From an uncultured Armatimonadota bacterium (GTDB lineage: Bacteria > Armatimonadota > Fimbriimonadia > Fimbriimonadales > Fimbriimonadaceae): a stretch of 64,000 nucleotides of DNA. The notes beneath the pieces are model-generated. The model was not told where the DNA came from and did no database searches. It saw only the letters and a list, made by a program, of their open reading frames with translations. Positions 1 through 64,000 of this stretch are shown one piece after another. A program made the translations under genes and the position numbers. How positions within the stretch are numbered: the first letter of the stretch is position 1; each line of letters starts with the position of its first letter. The DNA lies in contig CAIYMO010000053.1 in the NCBI GenBank assembly GCA_903927345.1, forward strand, positions 186,001 to 250,000. The letters are read 5' to 3'.

Positions 1-85
1 CCACTTCAAACCCCTAAACTCAATCCCCGCTCCCCAAGGCGAGACCCTGGTGGACGGTGAAACCTTCCAGCTCATCAAGATCTAA
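1..85 (+). CDS. 3' end of an unidentified protein
   Basis: The window opens inside a plus-strand frame that reads HFKPLNSIPAPQGETLVDGE and continues to a TAA at 83-85. Only about 27 residues are visible, so no family can be named. The last ~55 bases resemble, base for base with one or two indels, the sequence around 186-242. That second copy has turned into (or arose from) a strong hairpin downstream of sdhC. Confidence 0.5.
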   Translation, partial: HFKPLNSIPAPQGETLVDGETFQLIKI

Positions 86-204
86 CGAGTCAGAGCTAAA
101 AGCGGTAAAGGCAATACTTGTAGCTGCCGGTGTAGCGCATCCGCTTGACGGGTCGGCTTAGCGGGTCAAGTAGAGAAGCCAAAGAGCAAAATCCCTAAAT
201 GAAA

Positions 205-239
205 TCGCCGCCCCCAAGGCGAACCTTGGGTGGCGGCGA
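205..239 (-). terminator. Strong hairpin downstream of sdhC, likely terminator
   Basis: TCGCCGCC at 205-212 plus CCCAAGG at 213-219 pair with CCTTGGG at 224-230 and GGCGGCGA at 232-239. This gives a 15-bp stem with one bulged base and a 4-base loop. Read on the minus strand, the stem is followed by GATTTCATTTAGGGATTTT, a moderately T-rich tail, so it fits as the sdhC transcription terminator. The tail is imperfect. Confidence 0.6.
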
Positions 240-261
240 AACAAAGTTGCTTGCTGAAGAG

Positions 262-975
262 CTAGCGAGTTGCGACCGAGAGCGGTTGAACGAGAGCAGC
301 AGTTGCCGCCTCAGTCTTCGCCGCGCCGGGCTTGTTGATGATGAAGCCAGCAATGACTCCCCAACCGAGAAGCGTAAGCGCAACAAAGATGAGCGCAGAA
401 GCCTTCTGAATTCGGGTCTGAGCTTCTTCGCTAACCGTGATGCCCCAGCGAATGCAGAAGTTCCAGATGCCGTATCCCAGGTGATAGGACGAAGCAATGA
501 TGCCAGTCGCATAAACAAGCACCCAGAGCGGATTGCTAAAGAACTCGTGCCATGCCGCGAACTTCAATCGCTCAACATCTCCAGTGGCGTACTTGTAACC
601 GGTCGTCGAAAGCGAGTGGTAAATCAAGAACGCAAAAATCACCAGACCGGAGGCCCGCTGGAGGAAGAACATGCGGTTGTGCGACCACTTGTACTTCGTC
701 GTGAAGAAGTTGTTTTCAGCGCGAGAGACGATGAAAACGCCATACACCGCGTGGAAAATCAACGGCAACCAAATTGCCAAAACTTCCATCGCGAGAAGAA
801 CGTGCTTCGGAATCCCTTCGAAAAAGTCGATGACTCCGTTGAATTTTGCCTCACCGCCAATCGAGAAACTATTCAGTGCCAAGTGCTGCACCATGTAGTA
901 GCCGACCGGAATCACACCTGTGATTGAGTGGATGCGGTGCAGAACGTAATTTTCCTTGGTAAGCGACAGTGCCAT
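262..975 (-). CDS. sdhC: Succinate dehydrogenase cytochrome b558 subunit
   Basis: Membrane anchor that carries haem and passes electrons from the SdhAB head of complex II to quinone. The 237-residue product has about five hydrophobic segments and the layout of the Bacillus-type di-haem SdhC. Conserved histidines lie in LHRIHSITG (residues 12-20), VQHL (~31), IFHAVYG (~73), YHSL and SYHLGYG, which are the expected haem-ligand positions of that family. The C-terminal Ala/Thr-rich tail is not conserved in the family. No sdhA or sdhB lies beside it in this window: the next gene upstream is enolase on the other strand, so it is an orphan here. A strong hairpin follows it. Confidence 0.88.
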   Translation of the reverse strand: MALSLTKENYVLHRIHSITGVIPVGYYMVQHLALNSFSIGGEAKFNGVIDFFEGIPKHVLLAMEVLAIWLPLIFHAVYGVFIVSRAENNFFTTKYKWSHNRMFFLQRASGLVIFAFLIYHSLSTTGYKYATGDVERLKFAAWHEFFSNPLWVLVYATGIIASSYHLGYGIWNFCIRWGITVSEEAQTRIQKASALIFVALTLLGWGVIAGFIINKPGAAKTEAATAALVQPLSVATR

Positions 976-1024
976 CTTTATGAATTAAGGTTACCCCCGC
1001 AACTACATACGAGCGGTAATCTAG

Positions 1025-2320
<1,296 letters not shown>

Positions 2321-2656
2321 GAAGGTGGCAAGCAAACCCTGCCCTATATACGGCTCAGCCGCGTAGGGCACGGGACCCAAGATAGCTTCGGTTCCAGATC
2401 GAATCCGTCGGAACTGGAGATGTCTCGGGTCAGGATTGGCCTTGGGCTCGCGCTGAGCCGATCTCGGCCTATTGGTTGACAACTCCCCCGAAACATCGCC
2501 TAGTAAGTGATGATAAAACTTGGCGACTTCCCTTCTGAAAAGTTCGCAGACCCCAGAGCCAAAACTCCCCGCCCCTTAGCGCCCGTTTTTCGAAGATTTT
2601 CTCGGCAGTTTGAATCTAAAGCGCCCAATGCGCCCTACACACGCATGCGGGCAGAA
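2321..2656. other. 336-base gap between convergent genes with several hairpins, no gene seen
   Basis: No convincing reading frame: the long plus-strand frame starting at 2507 is the shadow of the ABC ATPase. The gap contains a 10-bp interrupted stem at 2337-2374, a second possible stem around GGTTCC and GGAAC between 2389 and 2415, and GGCTC/GAGCC-type pairings near 2446-2460. It may hold the eno terminator and an untranslated or small structured RNA. I could not match it to SRP RNA, 6S RNA, tmRNA or RNase P RNA. Confidence 0.4.
2337..2374 (+). terminator. Hairpin after enolase
   Basis: CCC-TGCCCTA pairs with TAGGGCA-CGGG with one bulged G. An inner helix CGGC/GCCG is nested inside, closed by a TCA loop. 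It begins 17 bases after the eno stop codon. No run of T follows, so it is either a factor-assisted terminator or an RNA-stabilising 3' structure rather than a textbook intrinsic terminator. Confidence 0.45.
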
Positions 2657-3388
2657 CTAGCCGCGCCGCACGTATTCCGCAATTACCGTCGACGGCTCGC
2701 CTTCCATCTCAACCAGGCCGTCCTTCAACCACACAACGCGGTCCGCAAACTTCTCCACGGTCGGCAACTGGTGCGAAACCAACAAGATCGCGCCGCCATC
2801 TCGCCGGAACTGTTCAACCCGCTCCAAGCACTTCTGCTCAAACCGCTGGTCACCCACCGCCAGAACCTCGTCCACGATCAAAACCTCGGCGTCCACGTGA
2901 ATCGCAATCGCGAACCCCAACCGCGCCATCATTCCGCTCGAATAAGTCCGAACCGGAGCCTCAATTGCGTCGCCCAGCTCCGAAAACTCGACAATCGAAT
3001 CCAATCGTTCACGAACTTGCTCGCGTGTCAAACCAAGGATCACCGCATTGAAGTAGATGTTCTCGAGCCCCGACAGATCGTTATGGAACCCGGCGCCAAG
3101 CTCAAGCAACGGCGCAACCCGTCCCTTAACTTCCAAAGACCCCGACGTCGGCAGATAGATCTTTGCGAGCAGCGACAGCAGCGTCGACTTCCCCGCTCCG
3201 TTCTTGCCGATCACCGCGACGCACTCGCCGCCCCGAACCTGCAAGGAAACGCCTTTCAGAACTTCAAGATGAACATAGGACCTCTTCCGCCAAAACAGCA
3301 ACAGCGACTTGATCGAAGCAATCCCCGAATGGGAAACAACAAACTGCTTCCGCAAGTCCTTGATCGAAACTTTGACTTCGCCCGTCAT
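2657..3388 (-). CDS. ABC transporter ATP-binding protein for polysaccharide export (Wzt/TagH type)
   Basis: ATPase of a two-component exporter that moves a surface polysaccharide (O-antigen, teichoic-acid-like or capsule chain) across the inner membrane with the permease next to it. Visible motifs are Walker A GKNGAGKSTLL, signature YSSGMMARLGFA (LSGGQ-equivalent) and Walker B VLIVDEVLAVGD followed by a switch histidine in LLVSHQ. The order and spacing are those of the KpsT/Wzt/TagH group. The open frame extends 42 bases upstream, but the ATG at 3388 overlaps the permease stop as ATGA, so I start there (243 residues). It lacks the C-terminal carbohydrate-binding domain of large Wzt proteins. 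Confidence 0.9.
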   Translation of the reverse strand: MTGEVKVSIKDLRKQFVVSHSGIASIKSLLLFWRKRSYVHLEVLKGVSLQVRGGECVAVIGKNGAGKSTLLSLLAKIYLPTSGSLEVKGRVAPLLELGAGFHNDLSGLENIYFNAVILGLTREQVRERLDSIVEFSELGDAIEAPVRTYSSGMMARLGFAIAIHVDAEVLIVDEVLAVGDQRFEQKCLERVEQFRRDGGAILLVSHQLPTVEKFADRVVWLKDGLVEMEGEPSTVIAEYVRRG

Positions 3389-4242
3389 GGTCGCTCCACA
3401 AACTTCCATTTCAGTCGGTTGAACAGCCAATAGCCGAACAAGAAGACAAACACCGCCCCAACGCTATGCACCGCCAAATACTTCCAGGGCATTCCAATCG
3501 GCATCCCCATCCCACCAGCCGACATCGTCGGAACGGGAGCAACAAGTGCTTTTCGATAAGCGACACACTGAACCGCAACTGGATTCAACATATAGAGCTT
3601 AAACAACAACCATCCCGAGTCGAAGTTCTTCTTGGAGTTGGCAACCTGCTCAACGAAGTAAACAATCGGGCAAAGGTACATCAACAAGTACAGCCCGATC
3701 TGAACGATATACTTCACGTCTTCATAGAACGTGTTGAGCGCCGAAACGATAAACGAGATCCCCGTCGCAAAAAGCGTCGAGACGATCAGCAAGAACGGCA
3801 GATAGATCGTAGTTGCCTGAAACGGAAACACCCGGGGGTCGCGCAGGTATCCCAGAAACATCAGGCCAAACATGATCAAGAACCCGATCGCCAAGTGAAT
3901 CATGTTGGCGATGACCGCCGCCAACGGAAGAATCTCACGCGGGAAGTAAATCTTCTTGATCAATCCGTACTGGTTCAAGATCGACTGAGCCGAATCCAAG
4001 ACACTCGATTGGAAGAAGATGAACGGCAGATACGCCGCCAACATGTAAACCGTGAAACTCGGAACGTCTTGGCGAAGAAAGTTGCTGAAAACAAAGCTCA
4101 TCACCGCGACTTGCGCCAGCGGGTTAAGGAACGACCACAGAACACCAAGAGCCGAGTTCTTGTAACGAATGCGAAGCTCGCGCTGAACCATGACGTACAG
4201 CAATTCGCGGTACTTCCAAAGCTCCCGAAAGTCTTTGATCAA
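3385..4242 (-). CDS. ABC-2 type permease for polysaccharide export (Wzm/TagG type)
   Basis: Membrane half of the exporter served by the downstream ATPase. About six hydrophobic segments follow the amphipathic N-terminus LIKDFRELWKYRELLYVMV and the conserved RELRIRYKNSALGVLWSFLN motif that opens ABC-2 polysaccharide permeases. The longest frame starts at a TTG at 4278. The TTG at 4242 forms a TTGA overlap with the stop of the upstream small gene and sits behind an AGGAAGGTGGAAGG purine stretch, so I prefer it (285 residues). The stop overlaps the ATPase start by four bases. No glycosyltransferases are adjacent, so the exported polymer is unknown. Confidence 0.87.
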   Translation of the reverse strand: MIKDFRELWKYRELLYVMVQRELRIRYKNSALGVLWSFLNPLAQVAVMSFVFSNFLRQDVPSFTVYMLAAYLPFIFFQSSVLDSAQSILNQYGLIKKIYFPREILPLAAVIANMIHLAIGFLIMFGLMFLGYLRDPRVFPFQATTIYLPFLLIVSTLFATGISFIVSALNTFYEDVKYIVQIGLYLLMYLCPIVYFVEQVANSKKNFDSGWLLFKLYMLNPVAVQCVAYRKALVAPVPTMSAGGMGMPIGMPWKYLAVHSVGAVFVFLFGYWLFNRLKWKFVERP

Positions 4243-4565
4243 CCTTCCACCTTCCTCAGGTTGATCACTCGAACCCAAGCAAACTGTCCACTCTCGGGAT
4301 CTGAAACAACCCGCTTTCCGCCAACGCCCAGTCCGCTCACAGCAAACTCTAACAACGAACCTGGCGTCGTCGTCACAGGAATTTTCATCGGAAGCCCGCG
4401 TTTCTTGGTATCGAGCAGAACCGCCGCCTTTCGGCCAACCAACCGTACATCACACACCGCAACGTACTTCGTCTCCACCTTGGGAAGCGCGCCAGATTCC
4501 TCTTCATCGACCAGATAAAACGTCGGTGGAGTTTGGAGGGCGATGGCGAAAATGGCAGCAAGCAT
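4239..4565 (-). CDS. Small secreted protein of unknown function
   Basis: 108 residues. The N-terminus MLAAIFAIALQTPP looks like a very short uncharged signal peptide, leaving a mature domain of about 95 residues rich in beta-type sequence with no motif I recognise. It is the first gene of a three-gene minus-strand unit: its TGA overlaps the preferred permease start. It is divergent from the ribokinase gene with 19 bp between starts. The position suggests, but does not prove, a link to the polysaccharide exporter. Confidence 0.65.
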   Translation of the reverse strand: MLAAIFAIALQTPPTFYLVDEEESGALPKVETKYVAVCDVRLVGRKAAVLLDTKKRGLPMKIPVTTTPGSLLEFAVSGLGVGGKRVVSDPESGQFAWVRVINLRKVEG

Positions 4566-4584
4566 CAGCTAAGATAAGCCTCGA

Positions 4585-5505
4585 ATGGAGAACGTTCGGA
4601 TTCTGGTTGTGGGAAGCATTGTACTCGACAGGGTGCTCCGTGTCGCCGAGTTCCCCCGCCCCGGCGAGAGCGTCCGCGGCGAGGTCGTCGGAGTCTTTCC
4701 TGGCGGAAAAGGTGCCAATCAAGCCGTCTGCGCCGCAAGGCTCGGCGCAACCACCTCCTTCTGCGCTGCAATCGGTCCCGATCCAGACGGGACCGAAATG
4801 ATCATGAAGCTCCGCTCCGAGCAGATCGACTGCTCAATGGTCCATTCGATCGAGCGAGCCGCAACCGGCACCGCAGGAATCACCCTAAACGACCTGGGAC
4901 AAAACACCATCGTCGTCGCCCTCGGCGCCAACATGATGTTCGAGCCAGAACAAGCTCTTAAAGCCGCCCATCAACAACTCCACCACGTTCTCCTGCTCCA
5001 AGGCGAAATCCCGCTAGAGGCGTCTCGAGCCGCCGCAGAAGCGTCGCAAGGACTCGTCATCTTCAACCCCGCCCCCGCAATCGCCCCGCCGCTCTCGATG
5101 TACCCCCTCATCGACGTCCTCACCCCAAACGAGAGCGAAGCAGAGTATCTCGTCGGCTACCCAATCCACGACGAAAAGACCGCCGAGAAAGCCGCCAAAG
5201 AACTCATCGTTCGTGGCTGCAAATCAGTCGTTATCACTCTCGGCGCGAAAGGTGCCTACTTCCGCGCAGCGGATGACGAGGGACTAATCAAAGCCCCTAC
5301 CGTGTCAGCCGTCGACACCGTTGGCGCAGGAGACTGCTTCAACGGCGCCCTAGCCTTCGCCCTCGCCCACAAGCTCGACCTACGACGAGCAACTCGCTTC
5401 GCCGTTCAATGCGCCTCCTACAGCGTCCAACACGTCGGAGCGCAGACTGGCATGCCCTACTTCGATGAGCTAGGCTCCGACGTCAGAGCACTTATCTCCC
5501 CCTAA
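4585..5505 (+). CDS. rbsK: Ribokinase (PfkB family sugar kinase)
   Basis: Phosphorylates ribose to ribose-5-phosphate using ATP. The 306 residues have both PfkB signatures: GGKGANQAVCAARLGA near residues 39-54, and the C-terminal DTVGAGDCFNGALAFAL (catalytic Asp in GAGD) near 250-266. TPNESEAEYLVGYP and VVITLGAKGAY are also typical of ribokinase rather than fructokinase. No ribose transporter or RbsD is nearby, so substrate preference within the PfkB family is inferred from sequence style only. Confidence 0.85.
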   Translation: MENVRILVVGSIVLDRVLRVAEFPRPGESVRGEVVGVFPGGKGANQAVCAARLGATTSFCAAIGPDPDGTEMIMKLRSEQIDCSMVHSIERAATGTAGITLNDLGQNTIVVALGANMMFEPEQALKAAHQQLHHVLLLQGEIPLEASRAAAEASQGLVIFNPAPAIAPPLSMYPLIDVLTPNESEAEYLVGYPIHDEKTAEKAAKELIVRGCKSVVITLGAKGAYFRAADDEGLIKAPTVSAVDTVGAGDCFNGALAFALAHKLDLRRATRFAVQCASYSVQHVGAQTGMPYFDELGSDVRALISP

Positions 5506-5538
5506 CCCACCGAAGTCGAGGTGTTTTAGTAGAATTGG

Positions 5539-6063
5539 ATGATGAACTTGCTGGTCACCGGATTTGGACCGTTTCGAGATATAACCGACAATCCATCGGC
5601 ACAACTCGCCTCGGGTCTCCCCGGAGAAACTGCAATCCTCACGGTCCAGTACGGTCACGTTGAATCATTCGCTCGATCGCTGCGCTTGAGAGACGAAAGC
5701 ACCATCCTTTGTCTTGGCCTCAACGCCCGCGCCACCGAACTAAAATTCGAGCTCTACGCACACAACCAAATTGGAGCTGAACGAGGATTTGGAAGTCGCG
5801 GACACTCTCGAACCATCATCCGCCCTTCGGGACCCAAAACGCTCGGTCAAACCCTGCTGGACCCGAAACAGCTAGCATCGCTTGAGATGAGTACCAGCTA
5901 CACACCAGGCGACTATCTCTGCAACTTCTTGCTCTACTCTCTCCTTGTCCGCTACCCCGCCAAACGGATCGGCTTCGTCCACGTCCCGCACTTCGATACT
6001 GTGCCGAAGGAAAGCCAAATGAAGGCGCTAGAAAAGCTCCTCACACTCGTGGGTCAGAGCTGA
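5539..6063 (+). CDS. pcp: Pyroglutamyl-peptidase I family protein (C15)
   Basis: Cysteine peptidase that removes N-terminal pyroglutamate. It opens with the family hallmark LLVTGFGPF. The glutamate in KFELYAHN corresponds to the catalytic Glu, the cysteine in DYLCNFLLY to the nucleophile, and the histidine in GFVHVPHF to the third catalytic residue. At 174 residues it is shorter than most Pcp (about 200-215), with compressed loops between the Glu and Cys motifs. Activity is likely because all three catalytic residues are present. It starts 33 bp after rbsK and overlaps the convergent gene by 10 bp. Confidence 0.82.
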   Translation: MMNLLVTGFGPFRDITDNPSAQLASGLPGETAILTVQYGHVESFARSLRLRDESTILCLGLNARATELKFELYAHNQIGAERGFGSRGHSRTIIRPSGPKTLGQTLLDPKQLASLEMSTSYTPGDYLCNFLLYSLLVRYPAKRIGFVHVPHFDTVPKESQMKALEKLLTLVGQS

Positions 6064-6899
6064 GAGAGTGTTGACCGCAGCCACGCGATACCCTCGCGAG
6101 TTGCTTCCACACCGCGATCGCCGCATTCGAGCTCGAGATGAATCGGAACCGCCCGTCGGTCTGAACGCTGGAAGAGCGCGCGAAGGGTCTCGACGATCGG
6201 AACACAGCCTTGGCCCAGGAATGCTCCGCTTAAGCGCCCACCATCGGGGCTTTGGAAGGGACCATCAATGGACGAAACAAAATCCTTTACATGGATGAGA
6301 TCAGGGAAGGGCATCTCCAACGCAGCCTTGACGGGATCCACGCCCGCAAGCAACCAGTTGCCAATATCAAAACAGATGCCCGTTCCCGCACCTTTAGAGA
6401 TCGCAAGCACCTCTGCAGGAGTTCCGAAAACCACGCCGTGATTTTCAAGGGCTAAAGTGCGGTCCGCAGAATTGATTGAACCCAGATTCGCTATCGCTCT
6501 GTCCCGGCTAGCATCGGCGTCATCCGCCGAAGGATGGGCCGAGAATACTCGAACGACACCAGCGCCAAAGCACTTCGCCACAGAGAGTCCCAGCTCAATC
6601 TTCGCCCTCTCCACGGCGATTCGTTCGGGTTCAGAGTGAACGAAGTCGTTCGTAACAGCAACTGCCCCTACTTTGATGCCATCAAGCGCCGATTCTAGTT
6701 CAGATTCAAACGTGGACGTATCCGGAATGAAGTCACGGATCACGCCGGGCTCATACCAAAAGGCGTCGAGAACCTCAACGGAGTCAGCACCGCACGAATG
6801 GGCAAACTCACAAAAGCGAGAAATCGGCATCTCACCTGCCCGCCAAGCGGACAGAACTGAGTACCACGATATTCCGACGGGAAGACTAGCGCAATCCAA
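6054..6899 (-). CDS. Sugar phosphate isomerase/epimerase-like TIM barrel protein
   Basis: 281 residues of the xylose-isomerase-like (AP endonuclease 2) fold. Metal-ligand type stretches are visible: LALENHG (Glu), GICFDIGNW (Asp), LIHVKDF (His) and HLELECGD near the C-terminus. These families isomerise or epimerise free or phosphorylated sugars and inositols; the substrate cannot be read here. The start is a TTG that lies inside the end of nuoN (14-base overlap), so it may be co-transcribed with the nuo operon although the function is unrelated. A start further in is possible. Confidence 0.75.
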   Translation of the reverse strand: MDCASLPVGISWYSVLSAWRAGEMPISRFCEFAHSCGADSVEVLDAFWYEPGVIRDFIPDTSTFESELESALDGIKVGAVAVTNDFVHSEPERIAVERAKIELGLSVAKCFGAGVVRVFSAHPSADDADASRDRAIANLGSINSADRTLALENHGVVFGTPAEVLAISKGAGTGICFDIGNWLLAGVDPVKAALEMPFPDLIHVKDFVSSIDGPFQSPDGGRLSGAFLGQGCVPIVETLRALFQRSDRRAVPIHLELECGDRGVEATREGIAWLRSTLSQL

Positions 6900-8319
6900 G
6901 ATGAGCTAACAACGGGGCGTAGAACACCACCGCACCAATCACACCCACAACACAGACGGACAAAGAGAACGTTTGCGGAATGGATAATGAGATGGGACGA
7001 GCATCTCCCTCAGCTGGCGCAAATGCTGACCGAAGCATTCCAAAGTAGTAAAACGCTCCGAAGATGCTGTTGAGAACCATCACAACTGCGAGCCAAGCAA
7101 GATTGGCGGTCAAGGCATCCTTTAGAATGAACAGCTTCCCAAGGAAACCTGAAACTGGACCGAGACCGATTAACGAAAGAACAAAGACCACTAGACTGTA
7201 GGCCAATATCGGCGACCGACTTGCTAGCCCCTTTAAATCATCAAGTGACATTGGCTCTTCGCCGTCCTTGGCCATAGCGAGAACCACTACGAACACCCCA
7301 AGGGATGTCAGGACATATCCGAAGAGGAAGAAAATCAGCGCAATATGGTTGAGCCGGAATGCGATGGCAACGCTTGCGGCTGCGACAGCAACATAGCCAG
7401 CGTTCGCAATCGAAGAATAAGCAAGTAACCGCTTGATGTTCTTCTGCGCCATCGCAAGCACGTTTCCGACGAGCATCGAGAGAACCGCAAGGGTCGCAAT
7501 CGTCATTCCTACGAATCGACCAGCATGCCCGAAGCTATCCGCAAAATTCCAAAGTGCCACGAAAGCACCGACTTTTCCACCTGTCGCCATGAACGCAACT
7601 ACATTGGTTGGAGCGCCTTCGTACACGTCTGGAGTCCACTGATGGAATGGAGCCAAGCTACATTTGAATCCGATTCCCACTGCAATTAGGGCAAAGGATA
7701 ACGAAAGAAGAATCTTGTTCTCAGGCGCGCCATGCAGCCAATACGAGACCAAGGTTGACATGTTCAAGCTACCGGTTGCACCATAGAACATGGCAATTCC
7801 GTAAAGCAGGAATCCGGTGGCAAATGCCCCCAGCAAGAAGTATTTAATCGCGGACTCTTCTGACTTCTTCGACGTTCTGTGAAGACCAGCCAACACGTAG
7901 AGACTGATGGATAGAATCTCAATCCCAACGAAAAGAACCAGCAGGTTTCGCGTGCAGCACACGATCATTCCGCCAACGGTAGCCCAAGCGAGCATCGGGT
8001 AGAACTCACCGAGCTTTATTCGCTTTGCTTCAAGATAGGCCGGACTCACGAGAGCAACGATGAGAGCCGAAAAGACGGTCAGCAACTGCCCGACTGAGCC
8101 GAGTCGATCCATAACCACCATTTCCTGGAGGACAAATCGCTCGCTGCCACCGGCTGCGAGCAAGCTGGTCAGCGCAATCAAGAGACCAAATACGGTCACC
8201 TTCTGCGTGAAATTCTTCTCAGAATTCCCCGTGATCATGTGAACGATCAGCGCGATCATGCCGGTAACTGCAACGATCGCGACCGGTCCAATAACACCCC
8301 AGTCGATTGTTGGGATCAC
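6886..8319 (-). CDS. nuoN: NADH-quinone oxidoreductase subunit N
   Basis: Antiporter-like, proton-pumping membrane subunit of complex I. 477 residues with about 14 hydrophobic helices. The conserved lysine-bearing helices are visible in KYFLLGAFATGFLLYG and CSLAPFHQWTPDVYEGAP, the NuoN signature region near residues 228-246. KNIKRLLAYSSIANAGY follows, also typical. It is the last complex I gene in this operon. Its ATG overlaps the stop of the unknown gene X by four bases. Confidence 0.95.
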   Translation of the reverse strand: MIPTIDWGVIGPVAIVAVTGMIALIVHMITGNSEKNFTQKVTVFGLLIALTSLLAAGGSERFVLQEMVVMDRLGSVGQLLTVFSALIVALVSPAYLEAKRIKLGEFYPMLAWATVGGMIVCCTRNLLVLFVGIEILSISLYVLAGLHRTSKKSEESAIKYFLLGAFATGFLLYGIAMFYGATGSLNMSTLVSYWLHGAPENKILLSLSFALIAVGIGFKCSLAPFHQWTPDVYEGAPTNVVAFMATGGKVGAFVALWNFADSFGHAGRFVGMTIATLAVLSMLVGNVLAMAQKNIKRLLAYSSIANAGYVAVAAASVAIAFRLNHIALIFFLFGYVLTSLGVFVVVLAMAKDGEEPMSLDDLKGLASRSPILAYSLVVFVLSLIGLGPVSGFLGKLFILKDALTANLAWLAVVMVLNSIFGAFYYFGMLRSAFAPAEGDARPISLSIPQTFSLSVCVVGVIGAVVFYAPLLAHLGLR

Positions 8320-8825
8320 TGTGAACCTCCAGAGATCAGATGCGGGAAGTTTGAAACAATGGTCACAGTTCTGGCTCGGGTCATCTTGGCGACTTCTTCG
8401 GGACTAACAGGATTCGTTGCGGGATTCCAAACGAGGAATGTTTCAGCGAGATCCGAGACGATATCCACGTAAGTTTCGGGTCCGCCGATCAAAGTAATAG
8501 CTGGCTTGCGGCTCCCGATGAGATCACGATCCAACTCAAGGAAGTGCCCGCCGTACTGCATCGGCGTGGTGAACTCAGGTTCAGCTCCAGCGACGATGTA
8601 GTTGAATTCTCCGGTCACCAAATCAAGCTCTGAATGCGTCTCGGAAACAAGCGCTGCTAGGATTTGATCACCCTCGGCTGGATTTTCCTCTAAAAGATCA
8701 ACAATGTTGAGATTGCGGCTGATCGCTCGAGTTAACGGTGAGGCTACAGACGTAAACTGCTGGCCCGCAATCTCACACCTGGACTCAGCAAAATGAGCTT
8801 CAAGGGCATCTTTTGCCATGGTCAT
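8316..8825 (-). CDS. Unknown soluble protein encoded between nuoM and nuoN
   Basis: 169 residues, no signal peptide and no membrane helix. Stretches such as MQYGGHFLELDRDLIG and ITLIGGPETYVDIVSDL look like an alpha/beta enzyme or binding domain, but I do not recognise the family. Both ends overlap by ATGA with nuoM (upstream) and nuoN (downstream), so it is translated within the complex I gene string. It could be an accessory or assembly factor of complex I, or a passenger gene. No cysteine cluster suggestive of an Fe-S site is present. Confidence 0.8.
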   Translation of the reverse strand: MTMAKDALEAHFAESRCEIAGQQFTSVASPLTRAISRNLNIVDLLEENPAEGDQILAALVSETHSELDLVTGEFNYIVAGAEPEFTTPMQYGGHFLELDRDLIGSRKPAITLIGGPETYVDIVSDLAETFLVWNPATNPVSPEEVAKMTRARTVTIVSNFPHLISGGSQ

Positions 8826-10405
8826 TTTGAACCTCCTTCAGTTGAAACAGCGTAAACCCGTCCAGGATCAACTTCCCCACCACCGTTCAACCAGGTTGTT
8901 CCGGAGTTCGGCTTTGCTGCACTTCCGGTGACTGCCACCGAGTAGTCCATTCTCTGGAGGATAAATGTCGGGAGAACTCCGCCGACGATGATCGCGATTG
9001 CGAACACTACACCGAGCAATAGCTCGTTCAAGTTAAGGTCCTTCGCTTCGTGCTCCTTGGCTTCACCATAGAACATCTTTTGGTAGGCATAGAGCATATA
9101 GGAAGCCGAGAGAATTGCTCCAATTCCAGCGGCGACCGCGTAGCCGACATTCAAGCCCAAAAAGTGGCCATAGCCCGATTCAAACGTGCCCATGAGCGCA
9201 AGTATCTCGCCAACGAATCCGCTGGTAAGGGGCAGACCAAGATTTGCGAGCATCGCAATCATGAACAAGCTCGCAAAGACCGGCATCTTTCGCTTCAATC
9301 CACCGAGCTCACTGAACTCTCCGGTGAAGCCCCGAGCCATCAAGAATGACAGGAGAACAAAGACCGCTGCCGAAGCCAGACCGTGATTGAACTGCTGGAA
9401 CGCTGCGCCTACCATTCCGATGTGACTGAAGGAGAACAGCCCAATCAGGATAAATCCGACATGGCTCACGGTCGAGAACGCCATCACTCGGAAGATATTT
9501 TTCTGATTGATCGCAAGAACGCCGCCATAAATGATTCCGACAACTCCGATCAGGGTGACCAGAGAAGCGTTTGCTGCTGCTGCGTGTGGGAACAATGGCA
9601 AGCAGAATCGAAACAGGCCGTAGGTTCCTACTTTCAGGACGACGCCGGCTACGGTTGCACCAATGGGAGCCGATTCGTATGTTGACGCAAGCCAGCTGTG
9701 CCCAGGAACGGCTGGAGACTTAATGAGGAAGGCCAAAAGGAAGCCCCAGAAGGCAAACGTTTCAAGTTGCTCTTTCCCTGCCCAAAGTTGACCCGAAGCC
9801 ACAACCGCTTGGATGTCAACGATTGACATGCTTGCTCGCCCCGTCACTTCTGTGAACTGGACTCCGATCGCAATGATCGCTAGTAGCATGAGCAACGATC
9901 CACCGAAGAGCATTGCGAGATACCTTGTCGCCGCCTTCTTCTGATCGCCACGACCCCATCCAAGGATAAGCATTGCGACTGGAACCAAGCTGAGCTCGAA
10001 GAAGATGTAGAACAGAACCAAATCCAGGGCCGCGAAGACACCAAGGAGAACTCCGCTGAGAATAAGAATCTGACCAAAGAACTGAGCGGATCGCTCTGTC
10101 GGATTTGAGATCAAAACAGCCGTCAGACCGAGGAGTGCCGTTAGGGCAAACATCCAGATGGAGATGCCATCCAGACCCAACGAGTAGCTCGTGCCGAGGG
10201 AACGAATCCACTCCGCGTGTTCGCCAAACTGGAACCCTTTTACTGTCGAATCAAACTTAGCAAGAAGACCAGCGGAGATGCCCAGAGCCAGGAGCATTGT
10301 TACCGAGGCGATCGACTTCGAATAGGAGTTGACCACCCGACCACCGGCAATAAGCAGGAAACCAACCAGGATTGGAACCCAAATGGCTGCACTGATGAGC
10401 ATCAT
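8822..10405 (-). CDS. nuoM: NADH-quinone oxidoreductase subunit M
   Basis: Second antiporter-like proton-pumping subunit of complex I. 527 residues, about 14 membrane helices. Typical features are YSLGLDGISIWMFALTALLG (~75-94), FFELSLVPVAMLILGWG (glutamate of the TM5 motif), KSPAVPGHSWLASTYESAP (lysine helix, near residue 230-250) and KNIFRVMAFSTVSHVGF. The start overlaps the nuoL stop by four bases. A hydrophilic tail of about 30 residues after the last helix is slightly long. Confidence 0.95.
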   Translation of the reverse strand: MMLISAAIWVPILVGFLLIAGGRVVNSYSKSIASVTMLLALGISAGLLAKFDSTVKGFQFGEHAEWIRSLGTSYSLGLDGISIWMFALTALLGLTAVLISNPTERSAQFFGQILILSGVLLGVFAALDLVLFYIFFELSLVPVAMLILGWGRGDQKKAATRYLAMLFGGSLLMLLAIIAIGVQFTEVTGRASMSIVDIQAVVASGQLWAGKEQLETFAFWGFLLAFLIKSPAVPGHSWLASTYESAPIGATVAGVVLKVGTYGLFRFCLPLFPHAAAANASLVTLIGVVGIIYGGVLAINQKNIFRVMAFSTVSHVGFILIGLFSFSHIGMVGAAFQQFNHGLASAAVFVLLSFLMARGFTGEFSELGGLKRKMPVFASLFMIAMLANLGLPLTSGFVGEILALMGTFESGYGHFLGLNVGYAVAAGIGAILSASYMLYAYQKMFYGEAKEHEAKDLNLNELLLGVVFAIAIIVGGVLPTFILQRMDYSVAVTGSAAKPNSGTTWLNGGGEVDPGRVYAVSTEGGSK

Positions 10406-12432
10406 TTGCCACCTCCCGATGAAATGACAACATAGAGCACGAGAACAACAACTCCAATCAGCATGATTGACGCGTACATTCGCACAAGTCCAGTCTGAAC
10501 CGAGTTAAAGATGCCGCCAAGCCAAGAGGTCGCACTTCCGGCACCTTCTCCAAGGCCTTCAATCACGCCATGATCAAATCCTGTGTTCGCCGAGGCAGAA
10601 AACGCAGCCGAGTCGGAAGTCACACTGTTGACGACCAAGCTGTCATAACCGAATTGGTCCCGAGCGCGTAGCCTGAATGCCGACCACTTCGACTCATCCC
10701 AGCCTTCTTTTGCCGGAAGACCTTTCATATAGACAGCGATACCAGCACAGATTCCCAGGACCGCCGCACCAACCGAAAGTGCCATGAGCGGAATTCCTTC
10801 TGGGTGAGTCGGAACCTCGGTCAGAGGTCCAACGTGTGAAGCCATCAGCCAGTGCTCAAATCGACCACCTGAGGCCAAGAACCAACCGCCCAAGAGACTT
10901 AGCGCGGCCAGCGCGACCAACGGAATTGCCATTGAGAATGGAACCTCATGGGGCTTGTGAGTCGCATCAAGGTGGTGGTGCCCATGATCATCCTCACCTT
11001 CCGCAGCGTGGTGGGGCTCAATCTTTCGCCATTGCTCTTCGTTACCAAAGAAGGTCAGCCACATCATGCGAGTCATGTACATTGCAGTAAGAGCCGCGAC
11101 CACGAGGCAAATCCAACCGGACCACTTTCCTACTTCAAGAGCACCGGCGATGGCATGATTGCCAGCGAGTGCAGAACCGATAACCTCTTCCTTCGAATAG
11201 AAACCAGAGAGGCCCGGCACGCCTGCAATGGCAAGGTAGCCAATCATCATGGTGCCGAATGTGACCGGCAGATACTTCGCGAGCTTTCCGTAGTTCCTCA
11301 TATCTTGCTCGTGAGCCATTGCGTGAATGACAGCACCCGAACCAAGGAACAAAAGTGCTTTAAAGAATGCGTGGGTCGTGACGTGGAACATTCCCACCCA
11401 GTACGCGCCAGCTCCGCAAGCCACAAACATGAAACCAAGCTGGGATACGGTCGAGTAAGCAAGAACTTTTTTGATGTCGGTCTGACCAAACGCGATGATC
11501 GCCGCGAAGAGAGCAGTAAATGCACCAACGGCGCAAACAACGGCGGACGCTACGGCAGAAGCCTCGAATACCATGGACATTCTGTTCATCAAAACAACTC
11601 CGGAGGTGACCATCGTCGCAGCGTGGATCAATGCGGAGACCGGAGTGGGACCCGCCATTGCATCGGGAAGCCAAAGGTATAGCGGGAACTGGGCGGATTT
11701 ACCGCAAGCACCAACGAACAGCAAAAGTGCAGCGGCAGTTGCAACGCCAGGGTTAGCAGCAAGGATTTTTGGCAAGTGCTGGAAGACGACGTCGTAGCTG
11801 AAGAGCCTAGTCTCGCCTTGAATTTCAGCCGAAGTTGCAACGAGAGTAGCAATCAGCAGCAACCCAAGTGTGAGACCCCAGTCACCAACTCGGTTGACGA
11901 TAAAGGCTTTGTTTGCGGCTTTCGCGTTGGCAACGTCCTCGTACCAGAATCCGATGAGCAAGTAAGAGCAGAGACCGACTCCTTCCCAACCGATGAAGAG
12001 CATCATCAAGTTGTTTCCGAGAACCAATATCAGCATCGCAGCAATGAACAGGTTCAGGTACGCGAAGAAGCGAGAGTAATCCTTCTCTTCCGCCATGTAG
12101 CCGGTAGCGTAAAGGTGAATCAGTGCTCCGATCCCCGTGATGATTAACACCATCGTCATCGAGAGCGTATCGATGCGCAGTTCAAAAGGAATCGACAGCC
12201 CCTTAAGTTCAATCCACGGGATACTGCTAACGACCACTGCTTTCGCGGGATCTAGCGACTTTGTGATCAAAGCGCCAATAACGAATGCGATAGCAATCGG
12301 TGCCACCGCGAGCAGCCCCATCAGCTTTTTGCCGGACGCGGTTTTGTCTAAAAACCTTCCGCAAATGCCCTGAAACAGGAAGCCGAGGATCGGCAGCCCA
12401 AGAGTTAACCAAATCAGCGAATTTCCTTCCAA
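10402..12432 (-). CDS. nuoL: NADH-quinone oxidoreductase subunit L
   Basis: Largest antiporter-like subunit, with the lateral helix that spans the membrane arm. Visible motifs include GWEGVGLCSYLLIGFW, KSAQFPLYLWLPDAMAGPTP and VSALIHAATMVTSGVVL. A His-rich loop (EDDHGHHHLD) precedes the C-terminal helices. The open frame extends 90 bases upstream through nuoK in hydrophilic, low-quality sequence. I therefore place the start at the TTG at 12432, four bases after the nuoK stop and behind AAGGGAT, giving 676 residues and an immediate hydrophobic helix. Confidence 0.94.
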   Translation of the reverse strand: MEGNSLIWLTLGLPILGFLFQGICGRFLDKTASGKKLMGLLAVAPIAIAFVIGALITKSLDPAKAVVVSSIPWIELKGLSIPFELRIDTLSMTMVLIITGIGALIHLYATGYMAEEKDYSRFFAYLNLFIAAMLILVLGNNLMMLFIGWEGVGLCSYLLIGFWYEDVANAKAANKAFIVNRVGDWGLTLGLLLIATLVATSAEIQGETRLFSYDVVFQHLPKILAANPGVATAAALLLFVGACGKSAQFPLYLWLPDAMAGPTPVSALIHAATMVTSGVVLMNRMSMVFEASAVASAVVCAVGAFTALFAAIIAFGQTDIKKVLAYSTVSQLGFMFVACGAGAYWVGMFHVTTHAFFKALLFLGSGAVIHAMAHEQDMRNYGKLAKYLPVTFGTMMIGYLAIAGVPGLSGFYSKEEVIGSALAGNHAIAGALEVGKWSGWICLVVAALTAMYMTRMMWLTFFGNEEQWRKIEPHHAAEGEDDHGHHHLDATHKPHEVPFSMAIPLVALAALSLLGGWFLASGGRFEHWLMASHVGPLTEVPTHPEGIPLMALSVGAAVLGICAGIAVYMKGLPAKEGWDESKWSAFRLRARDQFGYDSLVVNSVTSDSAAFSASANTGFDHGVIEGLGEGAGSATSWLGGIFNSVQTGLVRMYASIMLIGVVVLVLYVVISSGGGK

Positions 12433-12436
12433 ATCT

Positions 12437-12769
12437 TTATCCCTTGAGCAAATTGAGTTCGTCGACGTCGATGTTCTCTTTGAGTCGATAGATCGCCATG
12501 ATAATTCCGAGCCCAACCGCAACTTCCGCCGCGGCGACCGCCATCACAAAAACAACCATCATTTGTCCGGCTGCGCCTTGATTGACGTTAGCCAGACCGG
12601 AGAACTTATATCGAGCGAAAGCGAGGAAAGCGAGGTTAACCGCATTAAGCATGAGCTCGATGCACATGAAAATCACAATCGGGTTGCGTCGAATAATGAC
12701 GCCAACCACACCTGTGATAAACATAAACATGCTGAGGCCGATGAAACCGGCGAGTGGAACTCCGTTCAT
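12437..12769 (-). CDS. nuoK: NADH-quinone oxidoreductase subunit K
   Basis: Small three-helix proton-channel subunit of complex I. 110 residues, the normal length. Helix 2 carries the essential glutamate in [13 protein letters not shown], and helix 3 has a glutamate in [13 protein letters not shown], both diagnostic of NuoK. The start overlaps the nuoJ stop by ATGA. Confidence 0.96.
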
Positions 12770-13278
12770 GAAAGTCTCCTTTTGGCAAGCAGAACCGAAC
12801 CGACGATACCGAGCAACAGCAGGATACTCACCGCTTCGAAGGGGAAAACATAGTCAGTAAAGAGGACGTTACCGATGACCTGCGGCGAACCAAAACCTTC
12901 CGGCGCAGTCGGAGCATTCACCTTGATCAGGACTGGAACGATTTGACTCGCCAACAGAACCGCAAGTGAGACACCAAATCCAATACCGATCACCTTCTTC
13001 GGATCACTCTTCTCTTCCAGGACGTGCGAAGCGCCGAGGTTGAGCAACATGATCACGAAGAGGAACAGAACCATAATCGCTCCCGTATAGACCACGATCT
13101 GGGTAATTCCAAGCATCTCCATGTTGAGTGCGAAGTAGAGGAACCCAAGAAGGAAGAACGTGAATACCAAGCAGAGCGCAGAACGAACTGCGTTCCTAAA
13201 GGCGACGACTCCAACAGCGGAAAGCGCGGCCATTCCTGCCAGCATCGCGAAGACGATCATGTCTGGAGTGATTTTCAT
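12766..13278 (-). CDS. nuoJ: NADH-quinone oxidoreductase subunit J
   Basis: Membrane subunit of complex I with five predicted helices. 170 residues. The conserved segment [21 protein letters not shown] with the following [16 protein letters not shown] (the TM3 pi-bulge helix region) is clear. It overlaps nuoH by ATGA at the start and nuoK by ATGA at the end. C-terminal [19 protein letters not shown] is the usual last helix. Confidence 0.95.
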
Positions 13279-14684
13279 GCTGTCACCTCGGCAACCGGCT
13301 CAACAACCTCGGGTGCCCGACGAGCAGGCTGGTTGATCATATCGACAGCGCGTGTGTCCAAGTACTGGCGAGACTTCTTCGACCGGAGAAGAAGATAGAC
13401 CGCGATCGCCACAGCGTACAAGCCAATCGCAAACATCCAACCCGGAGCCGCGCCGTACACCTTGGAAATCATGATCCAGGTCGCAGTCACGATCAAGTTC
13501 GCCGTTGCAACTGGCAACAAGAACTTCCAGCCGAGATTCATGAGCTGGTCGTAGCGGAAGCGAGGATAAGTCGCTCGAACCCAAATGTACAGGGTAAGAC
13601 CTGCGACACCCTTGAGCATCATTACCGACAGACCACCAAGATAGCTTCGCTCGATTCCGGCCATGAAGTCCATTCCAATGGCTTCCCATCGAATCGGCAT
13701 GTGGTAGCCACCCAGGAAGACGGTTGAGAACACCATTGAGAAGGTGAACATAGCCATGTACTCAGCCATCATGAACAGACCCCAGCGCTTGGTGCTGTAC
13801 TCGGTGTGGTAACCAGCAACGAGTTCATTTTCAGCTTCGGGAAGGTCAAACGGAGGTCGGTTTGTTTCGGCAAACATGCAGATCAGGAAGATGAATCCTG
13901 AAACCAAGCCAAACGGAGTAAAGATGTTCCAGTTGGGAAGGAATCCAATGAAGCCGAGAAGCGGCGCTTCCTGAGCGGCGACGATCTCGGTCATTTTCAG
14001 CGAACCCGTCACCATGACCATGGCCGCCAGCGAAACTCCCATCGCCAGTTCATAGGAAATGAGCTGTGCGGAAGCGCGGAGCGCACCGAGCAGCGAATAT
14101 TTGTTATTCGACGAGTAACCCGCAAGCACTAACCCATACGCTCCCAGCGAGGAAATCGCCATGACGTAGAGCAACCCAACGTTGATGTCGGCAACCGGAG
14201 TGAATCGTCGATCTCCCGCCCAAGGAATCGTTCCACCGAGCGTAAGGGCAACAAAAAGCGCGATCAGTGGCCCGAGGATGAAGAGGAATTTGTCCGTCTT
14301 CGTCGGCATGATGTCTTCCTTCGTGAAGAGCTTGATGCCGTCGGCAATCGACTGCGCAAGACCAAAGAGCTTAAATTTCTTTCCTTTTAGGAACGAAGGA
14401 ATCAGCTTGCTTGTTCTAGAAAACGTGATGTTGCCAGTCCGGTTTGGTCCGATGCGATCCTGCATCCAGCTTAGCAATCTTCGCTCGTACCAAATAATGA
14501 ACGGCACCGGCGCAAAAACCGGAATGATAGCGAGGATGGCACGCCCCAGTGCGGCTAGCACGTCTTGAAGTGTTGGGTCGAGGCTCCGTAACCAATCCAT
14601 AAAGGCCTGAGTGAATTTACCTGACTCGGCCCACGCAGTTGTGCTTACTTCGCAACCGATTGCGAAGATTAGCAGTAAGATCAT
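13275..14684 (-). CDS. nuoH: NADH-quinone oxidoreductase subunit H
   Basis: Membrane subunit that forms the quinone-entry site with NuoB and NuoD. Key motifs are IWYERRLLSWMQDRIGPNRTG, QSIADGIKLFTKED, ETNRPPFDLPEAENELVAGY and EYSTKRWGLFMMAEYM, all standard NuoH. There is an N-terminal extension with an additional hydrophobic segment before the first canonical helix. The open frame reaches 14819. The ATG at 14744 would give MATPTAAQRAAG but would overlap the divergent lipoprotein gene by 56 bp; the ATG at 14684 (MILLLIFAIGC, 469 residues) avoids this. Neither start has a good Shine-Dalgarno sequence. Confidence 0.9.
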   Translation of the reverse strand: MILLLIFAIGCEVSTTAWAESGKFTQAFMDWLRSLDPTLQDVLAALGRAILAIIPVFAPVPFIIWYERRLLSWMQDRIGPNRTGNITFSRTSKLIPSFLKGKKFKLFGLAQSIADGIKLFTKEDIMPTKTDKFLFILGPLIALFVALTLGGTIPWAGDRRFTPVADINVGLLYVMAISSLGAYGLVLAGYSSNNKYSLLGALRASAQLISYELAMGVSLAAMVMVTGSLKMTEIVAAQEAPLLGFIGFLPNWNIFTPFGLVSGFIFLICMFAETNRPPFDLPEAENELVAGYHTEYSTKRWGLFMMAEYMAMFTFSMVFSTVFLGGYHMPIRWEAIGMDFMAGIERSYLGGLSVMMLKGVAGLTLYIWVRATYPRFRYDQLMNLGWKFLLPVATANLIVTATWIMISKVYGAAPGWMFAIGLYAVAIAVYLLLRSKKSRQYLDTRAVDMINQPARRAPEVVEPVAEVTA

Positions 14685-14688
14685 TGTT

Positions 14689-15168
14689 GTGAAGAAATCG
14701 AGCGCCGTACCTGCGGCCCTCTGTGCCGCCGTCGGAGTTGCCATTCTAGAAGGCTGCTCTAGCCCATCGTCGGTTCGACGTTGTGTGGACCCCGGAACGG
14801 GACAGATCCTGGCAGACACGATGTGTTCCTCCCCGATGACTGCGACTTCGTATCGTGGCGGTCGCTACGCACTGATGCCCGACTCAAAAGGCGTCGATAT
14901 CTGTTTCGATACAAAAACGAATCTCGCGGTTGATCGTTCGTTCTGTCGAGCCGGTCACCGCTACACACCTGGATTTGTTTATATGGGTCTTGGACGAGCA
15001 CTGAGTCGGCCAAGTTGGGGTTATGACGGACAGGTGAGCAATGGCCGCGTGCGAGGTTATTCTTCCAATCCTCCTTCCGGAGCCTCCGTGAGAACCTCAA
15101 GCGGAACCACAATCTCCCGAGGCGGATTCGGTAGTAGCGGGAAGTCGTCGGGCGGATTCTCGAGCTAA
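14689..15168 (+). CDS. YgiB-like (DUF1190-type) lipoprotein
   Basis: 159 residues from a GTG start. A signal peptide KKSSAVPAALCAAVGVAILE ends at a cysteine (residue ~23) of a slightly atypical lipobox (LEGC). The mature part is Gly/Ser-rich and ends SRGGFGSSGKSSGGFSS, closely recalling the RGGFG tail of E. coli YgiB. As in E. coli, it is directly followed by a glutathionylspermidine-synthase-like gene; here TAATG shares one base. The longest frame starts at 14611, which would put about 26 extra residues before the signal peptide. Function unknown; an envelope location is inferred. Confidence 0.72.
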   Translation: MKKSSAVPAALCAAVGVAILEGCSSPSSVRRCVDPGTGQILADTMCSSPMTATSYRGGRYALMPDSKGVDICFDTKTNLAVDRSFCRAGHRYTPGFVYMGLGRALSRPSWGYDGQVSNGRVRGYSSNPPSGASVRTSSGTTISRGGFGSSGKSSGGFSS

Positions 15169-16301
15169 TGCGACGAATCCCGATTACGCCAAGAGATCAG
15201 TGGCAGTCCAAAGTTGAGTCTGCGGGACTCGTGTTTCACACAGAAGAGGACAAACCGTATTGGCACGAGTCCGCCTGTTACGAATTCACCGCCAGAGAAG
15301 TTGACGAACTCGAAACGGCAACAAACGAGCTACACAAAATGTGTATTCAGGCGGTTGAGCACGTCATCGCCAACCGACGCTACGCTGAATTTGGCATTCC
15401 CGAAGTTGCAATCCCCGCCATCCAATGGGCTTGGGAAGCTGATCCACCCTCTCTGTACGGCCGATTCGACTTTGTCTACGACGGTTCTCAACCGCCGAAG
15501 ATGCTCGAGTACAACGCGGATACGCCGACTTCCCTGCTCGAAGCTGCCGTGATCCAATGGAAGTGGCTGGAGGAAGTATCCCCTGCTTCTGACCAGTTCA
15601 ATTCAATCTGGGAAGGTCTTGTCGATGAGTGGGCTTGGCTCAAAGAAAATCGCAAGTTGAACGGGGTTCTGGTCCATTTCGGCCACTGCGGCACGGTTGA
15701 AGATGAAATGACGGTTGCGGTACTCCGCGATACAGCCCAAGAGGCAGGGATTCCTTCTAAAGCGCTTCTCATGGAAGAACTCGGTTTCAACTCTGGAACT
15801 GGTCGCTTTATCGATCTAGAGAACATCGACATTCACACGATTTTCAAACTCTATCCCTGGGAATGGATGCTGAATGAATCGTTCAGCGGTCCTTGCTTAC
15901 AAACGATGAATCGCACGCAGTGGATTGAACCGATTTGGAAAATGATTCTCTCCAATAAGGCACTACTGGCGATCCTTTGGGAGCTGAATCCTGGCTCGCC
16001 GTACCTGCTCCCTTCCTTCCTGGATTCTCCGCGCTATCTTTCTCAAAGGGTCAAGAAGCCTCTTCTGGGCCGAGAAGGCGCAAACGTCACGATCAACGGA
16101 ATCGAAGCGTCCGACGGCGAATACGGCGACGGTGGATATGTTTACCAAGAATACGCACCACTTCCTTCATTCGATGGTTCTCACCCCGTTATAGGAAGCT
16201 GGGTCGTTGGCACCGAATCGCGAGGAATTGGAATCCGGGAGACCGATAATTTGATCACCGACAACCTCGCGCGATTCGTTCCACATCGGATCGCTGGCTG
16301 A
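15168..16301 (+). CDS. Glutathionylspermidine synthase family protein (YgiC/YjfC-like)
   Basis: ATP-grasp peptide-ligase fold homologous to the synthetase half of glutathionylspermidine synthase, without the amidase domain. 377 residues. Diagnostic stretches include YHESACYEFT-like YWHESACYEFTAREVDELE, ARFDFVYD-like YGRFDFVYDG, LEYNADTPTSLLEAAV, FGHCGTVEDEMTV and the C-terminal GRFV-like KPLLGREGANVTI and YQEYAPLPSF. It starts on the last base of the YgiB-like stop codon, so the two are co-translated. Real substrate unknown: E. coli YgiC does not make glutathionylspermidine. Confidence 0.87.
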   Translation: MRRIPITPRDQWQSKVESAGLVFHTEEDKPYWHESACYEFTAREVDELETATNELHKMCIQAVEHVIANRRYAEFGIPEVAIPAIQWAWEADPPSLYGRFDFVYDGSQPPKMLEYNADTPTSLLEAAVIQWKWLEEVSPASDQFNSIWEGLVDEWAWLKENRKLNGVLVHFGHCGTVEDEMTVAVLRDTAQEAGIPSKALLMEELGFNSGTGRFIDLENIDIHTIFKLYPWEWMLNESFSGPCLQTMNRTQWIEPIWKMILSNKALLAILWELNPGSPYLLPSFLDSPRYLSQRVKKPLLGREGANVTINGIEASDGEYGDGGYVYQEYAPLPSFDGSHPVIGSWVVGTESRGIGIRETDNLITDNLARFVPHRIAG

Positions 16302-16328
16302 GACCGGAACGAAGTATCCTGTATTCAA

Positions 16329-17204
16329 ATGTCGCTGATCGTCGCTCTCGCTCTTCAAATTAATCCGAACAACCTCCCTATTGGAACAAAAGGAACTGTC
16401 TTAGTCGAGCCAGGTCAGATTGTTGAAACCAAAACGGGGCGCGTGATGACTGCTTTTGAGGTTGCCGAAGCTTGCAAAGGTCAACGCCTTCTTTTCATCG
16501 GCGAAAATCACGCGACGACGGCGCACCAGCAGATGGAAGCTAAGCTCGTGGAGAGCCTTTCGCTTGCCGGCAGAACCCCTGCGGTTGGAGTCGAGTTCTT
16601 CCACCGTACCAAGCAAGACGTTCTCGATCAGTGGACCAAGGGCGCGCTTAACGAAGCTGACTTCCTCAACCAGAGCGAGTGGAAGACGCAGTGGGGCTAC
16701 GACTACTCGTTTTACAAGCCACTTTTCGAAGTGATCAAAGCTAAGGCGATGCCGGTCGTCGGCCTAAATCTTCCGCGCGATTGGGTCCGAACTGTTTCCA
16801 AAGGCGGATTCGAAGCCCTGCCGCTTTCAGTGCGGATGCAATTGCCCCCGACATTGGACCTTAAAAACAAGAATCACAAAATTGTGTTCGACTCCCTGAT
16901 GGGCGGACACGATATGGGACCAGGGACCGCAAACATTTACCAATCCCAGCTTCTTTGGGATCACGGCATGGCAGATACCGCAGCCAAGTACCTTTCGGTT
17001 CGACGCCCGTCGTCGAAGGACATCTTTGTCGTCATCGCCGGAAGCGGACACATCATGTACGGTCAGGGAATCAACTACCGCATGGCACAACGAAACGCAG
17101 GCAAGGGTCCGAACTTCATCATGATTCAATCGGACAAGCCGGTCACGGTTTCGAAGGGCCTCGGTGACTACGTCTACTGCACCGCACCCGAACCCAAGAA
17201 GTAG
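16329..17204 (+). CDS. ChaN-like haem-binding/erythromycin-esterase-like protein
   Basis: Secreted protein of the ChaN (PF04187-like) family. 291 residues. MSLIVALALQINPNN is a very short hydrophobic signal. LLFIGENHATTAHQQMEAKL near residue 57 contains the GExH motif that opens the family, and GVEFFHRTKQDVLDQW and VVIAGSGHIMYGQGI are matching later motifs (G-x-GH). ChaN binds cofacial haems in Campylobacter; iron or haem handling here is only inferred. No lipobox is seen, unlike ChaN itself. Confidence 0.78.
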   Translation: MSLIVALALQINPNNLPIGTKGTVLVEPGQIVETKTGRVMTAFEVAEACKGQRLLFIGENHATTAHQQMEAKLVESLSLAGRTPAVGVEFFHRTKQDVLDQWTKGALNEADFLNQSEWKTQWGYDYSFYKPLFEVIKAKAMPVVGLNLPRDWVRTVSKGGFEALPLSVRMQLPPTLDLKNKNHKIVFDSLMGGHDMGPGTANIYQSQLLWDHGMADTAAKYLSVRRPSSKDIFVVIAGSGHIMYGQGINYRMAQRNAGKGPNFIMIQSDKPVTVSKGLGDYVYCTAPEPKK

Positions 17205-17228
17205 CGTACAGGTAACCTAAGGGTTCAA

Positions 17229-19922
17229 ATGTACGACCGATATTCTCCGGCTGAATTCGAAGCAAAGTGGCGTGAGCGCTGGCTCAAGGAAGACCTATTT
17301 CGAACTCGCGAGGAGGCAGGTCGTCCGAAATTCTACGCCCTCGACTTCTTCCCTTATCCATCAGGGGCGGGTCTAAGCGTTGGTCACTGCCGCAACTACG
17401 TTCCCACAGACGTTCTCAGCCGAATGAAGTTCATGCAGGGCTACAACGTCCTGCACCCCATGGGCTTCGACGCATTTGGTCTTCCAGCCGAGAACGAAGC
17501 AATCAAGCGCAAGAGCCACCCAGCTCCCATGATCGAGAAGTATGCCGCCAACTATAAGCGGCAGATGGACCTGATCGGATGTGGCTTCGACTGGCACCGC
17601 TCCTTCAAATCTTCGGATCCGAGCTACTACAAGTGGACTCAATGGATCTTTGGGCTCCTTTACGAGCGTGGACTCGCCGTGCGCAAGCTCGCGGCGGTTA
17701 ACTGGGACCCCGTCGATAAAACCGTTCTTGCCGACGAAGAAGTCATCGCGGGCCGCGCCGAGCGCTCCGGTGCGCTCGTCGAAAAGAAGTGGATTCCTCA
17801 GTGGTATTTCCGCATCACGGAATACGCACAGGAGCTGATCGACGACCTCGACACCATCGACTGGCCAGAGGGCATCAAGGCGATGCAACGCAACTGGATC
17901 GGAAGGTCCGAGGGTTGCCAGTTCACATTCCGCATTGCCGGAACAGAAAACGAAGAGCGCATCGACCTAGATAGCTCCATCGAGACCGGACAGGCTCGAC
18001 CACAAACGACCGGCCTGCACTTCGACGTCTTCACCACCCGGATCGACACAATCTACGGTGTCACGTTCTGCGTTCTTGCTCCGGAGCACGGCATTGTCGA
18101 ACGACTTCCCATCACCGATGAGGATCGAGCTCGTATCAAGGAGTACCAAGAGGCGGCTAAGCGCCTCAGCGACACCGACCGCACCGCCGAGAACCGCGAG
18201 AAGACCGGCGTCTTCACCGGCGCCTACGCCGTACACCCCTTCACCGGAGAGCACATCCCCATCTGGCTCGCCGACTACGTTCTCGCCACCTACGGAACTG
18301 GCGCAATTATGGCGGTCCCGGGGCACGATCAACGCGACTTCGACTTCGCGAAGAAGTTCAAAATCCAGATCAAGCCGGTCATCATCGGCGAGGGTGGACT
18401 GCTCGAAGTCCAGAAGCTCCACGCAGAAGGAAGTGCCTTCGAGCCGAAAGATGGCCTGCTCATCAACTCCTCACATTACGACGGCCTCTCCGTTCTCGAA
18501 GCACAGGAGAAACTTGGAATCCGACTCGAATCCGAAGGCATCGGCGAACGAAAGATTCAGTACAAGCTCCGGGACTGGTTGATCTCCCGTCAGCGCTATT
18601 GGGGATGTCCGATCCCCGTGATTCATACCAAGGATGGCGAAGAGCAGCTCGTCCCCCTCAGCCAGCTCCCCGTCGAACTCCCAATGGTTGACTCCTACGA
18701 GCCTGCCGGCGACGGCTCTTCCCCGCTTGCTCACATTAATGAGTTTGTAAACTGCACAGATCGCGACGGCTCGCTTGCCCGACGCGAAACAGACACGATG
18801 GGCGGCTTCGCATGCTCCTCGTGGTACTTCCTTCGATTCTGCGATCCAGAGAACTTTGAGCAAGCCTTCGAGCCCGAAAAGGTGAAGTATTGGATGCCGG
18901 TTGACTGCTACGTTGGCGGCGCCGAGCACGCAGTCATGCACCTGCTGTACGCCCGGTTCTGGACCAAGGTCCTTCACGACGCAGGCGTTGTCCCCGTCAA
19001 GGAGCCGTTCCAGACACTGCGCAACCAAGGTCAGGTCCTTGCCATGACGCCTTATCGCCAACCGCGTGAAGGAGAAACTCTCGGAGTGGCCGACGACGGA
19101 ATTCTGGTCAGCTTCGAGGAAGCCAAGTTGATGCCAGACGATGAACTCACCTGGAAGTGGGTGCGGATGTCCAAGTCCAAAGGCAACGTTGTCACTCCAG
19201 ACGAGGCCGTCGAGCAGTACGGGGCCGATGCACTTCGAATGTATCTCTTGTTCGTCGCCCCGTTCCACGCTGACGTCCAGTGGAGCAACGAGGGCATGCA
19301 GGGAATTTCCCGATTCCTCGGCCGTATCTTCAAGTTCGCTGGTGAAGTGCAACCTCATTTCGCCGCCAACTGGCACGATATCTTGCCGTTCGAAGAGCTT
19401 GATGACCTCTCCAAACGCATCCGCCGAGCAACTCACCAAACCGTTCGCAACTGCACGAAGGATCTGGAAAACTTTGGATTCAACACCTACGTTTCTTGGT
19501 TGATGAAATTCATGAACGAGATTACGGAGTGCCTAGACCTTTCTCGTACCCGTATTGCCCATGAGCGGCATCTTCAGCTTGCGCTGAGCGAAGCTCTGGA
19601 GACCTTGGTGCTGTTGATCAGCCCTGCGGCGCCGCACTCAGCTGACCAGATTTGGGAAGATCTCGGGAAGGAAGGGTTCACCTATCACGCCGAGTGGCCG
19701 AAGCACGACGATGATCTCGCCGCCGAGGATAGCCTTACGATCGCAGTGCAGGTCAACGGGAAGCTCCGTGACACGATCACCGTCCCCGCGACCGCGACCA
19801 AAGAGCAAATCGAAGCCGAGGCCCAGTCGAGTGTCAAGGTTAAGGTGTACACCGATGGAAAAGAAGTGAAAAAGGTGATCACAGTTCCTGGCCGGCTCGT
19901 TAACATTGTGGTGGCAGGATGA
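17229..19922 (+). CDS. leuS: Leucyl-tRNA synthetase
   Basis: Class I aminoacyl-tRNA synthetase charging tRNA-Leu. 897 residues, slightly above the common ~860 through small insertions. The HIGH-type motif is in YPSGAGLSVGH (~41-51), followed by HPMGFDAFGLPAENEAIK. The CP1 editing domain contains TGAIMAVPGHDQRDFDFA. The tRNA/zinc region CPIPVIH and the catalytic-loop motif RMSKSKGNVV near residue 643 are present. The C-terminal domain ends VKKVITVPGRLVNIVV, as in bacterial LeuRS. The stop overlaps the next gene as ATGA. Confidence 0.97.
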   Translation: MYDRYSPAEFEAKWRERWLKEDLFRTREEAGRPKFYALDFFPYPSGAGLSVGHCRNYVPTDVLSRMKFMQGYNVLHPMGFDAFGLPAENEAIKRKSHPAPMIEKYAANYKRQMDLIGCGFDWHRSFKSSDPSYYKWTQWIFGLLYERGLAVRKLAAVNWDPVDKTVLADEEVIAGRAERSGALVEKKWIPQWYFRITEYAQELIDDLDTIDWPEGIKAMQRNWIGRSEGCQFTFRIAGTENEERIDLDSSIETGQARPQTTGLHFDVFTTRIDTIYGVTFCVLAPEHGIVERLPITDEDRARIKEYQEAAKRLSDTDRTAENREKTGVFTGAYAVHPFTGEHIPIWLADYVLATYGTGAIMAVPGHDQRDFDFAKKFKIQIKPVIIGEGGLLEVQKLHAEGSAFEPKDGLLINSSHYDGLSVLEAQEKLGIRLESEGIGERKIQYKLRDWLISRQRYWGCPIPVIHTKDGEEQLVPLSQLPVELPMVDSYEPAGDGSSPLAHINEFVNCTDRDGSLARRETDTMGGFACSSWYFLRFCDPENFEQAFEPEKVKYWMPVDCYVGGAEHAVMHLLYARFWTKVLHDAGVVPVKEPFQTLRNQGQVLAMTPYRQPREGETLGVADDGILVSFEEAKLMPDDELTWKWVRMSKSKGNVVTPDEAVEQYGADALRMYLLFVAPFHADVQWSNEGMQGISRFLGRIFKFAGEVQPHFAANWHDILPFEELDDLSKRIRRATHQTVRNCTKDLENFGFNTYVSWLMKFMNEITECLDLSRTRIAHERHLQLALSEALETLVLLISPAAPHSADQIWEDLGKEGFTYHAEWPKHDDDLAAEDSLTIAVQVNGKLRDTITVPATATKEQIEAEAQSSVKVKVYTDGKEVKKVITVPGRLVNIVVAG

Positions 19923-20656
19923 AGTTGAACAAGTCGGTTATTGGGGCAGTTGCTGCGGTCTCCGCGCTTGCGGTAGTGATGTATCTTTCTGACCGACCTG
20001 TCGAGACGAGAGATGGCGTCGTTCTTCCTCGTACTCGAGACGAGTACGAGAAGCTGAACAAAGATTCCTCCGAATTGGTTCTCGAGATTTTTGGACGTGC
20101 TGACGCAGGAATGGAGGTTACAGATGCGGATCGAAGCAAGCTGAAGGACGCGATCAAGAAGTTTGAGGCGATGAAGGCTTACGAGCCTCGCCAAGTCGCG
20201 GCACTCTTTGGTTCTGGTAAGTGCTACATGCTTCTCGGCGAAAATCAGCTTGCTGCAGACCGTCTTGCCCAGGCTTGGGAGAACCGAATGGTTGACCCGC
20301 AAAAGGAGCTCGAAGCAGTCCGTCTCACCGCAATCGAAGCCGCGGCACTGGCCAGCGAAGCAACACTCGAGCTCGCCGCACAAGAGGTCTCGACGATGAA
20401 CACATCGGCGGCATCTGGCCAGCGGAAAGAGGCAGAAGATTCCCGAAAGAAGGCTTCAATCTTGTACCAAAGAGCCTTTTCGCTCGCAGATGATGCAGTG
20501 AAATTGGTTCCAACCGCGCCACGCTACCTTGCTGCACGAGGACAGGCACTCTTGGCAGTCGGCCGTAAGGACGACGCGAAGGCTGATCTGTCTAAAGCGC
20601 TTCGGCTAGATGCCAACAGCCCTAAAGTCAAGCAGCTCGCTAAGCTCCTTCAGTAG
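19919..20656 (+). CDS. Membrane-anchored TPR-like protein
   Basis: 245 residues. An N-terminal hydrophobic segment (KSVIGAVAAVSALAVVMYL) acts as a signal anchor. The rest is alpha-helical, with at least two TPR-like repeats: AALFGSGKCYMLLGENQLA (~100) and APRYLAARGQALLAVGRKDD near the C-terminus. It is translationally coupled to leuS by an ATGA overlap. Partners unknown. Confidence 0.75.
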   Translation: MKLNKSVIGAVAAVSALAVVMYLSDRPVETRDGVVLPRTRDEYEKLNKDSSELVLEIFGRADAGMEVTDADRSKLKDAIKKFEAMKAYEPRQVAALFGSGKCYMLLGENQLAADRLAQAWENRMVDPQKELEAVRLTAIEAAALASEATLELAAQEVSTMNTSAASGQRKEAEDSRKKASILYQRAFSLADDAVKLVPTAPRYLAARGQALLAVGRKDDAKADLSKALRLDANSPKVKQLAKLLQ

Positions 20657-20658
20657 TC

Positions 20659-20949
20659 TCAGTAGCCATACCCTTTCTCGCCAGCACCCTCGCCCTCCCA
20701 CTCAACAGATTCCGGCGAGGATGCTACTTTAAAAACGTACCGCTTCCCTAGTTCGTGGTCAACCAAGTTCCGTGCGATGATTCGACCTTGCCGGTACGAT
20801 GGTTCCGACCGGCGCTGGTGCAAGGCGAGAAACTCTGCGGTCACCGCGGCTTTGGCCGAGAGCTTCCAGAAACCGGAGACAAAGGTTCCCGCCTCAGTCT
20901 CCTGAACATTTAGGTCATCTCGGCAAACGAAATGAAGACGCTTAACCAT
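20659..20949 (-). CDS. Hypothetical protein
   Basis: 96 residues, basic N-terminal half, C-terminal Gly/Glu-rich tail. There is no signal peptide or membrane segment. MVKRLHFVCRDDLNVQE and the regular alternation that follows suggest a small cytosolic beta-containing domain, but I recognise no family. Its ATG overlaps the stop of the upstream STN-like gene by one base (TAATG). It ends two bases from the convergent TPR gene. Confidence 0.6.
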   Translation of the reverse strand: MVKRLHFVCRDDLNVQETEAGTFVSGFWKLSAKAAVTAEFLALHQRRSEPSYRQGRIIARNLVDHELGKRYVFKVASSPESVEWEGEGAGEKGYGY

Positions 20950-23231
20950 TATTGAGCAGGAGGAGGAGGAGGGGTGGTGTCGGGCGCTGCGGGCGCGAAC
21001 TTCGGTGGATTCAATCGATCTTGCATCTTCTTAGGAAGTTCGTCTTTGCGATACGTTCTCGTGTTGTCCACGGAGACATCGTAGAGCGAAGCGAAGTACG
21101 TCGCCTTCTTCGCAAAATCAAAGTTGAACATCAAGGTCGACTGCTGAGCAAGCTTGTACTGGTTGTAGCTGCGCTTCATCCCCCCAAACATCGGCATTTC
21201 CGGCTGATCCGACTCAAACATCGCCATCAGTTCCGGCACGCCAATCGTCGAAACTCCGGTGTCGGTATTGATACCCATGAGGCTCTTCATGTTGAACCGC
21301 TTGAGGGTCATCGTTCCAAACGAAGGGATTCCGGTGGGAAGCAGGTTGGTCCGCTCGTTCATCGTCGTCATGCCACCCAATCCGAACATCGACATCATCG
21401 GGCCAGCCATCGCCATGCCCATCCCTGCCATTCCAGCCATTCCGTCAAGATCGTCGTCGTCATTGCCCTGAGTGCGGATTGTCGTACGACCATCTGATGA
21501 GGTCGCCGAAGTCGAAGCTCCTTGCATCAATCCGGCAAGAGGATTGTCCGAACCCATCGGCGGAACCATTCCGTTGAAAACCATACGCGCAAGAATTTCT
21601 CGCTGTCCTGGGAAGAGGCTAGCAAGTGCCAACGGCTTTCCTGCCTCCAGAGCTTGCCGCTGGTTGGCGTCAAACGTGCCGTAAAACTTAAGTGCATCGA
21701 ATCCGATTCCCGTGAGGGCCGTTGCGGCTCCCATGTCTGAGGTTCGGAAAATCGCCTGGGTGTACGGAATTGCGAGTGCCTCGGAACCGCGGGCGAGGTT
21801 TTGTTGCGCGGCGTACTTCAAACAGTCGTCGAGGTTGATGTAACCGCGACCATTTGCGCCCGTCACAAGGTTCTTCAAAGCGATGCGGTTACAGAATGCG
21901 GATCGAAGTTCCATCGGCGAGGACGCACGGACGATCGTCCAGGTTCCATCTTTATCGACTTCCTGAGTAATCGCTCGGTCAATCGTATCGAGAACTCCTT
22001 CGATGGTTGGAGACTTAGCTCCGATAGCTCCCACAAGCGCAGTGAGGATGTCATCCGATGGTGCCGCCACGACGTTTTGGCCAGTTGCCGAATAGGCGTC
22101 TAGGACCTCGCCGAGGGTCATTGCGAACGGCTCATTCGTTTGTGGGTCGAGCAACTTAGCTCGAAGAGCTGGCGAAATCGGCTTTGTTACCGGAGGAGCT
22201 GCCTGCATGGAAGCTGAGGAACCGCCCATAAACATTCCCATGACCGAGCCCAGATTTCCGTTGAAGTTCACAATCATGCTCGTGAACGGGTCAAGCGCAC
22301 TGTTGTCTGACAATGCCCGAATGTACTCCTTGGTCCCCTCTGAGAGTGTGATTGGGGTGCCAGTCGTCACCTGCGCCCGCACCGCCTCTGGATTAACGAA
22401 CGGGAGCGAAACTTGCTTGGTGTAGATTGCGGCTCCGTCGGGGGTGTATGCGTTGATGGTCACGCTAAGGTTGTTTCGCTTTTGAATCTGGAAGACTGCC
22501 TGGATCAAATTGACTTTGTTGACAAGCTCGGGGCTTTTGAGTCCACCGCCGAACATCTGCCCAAACATCGCCATCGGGTCTTCAGAGTCTGACTTTGCTG
22601 CTCCAGATTTGGATGCGAGCTTTCTCATCTCCGCCATGATCAGGTTAACGGCATTGTTATTCAGCAATCCCTGCATCTGGTTCGGGTTGCTACTCAGAAC
22701 TACGCGGCGTCCCTCAATGATGGTACTGAGGTCCTTCGCCCCGATCGCCTGAATGAGCTTCATGCTCGCTCCATCCGGGTTGTACATGTTTGAGAAGACC
22801 TTTCCGATCATCTCCATCATCTTCTTTTCATCAGTCGCGCTCGCCTTCTCGGCCTTCTTGAACTCATCTTCCGTCATCGCCGGCTTAACCGGCGCATTGA
22901 TGGTCGCTTCCAAAGCCTTGATGATCTCAGGGTCCCCTTCTCGCTCCTGCTTCGTTCGGAGATCGGATTCAAGTGTCAAGTAAAGATTGCCGTCGCGCTT
23001 CGACCACTCGCCACCCACGGTTTTCGCAATCCGAGTCAACAGATCGCTGAGCGCAACACCCTTTACGTTGATATAAAGTGGGAAATTCTTAAGCTCACCG
23101 GTAGCGAGCATTGGCTGCCCAGTTTGCGAAGAAATCTGTCGAACAACCGTTTCAACCGGTAAAAAGTTGGCTCGAAGGGTAACGGTTTGAGTCTGTTGTG
23201 CAAGAACACAAGCAAGCGCGGCAGTAAACAT
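20949..23231 (-). CDS. Large secreted protein with STN-like N-terminal domain
   Basis: 760 residues. A short signal MFTAALACVLAQQ is followed by a segment (residues ~16-95: VTLRANFLPVETVVRQISSQ, LKNFPLYINVKGVALSDLLT) that reads like the secretin/TonB short N-terminal (STN) domain. The long central region has no motif I recognise. Residues ~590-625 are Gly/Met-rich after an acidic DDDDLD patch, and the C-terminus is Pro-rich. It is not a secretin, because no secretin or TonB barrel is evident. A periplasmic scaffold or lineage-specific envelope protein is plausible. It has its own small downstream partner at 20659. Confidence 0.7.
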   Translation of the reverse strand: MFTAALACVLAQQTQTVTLRANFLPVETVVRQISSQTGQPMLATGELKNFPLYINVKGVALSDLLTRIAKTVGGEWSKRDGNLYLTLESDLRTKQEREGDPEIIKALEATINAPVKPAMTEDEFKKAEKASATDEKKMMEMIGKVFSNMYNPDGASMKLIQAIGAKDLSTIIEGRRVVLSSNPNQMQGLLNNNAVNLIMAEMRKLASKSGAAKSDSEDPMAMFGQMFGGGLKSPELVNKVNLIQAVFQIQKRNNLSVTINAYTPDGAAIYTKQVSLPFVNPEAVRAQVTTGTPITLSEGTKEYIRALSDNSALDPFTSMIVNFNGNLGSVMGMFMGGSSASMQAAPPVTKPISPALRAKLLDPQTNEPFAMTLGEVLDAYSATGQNVVAAPSDDILTALVGAIGAKSPTIEGVLDTIDRAITQEVDKDGTWTIVRASSPMELRSAFCNRIALKNLVTGANGRGYINLDDCLKYAAQQNLARGSEALAIPYTQAIFRTSDMGAATALTGIGFDALKFYGTFDANQRQALEAGKPLALASLFPGQREILARMVFNGMVPPMGSDNPLAGLMQGASTSATSSDGRTTIRTQGNDDDDLDGMAGMAGMGMAMAGPMMSMFGLGGMTTMNERTNLLPTGIPSFGTMTLKRFNMKSLMGINTDTGVSTIGVPELMAMFESDQPEMPMFGGMKRSYNQYKLAQQSTLMFNFDFAKKATYFASLYDVSVDNTRTYRKDELPKKMQDRLNPPKFAPAAPDTTPPPPPAQ

Positions 23232-23295
23232 TTCACACTGTTATACGCGGTTTGTGTTCCTCGGGTACACCCTGGGACCAAAAGCCGGGACAAAA

Positions 23296-24198
23296 ATGCG
23301 ATTAATCGTTGAAACCCCCGAACGCTTGGACAAGTTCCTGAGCCTAGCCCTTCCGGAGCACTCGCGCTCGAAACTCGCCAAAATGGTCGAGGAGGGCGCT
23401 GTTCTCGTCAATGGCGAGGCAGTCAAGCCTTCGCACAAACTCCGGGCCGGCGATGAAGTAGAACTAGACGCTCCCGAGGAAGCCGCACCGCACGATCTGA
23501 CTCCAGCAAATATTCCGCTCGAGATTCTCTATGAGGATGACGTGATGCTGATCGTCAACAAGCCACGAGGTCTTGCATCACACCCCGCCGCCTCGCTCAA
23601 GGAACCTTCGCTCGTCAACGCGCTGCTCGGACGTGGAGGTCCGCTCTCCGAAGTTGGTGGAGAGTTCCGACCTGGAATCGTCCACCGCCTCGACCGCGAA
23701 ACCACGGGATTAATGGTCGTCGCCAAAACCGACGCTGCCCACGTCTCCCTCGCAGCTCAGATCGAAAAGAAATCGGCCGAGCGACGCTACTTTGCCGTTG
23801 TCGCTGGCGATGTAGACCGCGACAAGTTCACCATTGACGCGCCCATGGCAAGAAACCAAGCGAACCGCCAACAGATGACGGTCGACATGCACGGTAAGCC
23901 CGCTGTTACCCACGTCAAGAACGTTGCAAACCTCGCCCACGGCACCCTGGTCGCCTGCCGACTCGAGACTGGACGAACTCACCAGATTCGTGTCCACCTG
24001 CGAGCGATGGGTCACCCGGTTTTGGGAGACAATCTTTATGCTCCGAAAGAGTTTCGGGACGGTCCGATGCAACTTCATGCCGCTTATTTGGCGCTAACGC
24101 ACCCAGTATCGGGAGAGCCCGTCGTCGCTTTCTGCGCCCCGCCCGAGGATTTCTTGGGAGCTGAATTCGCCGTTCGACACTGGGTTGAGGAGTGGTAA
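23296..24198 (+). CDS. RluA-family pseudouridine synthase (RluD-like)
   Basis: Isomerises uridines in 23S rRNA. An N-terminal S4 RNA-binding domain (RLDKFLSLALPEHSRSKLAK, then GAVLVNGEAVKPSHKLRAGD) is followed by the catalytic domain. The active-site motif GIVHRLDRETTGLMVVAKT carries the catalytic Asp, and TGRTHQIRVHLRAMGHPVLGD-type sequence is also present. The open frame starts at 23254, but MRLIVETPERLDKF at 23296 begins exactly where the family does, so I use it (300 residues). The target position is likely RluD-like, not provable here. Confidence 0.92.
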   Translation: MRLIVETPERLDKFLSLALPEHSRSKLAKMVEEGAVLVNGEAVKPSHKLRAGDEVELDAPEEAAPHDLTPANIPLEILYEDDVMLIVNKPRGLASHPAASLKEPSLVNALLGRGGPLSEVGGEFRPGIVHRLDRETTGLMVVAKTDAAHVSLAAQIEKKSAERRYFAVVAGDVDRDKFTIDAPMARNQANRQQMTVDMHGKPAVTHVKNVANLAHGTLVACRLETGRTHQIRVHLRAMGHPVLGDNLYAPKEFRDGPMQLHAAYLALTHPVSGEPVVAFCAPPEDFLGAEFAVRHWVEEW

Positions 24199-25567
24199 GC
24201 CGAGGGTGGATCAGAAGCGTCCAGTAATTCTGAATTGGTTTGGAACGAGCCAGGGCCTGCTCTCGCTGGGCTTCGGGCTCACGTTCATCCACCTCTTCTG
24301 GTACGGCTCGGTCTGGACTGCTTGGCTCGCACTCGTTTGCTACGCGCCGTTTTTGGCTTGGCTACGACTCTACAGTAAACGACCGTTCTTAGCCGGCTGG
24401 ACTTTCGGCCTCTGGTACGCCGTTCTGAACAACTACTGGCTGGGCCAGTTCATCGGGAAGTGGACGCAGAGTGTGTTTATTGGGGGGCTGGCTGTCTTTA
24501 TTGTGGGGGCGGTTTGGGGGGTGTTTCATGGCGCTTCAGCTGTTGTTGCGAAGAAATTCCTCGGATCGTCTGGTCTGAAGGGAGTGATCGCCCCGGTTGT
24601 ACTATGGCTCCCGGATTTGCTGCGTTCCTACATCCCAGAGTTCGCTTATCCGTTCACCCCGCTTGGTGAGCCTTTGGTGGTGTACTCAATTCCGATAGTT
24701 TTTGCACCCCATTGCTACTTGGTGAGTCTGATCATCTGTGCTTTTTCCGCGTATTGCTGTGGCGGACAGCGCGAGTCTAACCCGCTCTTCAAAAGCATTG
24801 TCTTCTGCGGTCTCGTTGTGCTCGGCATGGCTCTTTCTCCAGGGCCGAAAACCACTCCTGTTTCGTCCAGAATAGCCCTCGGCCAACTCGGCTTTGACCT
24901 CGCCTACACCGAAGATGGTCTCAAGCCCTTCAAAATCCGCGAAGCCGCCAACGACCTCATCCGCCAAGCCCGAGCCCAGAAAGCCGATGTCCTCATCCTC
25001 CCCGAAGCTGTTGCCGCATTCGCAACCACCCCCAACACCGCCTTCGACCTCCCCCCCGATATGCCCGTCCTCTTCGGAGCTCAGCGCGGCACCGGGCCGC
25101 GCTACCAATCCGCCTACCTCTGGGACACCAAGGGCTTCCAGTACACCGATAAGACCCGGCTCGTCGTATTCGGCGAATATGTTCCACTCCGCGGAATCAT
25201 CCCCTACCCTGCCGGATTCCAACTCCCTTCGGGAGACCTCGCGGAAGGGGAGGCTAAACTCTTGACGCTTCCCAACGGCCTCAAGATCGGTACGATGATC
25301 TGCTTCGAGTCTCTCTTCCCAGGCGCCGCCCGCAACCTCAAGAATCTAGACGCCGACGTACTCTCCATCATCTCGCTGGACGATTGGTACATGGGCACCA
25401 GCGCGATCCCGCGGCTCGAAATCGCCGCCCGCTGGCGCGCTGTCGAGACCGGCAAATGGATATTCCGAGTAGGGTCGCTCGGGAAGACGATGGTGATCGA
25501 TCCCAAAGGGCGGATCCGAGCAGAGCTTCCGACCGGCGAACGAAAACTGCTGGTCTACGAGTTGTAA
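24185..25567 (+). CDS. lnt: Apolipoprotein N-acyltransferase
   Basis: Adds the third acyl chain to lipoproteins at the inner membrane. 460 residues. About six N-terminal membrane helices are followed by a periplasmic nitrilase-like domain. The catalytic triad is visible: Glu in LILPEAVAAF, Lys in YTDKTRLVVFGEYVPLR and Cys in GTMICFESLFPG. It overlaps the pseudouridine synthase gene by 14 bases from a TTG start; a GTG at 24206 is an alternative. Its presence supports a didermic cell with triacylated lipoproteins. The middle of the gene (24.47-24.8 kb) has a run of G/T-rich codons. Confidence 0.92.
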   Translation: MRSGKPRVDQKRPVILNWFGTSQGLLSLGFGLTFIHLFWYGSVWTAWLALVCYAPFLAWLRLYSKRPFLAGWTFGLWYAVLNNYWLGQFIGKWTQSVFIGGLAVFIVGAVWGVFHGASAVVAKKFLGSSGLKGVIAPVVLWLPDLLRSYIPEFAYPFTPLGEPLVVYSIPIVFAPHCYLVSLIICAFSAYCCGGQRESNPLFKSIVFCGLVVLGMALSPGPKTTPVSSRIALGQLGFDLAYTEDGLKPFKIREAANDLIRQARAQKADVLILPEAVAAFATTPNTAFDLPPDMPVLFGAQRGTGPRYQSAYLWDTKGFQYTDKTRLVVFGEYVPLRGIIPYPAGFQLPSGDLAEGEAKLLTLPNGLKIGTMICFESLFPGAARNLKNLDADVLSIISLDDWYMGTSAIPRLEIAARWRAVETGKWIFRVGSLGKTMVIDPKGRIRAELPTGERKLLVYEL

Positions 25568-25584
25568 GATAAACTCAAATCGAA

Positions 25585-26067
25585 ATGACCGATTTCGCGA
25601 TTTCTTGGCAGCTCTCCCGTGGACGCTTTGTGGACTCCGTCTCCGGACTCACCAACGAGCAACTGAACTACCGACTCCACTCAGACACGCTGACGATCGG
25701 CGAGATGGCACTCCACGTTGCCGGAACTGAGCTTTGGTTCCTGAGTCAGCTCACGAAGCGCGAAAACGACGCTTACGAAACCAAACTGATCAAAGCCGCA
25801 ACCGACAGCGTTGTCAACGATCTTCCCTTCCCTTATTCAGCCGAAGAAGTGAACGATGCAACCGTTAAGGAAGCCATGGAATATGTCGGAAAGCTCGTTC
25901 AGCCGCACATCGAAAGCCCAAGCGAAGAGTTCCTGACAACCGAAATCAAGTCTGTTCTTGGCCCCATCATCACCGGACAAGGCGCTTTGGCTCGCTTCGC
26001 CTTCCACTCCGGCTACCACCAGGGTCAGGTGCACATGATCAAAACCGCACCCGGCTACCCCGCTTAA
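25585..26067 (+). CDS. DinB-like four-helix bundle protein
   Basis: 160 residues of the DinB/YfiT metalloprotein type. The helix-1 region is QLSRGRFVDSVSGLTNEQLN. Metal-ligand histidines are expected in MALHVAGTELW (~44-54) and at the C-terminal FHSGYHQGQVHMI. Such proteins are often thiol-dependent transferases or stress proteins. It starts 18 bp after lnt on the same strand. The specific reaction is unknown. Confidence 0.75.
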   Translation: MTDFAISWQLSRGRFVDSVSGLTNEQLNYRLHSDTLTIGEMALHVAGTELWFLSQLTKRENDAYETKLIKAATDSVVNDLPFPYSAEEVNDATVKEAMEYVGKLVQPHIESPSEEFLTTEIKSVLGPIITGQGALARFAFHSGYHQGQVHMIKTAPGYPA

Positions 26068-26087
26068 CCCGGTACCATTGAATCACT

Positions 26088-27695
26088 TTGGAACCGATTC
26101 TCTCGCAGGTTGACCTCAACGACGACGAACACCAGCAGAACCGCGCCGCAATGGACGCGATCATGGCCGATTACCGCTCTCGAATGGCCCGAGCCATGGA
26201 GGGCGGTGGGGCTAAAGCGGTTGACCGTCACAAATCCCGTGGCAAACTCCTTGCGCGGGAACGCATCGACGGCTGTCTCGATCCCGGCTCTCCGTTCCTA
26301 GAATTCAGCACGCTCGCGGCAAACGGTATGTACGGCGACGGTGCCCCTTCAGCGGGCGTTGTTACCGGAATCGGACGCGTTCACGGTCGCGAGTGCATGT
26401 TCGTCGCCAACGACGCCACCGTCAAAGGCGGAAGCTACTTCCCACTCACCGTCAAGAAGCATCTTCGGGCGCAAGAAGTCGCCCTCGAGAACCATCTTCC
26501 CTGCATCTATCTCGTCGACTCCGGTGGGGCAAACCTTCCCTATCAAGCCGACGTCTTCCCAGATCGAGATCACTTCGGGCGCATCTTCTACAACCAAGCT
26601 CAGATGAGCGCCAAGGGCATTCCGCAGATCGCCGCGGTTCTCGGTTCATGTACCGCTGGGGGCGCCTACGTGCCCGCAATGAGCGACGAAAGCATCATCG
26701 TCAAGAACCAAGGCACCATCTTCCTCGGCGGCCCTCCGCTGGTCAAAGCCGCCACGGGCGAGGTCGTGACCGATGAAGACCTCGGCGGTGGAGACGTACA
26801 CACCCGGGTCTCCGGAGTCGCAGATCACCTCGCAGAAGACGATCAACACGCCCTCGAACTGATCCGAAACGTCGTCGAAAACCTCGGAACACCGCGCAAA
26901 GCAAACCGAGACCAAGACGAACCCCAAGATCCGCTCTTCGATCCGACTGAGCTGTACTCGCTCGTCCCGACCGACACCAAGACGCCGATGAACATGAGGG
27001 CGGTCCTGGCGCGCATTCTTGACGGAAGCAAGATGCACGAGTTTAAGGCCCGGTACGGCACAACGCTAATCTGCGGCTTTGCCCGAATCCACGGTCACAA
27101 GGTTGGCGTCATCGCCAATGACGGCATCCTCTTCTCCGAGAGCGCCCTCAAAGGTGCCCACTTCATCGAGCTCTGTTGCCAGCGCGGAATCCCGCTCGTC
27201 TTCATCCAAAACATCACTGGCTTCATGGTAGGGCGAAAGTATGAGAACGAGGGAATTGCTCGGAACGGTGCGAAGCTGGTCACTGCCGTCAGCACCGCAA
27301 ATGTCCCCAAGTTCACCGTGATCGTAGGCGGCAGCTACGGCGCCGGCAACTACGGCATGTGTGGCCGGGCATACGGACCTCGACAGCTCTGGATGTGGCC
27401 AAACGCAAAGATCAGCGTCATGGGCGGCGAACAAGCGGCGAACGTCATGTTGACGATCAAAATGGATCAGTTCGAGCGCGAAGGCAAAACGATGTCTCCT
27501 GAGGAGCAACAAGCCGAGAAGGATCCCATTCTGGCGAAGTACGCCGAGGAAGGATCTTGCTACTATTCAACCGCTCGACTCTGGGACGACGGCATCATTG
27601 ATCCCGTTGATACGCGTCGTGTGCTTGGCCTTGGGCTCGAAGCAGCCTTAAACTCGCCAGAGGAACCCGCCGCATTCTCCTTGTTCAGGATGTAG
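26088..27695 (+). CDS. Acyl-CoA carboxylase carboxyltransferase (beta) subunit, methylcrotonyl-CoA type
   Basis: Transfers carboxyl from biotin to an acyl-CoA. 535 residues with the two crotonase-like carboxyltransferase halves. Features typical of MccB-type subunits are [76 protein letters not shown] and [20 protein letters not shown]. The length and these motifs favour methylcrotonyl-CoA over propionyl-CoA carboxylase. No biotin carboxylase or biotin carrier gene is adjacent, so its partner must be encoded elsewhere. The start is a TTG. Confidence 0.85.
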
Positions 27696-27759
27696 CGCAT
27701 CTTTTCGAACAATCTGTTCGTCTTTGGATTTACTCCGCATAATCGCGGCTGGAGTGCTC

Positions 27760-28182
27760 ATGCTCAAAGAATTTAAAGATTTTGTATCGAGAGGAAACAT
27801 GCTCGACCTCGCCATCGGCGTGGTGATTGGTGCTGCATTTGGGAAGGTGACCGAAGGATTTATGAACTTCATCGTAAACCCTCTGATTGGACTGATCGGC
27901 GGGACCGACCTGAGTGACAAATTTGTTGTGATCGGAGGAAGAAGTATTCCCGAGGTGATGGCAGCTAATACACTCGAAGAAGTGAAGCAGGCAGGTGGTA
28001 GTGCACTTGGCTACGGCGCCTTCATCAGTTCGTCAGTGAACTTTCTGATCGTAGCATTTGTAATGTTCTTGTTCATCAAGGCATACAATAAGTTCAAGCA
28101 TGGTGAAGCGGAGGCTGTTCTCGCTGCACCGCCTGATGTTGCAGTGCTGATCGAAATCAGAGATATCTTGGCAAGCAAGTAA
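27760..28182 (+). CDS. mscL: Large-conductance mechanosensitive channel
   Basis: Homopentameric inner-membrane emergency valve opened by membrane tension. 140 residues. MLKEFKDFVSRGNMLDLAIG with VVIGAAFGKV is the classic N-terminal amphipathic helix and TM1. TM2 is FLIVAFVMFLFIKAYNKF, followed by a charged tail. The open frame begins at 27724, but the ATG at 27760 follows GGAG at good spacing and starts the protein where the family starts. A textbook terminator lies 21 bases downstream. Confidence 0.95.
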   Translation: MLKEFKDFVSRGNMLDLAIGVVIGAAFGKVTEGFMNFIVNPLIGLIGGTDLSDKFVVIGGRSIPEVMAANTLEEVKQAGGSALGYGAFISSSVNFLIVAFVMFLFIKAYNKFKHGEAEAVLAAPPDVAVLIEIRDILASK

Positions 28183-28203
28183 GACCTGAAACAGTTAATA
28201 CAT

Positions 28204-28246
28204 AATCGCCCTCAAGAAAACTCGAGGGCGATTTCTTTTTTGTTTT
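28204..28246 (+). terminator. Intrinsic terminator of mscL
   Basis: Perfect 10-bp stem AATCGCCCTC (28204-28213) with GAGGGCGATT (28224-28233), a 10-base A-rich loop, then TTTCTTTTTTGTTTT. The T-run lies on the plus-strand side only, so it terminates mscL and not the convergent accA. Confidence 0.95.
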
Positions 28247-28256
28247 CGGACTTTGC

Positions 28257-29243
28257 TTACACCGAGACTTCGTCGAAGATACCCATTTGGCGGAACTTCG
28301 AGAAGCGCTCGGCTTTGACCTGTTCAGGGGTCATGGTCTTCAGTTCGGCGAGATGACGGCTGATTCCGTCTCGCACGGTCGCATAAACCTCGACCGGCTT
28401 GCGATGCGCGCCTCCCACTGGCTCAGGGAGAATCTCGTCGATGATTCCGTATTCCAGAGCGCTTGCCGAAGAGATCTTAAGCGCCTCCGCGGCCTGCTTG
28501 CCCATCTCTGGCTTGCGCCAAAGGATCGCGGCGCAACCTTCGGGAGGAATAACCGAGTACACCGAGTGTTCGAGCATCAGAACGCGAGAAGAAGCTGCGA
28601 TACCGATTGCTCCACCTGATCCGCCTTCGCCGATAACAACCGCAACGGTGGGAACAGTCAAAGCAAACATCTTCATGATCGAAGCAGCGATTGCCTCGCT
28701 AATGCCTCGCGATTCGCTCTCAACGCCGGGGTCGGCGGCGGGCGTATCGACGAAGGAGATGACGGGCATCTTAAACCGCTCTGCCATCTCAAACAGCCGA
28801 ATCGCCTTTCGATAACCCTCAGGCTTCGCCATTCCGAAGTTTCGGAACTGTCGGCTCTGAATATCTCTTCCCTTCTGGTGCCCGATGATCATCACCGGGG
28901 TGCCTTCGAACAGCGCAGGGCCGCCGACAATCGCGTTGTCAGCAAAGCCATTGCGGTCACCCTGAAGCTCGGTAAAGTCCTGGCAAAGAGCCGTGACGTA
29001 ATCAAGCGTGTAAGGGCGCTTTGGCGCACGCGCAATAAGAGTCTTTTCCCAGGGTCCGAGGTTTTCGGGGTCGTACATCATTTCCAGATACCGATCCCGG
29101 GTCTTCTCGAGGTCGAGAATTTTGGCCTGTCCCGCCTCGAGGGCGGTGGGGTTGGTTTCTTTTCGAGCTTCGGCCTTCATCTTCTCGATGAATTCATCGA
29201 TCTCGCGAAGCTCTTTCTCAAATTCGTTAAAGTTGGAGGGCAT
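28257..29243 (-). CDS. accA: Acetyl-CoA carboxylase carboxyltransferase subunit alpha
   Basis: With AccD, makes malonyl-CoA for fatty acid synthesis. 328 residues, normal length. Conserved stretches are LDYVTALCQDFTELQGDR, GHQKGRDIQSRQFRNFGMAK-type sequence (~122-141), ISFVDTPAADPGVESESRG and VIGEGGSGGAIGIAAS. Its ATG follows the accD stop codon with no gap, so the two subunits are produced in step. Confidence 0.97.
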   Translation of the reverse strand: MPSNFNEFEKELREIDEFIEKMKAEARKETNPTALEAGQAKILDLEKTRDRYLEMMYDPENLGPWEKTLIARAPKRPYTLDYVTALCQDFTELQGDRNGFADNAIVGGPALFEGTPVMIIGHQKGRDIQSRQFRNFGMAKPEGYRKAIRLFEMAERFKMPVISFVDTPAADPGVESESRGISEAIAASIMKMFALTVPTVAVVIGEGGSGGAIGIAASSRVLMLEHSVYSVIPPEGCAAILWRKPEMGKQAAEALKISSASALEYGIIDEILPEPVGGAHRKPVEVYATVRDGISRHLAELKTMTPEQVKAERFSKFRQMGIFDEVSV

Positions 29244-30083
29244 TTACTTGATGTTCTCCTTGACTACGCTTCCGATGGAGAGAAACAAGTGCCCGCCGAG
29301 CGTCTTAACCAAAGACGTCAGCGTGGATCGCATCTCCTTCCGAGGCACAATGGCGTCGATCATGCCGTGCTTGAACACAAACTCGGCGGTCTGAAAATCG
29401 TCCGGGACTTTGCCAACGCCGGCCTGCTTTGCAACCCGGGCCCCAGCGAATCCAACCAGAGACTTCGGCTCCGCAACGATGACATCGGCGATCGATGCAT
29501 AGGAGGCAAGAACGCCCGCCATCGTTGGGTCAGTAAAGATGCAGATGTAGGGCACGCCCACTTCGCGGCACAGCTGAACCGCCGCAGAGGTCTTTGCCAT
29601 CTGCATCAAGCTCAAAATGCCTTCCTGCATTCGGGCACCGCCCGAAGCGCAAAAGATAATCGCAGGAATCCGTTGCTGAGCAGCTCGCTCGAGCGTTCGG
29701 GTGATTTTCTCACCCGCGACAGAGCCCATCGAACCACCCATAAAGGAAAAGTCGGCGACGGCAACAGAGACAGGCATGTCGTCGAGCTTGGCGCGACCAG
29801 ACACGATGCTGTCATGCATTCGCGTCTTCTCTTCGGCGGCCGTCAGCTTCTCGGCATACTCAGGAAAAACGAGGGTGTCGATGGACCGCAATTCCGTATC
29901 GAGCTCTTCAAAAGAGCCCTCATCGAACGTCCAGCGCATCCTCGTAAGAGCGGGAATTCGATGGTGATGATTGCAGTAGCCGCAGACGTGCAGGTTTTGC
30001 TCAAAATCCACTCGGAAGAGGATTTTCTTACAGCCTTGGCATTGTAAGAACGCATCGCCTTGTTTCAGTGATTTGGCACTCAA
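29244..30083 (-). CDS. accD: Acetyl-CoA carboxylase carboxyltransferase subunit beta
   Basis: Partner of AccA. 279 residues. The N-terminal C4 zinc ribbon is visible as CQGCKK and CGYCNHHHRIPA. Oxyanion-hole glycines are in FCASGGARMQEGILSLMQM and FTDPTMAGVLASYASIADV. It ends TLGGHLFLSIGSVVKENIK. The start is a TTG. Zinc-ribbon RNA binding of its own mRNA is known in E. coli; whether it applies here is unknown. Confidence 0.97.
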   Translation of the reverse strand: MSAKSLKQGDAFLQCQGCKKILFRVDFEQNLHVCGYCNHHHRIPALTRMRWTFDEGSFEELDTELRSIDTLVFPEYAEKLTAAEEKTRMHDSIVSGRAKLDDMPVSVAVADFSFMGGSMGSVAGEKITRTLERAAQQRIPAIIFCASGGARMQEGILSLMQMAKTSAAVQLCREVGVPYICIFTDPTMAGVLASYASIADVIVAEPKSLVGFAGARVAKQAGVGKVPDDFQTAEFVFKHGMIDAIVPRKEMRSTLTSLVKTLGGHLFLSIGSVVKENIK

Positions 30084-30129
30084 GGTAGTTCACTGTACCC
30101 CTTTTGGCAGCTTTGGGTTGCGGTTGAGA

Positions 30130-30174
30130 GTGAGATCAATGACACGATTTTGCGCCACGATCTCACCCTTTTTT
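30130..30174 (+). repeat. Inverted repeat with T-run between accD and the portal gene
   Basis: GTGAGATC (30130-30137) and GATCTCAC (30159-30166) form a perfect 8-bp stem around a 21-base loop, followed on the plus strand by CCTTTTTT. It resembles an intrinsic terminator for plus-strand transcription, yet both flanking genes are on the minus strand. It may stop antisense read-through, be a protein-binding site at the island edge, or be the remains of a lost gene's terminator. Confidence 0.5.
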
Positions 30175-30235
30175 GATGCTGAATGAACCGATTTGAACCT
30201 AAGGATTCTCACCTCAAAATGGTCGGAATGTAAAG

Positions 30236-31300
30236 TTAGATTTGTCCCGTCACAAAGACCGACAAAGGAGTAGGTTCAAATTCAAATCGGGGCAAGTCGA
30301 CTGCGCCGAAATTGAGGCTGACAAGCGGCTTGATAATCTGCTCGTTGACAACAGTATCCGCCAAATCTCGACGGATCGCCTCCAACTGAAGAAGGAACAC
30401 TTGCAGGTGTACTCTGCCCATCGCTAGCGACCCCACACGTCCGCCTTCGCTGGTCGTCAGAGTTTGTCCCACAATCGCTCGGGCGATTTCTCGGTTATGG
30501 AACTCGATCGCATCCATGAACCCCTGACTCGCAGAGTTTCGATCTCCAAGTGGAGTCACGTCAAAGTCGTCTGGGAAGACAATCGCCGAGTTCTTCGCAA
30601 GCGCCTCCAAGGACCGGAGCATCGCAACTTGGTCCTCGTTGGTGGCGCCCTTGCCGAACTTTGCGAGCAACGTGGGCGAGGCAAACTTTTCAAGATGCTG
30701 TCGCCAGGCATCCATCAGCCGCTTCTTCTCACGGAAATGCGGCACGGCGGCATCAAGGTCACTGGCTCCGTAAGGTCGCCCATAGCCGCCCCGATGGCGA
30801 TAAATCACGAATTGATCCAGCGGAAAGGTGCGCTCGTCCTCCCCGGGCAACGTGAGCTTCAGCCCCTTCGGCGTCTCATATTCGTCAATTTCCAGGGCGA
30901 ACAAACGTGGATCTTTTGGCTTGATCGAGTCAATCCACCAGCGCCCAGAATCCGCACGGAAGCTAATCTCCTGTACGCTCCAGCCGTGAACGAAGGCGTC
31001 CATCGCATTCTGAAGCACTGTGTAAATCGAGCCTTGCATGCGTGAAAACGCCTCCCGAACGAACGTCGTCACTTCATCCGGCCCGGTCAAGTTCCAGCCA
31101 GAAGCGAGAACACCCAAGGACTTGATCGTAAGCGCGGTCTGGATCATCGAGTCCTTTGTCATCTCGACATAAAGATCAGACAGCTGAGGACGAGGGAGAG
31201 CCATTCCATTGCTCTGAAGTTGCCAAGGGGGCACAGTCGGGGTGGGAGAAGAATTTGGCTGAGAAGGTTTTAGGGGCTTCTTCTTGTTAAACAGTTTCAT
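30236..31300 (-). CDS. Phage portal protein (DUF935/Mu gp29-like)
   Basis: Portal of tailed phages: the ring through which DNA is packaged. 354 residues. Typical portal features are SDLYVEMTKDSMIQTALTIK, DAFVHGWSVQEISF (~105-118), PFHREKK-like AVPHFREKKRLMDAWRQHLE and IVGQTLTTSEGGRVGSLAMG, the last being characteristic of the Mu-like DUF935 group. It is shorter than full-length members (often 450 or more), lacking part of the C-terminus. It lies 22 bp after the terminase gene. No head, tail, protease or integrase gene follows. Confidence 0.82.
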   Translation of the reverse strand: MKLFNKKKPLKPSQPNSSPTPTVPPWQLQSNGMALPRPQLSDLYVEMTKDSMIQTALTIKSLGVLASGWNLTGPDEVTTFVREAFSRMQGSIYTVLQNAMDAFVHGWSVQEISFRADSGRWWIDSIKPKDPRLFALEIDEYETPKGLKLTLPGEDERTFPLDQFVIYRHRGGYGRPYGASDLDAAVPHFREKKRLMDAWRQHLEKFASPTLLAKFGKGATNEDQVAMLRSLEALAKNSAIVFPDDFDVTPLGDRNSASQGFMDAIEFHNREIARAIVGQTLTTSEGGRVGSLAMGRVHLQVFLLQLEAIRRDLADTVVNEQIIKPLVSLNFGAVDLPRFEFEPTPLSVFVTGQI

Positions 31301-31322
31301 TGGTTCTTAGTGTTGGAAGTGG

Positions 31323-32585
31323 TCATCGCGGGTTGGTCGCGAGAATCATACGGTTGGCTTGCGGCAGGTCGCTGACCGCCATGGCAAGCGCCAGCACGAG
31401 ATCGTCATGTCCGCTCTTAGCCGCCATTTGAACGTGCCCACTGGGTGAGCGGGTTGCCTGGAAACTTTCGAGCTCCTTGATCAGGGCTTCGTACTGGGGA
31501 ATCTGCAGCGCTCTCGCCTCAAAGGCTCGAACGAGACCGTCAATCAGTCTCGGTTTGGACTCTGATGTGATGACACAGGGTCGGATCGAAACTCCTGCCA
31601 GTTGCTGCCGCAACCAAGCGGTGATTCCATCTCCAACGCCGGTGGTGTCGCAAATGATCCGTGCGCCAGGGTGTCGAGCAAGAATGGCTTTGACCCATTC
31701 GATTTGTTGGGACCACTCCACCCGATGTTTCCGGTCGATTTCGAGCACGCTTGCCTGACGCTGAAATCCGCGGATCACGACCAAAGCAGAGTAGTCCTCA
31801 TATCTGGCCCAGTCGATACCTATGATCGTCGGACCAGGGATCTCAGCGTTTGGTTCAGCAAGGATAGACTCCTGAACCGCTCTCCGGTCAAACACGTATC
31901 CTTCGCGTTGCACAAACTGAGCTTCATACTCTGTCGCAAAAGCACTCGGACTCAGAAGCTTTCGCTGGCGCTCAAGAAAAGCAGCCCGAACCTGGGGGTT
32001 GTCCGAGCTTGGCGCTTGGAGTGACCAGAATTCGTCCGTGTTCTGCAGACCCTCCTGAAAGGCTTCGTAAAAGTGGTTGTGTCCATTCGGGGTGCTGATC
32101 ATCGTTAGAGTTCCGTCAAAGGTCGCCATCATTGGCGCAAGAACCTCATGAACAATATCGGCCTTGACGTACGCCGCTTCGTCAACAATGATGTGGCTCG
32201 CTTCATCGCCGCGCAGGTGATTCCCCGAATGAGCCGAGCGAGCCACAACAGAGTGCGGGCCCACGTTCAGTTCCATCTTCGACTCCTTGATCTTTGGGTC
32301 AGCTTCAAACCGGAGCCCCCAAAGGTCAAGGCTGATGAGCTGCTCGATCAGCCGCCGAAGACGGCGGAAGAGGAAGCCCGCCTGTTCGATCGTCGGAGCG
32401 ACCAAAAGCGTCCGACCTTCTGAAGCGGAGTCAAAGCCACTCAGAACTTGAACTGCGCATGCGTCCGTCTTTCCCCAACGACGCCCACACGCCAGCACTC
32501 GCGTTTTGGCTTGAGCGAGAAGAAAACGTAGCTGCCCAGGATGTGGTCGCCAAACCGGCGCGAGCCACGTCAAAAAGTCTTGCAT
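31323..32585 (-). CDS. Phage terminase large subunit
   Basis: DNA-packaging motor and nuclease. 420 residues. The ATPase domain has Walker A CGRRWGKTDA (~33-42), Walker B HIIVDEAAYVKAD and the coupling motif MISTPNGHNHF. The RNase H-like nuclease domain shows acidic residues in GIDWARYEDYSALVV, CDTTGVGDGI and SGHDDLVLALAMA. All catalytic residues I can identify are intact, so the gene is not obviously decayed. No small terminase is visible upstream; AraC-family genes follow instead. Confidence 0.88.
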   Translation of the reverse strand: MQDFLTWLAPVWRPHPGQLRFLLAQAKTRVLACGRRWGKTDACAVQVLSGFDSASEGRTLLVAPTIEQAGFLFRRLRRLIEQLISLDLWGLRFEADPKIKESKMELNVGPHSVVARSAHSGNHLRGDEASHIIVDEAAYVKADIVHEVLAPMMATFDGTLTMISTPNGHNHFYEAFQEGLQNTDEFWSLQAPSSDNPQVRAAFLERQRKLLSPSAFATEYEAQFVQREGYVFDRRAVQESILAEPNAEIPGPTIIGIDWARYEDYSALVVIRGFQRQASVLEIDRKHRVEWSQQIEWVKAILARHPGARIICDTTGVGDGITAWLRQQLAGVSIRPCVITSESKPRLIDGLVRAFEARALQIPQYEALIKELESFQATRSPSGHVQMAAKSGHDDLVLALAMAVSDLPQANRMILATNPR

Positions 32586-32662
32586 GCATAAACAATCAAC
32601 GCAGAAGGAGGATTGTCAACCAATCAAATTCGAAAACTCTCCGGTGATCCGTTTTCACCGAC

Positions 32663-33556
32663 TCAGGCAAGTTTAAATCCGACTTGAGATTTAAGGACTT
32701 GTTTAATTTCACCAAGCGTTAACCCTAGTTCATTTCGGAATAGCGTATTCGCTTCGGAGATAGACTCAATCCCCGCACGCTTAATACTTTGCTCGATAGT
32801 AGCGTTCTTATCACACAGATACTGCATTGCTACCGTAGCTCGTGTCTGGCGAACAAATTCGGCAAATCCTATGCCTTCCTTAACACGAAATGTTCTGGAG
32901 AAATGGTGAACGGAGTATCCGCAAAAACTTGCGGCATCTGATGTACTCCATGGACTCTCTGGGTTCGCGACTACAGCTTTGCGCAATTTATCAAAGTGCT
33001 TCGTAGCTGGCAACTGCGATCCGCAGTTGCCAGACTCATGACAAGTCCGTTCTACCAGCCCAGTGAAGAGGGCTGCAAATTTGAAGTAGGACTGAGGCCT
33101 TGAAGGATCCGAAATGGCACTAATCGCATCCGCCAGCGGATCATTCTCTAAGTCTAGCGAAGTAGTCGGCGGCAACTCGGAACGTAGCAATTCCTTGATT
33201 GGCTGTTCTGGCCAGAGCGACCGATGGCAGGTGAGAAACATCGTCGTGCAAGCCCCTCTTCCAAAAATCGTGCTGTAATCCCCCGGCGGATAAATCACGA
33301 CTCTCCCGGGACGTACAAGCGAACTCGCTTGGACATCGCTTACCTGAAGAATGGAGTTCCCCTGAAGCCTGACACTGAGAACAAGCTCATCGTCTGGAAC
33401 AAAGAATCGGAAGATGTGTGGCGAGGGATTAACGCTCTCGCTTAGGTATCCGCCGATCGCTGGATAATCTGAAGGAGCCAAACGTCTGACATGAACGTTC
33501 TCTTGGACCATCTGCGATAGCTGCTCCAAATTCCGAATCAAGTCAACGGATGTCAT
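32663..33556 (-). CDS. AraC-family transcriptional regulator, paralogue 1
   Basis: 297 residues from the ATG at 33556; a TTG two codons earlier is the longest-frame start. The N-terminal ~170 residues are a sensor-like region with RPGRVVIYPPGDYSTIFGRG. The C-terminal ~100 residues form a double helix-turn-helix, with ASFCGYSVHHFSRTFRVKEG (first recognition helix region) and SISEANTLFRNELGLTLGEI (second). The other three tandem genes share the YSVxHFSRTF signature and this layout. No regulated structural gene is adjacent. A 9-bp inverted repeat lies just upstream. Confidence 0.82.
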   Translation of the reverse strand: MTSVDLIRNLEQLSQMVQENVHVRRLAPSDYPAIGGYLSESVNPSPHIFRFFVPDDELVLSVRLQGNSILQVSDVQASSLVRPGRVVIYPPGDYSTIFGRGACTTMFLTCHRSLWPEQPIKELLRSELPPTTSLDLENDPLADAISAISDPSRPQSYFKFAALFTGLVERTCHESGNCGSQLPATKHFDKLRKAVVANPESPWSTSDAASFCGYSVHHFSRTFRVKEGIGFAEFVRQTRATVAMQYLCDKNATIEQSIKRAGIESISEANTLFRNELGLTLGEIKQVLKSQVGFKLA

Positions 33557-33578
33557 TTCCAAGCGACCCTCTTTATGA

Positions 33579-33613
33579 CTTTATCACCATCACTGTCCAG
33601 CAGCGTGATAAAG
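33579..33613 (-). promoter_or_regulatory. Inverted repeat upstream of AraC paralogue 1
   Basis: CTTTATCAC (33579-33587) and GTGATAAAG (33605-33613) are perfect inverted 9-mers separated by 17 bases. The left arm lies 23 bp upstream of the paralogue 1 start. Size and position suit an operator for a dimeric regulator, possibly autoregulation. A leader hairpin is the alternative. Confidence 0.5.
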
Positions 33614-33748
33614 CTTCCACAGAGTCATCCAAAACCACAACGCGGAGTAACCTGCGACTAGATTTTGAACCTGATTCCCAAGGAAACCAATACAGTCCCA
33701 ATCTTTCGGCGATGGTACAAAGTACCCAGCAATTCTGGAAACCAAGCG

Positions 33749-34660
33749 CTAGCCCGAAACAACGGCCTTGCGATAAATCTTAACCGATAAGACTCTTTCG
33801 ATATCTGCAAAGGAGAAGCCGATTTCCCTTATCAACGTTCGATTGGCAGACACTCGGTCTCCAAAGCCAACTTGATCAATTGCCATCGTTGACGTCAAGC
33901 CTTTGTCGCACATCAGCATGACCGCCTGTGTACAGCGCACACGCGCCACATACTCATTGAACCCAATGCCATGCTTCTGTCGGAACGTTCGAGAGAAGTG
34001 ATACACGGAATACCCACTCCGCTCTGCAGCCCCGGCCGTTGTCCAGTCTTCCGCTGGCTTGACCATAACATCGTAGCAAAGACCTGCGAACTGGGACTCC
34101 TGAGTGGGCAAACCATAATAAGCCTTGGTCTGGATAGAATCAGGTCTCAACTGATCGAGAAGTTCGAACAAGACAGCTGCGAGTGCGAAATAAGAACCTA
34201 CAAATCCACCATTTGTAGTGTCATGGATGAAATTCGCAATTTGGGGACTTTCAAGGTTCACATGTGAGCGGCAGAATTGGCCATTCAACGTCTCTTGCCA
34301 AACACTCAAACTTGGGGAAAGAGACTTATCCGCAATAAGGAACAGAGTCTCGCACTCACCTCTTCCAAAGATTGTTGAGTAGACACCCTCGCCAAGCAAG
34401 TAGACCGAGCCTTCTCGAATAAGGTGGCTGCTACCTAATCGATGACTTTGGATGATTGAGCATCCTTTGACGCGCAAGCCGACAACCGTGGTCCCCGCCT
34501 CCACCTTAAACTGTGCATTCACCGGAGTCTTGTGGTGTCTAAGGCTACGGAACGCTCTAATCCCATCAAAGCCCGACGGGACCAAAGGAATGACCTCGAC
34601 ACCCTGGTCGGCCCATCCCAAATTCTGATCCAAACTTGATACTAAATCGACTGTCCGCAC
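33749..34660 (-). CDS. AraC-family transcriptional regulator, paralogue 2
   Basis: 303 residues from a GTG start, preceded by AGGGAG. It has the same architecture as its neighbours: a sensor-like N-terminal region with SVYLLGEGVYSTIFGRGECE, then HTH helices in ERSGYSVYHFSRTFRQKHG and the second in RVSANRTLIREIGFSFADIE. It is clearly diverged from paralogues 1, 3 and 4. The intergenic regions on both sides are AT-rich. Ligand and targets unknown. Confidence 0.82.
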   Translation of the reverse strand: MRTVDLVSSLDQNLGWADQGVEVIPLVPSGFDGIRAFRSLRHHKTPVNAQFKVEAGTTVVGLRVKGCSIIQSHRLGSSHLIREGSVYLLGEGVYSTIFGRGECETLFLIADKSLSPSLSVWQETLNGQFCRSHVNLESPQIANFIHDTTNGGFVGSYFALAAVLFELLDQLRPDSIQTKAYYGLPTQESQFAGLCYDVMVKPAEDWTTAGAAERSGYSVYHFSRTFRQKHGIGFNEYVARVRCTQAVMLMCDKGLTSTMAIDQVGFGDRVSANRTLIREIGFSFADIERVLSVKIYRKAVVSG

Positions 34661-34689
34661 TGCTCTCCCTCGCCCCCCGAACGAATAAC

Positions 34690-34699
34690 TGATATATCA
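34690..34699 (-). promoter_or_regulatory. TGATATATCA palindrome upstream of AraC paralogue 2
   Basis: A perfect 10-base palindrome 30 bp upstream of the GTG start. A near copy, TGATATATTC, lies at 34751-34760, about six helical turns away. Two similar sites at such spacing are compatible with an operator pair, but the region is AT-rich and the sites are short. Confidence 0.35.
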
Positions 34700-34850
34700 A
34701 GTAATTATATGCGTGCGGATTCGGAGTTTCGATCCAATATCAATTAAGAGTGATATATTCGACAATATGTGTCCTCTGTCAGAAGTTGCTGGGCATTTTT
34801 ACCCACAGATCAACATCCCAATAATTCACTCATTGGACAGTTGCTAGCAA

Positions 34851-35753
34851 TTAGCGGACGTGATGAATTTCTTTAGACTGAGAGAATCTTCGAACATCAG
34901 CCACGCTGAAACCGAGTTCCCTTTGGAAGGTCTTATTCGCCGAAACAGCACAGCCAACTCCCACCATTTGGAACGCCGACTCCATAGGAACGTGATCTCT
35001 GCAGATGAGGTTAACTGCCTTTTTTGCACGAATCATGCCCACGAATTCATGGAACCCATGACCCGTCTTGGCCCGAAATGTTCGCGAGAAATGATAAACC
35101 GAAAATGCACATTGCTGTGCGGCAAGAGCGGTTGTCCAAGCCTCGTCAGGCCGATTAATCACATTTGCGCACAGTCCCTCAAAAGTCGGGTCTGTTAGCG
35201 AGACCCCGTATTCCAACAGCAGATCCTTGTGTGGTTCGGTTATCTGATCAAAGATATCCGCCATGAGTGCGCTGTACTTGAAAAAGGACTGCTTCTCGGT
35301 TGATCCCAGAATGGCTTCCACCTTTCGCATCTTCGAATCCGATTCCAGATCGATCTGAGCACACGGAAGTTCACCGCATGTCTCTCGAAACATGTATTCC
35401 AAGCCGGAGACCGCGCTCCGGTTCGCGATCAAGAAAACCGTTTTCGATGGTTGCTTGGCAAAGAGAGCTGAGTACCGTCCGCCCGTCAAAATGTAGACAC
35501 TTCCTGCAGTTAGAAGCTGAGTAGATTTCCAGCGATGAGAGTGGATGAGAGTGTTTCCGCGTAGCCTGACACCAACAAGAACTTGATCCTTTGGGACGTC
35601 AAAGTTGAACAGTTTCGGTTGCAAGTTCTTCCTCTCACTAACCACCGCCGAAATTGTCTCAACGTCGTGAGGCAAGTATTCAGCAAGTTCAATTTCTTGC
35701 TGGAGTGGTCTCCCCGTTGAGAACACGCTCCGAATAACTTCTAATCCAATCAT
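34851..35753 (-). CDS. AraC-family transcriptional regulator, paralogue 3
   Basis: 300 residues, ATG start eight bases after an AGGA. The sensor region contains SVYILTGGRYSALFAKQPSK. The HTH region contains QQCAFSVYHFSRTFRAKTG and AVSANKTFQRELGFSVADVR. More than half of its residues match paralogue 4 by eye along the whole length, and the upstream ~100 bp is also shared, so the two arose by duplication of gene plus promoter. No neighbouring target gene. Confidence 0.84.
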   Translation of the reverse strand: MIGLEVIRSVFSTGRPLQQEIELAEYLPHDVETISAVVSERKNLQPKLFNFDVPKDQVLVGVRLRGNTLIHSHRWKSTQLLTAGSVYILTGGRYSALFAKQPSKTVFLIANRSAVSGLEYMFRETCGELPCAQIDLESDSKMRKVEAILGSTEKQSFFKYSALMADIFDQITEPHKDLLLEYGVSLTDPTFEGLCANVINRPDEAWTTALAAQQCAFSVYHFSRTFRAKTGHGFHEFVGMIRAKKAVNLICRDHVPMESAFQMVGVGCAVSANKTFQRELGFSVADVRRFSQSKEIHHVR

Positions 35754-35763
35754 GTACGCATTC

Positions 35764-35854
35764 CTGCCAGCCTACGCTGCCTGGCAAACAGCTAGTGATA
35801 TTGTAGGTTGATCATCGGCGGAATACTGTAGGAAACTAGCGAAAGTTAGCACAA
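35764..35854 (-). repeat. Upstream region shared by AraC paralogues 3 and 4 (copy A)
   Basis: Contains TGCCAG-N10-CTGGCA (35765-35786), the palindromic 9-mer TGCCTGGCA (35778-35786), TATTGTAGGT (35799-35808; ACCTACAATA on the minus strand, a -10-like TACAAT) and TTAGCACAA (35846-35854). All recur in the same order with identical 12- and 37-base spacings upstream of paralogue 4. The inverted repeat is a good candidate operator or leader hairpin. Confidence 0.65.
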
Positions 35855-36003
35855 AAAGCGTACGCAACCGCATTTCGGGGATGCGAAAACGGCGCGCACC
35901 GACGCCACAAGACCCAATACATCACTGCATCCAAAGCCTTTTGGGTGGCAAGCACTACTGTTTTGCTTCGCGTCTTAGGCAAAATTCTCCACCTAAGGCT
36001 AAG

Positions 36004-36939
36004 TCAAAATCCCACCAACGATGCTTTGTCTTGCATAACATTGACGTGTTGCATCATCCGAGCCTGATTAAATCGCTGAATGTCCGCAACGCTGAATCCC
36101 AACTCCCGCTGTAGGGATTTATTCGCGGAAAATCCACCGTAAATTCCAACTTTATCGAATGCGATTTGCGCAGGAACACTACCCTCACAGATCATTTTTA
36201 CAGCCTGGATCGCGCGAACCAAGTTCACAAACTCAGGGAACCCTTGCCCTGTCTTCGCCTTAAAAGTCCGGGAGAAGTGGTACACGGAATAGGAGCATTG
36301 TTGTGCACCAAGCGCTGTGGTCCACTCTCTCTCAGGGTGGCTCACGACGTGGGCACACAGTTGCCGAGTAAGAGGGTCATCCGAAGCGACTCCATATTCA
36401 AGTAGGCCATCTTGTGCAGGATTGGTGATTTGGTCAAATACATCAGAAATGATCGCGTTGAATTTGAAGATTGACTTTCTTTGGGTCGGTTCCAAAATTG
36501 CCTGAACCCTCCGCATCTTGGGGTCAGACTCAAGATCGATCTGGGTGTGAGGAATGCTGCCACTCGTCTCACGAAACATCGCGTCAAATCCTGGGATACT
36601 CGCCCGGTTTGCAACAAGAAAGACTGTTTTTGATGGCCGCTTCGCAAACAAAGCCGAATATCGCCCACCGGTCATAAGATAAACACTTCCCGAGGTCAGC
36701 AATCGCGCGGAGTCGCTTCGGTGCGAGTACAACAGCGTGTTACCCTCGATCCTAAGACCGACAAGCACCTGATCTTTGGGAACTTCAAAGCTGATCAGCT
36801 TCGGTTGCAAGTTCTGACGACTACAGGAAACCGCCGAAATTGTCCCAAAGTTCCTTGGCATGTATTCAGCAAGATCGATCTCTTGCTGGAAGGATCTCTC
36901 CGTTGAGACCAAACCCAGAATCGTTTCTAATCCAATCAT
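36004..36939 (-). CDS. AraC-family transcriptional regulator, paralogue 4
   Basis: 311 residues. The frame opens at 36957, but the ATG at 36939 gives MIGLETI, aligned with paralogue 3 (MIGLEVI), and sits eight bases after GGGAG; the upstream six residues are therefore excluded. The sensor region contains SVYLMTGGRYSALFAKRPSK. The HTH region contains QQCSYSVYHFSRTFKAKTG and GFSANKSLQRELGFSVADIQ. It is the most upstream gene of the four-gene array, each member having its own intergenic region of about 180-250 bp. Confidence 0.84.
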   Translation of the reverse strand: MIGLETILGLVSTERSFQQEIDLAEYMPRNFGTISAVSCSRQNLQPKLISFEVPKDQVLVGLRIEGNTLLYSHRSDSARLLTSGSVYLMTGGRYSALFAKRPSKTVFLVANRASIPGFDAMFRETSGSIPHTQIDLESDPKMRRVQAILEPTQRKSIFKFNAIISDVFDQITNPAQDGLLEYGVASDDPLTRQLCAHVVSHPEREWTTALGAQQCSYSVYHFSRTFKAKTGQGFPEFVNLVRAIQAVKMICEGSVPAQIAFDKVGIYGGFSANKSLQRELGFSVADIQRFNQARMMQHVNVMQDKASLVGF

Positions 36940-36951
36940 GTGAGTACTCCC

Positions 36952-37041
36952 TGCCAAGCGACTTTGCCTGGCAACCAGTTAAGGCTATTGTAGGTCGTTT
37001 ACTCGTGGAAATCCGTAGTTTGTGGGGCAAAATTAGCACAA
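36952..37041 (-). repeat. Upstream region shared by AraC paralogues 3 and 4 (copy B)
   Basis: TGCCA (36952-36956) pairs with TGGCA (36969-36973). The 9-mer TGCCTGGCA lies at 36965-36973, TATTGTAGGT at 36986-36995 and TTAGCACAA at 37033-37041. Gaps between the last three blocks equal those of copy A (12 and 37 bases), so no indels separate them. The stretch probably includes promoter and operator. Confidence 0.65.
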
Positions 37042-37085
37042 TTTCAGTGCGATCGCAGGATTCGAGCCTCTAGCCTTACCGCGAA

Positions 37086-38417
<1,332 letters not shown>

Positions 38418-38480
38418 TCACCACGCCTTTGTGGGTCGGGCAATAGATTACCGTTTTGCTCGTGCTAGACTTGCAGGAAG

Positions 38481-39182
38481 ATGCTTTGGATGTGCCTTCT
38501 GAGCATAGTCGGCCTTTGTGCAGGCATAGGGGTCGCACTGACCGTGCGGAACGTGAAGAAAAATGCACATGACACCTGGGTGAAGTTCTCGACCGCAGGT
38601 TGGATTTTTATTCCGCTAGGCCTGTTCGCCATTGTCTTGATAGCTCCGTCTTCAGACGGGGTGGTCGCCGCAACGTTCATGGCATCTGTGCTTGTGGGCC
38701 TTCTTGTGTTCGCACTCGCTAGCATGATTCTGGGCGGAGTCCTGGGCGTCATTGAGCGACGGCCAACTTTTTTAACGTCGCGGCTTCTCTTAGTCGACTA
38801 TCTCTTTCTACTTGGCGCTTCAATATTGATTTCCAAGTTCCTGATGACTCCACTACATCAGTACGATTTGCGCCAGGATAGCCAAGCCATGCAGGAACGG
38901 CAAATGCAGATTGCTGAAGCGCGCCGGCAGATTCCAGAACCATTTCAGGGAATAACCCCTGATGAGATGCGGCGTGGTCAAGGATTTTCACCTAGCATCA
39001 TCCACCAGGCAGAAGAAGTGCGCGCAATGAGCCAGAAGCTCTTCGAAGATCAGCGAGCCGTCTATGGACGCGACACAGCCCGACGTAAAGCGGTCAACTA
39101 CTCAATGCTTTTTGGCTGGATCATCGGCAGTATCAGCTTGGCACTCCGGGCTCGTCGGTCGGCATCGTACTCGCCAACCTAG
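38481..39182 (+). CDS. Hypothetical membrane protein
   Basis: 233 residues. About four hydrophobic segments occupy the first ~125 residues (for example IVGLCAGIGVALTV, GLFAIVLIAPSS, LLVFALASMILGGVLGVI and FLLGASILISKF). A hydrophilic, Gln/Arg-rich helical region (~130-205) and a last short hydrophobic stretch near the C-terminus follow. No family recognised. Its end overlaps the convergent haemoglobin gene by 50 bp. Confidence 0.68.
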   Translation: MLWMCLLSIVGLCAGIGVALTVRNVKKNAHDTWVKFSTAGWIFIPLGLFAIVLIAPSSDGVVAATFMASVLVGLLVFALASMILGGVLGVIERRPTFLTSRLLLVDYLFLLGASILISKFLMTPLHQYDLRQDSQAMQERQMQIAEARRQIPEPFQGITPDEMRRGQGFSPSIIHQAEEVRAMSQKLFEDQRAVYGRDTARRKAVNYSMLFGWIIGSISLALRARRSASYSPT

Positions 39183-39576
39183 CTCCCATGTTCCGAGCGA
39201 GCAACATAAAGTGCTCGACCACGACTTCGTTTGGCGCCGTGTCGCGAAGAGTCTGCTCAAACAGTTCAAGCCACTGTGGAACCATCCACGACCGGGCTTG
39301 CTCGACTCCAGCGTGGACCTCCATCAGCTTGCCCTGGTAGCCGGCACTTCGCAATGCGACCCCCTCCCAGAATTTTTTCATCTTGGCGAGATGCGGAGGC
39401 CAGTCTTTGATTTTGGAAGCGAAGATGGGTCCGAGAACCGCGTGATACTGAATGCGATCGTAAAACGTGTCGACGAGCAGGCTGATGTACTCCTCGCTGA
39501 CGCCAATTTCCCGGCTGGATCGCTGAAGCTCGGCACGCTTCTTCAGCACTAGTTCGGAGGCGAGTTCGACGCGCAT
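39133..39576 (-). CDS. Group III truncated haemoglobin
   Basis: 147 residues of the 2/2 globin fold. YISLLVDTFYDRIQYHAVLG with PIFASKI covers helices B-E, and FWEGVALRSAGYQGKLMEVH contains the E-F region and the proximal histidine, as in group III (Ctb-like) globins. WLELFEQTLRD is the G helix. Such proteins bind O2 or NO and are usually linked to nitrosative or microaerobic physiology; no regulator for that is adjacent. The C-terminal ~17 residues overlap the opposite gene. Confidence 0.85.
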   Translation of the reverse strand: MRVELASELVLKKRAELQRSSREIGVSEEYISLLVDTFYDRIQYHAVLGPIFASKIKDWPPHLAKMKKFWEGVALRSAGYQGKLMEVHAGVEQARSWMVPQWLELFEQTLRDTAPNEVVVEHFMLLARNMGARLASTMPTDEPGVPS

Positions 39577-39628
39577 CTAGATATAGTTTACGCCGATCTC
39601 GCCAACCTGGTCGCAGAAGCTCAGTCGC

Positions 39629-39766
39629 TTATTCGTCGCCGCCAGCTTGCTTCATCATCTGATTTTCCTTTTCAGAGCGTTTCTCAACGCTGGCATCCGG
39701 ATCAGGTGCGGACCCACAGCCGATCAGGAAGGCAGCAACGATAGCGAGAAGGATTGTTAATCGCAT
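39629..39766 (-). CDS. Small lipoprotein
   Basis: 45 residues. MRLTILLAIVAAFLIGC is a typical type II signal with the lipobox LIGC, followed by a short charged tail (GSAPDPDASVEKRSEKENQ). The open frame starts at 39823, but the extra 19 residues are hydrophilic and would precede the signal peptide, so the start at 39766 is preferred. Unknown function. Confidence 0.62.
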   Translation of the reverse strand: MRLTILLAIVAAFLIGCGSAPDPDASVEKRSEKENQMMKQAGGDE

Positions 39767-39819
39767 ACTCCTACGGACGCATTCACCCCGATCAATGGTT
39801 CGATGCGACCGATGAGCGA

Positions 39820-40503
39820 TCAAAGTTTCTCAAAGAAGATGATGTGCTGCCGTGGAAGTATGTTGCTTGTACGGATCCAGCGAACCGGGAAGACTGACAT
39901 TTCCTTCTTCACCTGCGCCTCACTCATCTTATGAAGCTCCTTGATCGGCACCCGGGGATCCTCCTTTCTGTACTCGACAAATACGACTTGCCCGCCCTTC
40001 TTGATGCCTTTCAGGATGTTTGACATCATCTCGTACGGCTTATCAAATTCGTGGTAAACGTCCACCATAATCGCAAGATCGACGCTGTTTGCAGGGAGTT
40101 TGGGGTCTTCAGTAGTGCCCAGAAGCCGATCGACGTTGGTGATCTTGTTTCGCTTAGCCTTGTCTTCGATGATCGTCAGCATTTCGGGCTGGATCTCTTC
40201 GGCAATCACCTTCCCTTTTGGGGCGACCTTCACGGCCATTGGAAAGCTCAGGAAGCCGCTTCCCGCTCCGATATCCGCAACTACCATCCCGTTTTTCAGG
40301 TTCAGCGCCTCAAGCAAAAGCTGAGGAGCTTCCTCCTTGTAACGCTCGGGGCGGTCGAGCCAAGGTGCAGCCTCGTGGCTCATATAGTTCGCCATCTCCC
40401 GACCCATGTAGCTGTATCCGATCCCATTGGGATCGTGGTCATCCATCTTCACGTACTCAGGCTTCTGAGCTTGAAGGAGAAGCAAAACTGCGGCAATCAT
40501 CAT
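39820..40503 (-). CDS. Secreted SAM-dependent methyltransferase-like protein
   Basis: 227 residues. MMIAAVLLLLQAQKPEY looks like a short cleavable signal. It precedes a Rossmann methyltransferase domain: VVADIGAGSGFLSFPMAVK (motif I, ~74-92), VIAEEIQPEML, and VDLAIMVDVYHEFDKPYEMM (motif IV region). N-terminal YMSHEAAPWLDRPERYKEEA is typical of a family of methyltransferase-like proteins that often carry export signals. How SAM would be available outside the cytoplasm is unclear, so it may bind rather than methylate, or may stay membrane-anchored. Confidence 0.78.
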   Translation of the reverse strand: MMIAAVLLLLQAQKPEYVKMDDHDPNGIGYSYMGREMANYMSHEAAPWLDRPERYKEEAPQLLLEALNLKNGMVVADIGAGSGFLSFPMAVKVAPKGKVIAEEIQPEMLTIIEDKAKRNKITNVDRLLGTTEDPKLPANSVDLAIMVDVYHEFDKPYEMMSNILKGIKKGGQVVFVEYRKEDPRVPIKELHKMSEAQVKKEMSVFPVRWIRTSNILPRQHIIFFEKL

Positions 40504-40543
40504 TGCTCTATGCTACGCGATGAATCCGCCAACAGCACCGAAA

Positions 40544-40951
40544 TCAGACGATTTTTTCACGGCGACGCGCAACCATTGAATGGTAAGGAATCAAACCAGA
40601 CGTTGCGTAGAACGGCTGCACATCGGGATCGCAGACCAAATCAATCGCGTACACCTGCTTGAGCTCTGCAAGCACCGCGTCTACGAGCTGTTTCCCGATT
40701 CCTCTCCCCTGATAACCCGGCAGAACCTCGAGAGCAGAAATGTAGCCGAACAGGACTCCGTCGGTCAGAGCAGTGACAAACCCGATGACCCGCCGACTCC
40801 CCGCCTCTCGCGCAAGGATCGCCAAAGTGCTCCCTTTGATCTGCCGAAGGTGAGCGTCCGCGCTTGGCTTTGTCGGCCAACCGACGAAGAACCCCTCCAG
40901 ATCTCCCTCCGACAGGTCAGTTAGATCTTTAGAAATTTCGATTTCTGCCAC
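40544..40951 (-). CDS. GNAT-family N-acetyltransferase
   Basis: 135 residues. The acetyl-CoA binding motif A is seen as LEVLPGYQGRGIGKQLVDAV (Q/R-x-x-G-x-G/A, ~75-94), preceded by VIGFVTALTDG and followed by FYATSGLIPY (motif B). The substrate cannot be predicted. It lies four bases after the OYE-family gene on the same strand. Confidence 0.85.
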   Translation of the reverse strand: MAEIEISKDLTDLSEGDLEGFFVGWPTKPSADAHLRQIKGSTLAILAREAGSRRVIGFVTALTDGVLFGYISALEVLPGYQGRGIGKQLVDAVLAELKQVYAIDLVCDPDVQPFYATSGLIPYHSMVARRREKIV

Positions 40952-40955
40952 AAGG

Positions 40956-42014
40956 CTAGTTTACAAAACCTTCCCAGCGGCTCATATATTGGATGAACGT
41001 TTCGCCAACACCTTCCTTGCGCAGATACTCACGGGAAACGGGAAGCGCCGCCATTTCGAAGTTGGAATTCGCTTGTATCAACTTAGGGAAGTCGTGGTGC
41101 AAGATCGCCGCTCGGCCGATGGCGACAAAGTCAGCCCCAAGGTCAACGGCGTTCCGAACGTCTTGACCCGAATACAGCTTTCCAGCCACGCCCAGCAGAA
41201 CACCTTCGCGTGGCAACGCAGCGAACTTTGAGAAGAAATTGACGCCCTCAAACTCGCGGTTGTAGTCCCACATCGAGATGTCCAAATAGTCCAGCCGAAT
41301 GTCCACAAGGAGCTTGGAGCTCAGGTCAAGAATCTCCTGCGGGACAATGCCGAACCGATCCGGGGAAAGGCGAATCCCAACCTGAAAATCAGGACGACAT
41401 CCCGAGCGGATTCCTTCCAAAATCTCAAGCAAGAGTCGTGCTCGGTTTTCCGGATTCCCGCCATAAGCGTCCGTCCGCTGATTTTCTTCCGCGCTCAAGA
41501 ACGAGCAGATGATGTAGCCGTGCGCACCGTGAATCTCGACACCGTCAAATCCTGCCTCGTCCGCCCGCTGAGCGGCGCGAATGAAGTCGTCGCGCAGTTG
41601 ATGTACTTCCTCGGTCGAAAGCGCTCGTGATCCAGTCTCTTCGTGATCCGAAGGACCAACGGGCTGAGTCTTGATCAAGTCCTTTGGCGATCGGAATCCC
41701 GCATGATGAAGTTGGATGCTCGATACCGACCCTTCTTTCCTAATCTCGGCGGCAAGTCTCGCCAGTCCTTCGATGTGGTCATCCGACCAGCAACCAAGTT
41801 GACCCGGAAACCCTTGGCCCTGGGCCTGCACATGCGACGCGCAAGTCATCGTCAGCGCAAAGCCGCCCGTAGCCCGCATCGTCAGCCAGTGGAACTCGTC
41901 ATCGGTCAGAGTTCCGTCAACGTTACTCTGCTGACTGGTCATTGGTGCAAGAGTGAAACGGTTGGTCCAAGCGGGACCGTGGGTGGGCTGGATCAGGTCG
42001 AATGGGGTCGGCAC
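40956..42014 (-). CDS. NADH:flavin oxidoreductase (Old Yellow Enzyme family)
   Basis: 352-residue FMN-dependent TIM barrel ene-reductase. NRFTLAPMTSQQSNVDGTLT at the N-terminus, IQLHHAG, FDGVEIHGAHGYIICSFLSA (substrate/FMN loop), NQRTDAYGGNPENRARLLLE and GADFVAIGRAAILHHDFP are all family signatures. These enzymes reduce activated C=C bonds and various electrophiles; the native substrate is unknown. Confidence 0.92.
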   Translation of the reverse strand: MPTPFDLIQPTHGPAWTNRFTLAPMTSQQSNVDGTLTDDEFHWLTMRATGGFALTMTCASHVQAQGQGFPGQLGCWSDDHIEGLARLAAEIRKEGSVSSIQLHHAGFRSPKDLIKTQPVGPSDHEETGSRALSTEEVHQLRDDFIRAAQRADEAGFDGVEIHGAHGYIICSFLSAEENQRTDAYGGNPENRARLLLEILEGIRSGCRPDFQVGIRLSPDRFGIVPQEILDLSSKLLVDIRLDYLDISMWDYNREFEGVNFFSKFAALPREGVLLGVAGKLYSGQDVRNAVDLGADFVAIGRAAILHHDFPKLIQANSNFEMAALPVSREYLRKEGVGETFIQYMSRWEGFVN

Positions 42015-42104
42015 TCGATATCTTACGTCCGCAACCGGACACTTGTTAGGTGAAGCAGTTGTATAATCCGGAAACCTTCAGTCTTGAAGAATGGTTATTC
42101 CGCG

Positions 42105-44003
42105 ATGATCCTTGCACTCCTTCTCCAGCACACCGTTCAGGCGACCCTAGATCTCGGCAATCCCGGAGTCAAAGTTAGCCCATCGCTTTATGGGCTGATG
42201 ACCGAGGAGATCAACTATTCGTACGATGGCGGACTCTATGCCGAGCTAATCCGTAACCGAGCGTTTCTAGATGACACCAAGCAGCCTCGACACTGGAGCG
42301 CCGCTGGCGACGGATCGACCATCACGCTCGAAAAAGCTGGACCAACAACCGCTCGCCCCTACTCATTGAAGGTCAAAGGCGCCGCAGCAAACGAAGGTTT
42401 CTGGGGCTTCCCGATTCGGTCGAACAATTCTTACCGACTCTCCCTGTACGTCAAAGCGGATTCCAAAACAAACCTAATCGCGAGCCTCGAATCGCGCGAC
42501 GGCTCAAAGGTCTATGCGAAGACCCAGGTATCTGGAGTGGACAGTGCATGGCGCAAAGTCTCGGCAGTCCTCAAGGCCGGCTCAGTTTCGGCACCAACCG
42601 CCGACGCCCGTTTCGTGCTTCGAGCGACGAGTTTGGAGACGTTCTCACTCGCGCAGGTCTCGCTCTTCCCACCAACCTACAACAAGAACAAAACGGTGTT
42701 CCGGTCTGACCTGGTCGAGAAAATGCAGGCACTTAAGCCGACCTTCCTTCGGTTCCCCGGCGGGAACTATCTCGAAGGCAACACGCTCAAGGACTACTTC
42801 CCTTGGGAGAAGACTTTGGGACCGATCGAGGACCGACCCGGGCACATGTCGCCGTGGGGCTACCGCTCGACCGACGGAATGGGCCTTGCCGAGTTCCTTC
42901 AATGGTGCGAAGCAATCAACTCAAAGCCAGTTCTGGGTGTTTACGCCGGCTATGCTCTCAACGGCGACGTAATCAAGCCTGGTCCTGAGCTAGACAAGTT
43001 CGTCCAATACGCACTTGACGAGATTGAATACATCGTCGGCGCGCCGACCACCAAATGGGGTGCCCAACGAGTGCGCGACGGACATCCAAAACCTTACCCA
43101 CTCGAGTATGTCGAGATCGGAAACGAGGACGGTTTCGATAAGTCGGGGAGCTATCCAGCGCGATACACTGTCTTCTACCGGGCGATCAAATCGAAGTATC
43201 CACAGCTTTCGATCATCTCCAGCACCGGCGGTACCGACTGGCTCGGCATGAAGTACCCCATCAAGGATTCTCCGCTCGAAGTTGTCGACGAGCACTACTA
43301 TTCCACTGCCTGGGAAATGATGACCATGGCGAACAAGTACGACTCCTTCGATCGAAAGGGGCCGAAGGTGTTCGTTGGCGAGTGGGCGGCTCACACCGGA
43401 CCCGCACCGTGGGAAGCTGGGGCAAAGGGGCCGACGTCAGATATGCGGAGCGCCATCGGCGACGCAGCGTTCATGACCGGAATGGAGCGAAACTCCGACC
43501 ATGTCGTCATGTCCTGCTACGCACCGCTCTTCGTTCGAGTTGATCCAGGCGGAATGCAGTGGAAGCTCAACCTGGTTGGCTACAACACCCTCGATACGTT
43601 CGGCTCGCCTTCGTACTACGCGCAGACGATGTTCGCCCAAAACCTTGGCGACCGGGTTCTGCCTCTTAGCCTCAGCGGTGTTGCTACCCAACAAGAAGGT
43701 GGCAAGACTCTTCCCGGTTGCTTTGCCTCGGCGACCATCGACTCGAAAACCGGAACCGTATTCATCAAACTGGTGAACGCTTTGGATTCAGAGCACACGT
43801 TCAACTTCAACACGAAGGGCGGCTCACTTGCGGCAACCGGAACTCTGACCACGATCACAGGCCCGAACGACGCCGTCAACTCAATCGCCGAACCCAAGAA
43901 GATCTTCCCTTCGACCAAGAAGGTAGCGGTCGGCTCATTGGGTCTAAGCATCAAGGTTCCAGGGAACTCGGTGAACGTGTTCCAGATCAAGTCTGTACGG
44001 TAA
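42105..44003 (+). CDS. Alpha-L-arabinofuranosidase (GH51)
   Basis: Releases arabinose from arabinan or arabinoxylan. 632 residues from the ATG at 42105 (MILALLLQHTVQA, a short signal like others in this window); a TTG at 42084 is the alternative and adds a lysine. An N-terminal carbohydrate-binding-like region (~60-190) interrupts the early barrel sequence. FLRFPGGNYLEGN, YVEIGNEDGFD (acid/base Glu), VVDEHYYSTAWEMM and VFVGEWAAHTG (nucleophile Glu) are GH51 hallmarks. The C-terminal beta-sandwich ends VPGNSVNVFQIK. It is probably exported; no other polysaccharide-degrading gene is adjacent. Confidence 0.9.
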   Translation: MILALLLQHTVQATLDLGNPGVKVSPSLYGLMTEEINYSYDGGLYAELIRNRAFLDDTKQPRHWSAAGDGSTITLEKAGPTTARPYSLKVKGAAANEGFWGFPIRSNNSYRLSLYVKADSKTNLIASLESRDGSKVYAKTQVSGVDSAWRKVSAVLKAGSVSAPTADARFVLRATSLETFSLAQVSLFPPTYNKNKTVFRSDLVEKMQALKPTFLRFPGGNYLEGNTLKDYFPWEKTLGPIEDRPGHMSPWGYRSTDGMGLAEFLQWCEAINSKPVLGVYAGYALNGDVIKPGPELDKFVQYALDEIEYIVGAPTTKWGAQRVRDGHPKPYPLEYVEIGNEDGFDKSGSYPARYTVFYRAIKSKYPQLSIISSTGGTDWLGMKYPIKDSPLEVVDEHYYSTAWEMMTMANKYDSFDRKGPKVFVGEWAAHTGPAPWEAGAKGPTSDMRSAIGDAAFMTGMERNSDHVVMSCYAPLFVRVDPGGMQWKLNLVGYNTLDTFGSPSYYAQTMFAQNLGDRVLPLSLSGVATQQEGGKTLPGCFASATIDSKTGTVFIKLVNALDSEHTFNFNTKGGSLAATGTLTTITGPNDAVNSIAEPKKIFPSTKKVAVGSLGLSIKVPGNSVNVFQIKSVR

Positions 44004-44060
44004 CCGCAAGACTTCGACCGAGATAAAAACGTAGAGTGGCAAACGGCGAGGTTGCCACTC

Positions 44061-45491
44061 TTGAAAAAATCAGTAGTCATTGTCGGTGCCGGCTTGGGCG
44101 GATTAAGCGCGGCGATTCATTGTCGGCTCAATGGACACGACGTTGTCCTGCTCGAGCAAGGCCGCGTCGGCGGCAAGGCAGGGCGAATAGCGGAAGGCGG
44201 ATACACGCTTGATCCGGGACCGTCAATTATCATCCTCACCGAAATCTACAAGAAGGTCTTTCGAGACGCCGGACGGAACCCCGACGATTATCTACAATTC
44301 GAGCGCCTCAATCCCATTACGCGAGTGATGTTCCGCGGAGAGTCAATCGATATTCCCGACGGCTATGAGGCGGCCCAGAGGCTGATCGACCAAGTCGCAC
44401 CCGAAGATTCCAAGGAATTCGCAATCATGTGGGCGAAGCTATCGAAGATTGCTCCGCTGGTCGAAAAAACAGTGTTCGCACACCCCTACGACAAGCCGTG
44501 GCAACTGGCCGATCCTTCTCTGATCAAGTTTGCATTGCCCTTCGATGTCCGAAAGACTTACAAAGAGTTGGTCGACGGAATGTTCAAGAGCTCTCTGTTG
44601 CGGGCGTTCTTCTACGGCTTTCCTTCTTACGGCGGGCAGAGCTATCGTAGCAAAGCGCCGGGAGCGTTGCTGATTCCCTACTTCATGCTCCAAGACGGAG
44701 TTTGGTATCCAAAGGGTGGGGTAGCCGCAATTCCGGAAGCGTTTGCTCGGCTAGCGACCGAACTTGGCGTTGAGATTCGCACCGGCACGCAAGTCGTGGG
44801 GTTTGAATCGGCAGACGGGCGAGTCCGATCGGCAGTGCTGGCATCAGGCGAAAAAGTTTCCGGCGAGGCGTTTGTTTGTAATCGGGACCGGGTTCAAACC
44901 CAGACTTGGCTAGGCCGAACCCTGCCATCGAAGCCCAGCTACTCCTACTTCACTGTTCACATGGGGGTCCGAAGGGAGTTTCCAGAGTTGAAGCACCACA
45001 CGCTGTTTGTCCCGGATGAGTTTGAATCGGGATTTGAGCAGCTCTACGAGGAGCGAGTGTTCCCGTCGTCGCCGATTGTCTATCTAAACAACTCTTCAGA
45101 TACGGATTCGGCGGTTGCGCCGCCGGGATGCTCAAACCTATTTGCCGTTGTGACTTCCCCGGCGAATGAGGATCATTTGGATTGGCCAGCGTTGACGGAT
45201 TCCTGCGTACAACGCACTCTTCAAGTCATGTCTAAGGCGGGAGTTTCGATAGAGCCCTCAGAGATTGAGATGCAGCGGGTTCAGACGCCGGTCTACTTCG
45301 AGCAAGAGCACGGCAACTTCAGAGGCTCGCTTTACGGCGCAGACGAGAAGCACCGTCTGTTCGGGATGTTCCCCTGGTCGAACCGCGATCCGGAGTTTCG
45401 AAACCTGCTCTACGTAGGTGGCTCGGTTCAGCCGGGAGCAGGATTGCCGATGGTAACCCTGAGCGGAAAGTTTGCGGCTCAGATGGTTTAG
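44061..45491 (+). CDS. CrtI-type phytoene desaturase-like FAD oxidoreductase
   Basis: 476 residues. The N-terminal dinucleotide-binding motif is KSVVIVGAGLGGLSAAIHCR, then GGKAGRIAEGGYTLDPGPSI. The C-terminal FAD signature is LLYVGGSVQPGAGLPMVTLS, and both are characteristic of CrtI/CrtN/CrtO desaturases, isomerases and oxygenases of carotenoid pathways. The longest frame starts at a TTG at 44052; the TTG at 44061 (MKKSVV) lies ten bases after GAGG and fits the family better. It is isolated from phytoene synthase or other carotenoid genes, so the exact reaction is open. Confidence 0.85.
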   Translation: MKKSVVIVGAGLGGLSAAIHCRLNGHDVVLLEQGRVGGKAGRIAEGGYTLDPGPSIIILTEIYKKVFRDAGRNPDDYLQFERLNPITRVMFRGESIDIPDGYEAAQRLIDQVAPEDSKEFAIMWAKLSKIAPLVEKTVFAHPYDKPWQLADPSLIKFALPFDVRKTYKELVDGMFKSSLLRAFFYGFPSYGGQSYRSKAPGALLIPYFMLQDGVWYPKGGVAAIPEAFARLATELGVEIRTGTQVVGFESADGRVRSAVLASGEKVSGEAFVCNRDRVQTQTWLGRTLPSKPSYSYFTVHMGVRREFPELKHHTLFVPDEFESGFEQLYEERVFPSSPIVYLNNSSDTDSAVAPPGCSNLFAVVTSPANEDHLDWPALTDSCVQRTLQVMSKAGVSIEPSEIEMQRVQTPVYFEQEHGNFRGSLYGADEKHRLFGMFPWSNRDPEFRNLLYVGGSVQPGAGLPMVTLSGKFAAQMV

Positions 45492-45560
45492 TGGTTTGCC
45501 CTAATGCACCTGATTCTCCGTTTCCAATTGTCCGATAACTTTATCATGGAGGGGCGAAAC

Positions 45561-46049
45561 ATGCGTCGTGGCAGGTATTCCCGTGCGTTCACGCTTGTCG
45601 AACTCCTGATTGTAATCATCATCATCGCTGTATTGGCAGCGATTGCAATTCCCCGCTTTAGCGATTCGGCTCTAAAGACCAAAGAAGCGACACTGCGGGC
45701 CAATCTCAAGCTCATCCGCGAAGCCGGAGATCGAGCGGAGGCGGATACTGGGGTTGTCGTTCCGGTCTCAGCGCTAATGAACGCGACGGCACCGGCTTCG
45801 GGATGGCGTCGGCAAGCGATGAACACGAGCTGGTCGACAGCTAGCGTAATCGCTTCAACTTGGAAAGGACCGTATCTACACGCAATTCCGTTTAACGATT
45901 TCTCACGAAACAATACTTACTCCTCGGGCCTAACGAACAGTCCAACGACGGCCTGGACGAAGTTTTCCATTCAGAGTTTTAATCCAAGCTGCTACTACTA
46001 CCCTTCGACCAAGGTTGGGTCGGATGGTCGACCCTATCGAGAGTGGTAA
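45561..46049 (+). CDS. Type IV pilin-like / pseudopilin protein
   Basis: 162 residues. The prepilin signal MRRGRYSRAFTLVELL with the cleavage context A-FTLVE is followed by the hydrophobic alpha-1 helix (IVIIIIAVLAAIAIPRF), the class III/type IVa signature. The globular part is Thr/Ser/Tyr-rich (for example SCYYYPSTK). The frame opens at 45504, but the ATG at 45561 follows GGAGGGG at six bases. No pilus assembly genes are adjacent; PilT is at the far end of the window and could serve it. Confidence 0.85.
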   Translation: MRRGRYSRAFTLVELLIVIIIIAVLAAIAIPRFSDSALKTKEATLRANLKLIREAGDRAEADTGVVVPVSALMNATAPASGWRRQAMNTSWSTASVIASTWKGPYLHAIPFNDFSRNNTYSSGLTNSPTTAWTKFSIQSFNPSCYYYPSTKVGSDGRPYREW

Positions 46050-46058
46050 TCAAAACCG

Positions 46059-46574
46059 CTAGAAATCGCCCTTCGGCTTAGGGGTCTGCTTCCCTTCACT
46101 TTCTGTGTGGAACACAGGGCTGTCGATGCGCCACGAGTAGATTGTCTGCGTTGCTTCGCCGGGGTTGAGGATGACGGCCTGAACGACTGCTTCAGCCTTT
46201 TCGAACTTCGCTCCGTAGGTCACCCGGTGGGTGGTCCCTTCGGTTCCTGACTTGAGATAGAACCCTTGCACGTCGCCGAGCGATTCAAATTTGCCGAGCT
46301 TCTCCCGGATTGCGTCAAGCGCCACTTGCGTCTGCTTGACTCGAATCTCGTTCTTGATCGGCATGAAATACTTCTGCGAGTCCTTGAACACATAGCCGTC
46401 GTTACTGAGCGCAAGCATCGCCTTCTCAAGGAACGCGCCATCCTCCTTCGCTGCGGCAGAGCCAGATCGGTAGCCCAAGAAGCCCAGCAGTCCCCCGCCG
46501 ATGCAACACAGCGCGAGACAAGAGAACACGACGATCAGAATCGTCCGATTTGCCGAATTACTACCGGGTTGCAT
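46059..46574 (-). CDS. Hypothetical single-pass membrane protein
   Basis: 171 residues from the ATG at 46574; the frame opens 39 bases earlier. A Cys-containing hydrophobic helix (ILIVVFSCLALCCIGGGLLG, ~11-30) is followed by a soluble domain of about 130 residues with mixed alpha/beta character and a Lys/Pro-rich end. No family recognised. It is convergent with the pseudopilin gene, nine bases apart. Confidence 0.62.
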   Translation of the reverse strand: MQPGSNSANRTILIVVFSCLALCCIGGGLLGFLGYRSGSAAAKEDGAFLEKAMLALSNDGYVFKDSQKYFMPIKNEIRVKQTQVALDAIREKLGKFESLGDVQGFYLKSGTEGTTHRVTYGAKFEKAEAVVQAVILNPGEATQTIYSWRIDSPVFHTESEGKQTPKPKGDF

Positions 46575-46640
46575 CGAAGGACAAAGGTTACCAGTCCATG
46601 AACCAGCCACCAAGGCAGGTTCGGCGTAAAATGGGAACGT

Positions 46641-47069
46641 ATGGTCTTCCGACCTGAGCAGGGCATATTCCGAGTGGGAGGCTGGACGGCGGGGGTCGGC
46701 GGACTAGTGTTCTTCCTGGCGGGAGGTATCGGACTTACGATCCAAAGCGGTCCGGTGGGCTTCATCCCTTTGGCTGTCGGAGCTGGCTGCGTCTACCTGG
46801 GTTGGCACGTTTTGAATCGCCATGGCTACTACGACGAGATCGAACTTGATGGCGACTGGGTGTTGTTGCGCAAGGACGGTCTCGAGAAACGAGTTTCGGT
46901 TGGCAAGCTTGAAAAGCTCGGAGAAGAGATTGATGGTGAAGGGTGGAAGTTTATGGAACTGCGATTTCACGGCGAGTACTTGATTCGGTTTGAGCCCTCG
47001 CATGACGCGAGAGTGTTCATGAGTGCCTTAGCTGAAGCAACTGGTGTCAGCATCAAGAAGGTGATGTGA
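46641..47069 (+). CDS. Two-helix membrane protein with PH-like domain, paralogue A
   Basis: 142 residues. Begins MVFRPEQG and has two hydrophobic helices (~14-32 and ~38-56). A hydrophilic C-terminal region of about 80 residues is built like a bacterial PH-type beta domain (YDEIELDGDWVLLRKDGLEK, EGWKFMELRFHGEYLIRF, ARVFMSALAEATGV). The same plan, including the FRP start, two helices, PH-like strands and the final 'xxFxxALxxxSGxxIK' helix, recurs in the next gene and more weakly in the third. The stop overlaps the next start as GTGA. Confidence 0.68.
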   Translation: MVFRPEQGIFRVGGWTAGVGGLVFFLAGGIGLTIQSGPVGFIPLAVGAGCVYLGWHVLNRHGYYDEIELDGDWVLLRKDGLEKRVSVGKLEKLGEEIDGEGWKFMELRFHGEYLIRFEPSHDARVFMSALAEATGVSIKKVM

Positions 47070-47497
47070 TCGTATTCCGTCCCGCGCAACAAGGAGTACG
47101 AACAAAAGCCTGGATTGGCGTGATTGCTGGAGTTGGCTTTGCAATCGCAGGACTTGTAGGGATGGCTCAAGGACAGTGGATGACGTTCACTCACTTTCTT
47201 GTCGGTGTCGGACTGATCTTTTATGGGCGATGGCATCTCTCTAAAGTCGGCTTCTACTCTGAGCTCGAAATTTGTGATGACCAGTTGGTTTTGAGATCGG
47301 GTTCCGTTGAGCGGGTCGTCGGGTTGAACCGAATCCAAGCGATTGAGGAGTCAGCCTACGAGGATGACCTCATGTTGATCAATTTAAGGATCGACGGGGA
47401 GCCTCTCATCAAGTTTTACGATTCCCCTTCGGCTCAGGCGTTTATAAGCGCCCTATCAAAGTCCTCGGGCATATTGATCAAGAGGAGTGGCGCGTGA
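47066..47497 (+). CDS. Two-helix membrane protein with PH-like domain, paralogue B
   Basis: 143 residues from a GTG that overlaps the previous stop. MIVFRPAQQG, two helices (WIGVIAGVGFAIAGLVGM and THFLVGVGLIFYG), then YSELEICDDQLVLRSGSVER and a C-terminal helix AQAFISALSKSSGILIKR, clearly homologous to paralogue A. It is coupled to the third gene by a second GTGA overlap. Bacterial PH-domain membrane proteins of this size are mostly uncharacterised. Confidence 0.68.
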   Translation: MIVFRPAQQGVRTKAWIGVIAGVGFAIAGLVGMAQGQWMTFTHFLVGVGLIFYGRWHLSKVGFYSELEICDDQLVLRSGSVERVVGLNRIQAIEESAYEDDLMLINLRIDGEPLIKFYDSPSAQAFISALSKSSGILIKRSGA

Positions 47498-47934
47498 CGT
47501 TTCGCCCTCAGAACGAGCATCAGACGCTCGCAGGGTGCGTCCTCCTTTGCTTCGGATTGGCGATGATTCTTGGCGCGCTTCTGATCACGGGACCAGAAAC
47601 GACCATTCTGGGTAGAGCGCTGGCTCTCGGCTTCGGAGTTGTGATCGGTGTCGCAGCGCTCCAAGGGTTTCGGTCCTATTGGATTGCCGATCAGCTAACC
47701 ACAACTCCAGATCACCTTGTCGTTTGGTCAAAGAACCAACAATTCAAGATTGGCTGGAACGAAATTGAATCACTCATCGAAGACTCTGGTCCGGAGAGTG
47801 TCTGCTACTTTCTCAAGGTCTATGACCGGCGCCTCGTGCTGCTGGGTGAAGGCGAAGAAGCACGCTGGTTCCTCTACGAATGCGCCCGCCTCTCCAGGGT
47901 GACGGTGACCAGGAAAGGCAAGCCGAAGGAGTGA
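47494..47934 (+). CDS. Two-helix membrane protein with PH-like domain, paralogue C
   Basis: 146 residues from a GTG. MTFRPQNEHQ, two hydrophobic helices (CVLLCFGLAMILGALLI and LALGFGVVIGVAALQGF) and a PH-like segment (LTTTPDHLVVWSKNQQFKIG, SVCYFLKVYDRRLVLLGEGE) ending in AARLS-type helix RWFLYECARLSRVTV. It is the most diverged of the three but has the same order and length. It ends the three-gene unit, which converges with a lipoprotein gene. Confidence 0.65.
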   Translation: MTFRPQNEHQTLAGCVLLCFGLAMILGALLITGPETTILGRALALGFGVVIGVAALQGFRSYWIADQLTTTPDHLVVWSKNQQFKIGWNEIESLIEDSGPESVCYFLKVYDRRLVLLGEGEEARWFLYECARLSRVTVTRKGKPKE

Positions 47935-47963
47935 GGTGGCCGTCCTCGCTCGCCGAGTTTGAT

Positions 47964-49133
47964 TCAAGGCATTCGGATCTTGATCTTGTCGTCCATCGCA
48001 CCAGGCAAGGACTTCGGAGGCTTTCCGTTGATCATGATCTTCCAGACTTCTACATTTAACTGTTGACGTTCTAAGACCTTGTCCCACCCGACAACAAGTC
48101 CGCTATTATTATAAACATACGGCATCCATTCGCGCTCTTTAAGCCACTTCATCGCTTCAGACACGCTTTTGAAATGTTGCTGTCCCTCTTCGACGACACA
48201 GCGAGAGATTCCGTTGTGTTCTTCCCAGTGGTTACCAGGTCCCGGATAATAAAGACCCTTGCTGCCGTACCACCTCTCACCCGTTCGCGGAACCATGATC
48301 ACTGACCGCGTCGCACCCTCCCAGGTGTAGGACCTCTTTCGCAAAGGGCCAGCTTCAATCTTTATCGTCCCATTGGGTGTCGATGCTTCGATGATCATTC
48401 CGTCAAGCATTGCGACCTCTGTTCCCTCCGGTATCGGTTCGTTGGCTTCTTCTCCTGCCCCGGGGAAGAGATCAACTTTCTTTGCGTCAGCGTCTGGGGC
48501 TACGGTTTGGATGATTGCCTCTGCTGTGGCGACGGCTTCGGTTTGGGCTTTGGAGTCTCCGGAGGACCATTGAGCACTCACTATCAGCATTCCTTCAAAT
48601 CCGTACAGTGCGTACTCTCGATTGCTCCAATCACCTTTCTGGTTGCTGAGTTCAGCGATTTCGGGCCTCACAATGCCGTCACGATAGAAGCCGATCCAAG
48701 GTCGCGCGACAACCTGGACAGAACCGTCAGGTGCTTTACTGACGATCTCGTTCAAGTTACTGATTAAGTCGGGAAGTTGGTCTTTGGGGACGACGCCATA
48801 CTGAACGGCGACTCTCCCGCCAGAGGGCGTGATGACCATCTCGGGGAGTTTGCGATCGGACTTAGCGCCTGTCACACCTGCAAAGAACGAAATTGGAGTG
48901 GCTTTACAACCTTTCGGAACACGAACAACAACTCCAGCAGGACCCGGAAGGAACGCGGAAACATTCGATACGTGGAGAGTCTCAAGCTCGGACTCTTCTT
49001 GCCTGGTTATCGTATCAGCCGGCCAACTCGCGGTCCGCGGATCGTCCGGCGCTCCGCTCTCCCCACCATTAGAAGAGCAACCGAAGATGAAAAAAGCTAT
49101 CGAGAGTACGGCGAGCCACTTGCGAGATTTCAT
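47964..49133 (-). CDS. Large lipoprotein of unknown function
   Basis: 389 residues. MKSRKWLAVLSIAFFIFGC is a standard type II signal with lipobox IFGC; the N-region is normally charged, unlike the short signals seen elsewhere here. The mature part contains FLPGPAGVVVRVPKGCKATP, VIVSAQWSSGDSKAQTEAVA-like sequence and a C-terminal ~90-residue region with several Trp (WEEHNGISRCVVEEGQQHFK). No family recognised. It lies 76 bp downstream of nuoI on the same strand. Confidence 0.7.
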   Translation of the reverse strand: MKSRKWLAVLSIAFFIFGCSSNGGESGAPDDPRTASWPADTITRQEESELETLHVSNVSAFLPGPAGVVVRVPKGCKATPISFFAGVTGAKSDRKLPEMVITPSGGRVAVQYGVVPKDQLPDLISNLNEIVSKAPDGSVQVVARPWIGFYRDGIVRPEIAELSNQKGDWSNREYALYGFEGMLIVSAQWSSGDSKAQTEAVATAEAIIQTVAPDADAKKVDLFPGAGEEANEPIPEGTEVAMLDGMIIEASTPNGTIKIEAGPLRKRSYTWEGATRSVIMVPRTGERWYGSKGLYYPGPGNHWEEHNGISRCVVEEGQQHFKSVSEAMKWLKEREWMPYVYNNSGLVVGWDKVLERQQLNVEVWKIMINGKPPKSLPGAMDDKIKIRMP

Positions 49134-49209
49134 CGTGCCACCTGTAATCTAGGCTGATCCTTCTTTTCTGAAAGCTCTCCTGTCGAGCCCAAACCCTGAG
49201 TTGGAAGTC

Positions 49210-49668
49210 TTACTTCGAGCGCTCGGAGAGCGCCGGCTCGAGAAGCATTTCCTTCGTGAAAATGAACTCTTCGCGGTCGTAGTTTGCCAGCTCAAAGTCC
49301 TTCCGCAAGACGATTGCACCGGTGGGGCAGGCGTCTTGGCAGTACCCGCAGAAGATGCAGCGGAGCATGTTGATTTCGTAGCGGACGGCGTGGCGCTCGC
49401 CGGGGGAGAGGCGGTTCTCTTCGGTGTTCTCGCCGGCATCGACGTAGATGCATCGGGCGGGGCAAGCTCCGGCGCAAAGGGAGCAACCGATACACTTTTC
49501 GAGACCGTCGTCGTGGCGGGTGAGGACGTGGCGCCAGCGAGTTCTTGGGAACTGTTCGCGCTTGTCTTCGGGGTACATGACCGTTGGTCGGCTGTGTCCA
49601 AGTCGCTTGGATGTGATGCCGAGTCCGGCGATCATCGGTTTGACGATTTTATCGAGAATTGCCATTAC
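49210..49668 (-). CDS. nuoI: NADH-quinone oxidoreductase subunit I
   Basis: Carries Fe-S clusters N6a and N6b of complex I. 152 residues. Two 4Fe-4S motifs are visible: [18 protein letters not shown] and [18 protein letters not shown]. The frame opens at 49923, but the ATG at 49668 overlaps the nuoB stop as ATGA and gives [16 protein letters not shown], the normal N-terminus. It is separated by 35 kb from the nuoH-N operon. Confidence 0.95.
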
Positions 49669-50255
49669 GCAGTCACCGTGTCTTCGATTGCTTGGATGTC
49701 TCGCGAGTTGACTTCGACGAGCCGGAGGTCGGAAAGTGTGGTGGCTCGACCACGCTTGATCTTCTCTTGAAGCTTCATGATTCCGTAGATCAGGGCGTCG
49801 GGTGATGGAGGGCAACCAGGAACATAAACGTCGACGGGGACGATCTGGTCGGCACCTTGAACGATGGCGTAGTTGTTGTAGACGCCGCCCGAAGAAGCAC
49901 AGGCACCCATGCTGATGACCCACTTGGGCTCAGGCATTTGGTCGTAAATTTGGCGAAGGACCGGAGCCATCTTCTTGCTGACTCGTCCGGCGATGATCAT
50001 AACGTCGCCTTGCCGCGGAGTAGCTCGGAAGGCTTCGGAACCGAAGCGAGCGATGTCGAACTTAGGACCGGCAGCACCCATCATTTCGATAGCGCAGCAA
50101 GCGAGGCCGAAGGTGACTGGCCAAAGAGAGTGGGCTCGCGCTTGGGAAATCAGGCTTTCGAGCGACGTGACAACGACGCTACCCGCTCGTTGTGCATCTC
50201 CGATGACCGGAGTTGAGCTGTCGTGGAGGACTACTGATTCAACGCGCTTTGGCAT
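49665..50255 (-). CDS. nuoB: NADH-quinone oxidoreductase subunit B
   Basis: Holds cluster N2, the last Fe-S centre before quinone. 196 residues. The ligand cysteines are in [11 protein letters not shown] (tandem CC), [15 protein letters not shown] and [18 protein letters not shown]. It has extra residues at both ends relative to short NuoB. It is paired only with nuoI here; nuoA, C, D, E, F and G are not in the window. Confidence 0.95.
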
Positions 50256-50350
50256 GAGCTTCTTCTGATTCTACCGAACTTCTGGTGTACTTCTACCGCA
50301 CTTGGGGCAGGTTCGTCGCTAGGTTCGTCAAGTATCCTTATTGTTGCCCG

Positions 50351-50809
50351 ATGCAACGTATTGACCTTCTGAAAGATCTCTCGATTATTGTTGCCGGTGT
50401 GATTGCGTTCATCACCCTTTGGCAGGGACTTTTTCAGTACGCGCGGCAGAACCACGCAGCCCGGGCGAATCAATTTATTCAGATGCGACGACGCTTCCTG
50501 GAGGACGCTATTTTCCGCCGGCTTCTGACGATGATCTTCGAGGGCGATCCTTCGATTGCAAACGAGCCGATCCAGGATCGGCGGAACTTCATCGCGTTCT
50601 TCGAGGAGGTTGCCTTGCTGGTGAATTCGGGCCTCATCAAGCCAGAAGTTGCCCACTACATGTTCGGCTTTTACGCGATCCAGATCGACGAGAACGAACC
50701 GGTTTGGGACGGCCTGAACAAGGGTGGCGAGTTCTGGCGAGTGTTCCGGGACTTCGTGGCAGAGATGCGCAAAATCCCGGCTCCGGACGGCAAGCCGGTT
50801 CGGATTTAG
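50351..50809 (+). CDS. Hypothetical protein with N-terminal membrane helix
   Basis: 152 residues from the ATG at 50351; the frame opens at 50285 with a poor leader. One hydrophobic helix (LSIIVAGVIAFITLWQGLF, ~8-26) precedes a helical cytosolic domain (FIQMRRRFLEDAIFRRLLTM, FIAFFEEVALLVNSGLI), the layout of a group of small DUF4760-like proteins. Assignment to that group is by impression only. It is divergent from nuoB. Confidence 0.65.
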   Translation: MQRIDLLKDLSIIVAGVIAFITLWQGLFQYARQNHAARANQFIQMRRRFLEDAIFRRLLTMIFEGDPSIANEPIQDRRNFIAFFEEVALLVNSGLIKPEVAHYMFGFYAIQIDENEPVWDGLNKGGEFWRVFRDFVAEMRKIPAPDGKPVRI

Positions 50810-50811
50810 GG

Positions 50812-51261
50812 CTAGTAAGTCGAGAAGGCGATTCCGCTAGAGTCGTTGCCAGTTGCACTGCTTCTGATGCGGAGTTCCCCGCTGGAGAGCCGTGTCGTGT
50901 TGAAATTATTTCCGCTCACCGGGTCCTTGATGTAGACGTTTCTCAGCTCTTGGCCCTGCACTAGGATTGCTCCTTGATAAACTCGTGAACCCCAGACAGT
51001 TCGAGCTTCTCCATTTTCCCAAATATAGGTAGGGGGTTGGGGATCAGTCAGGTCCTCGATATCGTTTGGGTATCCAGCATAAAGTTGGAAGTAGCGTTGC
51101 TGAGCGACACGCAAGTCCCGTAGAGTTTGTCTCAAAGCCGCTTCTTTAGCGAATCGGGTTGCCCGCGACATTTTCGGAATTGCAATAGCGGCGAGGACGG
51201 AGACAATGATGATGACGATCAATAGCTCGACGAGCGTAAACCCGAAGCTGATCTTTCGCAT
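50812..51261 (-). CDS. Type II secretion/type IV pseudopilin
   Basis: 149 residues. Prepilin motif MRKISFGFTLVELLIVIII, cleaved between G and F, then VSVLAAIAIPKMSRATRFAK. ALRQTLRDLRVAQQRYFQLY with GYPNDIEDL is the usual helix and loop of GspG/PilE-like proteins. The frame opens at 51288; the start at 51261 follows AGGTGAGGA. No partner genes nearby. A second, different pseudopilin lies at 45561. Confidence 0.86.
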   Translation of the reverse strand: MRKISFGFTLVELLIVIIIVSVLAAIAIPKMSRATRFAKEAALRQTLRDLRVAQQRYFQLYAGYPNDIEDLTDPQPPTYIWENGEARTVWGSRVYQGAILVQGQELRNVYIKDPVSGNNFNTTRLSSGELRIRSSATGNDSSGIAFSTY

Positions 51262-51424
51262 CGTCCTCACCTGGGGTTTCTTCCACATTTGGGTTGGCTT
51301 TGAGTGTTAAGATAACCGATATCCGGAAGGTCTGGTATTTATCGTGAAATCGATTGCCGGGGAACAATAATTCTGCTCGAAAATTCTTTGAACACTTTGC
51401 GCCGTTGCGTGCACCAACCTCTGT

Positions 51425-51931
51425 ATGATGCTTCTTGTGAACGAGGCGGTTGCCCCGAAAGTGAAGCTGGACATAGGTCAGTTGGCGGTCAGCCATTACG
51501 ACCAAGTGTTTCGGTTTTGCTCGGTGCGTGTGGGATACCACCACGCCGGGGATGCAGCCCAGGAAACCTTTATCACTGCTCAGCGGATTCTGCCCAAGTT
51601 TCGGGGTGAGAGCAAGCCGTTGACCTGGCTGATGGGAATTGCGCTGAACGAGTGCCGACGAATCAACCGCTCCAGACGTGATGGCGAGCCGATGGTCGAG
51701 TTTGGCGCTCCGACTCCCGAAGGGCAAATTGTGGACCGCGAAGCGTTGCGGATCGCCCTGGCTCGACTCTCGCCTGAACACCGCGAGGTTGTGCTTCTTC
51801 ACGAAGTGGACGGCTTTACCTACGACGAAATAGCCGAGATCGCCGGGATTCCGGTCGGCACAGTAAAGAGCCGACTTTATCACGCATTTTTGAACTTACG
51901 ACAGACCTTGGCGCCTTCGGAGGTGGCCTAA
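51425..51931 (+). CDS. ECF-type RNA polymerase sigma factor
   Basis: 168 residues. The sigma-2 region includes YDQVFRFCSVRVGYHHAGDA with AQETFITAQRILPKF, and the sigma-4 region includes LSPEHREVVLLHEVDGFTYD with EIAEIAGIPVGTVKSRLYHA. It is immediately followed (four bases) by a membrane protein whose N-terminus looks like an anti-sigma factor, so the two should form a regulatory pair controlling an envelope response. Start uncertain between two adjacent ATGs. Confidence 0.93.
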   Translation: MMLLVNEAVAPKVKLDIGQLAVSHYDQVFRFCSVRVGYHHAGDAAQETFITAQRILPKFRGESKPLTWLMGIALNECRRINRSRRDGEPMVEFGAPTPEGQIVDREALRIALARLSPEHREVVLLHEVDGFTYDEIAEIAGIPVGTVKSRLYHAFLNLRQTLAPSEVA

Positions 51932-51935
51932 ATTC

Positions 51936-53192
51936 ATGGAACATTTGAAGAGCTTTTTGGACGGCGAATTGGACCTGGCCAGTAAGGCTGAGGTCGAGAC
52001 CCACTTGCGTCAGGACGCCGAACTGGCGAAGATGTCGGCGGACTTTTCGGCATTGTCTTCCGCACTAAAGGGAGTTGATCCGGGCAAGCCATACGGGTTG
52101 GATCAGCTCCAATCGCGGTTGTCTGGGGCTTCGGCGGCGGAGTCAAAGAAGATCTGGCGATTTGCCGGATGGTCATCGATCGCTGGGTTACTGCTGGTGA
52201 TTGCCATGATTCCGGGTCTGAGGCGCGGTGGGTCAGCATCCGATGCGATGTATAAATCGTCGGAAGGTGCTGATATGGCGATCACGTCGACTCCAGCGAC
52301 TTCGTCGGCTGAAGCAGCAGCGACCCCTGCCCCAATGGCCCCGACCGGAGAGGCGGCAGACTCTATGCCGACTGAATCATTAGCGGGTGCGCCTTCGATG
52401 CAGGCAAAAGCGGCCGGTGGATTTGAGGGCGGCGAAAGGGAGCGCGGACGGGAGATGCTCAATGAAGCAGCGAAAGCCTACAAGCCAACCCGACTCTTAC
52501 CAGCCGAGGACGAAGCCAAGCTGAGCATCGGCTCGAGCACGCCCGGAGCGCCCTATGGGGTCTATCTCGAAAAGTCGGGCAACGTGACCGTCGAGGTCGA
52601 AGATCTGATGCGAGCCGTTGATGAGGCAACAGGAATGGTGACCGGGCTGAAAGGCTTCGTGGTGACCAGCGACGTGCAAAACACCGCCAACGGCGGCACA
52701 GCACACATGACCCTCCGAGTTCCTTCCGACGGATTCCCTGCGGCAATGAACAAACTGCAGGCAATGGGAGAAGTCAAGCAAGTGAACTCGGCGAGCCAGG
52801 ACATCACCGGCGAAACAGTTGATTCAGCATCGCGAACTCGGTCTTGGGCCGATGAAGAGAAGCGGCTGATTGACGAGCTGCGCAAGGCCCGCAATAACGA
52901 CGAAAAGTGGCGAATTCGGGCATCCCTGAACGACGTCCGAGCGAATCTTGAGGCACAGCGAGCCCAGCTCAACAACCTCAAAGAGCGCGGCAACTTCTCG
53001 ACAATTCAAGTGACCTTCACTCGTGGAGCAAGCAGCGGAGGCTGGGCTCAGGGAGCGTTTGGCGATGCCAAAAACGGACTCGGCTCTATCGGCCAAGTTC
53101 TGGGGACAATCGGAATCTACTTCCTCGTCTTCACCCCCGTTTGGCTACCCCTCGCGATTGCGGCTTGGATGGTCAGTCGGCGCCGACGGTGA
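51936..53192 (+). CDS. Anti-sigma-like membrane protein fused to a DUF4349-type domain
   Basis: 418 residues. Residues 1-60 (HLKSFLDGELDLASKAEVET, then AELAKMSADFSALSSAL) resemble the N-terminal anti-sigma domain but without the HxxxCxxC zinc motif. A membrane helix lies at ~75-93 (WSSIAGLLLVIAMIPGL), then a Ser/Thr/Ala/Pro-rich linker to ~150. A DUF4349-like domain (~205-375: GNVTVEVEDLMRAVDEATGM, then a coiled coil AQRAQLNNLKERGNFSTIQV) and a C-terminal helix with basic end follow. It is the likely antagonist of the upstream ECF sigma factor. Confidence 0.8.
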   Translation: MEHLKSFLDGELDLASKAEVETHLRQDAELAKMSADFSALSSALKGVDPGKPYGLDQLQSRLSGASAAESKKIWRFAGWSSIAGLLLVIAMIPGLRRGGSASDAMYKSSEGADMAITSTPATSSAEAAATPAPMAPTGEAADSMPTESLAGAPSMQAKAAGGFEGGERERGREMLNEAAKAYKPTRLLPAEDEAKLSIGSSTPGAPYGVYLEKSGNVTVEVEDLMRAVDEATGMVTGLKGFVVTSDVQNTANGGTAHMTLRVPSDGFPAAMNKLQAMGEVKQVNSASQDITGETVDSASRTRSWADEEKRLIDELRKARNNDEKWRIRASLNDVRANLEAQRAQLNNLKERGNFSTIQVTFTRGASSGGWAQGAFGDAKNGLGSIGQVLGTIGIYFLVFTPVWLPLAIAAWMVSRRRR

Positions 53193-53222
53193 GTCGCGAG
53201 ACTCAATGTGCATTTCACAGGG

Positions 53223-53861
53223 TCAGTCTATTAGCTCGGCATGCAACTCGTCGGCGATCAGCTCGGCGAGTTTCTTTCGTCTGGAGAGCGAGTGCTTAAC
53301 TCGCGCCCAATAAACAAATCCGACAATCGGAAGGATTATCAGAAACGGGTCTGATGGTGTGAACAGGAAAAACTTTGAATAAGATGCCACAACAAGTGCC
53401 ATCAGACCCCAAAGGCAAAACAATGCAAGCGCTGTTTCTAATCCGAGCATTCCCTGGCGATCAATAGAAATGTGAGTGAATCCGTCGTTCCGGAGAATAC
53501 TCACGATGCTGTAGAACCCCCACTGGTCAATCCGTATGGTCGCGTAGTTGCCCATCGATTTGTAGGCATAAGGAGGCAATGCTTCGCACAGCCCAGCAAT
53601 ACCATCGATCTCAGCTTGGGAAAGTTCCCAATCGAGGGTCAATGTCGTCTTTCGAGAGTATTCGAGCAGCTTGGCCCGACGACGACCTTTATGTTTCGCC
53701 AGACTCTGTTCCAGAGCTTCCTCGCTGATTCCCGCATCGGCGGCAAATCGAGCAATCTGGTCGCGAGTGAAGCCACTTTGAGCTTCTGACCCAGGTATTC
53801 GGACTGCCTCGCGGAGAATCGAGTACACCTCCTCTTCCGAGTACCTCTGTTGGTCCGCCAT
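53223..53861 (-). CDS. Membrane protein with N-terminal SHOCT-like helical domain
   Basis: 212 residues from the ATG at 53861; the frame opens at 53900. Residues ~5-55 (YSEEEVYSILREAVRI, FTRDQIARFAADAGISEEAL) form a short helical region seen at the start of many bacterial 2TM proteins. Two hydrophobic helices near residues 140-185 (ALALFCLWGLMALVVASY, PFLIILPIVGFVYWARV) follow a beta-containing middle. Function unknown. Confidence 0.65.
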   Translation of the reverse strand: MADQQRYSEEEVYSILREAVRIPGSEAQSGFTRDQIARFAADAGISEEALEQSLAKHKGRRRAKLLEYSRKTTLTLDWELSQAEIDGIAGLCEALPPYAYKSMGNYATIRIDQWGFYSIVSILRNDGFTHISIDRQGMLGLETALALFCLWGLMALVVASYSKFFLFTPSDPFLIILPIVGFVYWARVKHSLSRRKKLAELIADELHAELID

Positions 53862-53905
53862 ACCTGTCTTTATTCTAGCGCAAGCAGGAAGCCCATCCAC
53901 TGTGT

Positions 53906-54328
53906 CTACAAGCGCTCTAATCCGTAGATCAGCTTCTTAAGCACCTTCGCCGTTGAGGTCACTTCCCTCTCCATGAGGCGGGCGGTTACTTCGGCTTCAG
54001 CTTCTTGCATACGCTTCATTACCGCGTTGACCTTCTGGTGTCCCTTGCCGGTGAGGACGAGGGTGACGGCTCGTCCGTCTAGATCGGACGGTTTGCGGAG
54101 CATCAGGTCCTGGGCAACGAGCGCGGTGACAGCTTCGCTCACAGTGGCCCGGCTGAGGCCGAGGCGGCGGCCGATTTCGGCTTGGGTCTCGCGGCCGTCG
54201 GCAGCTTTGACGGAGCTGAGGATGGCGAATGACGCGCTGGTGATGCCTTGCTCATCGAGCGCGGGGCGCAGGGCGACGGAGATCAGATCGTTGATCTGGC
54301 AGGCAAGACTGATTAGCGACTCACTCAT
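53906..54328 (-). CDS. MarR-family transcriptional regulator
   Basis: 140-residue winged helix dimeric repressor. The recognition region is QAEIGRRLGLSRATVSEAVT (~57-76), and the wing is LMLRKPSDLDGRAVTLVLTG, with the conserved D-x-R-G/A motif. The N-terminal helix LISLACQINDLISVALRPAL forms the dimer interface. Possible targets are the adjacent secreted protein and aldo/keto reductase operon, 19 bp upstream on the same strand. Confidence 0.88.
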   Translation of the reverse strand: MSESLISLACQINDLISVALRPALDEQGITSASFAILSSVKAADGRETQAEIGRRLGLSRATVSEAVTALVAQDLMLRKPSDLDGRAVTLVLTGKGHQKVNAVMKRMQEAEAEVTARLMEREVTSTAKVLKKLIYGLERL

Positions 54329-54347
54329 TCGGAAGCCGAATTATATC

Positions 54348-54956
54348 TCAATTCTTCGCCGGAGCGATTCCCTTCTTGATCTCGTCAAGCTCTTCGGGAG
54401 TGATTGGATACGGGGATTTTGTACGGGGAATGCGATCCCCGAAGTCAGTGATCCAGTCTGTGCGGAGCTTGCGCGCCTCCGAGCCGTCGCTCAGGAGTGG
54501 ATTCTCTCCGTATTTCAGGAATGTGTAAATCGGCCCGCTATGTCCACCTTGGGGATGAAAAACCGCAAACGAACCCTTTGATGCGAGGTCCGTTCGTGCC
54601 TCTGCAGAGATGTTTTTGGGAACGCCGTACCGGCTGACGATCGCTCCCAAGGTTCCATTTATTGTCGAGGTCTTCGACGATGAACTCGAGTCTTTGACTT
54701 CAAAAAGCCAGTCTTTACGAATCTTGCCGTCGCGTTTCGACTGCTTGCAGATCCGAAGTCCACCCCCATTGAGACCAACCAAATAGAACCGAACATCGGC
54801 CCTTCCCGATGGGAAGTAAATCTCGGTTCCCCCAAACTGACTGGTGAATACGAACTTCCACTTGCCACCATTCGGGATATCTCCAAAGTCCGCCCGTGCC
54901 CTGCCCAAAGCGATAGGATCGACTTGCGAGAGGGCGAGGGCGGCGAGGAGGATCAT
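54348..54956 (-). CDS. Secreted hypothetical protein
   Basis: 202 residues. MILLAALALSQVDPIA is another very short uncharged signal-like N-terminus. The mature sequence is beta-rich (GKWKFVFTSQFGGTEIYFPS) with a Ser-run (SSSSSK) in the middle and a basic C-terminus. No family recognised. Its ATG begins immediately after the aldo/keto reductase stop codon, with no gap, so the start is fixed and the two are co-translated. Confidence 0.68.
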   Translation of the reverse strand: MILLAALALSQVDPIALGRARADFGDIPNGGKWKFVFTSQFGGTEIYFPSGRADVRFYLVGLNGGGLRICKQSKRDGKIRKDWLFEVKDSSSSSKTSTINGTLGAIVSRYGVPKNISAEARTDLASKGSFAVFHPQGGHSGPIYTFLKYGENPLLSDGSEARKLRTDWITDFGDRIPRTKSPYPITPEELDEIKKGIAPAKN

Positions 54957-55934
54957 TTAGGCGAGGGCTTCTTTGATGAACACCATGTCTTCGGCGCTGA
55001 GTTCCCGTGTGACGCCAGCGAGGTTGGCTTTGACTTGGCGTTCGTTGCGGAATCCGGGGATGGCGCAGGCGACGTTGGGCATGTTGAGGACATATCGAAG
55101 AGCAACTCCGGCGAGGTCTTCGACCGAATCTCCAAATCGCTCTTTCAGCTTGCCGAGCTTCGGCTTGAGAGCAAGCAGATTCTCGGTCTCGAATCCAGAA
55201 CGACCCCGGCGATTGTCACCCTCTTCGAACTGAGGCGGATTGTACGGATCGAATTTGTCGAGCAGGAGGCCTTGCGACAGCGGGCTGAAAGCGACGAACG
55301 TCATCCCCTTTTCGGCCATGAGGTTGGCCACTCTTGAGCCAGGTCGGATGAACTGGTCGTCAAGCGCGTGCGCCCAGCTTTGGAGGCATTCGGGTTGGAC
55401 CTTCGGGGTAACGCGTTCGAAGTCGTCGGCAGAGTACGCCGACTGACCCTTAACGCGAACCTTGCCTTCTTCAACCAGGCGGTTCATCACTTCAACGGCA
55501 TCATCAAGATAGAAATCGCCATCCCCGAACGAGCCGTGGTGGAAGTAGTAAACGTCGATATAGTCGCGCTTCAGGTTGATCAGCGACTGCTCGCACTGGT
55601 GGCGGATGTGCGCTGGCTCATAGGCGTGGGCGGCGGTTCCAGGGAAGTGACCGACTTTGGTTGCAACGATGTAGTCGTTGGAGTTGAGACCCAGCTTATC
55701 GAAGGCGCGGGCAAGCATCTGCTCAGCCTTACCGTTTCCGTAAACGTCGGCGTTATCGAAGTGGTTGACCCCACCATCGATGCCGGTCTTGATCGCCGCG
55801 ATGACTTCGTTCTCATCCACATTCGCCCAGCCGTTCGGATTTCCGTTGACCCAGTTGAGGCCACCCATGGTCCAACAGCCAAGGCTGATTTCAGATACTT
55901 TAACGCCGCTTCGGCCAAGTTCTCGATACTGCAT
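54957..55934 (-). CDS. Aldo/keto reductase
   Basis: 325-residue NADPH-dependent TIM-barrel oxidoreductase. The catalytic tetrad is visible: Asp and Tyr in NHFDNADVYGNGKAEQML (~54-71), Lys in IVATKVGHFPG and His in YYFHHGSFGDG. C-terminal PNVACAIPGFRNERQVKANL is the cofactor-binding end. Substrate unknown. First gene of a unit with the secreted protein downstream. Confidence 0.93.
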   Translation of the reverse strand: MQYRELGRSGVKVSEISLGCWTMGGLNWVNGNPNGWANVDENEVIAAIKTGIDGGVNHFDNADVYGNGKAEQMLARAFDKLGLNSNDYIVATKVGHFPGTAAHAYEPAHIRHQCEQSLINLKRDYIDVYYFHHGSFGDGDFYLDDAVEVMNRLVEEGKVRVKGQSAYSADDFERVTPKVQPECLQSWAHALDDQFIRPGSRVANLMAEKGMTFVAFSPLSQGLLLDKFDPYNPPQFEEGDNRRGRSGFETENLLALKPKLGKLKERFGDSVEDLAGVALRYVLNMPNVACAIPGFRNERQVKANLAGVTRELSAEDMVFIKEALA

Positions 55935-55943
55935 CGATCAAGT

Positions 55944-56369
55944 CTATTCAATTTCGAGAGAGCCAAATCGCTTCTCGGTTGAATCGACATTTTTGGAGAG
56001 CAGAGCGAACGCCTTTTCGATGCGGCGACGTTCTCGGTCTGCAATCTGCTTCTTCGCGGGGTTGTTCTTTGCAAACTCATTGATGCGCGACAGGAACTTT
56101 TCGTGCTGGCTCTTCACCGCCGGATATTTGGCGTCTTTGTCCAGTCCAAGGACCAGTCGCGCCTCCTCTTCGCTCATCTCGGCTAGCTCGGTTCGGAGCT
56201 GCTTCTCGGCATTATTCGCCTCAACTTGGGCGACCAAAACGGGGTTGTTCAACGCCTCATCCAGCTCGGCCGTGGCAACGTCATCCGCCGAAGCGCCACC
56301 AAGGATTGCATCCTTGGCTTTGTCGAAATAGCCCCGACCGATGTTAAACGCGCGCTCGAACTCTGACAT
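55944..56369 (-). CDS. Hypothetical cytosolic protein
   Basis: 141 residues, highly charged and mostly helical. SEFERAFNIGRGYFDKAKDA at the start and a C-terminal helix pair (YPAVKSQHEKFLSRINEFAK, then QIADRERRRIEKAFALL) vaguely recall a degenerate J-domain, but there is no HPD motif. No family recognised. It lies nine bases before the aldo/keto reductase start and 11 after the ThuA gene stop, so it is probably in the same transcript. Confidence 0.6.
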   Translation of the reverse strand: MSEFERAFNIGRGYFDKAKDAILGGASADDVATAELDEALNNPVLVAQVEANNAEKQLRTELAEMSEEEARLVLGLDKDAKYPAVKSQHEKFLSRINEFAKNNPAKKQIADRERRRIEKAFALLSKNVDSTEKRFGSLEIE

Positions 56370-56380
56370 CAGAAAAGAGT

Positions 56381-57070
56381 TTACTTGAGCTTACAAGCCC
56401 ACTTGATTCCGCCGAGAAGGTGCTGGAGGTACAACGGCTCGCTATAGGCTTCCTTAAAGTGCCCCATTTCGGTGTACCAAGCTCGTCCCTTCTTCGCGTT
56501 ATTGCACCAGGTGATCGGGTGATCTTCGGGTGGCGTGGTCTTGTAGGTGCTCTCGTCAGCGGAAATCAGAACGTGAACCTTGGAGCGTGGATTCTCGCGC
56601 CAGTTGTACCACTCATCAGCCCGCGACCACTCTTTGGGGATTCCCTTCATCGACGGATGTTTCGGGTCTTCAACGGTGAGCTTAACGGTTTGCCCTCCAG
56701 GTGGGTGGCTCTTGAAATACGCACCTACCAACTCGGCGTACCAGGGCCAGTCGTACTCGGTATCGCTAGCACTATGGATTCCGACCCATCCACCGCCAGA
56801 CTCGACAAACTGCTGCATCGCGTTTTGCTGATCGTTGTTCAGAACATCGCCTGTGGTCATCGCGAAGATGATGCCCTTGTACTGCTTGAGGTTCTCCTTT
56901 GTAAACACCGAGGAGTCCTCAGTCGCATCGATCTCGAACTTGTTTGCGGTGCCCAGGTTTCGGAGCGCAGCTACAGCGTTCGGGATGGAATCGTGTCGGA
57001 ACCCTGTCGTCTTCGAGAAGACGAGCAGTTTGGGAACTGCGGCGGTGGTCAGCAACGCGGCGAGGAGCAT
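56381..57070 (-). CDS. ThuA-domain (trehalose-utilisation-like) secreted protein
   Basis: 229 residues with a glutamine-amidotransferase-like fold. A short signal MLLAALLTTAAVPK precedes VFSKTTGFRHDSIPNAVAAL (~17-36). Motifs are GIIFAMTTGDVLNNDQQNAM, GGGWVGIHSASDTEYDWPWY and PITWCNNAKKGRAWYTEMGH, all diagnostic of ThuA. The family occurs in sugar utilisation loci, but its reaction is not settled. Exported, by inference. Confidence 0.86.
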   Translation of the reverse strand: MLLAALLTTAAVPKLLVFSKTTGFRHDSIPNAVAALRNLGTANKFEIDATEDSSVFTKENLKQYKGIIFAMTTGDVLNNDQQNAMQQFVESGGGWVGIHSASDTEYDWPWYAELVGAYFKSHPPGGQTVKLTVEDPKHPSMKGIPKEWSRADEWYNWRENPRSKVHVLISADESTYKTTPPEDHPITWCNNAKKGRAWYTEMGHFKEAYSEPLYLQHLLGGIKWACKLK

Positions 57071-57122
57071 CTGTCTACTTTACACCAGGTTGGACGTCGC
57101 GCGAATATGTCAAAGTTATAGC

Positions 57123-58067
57123 TTGCAAAACGCCAACCCTCCGAAGCACATTTTTGGGATTGTTGTCCTACTTAACGTGCTTTGGGCGCCTGTGAACTTC
57201 ATGGTTTCGGCGGCGACCGAGCGAGGGTTTTCGGGTGCCGGGGTTGGGCTAGTTCGGTGGACGGCGTTGTCACTGATGATGTTGCTCTTGCTTCGCAACG
57301 GCTGGTTTCGAGCAATCACCGGGCACGTAGCGCTGTCAAAGTCCGATTGGTGGAAGTGCTTCGGCATCGGGTTCTTCCTCTTTGGCCCTTCGCACATGAT
57401 GTTCTATCTCTCGATGGGGTTGGTCAAACAGGGGCTCGCGAGCGAATTGGAAGGAACGGTCATCCTTGCGATGGCGCCAATTTTTACCGGATTGCTCTCC
57501 TATTTCTTCCTTCACGAGCGGCTCCCCGCAAGGCGCGTGGTGGCAATCGCGCTGTCTTGCATCGGCGGCTACATCGTTACCATTGGGTTTGCATTTCCAT
57601 CTTTGTTGGGACACGCGAAAGGCAATCTGCTGTTTGGTCTCGGCGTTGTGACTGAGTGCCTCATGGGGGTGATCGCGGCGCGAATTAGCCGCCGATCAAG
57701 CGGAGTGAGCGTTCTTTCCGCACAGATGCTGGGGGGCGGAGCCTCGTTCTGGGTAATTCCCATGCTCCTCCCATCAGTCTTGCCTCTTTCCTTTGGGTCT
57801 ACGTTTGTTTCCTGGCTGCCGCTTCTTTATCTCATCTTCCTCTCTGGGCTGGTGACATTCACCATCTGGTACCGGATCGTCGAATCCGCCCCGCTGACCC
57901 AGTTGGTCGTCGGCATCGCTCTACAGCCTCCGCTCGCAGCGTTGATTGGGTGGCTGTTCAAAAACGAGATTCCGAAACAAAATGCCGTGATTGGCGGCTG
58001 CGTGATTCTGATCGCGCTCGCGCTTGGGTTCCTAGGGAAGACTGAGAAGGTCGAGGCAATCGACTAA
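57123..58067 (+). CDS. EamA-type (DMT superfamily) transporter
   Basis: 314 residues from the TTG at 57123. The open frame extends back to 56835 through the antisense of ThuA, which cannot be real. Ten hydrophobic segments are arranged as two EamA repeats (first GIVVLLNVLWAPVNFMVSAA, second GLGVVTECLMGVIAARISRR). PIFTGLLSYFFLHERLPARR is the typical end of the first repeat. Metabolite or drug exporter of unknown substrate. It is divergent from ThuA, 52 bp between starts. Confidence 0.83.
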   Translation: MQNANPPKHIFGIVVLLNVLWAPVNFMVSAATERGFSGAGVGLVRWTALSLMMLLLLRNGWFRAITGHVALSKSDWWKCFGIGFFLFGPSHMMFYLSMGLVKQGLASELEGTVILAMAPIFTGLLSYFFLHERLPARRVVAIALSCIGGYIVTIGFAFPSLLGHAKGNLLFGLGVVTECLMGVIAARISRRSSGVSVLSAQMLGGGASFWVIPMLLPSVLPLSFGSTFVSWLPLLYLIFLSGLVTFTIWYRIVESAPLTQLVVGIALQPPLAALIGWLFKNEIPKQNAVIGGCVILIALALGFLGKTEKVEAID

Positions 58068-58117
58068 CAGCGATACAGTTGCAGGCGTCAAACCATACAA
58101 CAACTCTTAGAGGAACG

Positions 58118-58750
58118 TCACGTCTTCGCCAGTCTAGCAATCCAGTTGACGATACAGCCACCAAAGGCCATCGACGCAACCGTAAGACAACTGATCGCGA
58201 CTAATACGCCCACCGATAAGCCGAAGTAACCGAGACCCGGTAGAACCAACGCAACCCAACCGAAACAAAAGGACGGCACGGTTGCTAGAACCATTATTCC
58301 TCCGAACGCGAGCTCGTTGATGTTTGGTCTTTTGGCAACGGAATAGCTCATGAATACGAAAGCGGCAAACGGAACGGAAACGACGAGGAGCCCGACTAGC
58401 GAGAAACCGGACACGATCAACAAGGAGCAAACGCTCAAGACACAAGTCACCTCAATGCTTAGCAGCTTGAGATTCGTTCCAAATGCGCATCCGCTAAGCC
58501 CAGTTAAGAATCCCGGCAGAACAAACATCATGAACAAAACCATAAAGTCTGGAATCGATCGCGTCCGGGTTTGTCCCGTCGTGGAGAGCAAAAAATAGAT
58601 TGACCCGAAAAAAAGACCGTAGGCGATACACGCCACTAAAACGCGCTTCCAGCCATTTGTAACGAACAGCGTCGCCGTCTGGGAGTTGTCAACAGAATCA
58701 ACGGATTTGGCAAAACGATGATCTGAGTTCTGGTGTTTATCTTCCGCCAT
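58118..58750 (-). CDS. Hypothetical polytopic membrane protein
   Basis: 210 residues. A charged N-terminus of ~33 residues precedes about six hydrophobic segments (for example VLVACIAYGLFFGSIYFLL, DFMVLFMMFVLPGFLTGL and VLSVCSLLIVSGFSLVGLL). No family recognised. It is the last gene of a minus-strand group of four unknowns (58.1-59.96 kb). Confidence 0.62.
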   Translation of the reverse strand: MAEDKHQNSDHRFAKSVDSVDNSQTATLFVTNGWKRVLVACIAYGLFFGSIYFLLSTTGQTRTRSIPDFMVLFMMFVLPGFLTGLSGCAFGTNLKLLSIEVTCVLSVCSLLIVSGFSLVGLLVVSVPFAAFVFMSYSVAKRPNINELAFGGIMVLATVPSFCFGWVALVLPGLGYFGLSVGVLVAISCLTVASMAFGGCIVNWIARLAKT

Positions 58751-58871
58751 GTTTCATCAGGTTCAGAGGCTGAGAATTCGATCCTACCACAACGATTTCA
58801 CTTTTTTCAATTTTTTCTGAAATAAGCAGATGAAGAATCTTTGCTCGCTGTATTCAATACCCAAAGAGTGA

Positions 58872-59504
58872 TTAGAGCACCTCTAGCTGATGCGCAGCGA
58901 GCATGGGGTGAGGCTTCAGTCTTTCGTGAATTCCGTCGCTGATTCGGATCGAAGATCGATGGATTCCTAAGGGGGAGCGGAACTTGCATGGCTTAGTTTT
59001 GGCCATGATCGCTTTTCTCAACGAGGCAAAGAGTTCGCCGTTGGGCATTGGGGAGGTTTCGATAACGGTCTTGAAGTCGTAAGTGCCTGTTTTGGCGAAG
59101 TTCAGCTGGATTCCGAATTTAACTTCATACTTGGCTCCAACATTAGTCATGATTTGACCACGTTCGGGAACATAGATCAGCGTTTCTGGCCTAACCGAAA
59201 TGACCGGAACCGACTCATCGGGCGAACCGTCGCTCAGTAGAGATGCTCTCGCGACAAGTTCGTGACCGTAGAGCTCGCGTTCATCGTTCCAAGCGAAGTC
59301 GCTCTTTGTGAGTGAAGTCTCAAGATACTGACGGTAGATGGCAGTCAACTTGTACGGCGCGAACCTGTCTTCAACAAAGCGCACACCGCGCTCGTGATAC
59401 TGAACGATTGCTTGACACTCGCCGAGTACGGATTCCAAAAATTCAGGCTCTACGCATAATGAGATTCTTTGCCAGGTGTTGACATAGAAGTGCGTTTGCT
59501 CCAT
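58872..59504 (-). CDS. Hypothetical protein
   Basis: 210 residues, soluble, no signal. MEQTHFYVNTWQRISLCVEP and LTAIYRQYLETSLTKSDFAW suggest an alpha/beta protein. The C-terminal third is basic (KTKPCKFRSPLGIHRSSIRI). No family recognised. It starts 13 bases after the stop of the small membrane peptide at 59518. A 121-base gap with T/A-rich sequence separates it from the downstream membrane gene. Confidence 0.6.
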   Translation of the reverse strand: MEQTHFYVNTWQRISLCVEPEFLESVLGECQAIVQYHERGVRFVEDRFAPYKLTAIYRQYLETSLTKSDFAWNDERELYGHELVARASLLSDGSPDESVPVISVRPETLIYVPERGQIMTNVGAKYEVKFGIQLNFAKTGTYDFKTVIETSPMPNGELFASLRKAIMAKTKPCKFRSPLGIHRSSIRISDGIHERLKPHPMLAAHQLEVL

Positions 59505-59517
59505 GTTCTATTCTGGC

Positions 59518-59652
59518 TCAGATGCGGGCGAGCCAGTGGTCATCGTATTCGCGCTCACAGACACCTGTCTTCTGCAGACAGCAAAGTGTGAGATAGATTG
59601 AAACACCTAGCAGAAAGCACAGCGCAATCGTGCGCCTAGGTACTCGCTTCAG
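59518..59652 (-). CDS. Possible 44-residue membrane peptide with CTG start
   Basis: Not a standard-start frame, but in sequence it reads KRVPRRTIALCFLLGVSIYL with a basic N-terminus, one membrane helix and a polar tail ending DDHWLARI. The first codon CTG overlaps the upstream TGA as CTGA, mirroring the ATGA/GTGA couplings common in this genome. The frame ends 13 bases before the next gene. This filling of an otherwise empty 144-base gap is the main support. No Shine-Dalgarno sequence is seen, and translation is unproven. Confidence 0.35.
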   Translation of the reverse strand: MKRVPRRTIALCFLLGVSIYLTLCCLQKTGVCEREYDDHWLARI

Positions 59653-59957
59653 CGCACAAAGTGCACTTTCGGGTCGCTCATGTTGTCCAGTAGCATCAAT
59701 GCTGTGACGGGCATTGGCCGCTCTTTTGCGACTTCGCGAGCCTCGTCAAACGAAAGCTGCATGATGGAGAGTCCATCGAGGTCAATGAACTCGCCGAAGT
59801 TGACGGCTCCGCCTTGGGAGCTAAAACAGGCCAAACCGTGGACGCCCTGATGGCAATAGCAGCCGTAGCGTTTGGTGGGCGAGTGGTGCAACACGTAAAC
59901 GCTATCGGGGAACTCTGTATCGAGTCCGAGCAGGGGCATGACGAGTGTTTGAGACAT
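59649..59957 (-). CDS. Hypothetical protein
   Basis: 102 residues, soluble. Contains SVYVLHHSPTKRYGCYCHQG with three His/Cys-rich positions and VHGLACFSSQGGAVNFGEF, then a helical C-terminus (MQLSFDEAREVAKERPMPVT). The Cys/His clustering could bind a metal, but no known motif is met. First gene of the minus-strand unknown cluster, divergent from the MFS transporter. Confidence 0.6.
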   Translation of the reverse strand: MSQTLVMPLLGLDTEFPDSVYVLHHSPTKRYGCYCHQGVHGLACFSSQGGAVNFGEFIDLDGLSIMQLSFDEAREVAKERPMPVTALMLLDNMSDPKVHFVR

Positions 59958-60073
59958 GTTTCGATAACCTCTTGTAAGGAAGTTATCGGTAGGTTAAGGC
60001 CGGTCTTTAGAGAATCTCTGGTAGTTGTGCGAGGAGTGGGAATCAGGCGGACTTTTCCCGTAGACTCTTCAAC

Positions 60074-61258
60074 TTGAATTCCGACACGCAACCCGTTCAG
60101 GAACCAACGATCACGAATCGGGAAGCGATCGCAACGCGGTTCGGATTCTTGATCCTTGGGCTAGCTGCTTCGACGTGGGCGCCTCTCGTCCCCTTGGTCA
60201 AAGCTCGCCTGAGCTTAACCGACGCGCAGCTCGGATTTCTAATCTTGGCAATTGGAATCGGGTCCGTCCTGACAATGCCGTTCGCGGGTTCTTTGGCGCA
60301 TTGGTATGGTTGTCGAAAAGTGCTTATTGCCTCGTGCCTGGTCCTTCTGACGAGTGTTCCCCTCATTCCCCTCGCTCCGAGCTACTTGGTGTTAGGCGTG
60401 GTGTTGCTAGTCTACGGGGGCGTGCTCGGTTCGCTAGACGTTGTGATCAACCTGCAAGGCGTCCAGGTCGAAAACGCCCTTGCGAGGCCTCTGATGTCGG
60501 GTTTCCATGGCTTTTACAGCTTGGGAGGAATCGTTGGCGCCGGAGCGGCGACCATCCTGCTCTCCGCCGGAGCTTCGGCGTTCGGGGCGACGTTGGCGAC
60601 CTTGGTCGCGGGACTCGCCATCCTCATCTACGCCATCCCGGGATTCCTGACCAACGCCGGCGAGGGTGACCGGCTGGTGTTCCAGATTCCAAGGGGTGTG
60701 GTGCTGGTCATCGGCATCCTGGCAGGGACAGTTTTTTGCGCCGAAGGCTCGGTCACAGACTGGAGTGCACTGCTCCTCACCCGCGAGTATCGGCTCACTT
60801 CCGGGTTAGCAGGGTTTGGCTACGTCGCATTCGCATCGTGCATGACACTTGGCCGACTAACGGGTGACAAGATCGTGGCGCGCCTAGGTCCACTCAAGAT
60901 TCTTCTGGCAGGCGGCGCAATCTGCGTTTTGGGGTTCTGGATTGCCGCAGCGTCGTCGGTTCCCTTCCTCGGGTTCTTGGGCTTTGCGTTGGTGGGGCTG
61001 GGCGCTTCCAACGTCGTCCCCGTTCTGTTTTCGGCGTGCGGCCGGCAGCGAGTGATTCCGCCCCACGTGGCGCTCTCGATCGTCACCATCATGGGTTACG
61101 CCGGATTCCTGATTGGTCCCGCCGCCATCGGCGAAGCGTCGCATCACCTCGGAATTCGCGTCGCGATGGCGTTGATCGGAGTTGCCGTTCTTTTGGTGCC
61201 ATTTTTTGCGAGTTGGATCATTCGGCAAACCTTGGGCGATGATATGGTATCATCTTAG
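60074..61258 (+). CDS. MFS transporter
   Basis: 394 residues, 12 hydrophobic segments, TTG start. The family A-type loop is modified as FAGSLAHWYGCRKVLIASCL (between helices 2 and 3). Helix 4-5 GGVLGSLDVVINLQGVQVEN and FHGFYSLGGIVGAGAATILL resemble sugar/fucose-permease-like MFS members. Substrate unknown. GATGATA-TGG-TATCATC, a perfect 7-bp inverted repeat (61238-61254), spans its last codons, just before the tRNA. Confidence 0.85.
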   Translation: MNSDTQPVQEPTITNREAIATRFGFLILGLAASTWAPLVPLVKARLSLTDAQLGFLILAIGIGSVLTMPFAGSLAHWYGCRKVLIASCLVLLTSVPLIPLAPSYLVLGVVLLVYGGVLGSLDVVINLQGVQVENALARPLMSGFHGFYSLGGIVGAGAATILLSAGASAFGATLATLVAGLAILIYAIPGFLTNAGEGDRLVFQIPRGVVLVIGILAGTVFCAEGSVTDWSALLLTREYRLTSGLAGFGYVAFASCMTLGRLTGDKIVARLGPLKILLAGGAICVLGFWIAAASSVPFLGFLGFALVGLGASNVVPVLFSACGRQRVIPPHVALSIVTIMGYAGFLIGPAAIGEASHHLGIRVAMALIGVAVLLVPFFASWIIRQTLGDDMVSS

Positions 61259-61265
61259 TCCGCGC

Positions 61266-61341
61266 CCGGACGTAGCTCAATGGATAGAGCATCAGTCTTC
61301 GGAACTGAGGGTTGGGGGTTCGAATCCCTTCGTCCGGGCCA
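61266..61341 (+). tRNA. tRNA-Arg(TCG), CCA encoded
   Basis: 76-base cloverleaf. The acceptor CCGGACG pairs with CGTCCGG, with discriminator G and encoded CCA. The D arm is GCTC...GAGC. The anticodon stem TCAGT/ACTGA holds loop CTTCGGA, giving anticodon TCG that reads CGA (Arg). The T arm GGGGG-TTCGAAT-CCCTT has two G-U pairs. It begins seven bases after the MFS stop codon and is followed by a TTTTTT run at 61344-61349. Confidence 0.95.
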
Positions 61342-61368
61342 ACTTTTTTAGACTTTCCGCCAAGTTGG

Positions 61369-61755
61369 CTAGCTCACTTCGAGCCGCAACTGCCCAAGAA
61401 CTTCGTTGTTCCACACCATGTCGAACCGATAGGTTCCCCGCTTCTCAATCTCCTTCCTGATCTCAATGGTCTCTGCCATGTAGAGATAGCTCGGCGACAG
61501 ATCCGGACGGCGCTTAAATTGCCCGATCAGGTGATCTTCGTAAACGATGTTTCCATCCTCGTCAACAAATCTCAACGAGAAGTGGTGCTCGCCAGCTTCG
61601 TGCGGTTCGGCCTCGATCTCTAGAGCCAGCCAGAACGGCGTGAGCTTGGCCGGAAGTGTGTCCGTAGTGATTCCACGAAAGATTCCGCACAGGATCGGCG
61701 AGCCGTTGGCCTGCTGAGTCGCGTACTCGCACATCACCATGAAGTTAACTTTCAT
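61369..61755 (-). CDS. DUF6941-like hypothetical protein
   Basis: 128 residues. The N-terminal pattern MKVNFMVMCEYATQQANGSP with ILCGIFRGI matches my recollection of the DUF6941 family (an opening strand, a CEYA-type motif, then GxF). The rest is beta-rich, with IGQFKRRPDLSPSYLYMAET. Function unknown. It overlaps the ACT gene by 11 bases. Confidence 0.7.
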   Translation of the reverse strand: MKVNFMVMCEYATQQANGSPILCGIFRGITTDTLPAKLTPFWLALEIEAEPHEAGEHHFSLRFVDEDGNIVYEDHLIGQFKRRPDLSPSYLYMAETIEIRKEIEKRGTYRFDMVWNNEVLGQLRLEVS

Positions 61756-62086
61756 TACCTACCACCTTATGCCCCGCTTGTACGAGGGCTTCGACTGCTA
61801 CTTGCACCTGGTTCATTTTGACGAACAGATAGTCAGTTCGATAACTTGAGTACGCCATGATCGGCACCTTTGCTTCTGCTAGCGGTTGGAGAAGCTGAGA
61901 CAACACGCCAATCTCGTCTAGCCCAAACTCCTGATCGATCTGAATCGCCTTCCAAATTCCGGCTTCACACGGTGCCACAACCGTCCAGCCATCATGGTCA
62001 TGGATCACCGCCCAGTTATCGCTCCCTACCGGAGCTTCGTCGACTCGACTGATCTCAAACCGATCATCGAGGACTTTGAGGTTCAT
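61745..62086 (-). CDS. ACT-domain protein
   Basis: 113 residues. The N-terminal half (FEISRVDEAPVGSDNWAVIH) precedes a regulatory ACT-type domain: GLDEIGVLSQLLQPLAEAKV and PIMAYSSYRTDYLFVKMNQV, as in aspartate-kinase-like ACT modules. Standalone proteins of this kind (CASTOR-like) sense amino acids. Overlap with metX by ATGA suggests a role in methionine or homoserine metabolism, by inference. Confidence 0.82.
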   Translation of the reverse strand: MNLKVLDDRFEISRVDEAPVGSDNWAVIHDHDGWTVVAPCEAGIWKAIQIDQEFGLDEIGVLSQLLQPLAEAKVPIMAYSSYRTDYLFVKMNQVQVAVEALVQAGHKVVGNES

Positions 62087-63162
62087 CGTTCCAAGAATTC
62101 CTTGATCAGCACGGCTTGTTGATCGCCATCAAGCAGGAAGGCGTCGTGACCATATGGCAAGTCAATCTCGTGGCGCGTGACACTCTTTCCAGCTTCGCTA
62201 AGCTGGGTTTCCAGTGCAATGGATTGGGACGTCGGATAGATCCAATCGCTGGTGTAAGAAATGACGAGATAGTCAGCCTCCGCCCGCCCGGCGTTCTGGA
62301 ATTCGTAGTAGTCGATCGCCCGAGTCAAATGGAGCAGCGAGTTCGCATCAAAACGCTTTGTGAACTTATCGCCTTGATAGTTGAGATAGCTCTCAACCTC
62401 AAACTCGATTCCGAAGTTCATATCTGGCGTGGTCTTGTTCTGGAGCCTCCGGCCGAACTTGGCCTCAAAAGCCTCCTGGCTCAGGAAGCTCAAGTGCCCC
62501 AACATTCGAGCGACGCTCAAGCCTTGGTCCGGAGGTTTGCTTTCATAGTAATCACCTCCACTGAAGTTCGGATCCCGAATAATAGCCTGGCGCCCGGCCT
62601 CGTTAAATCCAATCTGCATTGCACTGTGTGCCCCGCATGTTGCGGTCAAAACACAATGCCTGACTCGGTTCGGTAACCGAACAGTCCACTCAAGTGCTTG
62701 CATGCCGCCCATCGACCCACCGCCCACCGCGTGCAGCTGTCTAATGCCGAGATGATCTAGGAGGCGTGACTGAACTTCAACCATGTCTCCGACGGTAATC
62801 ATCGGGAAAGATGAGCCATAGAAGTAGTTGTCCGGCCCGGTCGAAGCGGGTCCCGTCGTGCCTTGGCATCCGCCCAAAGCATTGGAGCAGATGACGAAAA
62901 ACTTGTCTGTATCGAACGCTTTTCCTGGCCCAACCAACCGGTCCCACCAGCCAATCGCATGAGCATCCCCGCTCAGCGCATGAAAGAGGAAGATGGCGTT
63001 GGACTTTTCGGCATTCAATTCGCCCCACGTCTCGTAGGCGACCGTGACCGATTCAAGACGCTTTCCGCACTCACAGTCAAGAGCACCGACCTCAACGTAT
63101 TGACGCTCATCTGCAACGGACGCGGTGCGTTCGTTCTCTTCAAACAGGGCAGGGTCGATCAT
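62083..63162 (-). CDS. metX: Homoserine O-acetyltransferase
   Basis: First committed step of methionine synthesis: acyl transfer to homoserine. 359 residues with an alpha/beta-hydrolase fold. Motifs are NAIFLFHALSGDAHAIG, CSNALGGCQGTTGPAS, nucleophile elbow VGGGSMGGMQALEW (Ser), RAIDYYEFQNA, Asp in YTSDWIYPTSQS and His in LPYGHDAFLLD. Acetyl versus succinyl specificity is taken from family membership (MetX, not MetA). The start overlaps the pilT stop as ATGA; the ACT-domain gene follows. Confidence 0.95.
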   Translation of the reverse strand: MIDPALFEENERTASVADERQYVEVGALDCECGKRLESVTVAYETWGELNAEKSNAIFLFHALSGDAHAIGWWDRLVGPGKAFDTDKFFVICSNALGGCQGTTGPASTGPDNYFYGSSFPMITVGDMVEVQSRLLDHLGIRQLHAVGGGSMGGMQALEWTVRLPNRVRHCVLTATCGAHSAMQIGFNEAGRQAIIRDPNFSGGDYYESKPPDQGLSVARMLGHLSFLSQEAFEAKFGRRLQNKTTPDMNFGIEFEVESYLNYQGDKFTKRFDANSLLHLTRAIDYYEFQNAGRAEADYLVISYTSDWIYPTSQSIALETQLSEAGKSVTRHEIDLPYGHDAFLLDGDQQAVLIKEFLER

Positions 63163-64000
63163 TTCGACTGATATCCAGGTCTAAATTGTGCACCACGCAC
63201 CGGCGGAGTTGGAGGTGCGACAGGAGTTTGAGGCTCTCCGGCGGGAGTCGTTTGGATTGGCGTAACCGCAGGAGCGGTTTGTACCGGTGCAGCCGTTCCC
63301 GGAGAAGCGCTCTTGGAAAGGTTAAGAAGGCGCTCGAATTCCCCTGGGTCCTTAGCGCGCGCTTTGGCGTCTTCATGGGTGACAATTCCCATGTCAACAA
63401 GCTTCGCCATGGACTGATCCAAGGACTGCATCTTTGCTCGGCTTCCGGTTTGGATCAGCGAGCTGATCTGGAACGTCTTATTCTCTCGGATGAGGTTTCG
63501 AACTGCTCCAGTTGCAACGAGAGTTTCGTATGCGGCAACTCGACCCCGGCCATCTTTACGGCGGAGCAAGGTCTGAGAGATAACGCCAACCAGGTTCACC
63601 GAAAGTTGCATTCGAACTTGCTGTTGCTGGTGGGTCGGGAAGACGTCAACAATTCGATCAACGGTTTGAACCGCGTCAATCGTATGTAACGTTCCAAAGA
63701 CAAGGTGCCCGGTTTCCGCGGCAGTTATCGCGAGGTGGATCGTTTCCAAGTCGCGCATTTCGCCGACGAGGATCACGTCTGGGTCTTGCCGAAGAACGTA
63801 TTTCAGCGCGTTCGCGAAGGAGTCGGTGTCAACGCCCAGTTCTCGCTGGTTGATCAGAGCATGTTGGTCGGAGTGGACAAACTCAATCGGGTCCTCAACC
63901 GTCATGATGTGGACAGGCTGAGTGCGGTTCACCCGGTCAATCATCGCAGCAAGCGAGGTTGACTTACCCGATCCCGCAGGACCGGTCACGAGCACAAGGC
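63159..64000 (-). CDS. pilT: PilT-type pilus retraction ATPase, 3' part
   Basis: C-terminal ~280 residues of a twitching-motility ATPase; the 5' end is beyond the window. Walker A GPAGSGKSTSL, Asp box EDPIEFVH, Walker B DPDVILVGEMRDLETI and FGTLHTIDAVQTVDRIVDVF (His box) are standard PilT/GspE-family. RVAAYETLVATGAVRNLIRE with KTFQISSLIQTG marks PilT. A Pro/Thr-rich tail of about 45 residues follows the conserved end. Such retraction ATPases would serve type IV pili, consistent with the pseudopilins in the window. Confidence 0.93.
   Translation of the reverse strand, partial: LVLVTGPAGSGKSTSLAAMIDRVNRTQPVHIMTVEDPIEFVHSDQHALINQRELGVDTDSFANALKYVLRQDPDVILVGEMRDLETIHLAITAAETGHLVFGTLHTIDAVQTVDRIVDVFPTHQQQQVRMQLSVNLVGVISQTLLRRKDGRGRVAAYETLVATGAVRNLIRENKTFQISSLIQTGSRAKMQSLDQSMAKLVDMGIVTHEDAKARAKDPGEFERLLNLSKSASPGTAAPVQTAPAVTPIQTTPAGEPQTPVAPPTPPVRGAQFRPGYQSK

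Follow-up and report, generated by a model that had tools for sequence, protein, structure and literature searches.

A four-gene array of AraC-family regulators beside argG in a Fimbriimonas genome and its probable kinship with asd-linked regulators

Four tandem paralogues downstream of argG

The window analysed here is a stretch of 64,000 nucleotides (C53:186001-250000) from a 286-kb contig in the 3.1-Mb genome of a member of Fimbriimonas (Armatimonadota). On its minus strand, positions 32663-36939 hold four intact AraC/XylS-family paralogues, arranged head to tail as four complete ORFs and coding for proteins of about 297-311 aa. Along this strand, argG is succeeded by copies 4, 3, 2 and 1 in turn, and then by terL and portal. 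The argininosuccinate synthase gene argG (37086-38405, assigned with Pfam) is the immediate upstream neighbour of copy 4 (36004-36939), which is followed by copy 3 (34851-35753), copy 2 (33749-34660, with a GTG start) and copy 1 (32663-33556, with an ATG start at 33556 and alternative starts at 33559 and 33562). The array is far from the ends of the contig and therefore is not an assembly-edge artefact.

All four proteins matched AraC-type helix-turn-helix (HTH) Pfam models, with best E values of 3.6e-9 (copy 1, HTH_18, 37.2 bits), 5.1e-9 (copy 2, HTH_18), 1.5e-7 (copy 3, HTH_18) and 4.6e-5 (copy 4, HTH_AraC), and all-against-all blastp among them gave E values of 1e-143 to 1e-42, far beyond chance; the four tandem AraC paralogues of the original prediction are hence real. 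Copies 3 and 4, a recent duplicate pair, are 61% identical at the protein level and all other pairs 27-33%, with copy 1 the most diverged in the alignment. Among the sequence patterns said to be common to all four, G-x-Y-S-x-x-F and S-V-x-H-F-S-R-T-F are invariant, but copy 1 lacks the 'SVY' expected before the first motif and copy 3 has F in place of the Y before SV. Similarly, the upstream regions of 180-250 bp attributed to each gene were found for copy 3 (250 bp), copy 2 (190 bp) and copy 1 (about 190 bp), but not for copy 4 (146 bp). GC3 in the four genes is 0.49-0.54, below nearly all large neighbours (0.53-0.70), and is also low in the single AraC genes of two relatives described below, G017 and G019 (0.50 and 0.56). 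The genome codes for nine HTH_18 proteins, four of them in the array, and copy 4 used as query against its own genome matched the four array members only, so that the genome-wide census proposed earlier finds no further member of this subfamily.

Sensor and DNA-binding domains

The C-terminal double-HTH domain (PF12833/PF00165) was matched by all four copies, with scores above the HTH_18 cut-off for copies 1 and 2, just above that of HTH_AraC for copy 3 and below both cut-offs for copy 4; scores this close to or under the cut-offs may reflect weakened DNA binding. Searched by sequence, the N-terminal sensor region had no match among solved structures or in Pfam. An AlphaFold2 model of copy 4 (pLDDT 84, pTM 0.84) placed residues 5-174 in a cupin barrel with helices, matching CuxR (Z 12.1), BgaR (11.3), AraC (10.6) and also ExsA, and residues 185-306 in an AraC-type DNA-binding domain, matching AraT (Z 10.2) and AdpA (Z 10.1). 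Superposition of the whole chain on two-domain structures, among them ToxT and Rns, was poor (rmsd about 15 Å), which a different orientation of the two domains to each other would explain. The array proteins are thus predicted to resemble AraC, CuxR, BgaR and ExsA in having an AraC-type cupin with dimerisation helices followed by the AraC DNA-binding domain, whereas their sensor is less than 15% identical to those of these proteins and belongs to no Pfam family.

The two HTH motifs have fared differently. In the clade formed by the array and its argG-linked relatives, mean pairwise identity was 29% for the sensor, 56% for HTH1 and 32% for HTH2, compared to 22%, 56% and 51%, respectively, in the asd-linked clade introduced below; the drift of HTH2 (32% versus 51%) is therefore specific to the argG-linked branch. 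The asd-linked proteins, with their well-conserved HTH2, score 58-65 bits with HTH_18, as opposed to 24-37 bits for the argG-linked array copies. For Rob, a single HTH can be enough to hold DNA tightly (PMC8279559), and the conserved HTH1 beside a drifting HTH2 may be a parallel case, although Rob and MarA lack an N-terminal cupin sensor and are not close relatives of the array.

Linkage to argG and kinship with asd-linked regulators

A close homologue alignable over most of the protein length was found in only two others of the 85 genomes of the family, G017, a relative of the same genus, and G019, with one copy each, and a sensor-only profile matched 3 of 291 genomes of the phylum, namely these two and the present one. 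In a scan of genome contigs G017 held the only full-length relative, the remaining matches being from Paenibacillus and confined to the HTH. In both G017 and G019 the single AraC gene shares the strand of argG and follows it immediately downstream, after a gap of 117-143 bp. In G019, a block comprising argG, araC and a gene of the type found here at 39133-39576 is inverted relative to its neighbours, with the argG-araC junction kept. The argG loci fetched from other congeners had no such AraC gene. The linkage to argG, like that to asd described below, is positional evidence, counted for argG in three species. The statement in the original prediction that the array has no target genes is not supported: argG, on the same strand, was overlooked there, yet stands directly upstream in all three species, and the closest relatives outside them are divergent from asd in 18 of 20 sampled loci.

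The idea that the array replaces a lost ArgR was dropped, because 17 of 20 congeners have no ArgR and its absence therefore says little. Most congeners have neither ArgR nor an argG-linked AraC; argG can thus do without a regulator of this kind, a point against the regulatory reading given below.

The neighbourhood of argG is itself particular to this clade. Between argG and the 39133-39576 gene, a 233-aa reading frame with no Pfam match occupies 38481-39182 on the plus strand, while in G017 argG and the corresponding gene are about 40 bp apart. Just upstream of argG (38406-38600), a hairpin-like element, CCACAAAG(A/G)CGTGG, is common to this genome and G017.

The nearest relatives elsewhere in Fimbriimonadaceae are AraC genes divergent from asd (identified with Pfam) in 18 of 20 sampled loci, a proportion that is no population frequency, the loci having been chosen among search hits rather than randomly. 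The asd-linked loci are L172-L176, L178-L183 and L185-L191, together with L201-L204, L207 and L208, examples being the AraC genes at L181:7713-8630 and L172:8499-9416. Gaps between asd and the AraC gene range from an overlap of the called starts up to about 260 bp, and several loci have trpB as the following gene; in one other genus (g32), AraC genes flank asd on both sides, next to trpB. These proteins share with the array a homologous cupin sensor and double HTH, and their genes likewise adjoin an amino-acid biosynthesis gene; they differ in being usually single and divergent from asd, whereas the array is tandem and follows argG.

In a tree of 52 AraC proteins, the six argG-linked proteins grouped together (support 100/100), and this group joined the asd-linked clade as its sister (100/96). 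Comparison of sensor profiles linked the argG-linked and asd-linked groups at a probability of 91% (E 1e-6); the controls, six further AraC groups taken from these genomes, scored at most 3.3%. A chimeric origin, in which the sensor would have been exchanged for one foreign to the asd-linked family, was rejected by this comparison. In the three species with the argG-type gene, asd is present without an AraC neighbour, and the AraC genes follow argG instead; an asd-linked AraC used as query in these species had the argG-linked genes as best matches, via the DNA-binding half. From the tree and the sensor profiles we infer that the array is a relocated, duplicated and fast-evolving branch of the asd-linked regulator, the simplest history being that the gene first moved away from asd to a site beside argG and was then duplicated. 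The literature searched gave no description of the Fimbriimonadaceae asd-linked AraC regulator, and none of AraC regulators of Fimbriimonas.

Divergence of the copies and their possible roles

Copies 3 and 4 are sisters in the tree (100/99) and group with the G017 and G019 genes, with copies 1 and 2 branching off outside this group; an alternative topology that unites the four copies was not rejected (AU p 0.10). The array may hence be a late expansion in this lineage, or an old one of which the relatives have lost two copies. The view of an expanding and diversifying family is supported by one copy in each of the two relatives versus four here, by the recent duplication behind copies 3 and 4 and by the low identities between species. 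Between species, the argG-linked AraC proteins are just 27-40% identical (36-40% for copies 3 and 4), compared to 68-96% for neighbouring genes, among them argG (93-95%), the two genes adjacent (91-94%), an oxidoreductase (75-80%) and terL (72-75%), and to 67-90% for four further AraC orthologues in these genomes. At a comparable asd identity (0.81-0.84), asd-linked AraC pairs were 62-76% identical versus 38-40% for the argG-linked ones, with two asd-linked pairs available. For copies 3 and 4, dN was 0.29 and dS about 2.65, giving a dN/dS of about 0.11, an approximate value because dS is nearly saturated; these two copies are under purifying selection.

Copies 3 and 4 also share a promoter-proximal leader that includes a 25-nt element carrying TGCCA/TGGCA as inverted arms (35763-35787 and 36950-36974, respectively, both on the minus strand). 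It occurs nowhere else in the window and may be an operator or a relic of the duplication. Apart from this pair, the upstream regions of the six argG-linked AraC genes were no more alike than shuffled sequences, and the mutual regulation raised in the original prediction is conjectural. No DNA motif common to the upstream regions of argG, asd and the AraC genes was found, and the asd-AraC intergenic regions contained promoter-like words without a clear regulator site. A scan for consensus promoters and terminators gave no more hits than in shuffles. The palindrome TTGCCTGGCAA, tried as a genome-wide marker, was dropped because with one mismatch it is common in the genome.

We consider it rather probable that the array consists of tandem duplicates of one-component AraC/XylS regulators of amino-acid biosynthesis, drawn from the asd-linked stock and relocated to argG. 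Each protein combines an N-terminal cupin for ligand sensing and dimerisation with a C-terminal double HTH, and the array descends from the same stock as the Fimbriimonadaceae AraC divergent from asd; in one Fimbriimonas clade the gene is no longer beside asd and lies, fast-evolving, directly downstream of argG. A small metabolite related to amino acids would bind in the cupin pocket, and the regulator would switch genes of amino-acid biosynthesis, with argG as a nearby candidate and others in trans, and perhaps also its own gene. The common HTH1 would confer recognition of related half-sites, while divergence of the sensors, HTH2 motifs and promoters would make inputs and targets differ from copy to copy. 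The sensor of Pseudomonas aeruginosa ArgR (PA0893) is of another type than that of the array, and this protein is a functional analogy only. As an AraC-family regulator of arginine biosynthesis and catabolism in Pseudomonas, it sets a precedent for such control (PMC8151288). These genomes offer a small natural series (one gene at asd, one at argG, four at argG) in which to test how a bacterial transcription factor relocates, duplicates and rewires its targets, and they draw attention to an asd-linked AraC regulator that is widely conserved in Fimbriimonadaceae.

Less probable, but the strongest of the alternatives, is that the linkage to argG is a hitch-hiking accident of local rearrangement and that the regulators have unrelated, distant targets and roles outside amino-acid metabolism. 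The clade-particular surroundings of argG would suit this, as would the occurrence of the linkage in three species only, the fast divergence of sensor and HTH2 and the lack of a common operator among the sequences searched; against it, the adjacency of argG and araC has outlasted the inversion in G019, and the sister clade likewise adjoins an amino-acid gene.

More tentatively still, the array could be an actively diversifying, metabolite-responsive set in which a conserved HTH1 acts on a common operator core while tandem duplication quickly changes the sensors and HTH2, the family having first changed amino-acid pathway, from asd to argG, and then expanded.

That the copies are redundant leftovers heading for loss under relaxed constraint, with their fast divergence being decay and not innovation, seems to us improbable. 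HTH2 does degenerate, with HTH_18 scores far below those of the asd-linked clade, and the upstream regions show no detectable similarity except in copies 3 and 4; however, the four frames are intact with invariant positions in both sensor and HTH1, the low dN/dS of copies 3 and 4 speaks against decay, and single copies have been retained in two other species. The idea that these are dead counterparts of regulators located beside operons elsewhere stands in part: a parent-type regulator does adjoin a biosynthetic gene elsewhere, but at least copies 3 and 4 look functional here.

Control of the adjacent phage genes or of other mobile elements, which the original prediction had raised and which a terL start just 77 bp downstream of copy 1 might suggest, is very improbable, since the terL/portal pair of G017 and G019 lies about 9 kb and 17 kb, respectively, from the AraC gene, so that the closeness in this window is not a conserved pairing, since this AraC is absent from five other congeners in which terL is well matched, and since no relative of the array was found in viral contigs. 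A viral origin of the array was rejected on this last ground. The phage-derived pair itself (30236-32585), a Mu-type portal gene and a terminase large subunit gene between accD and the array, is possibly a domesticated or remnant module. Relatives of the pair occur in G017 and G019, which carry second terL copies as well, at 59-60%, and in the five other congeners, at 42-49%; their flanks differ, and the surroundings examined contain no other obvious phage genes.
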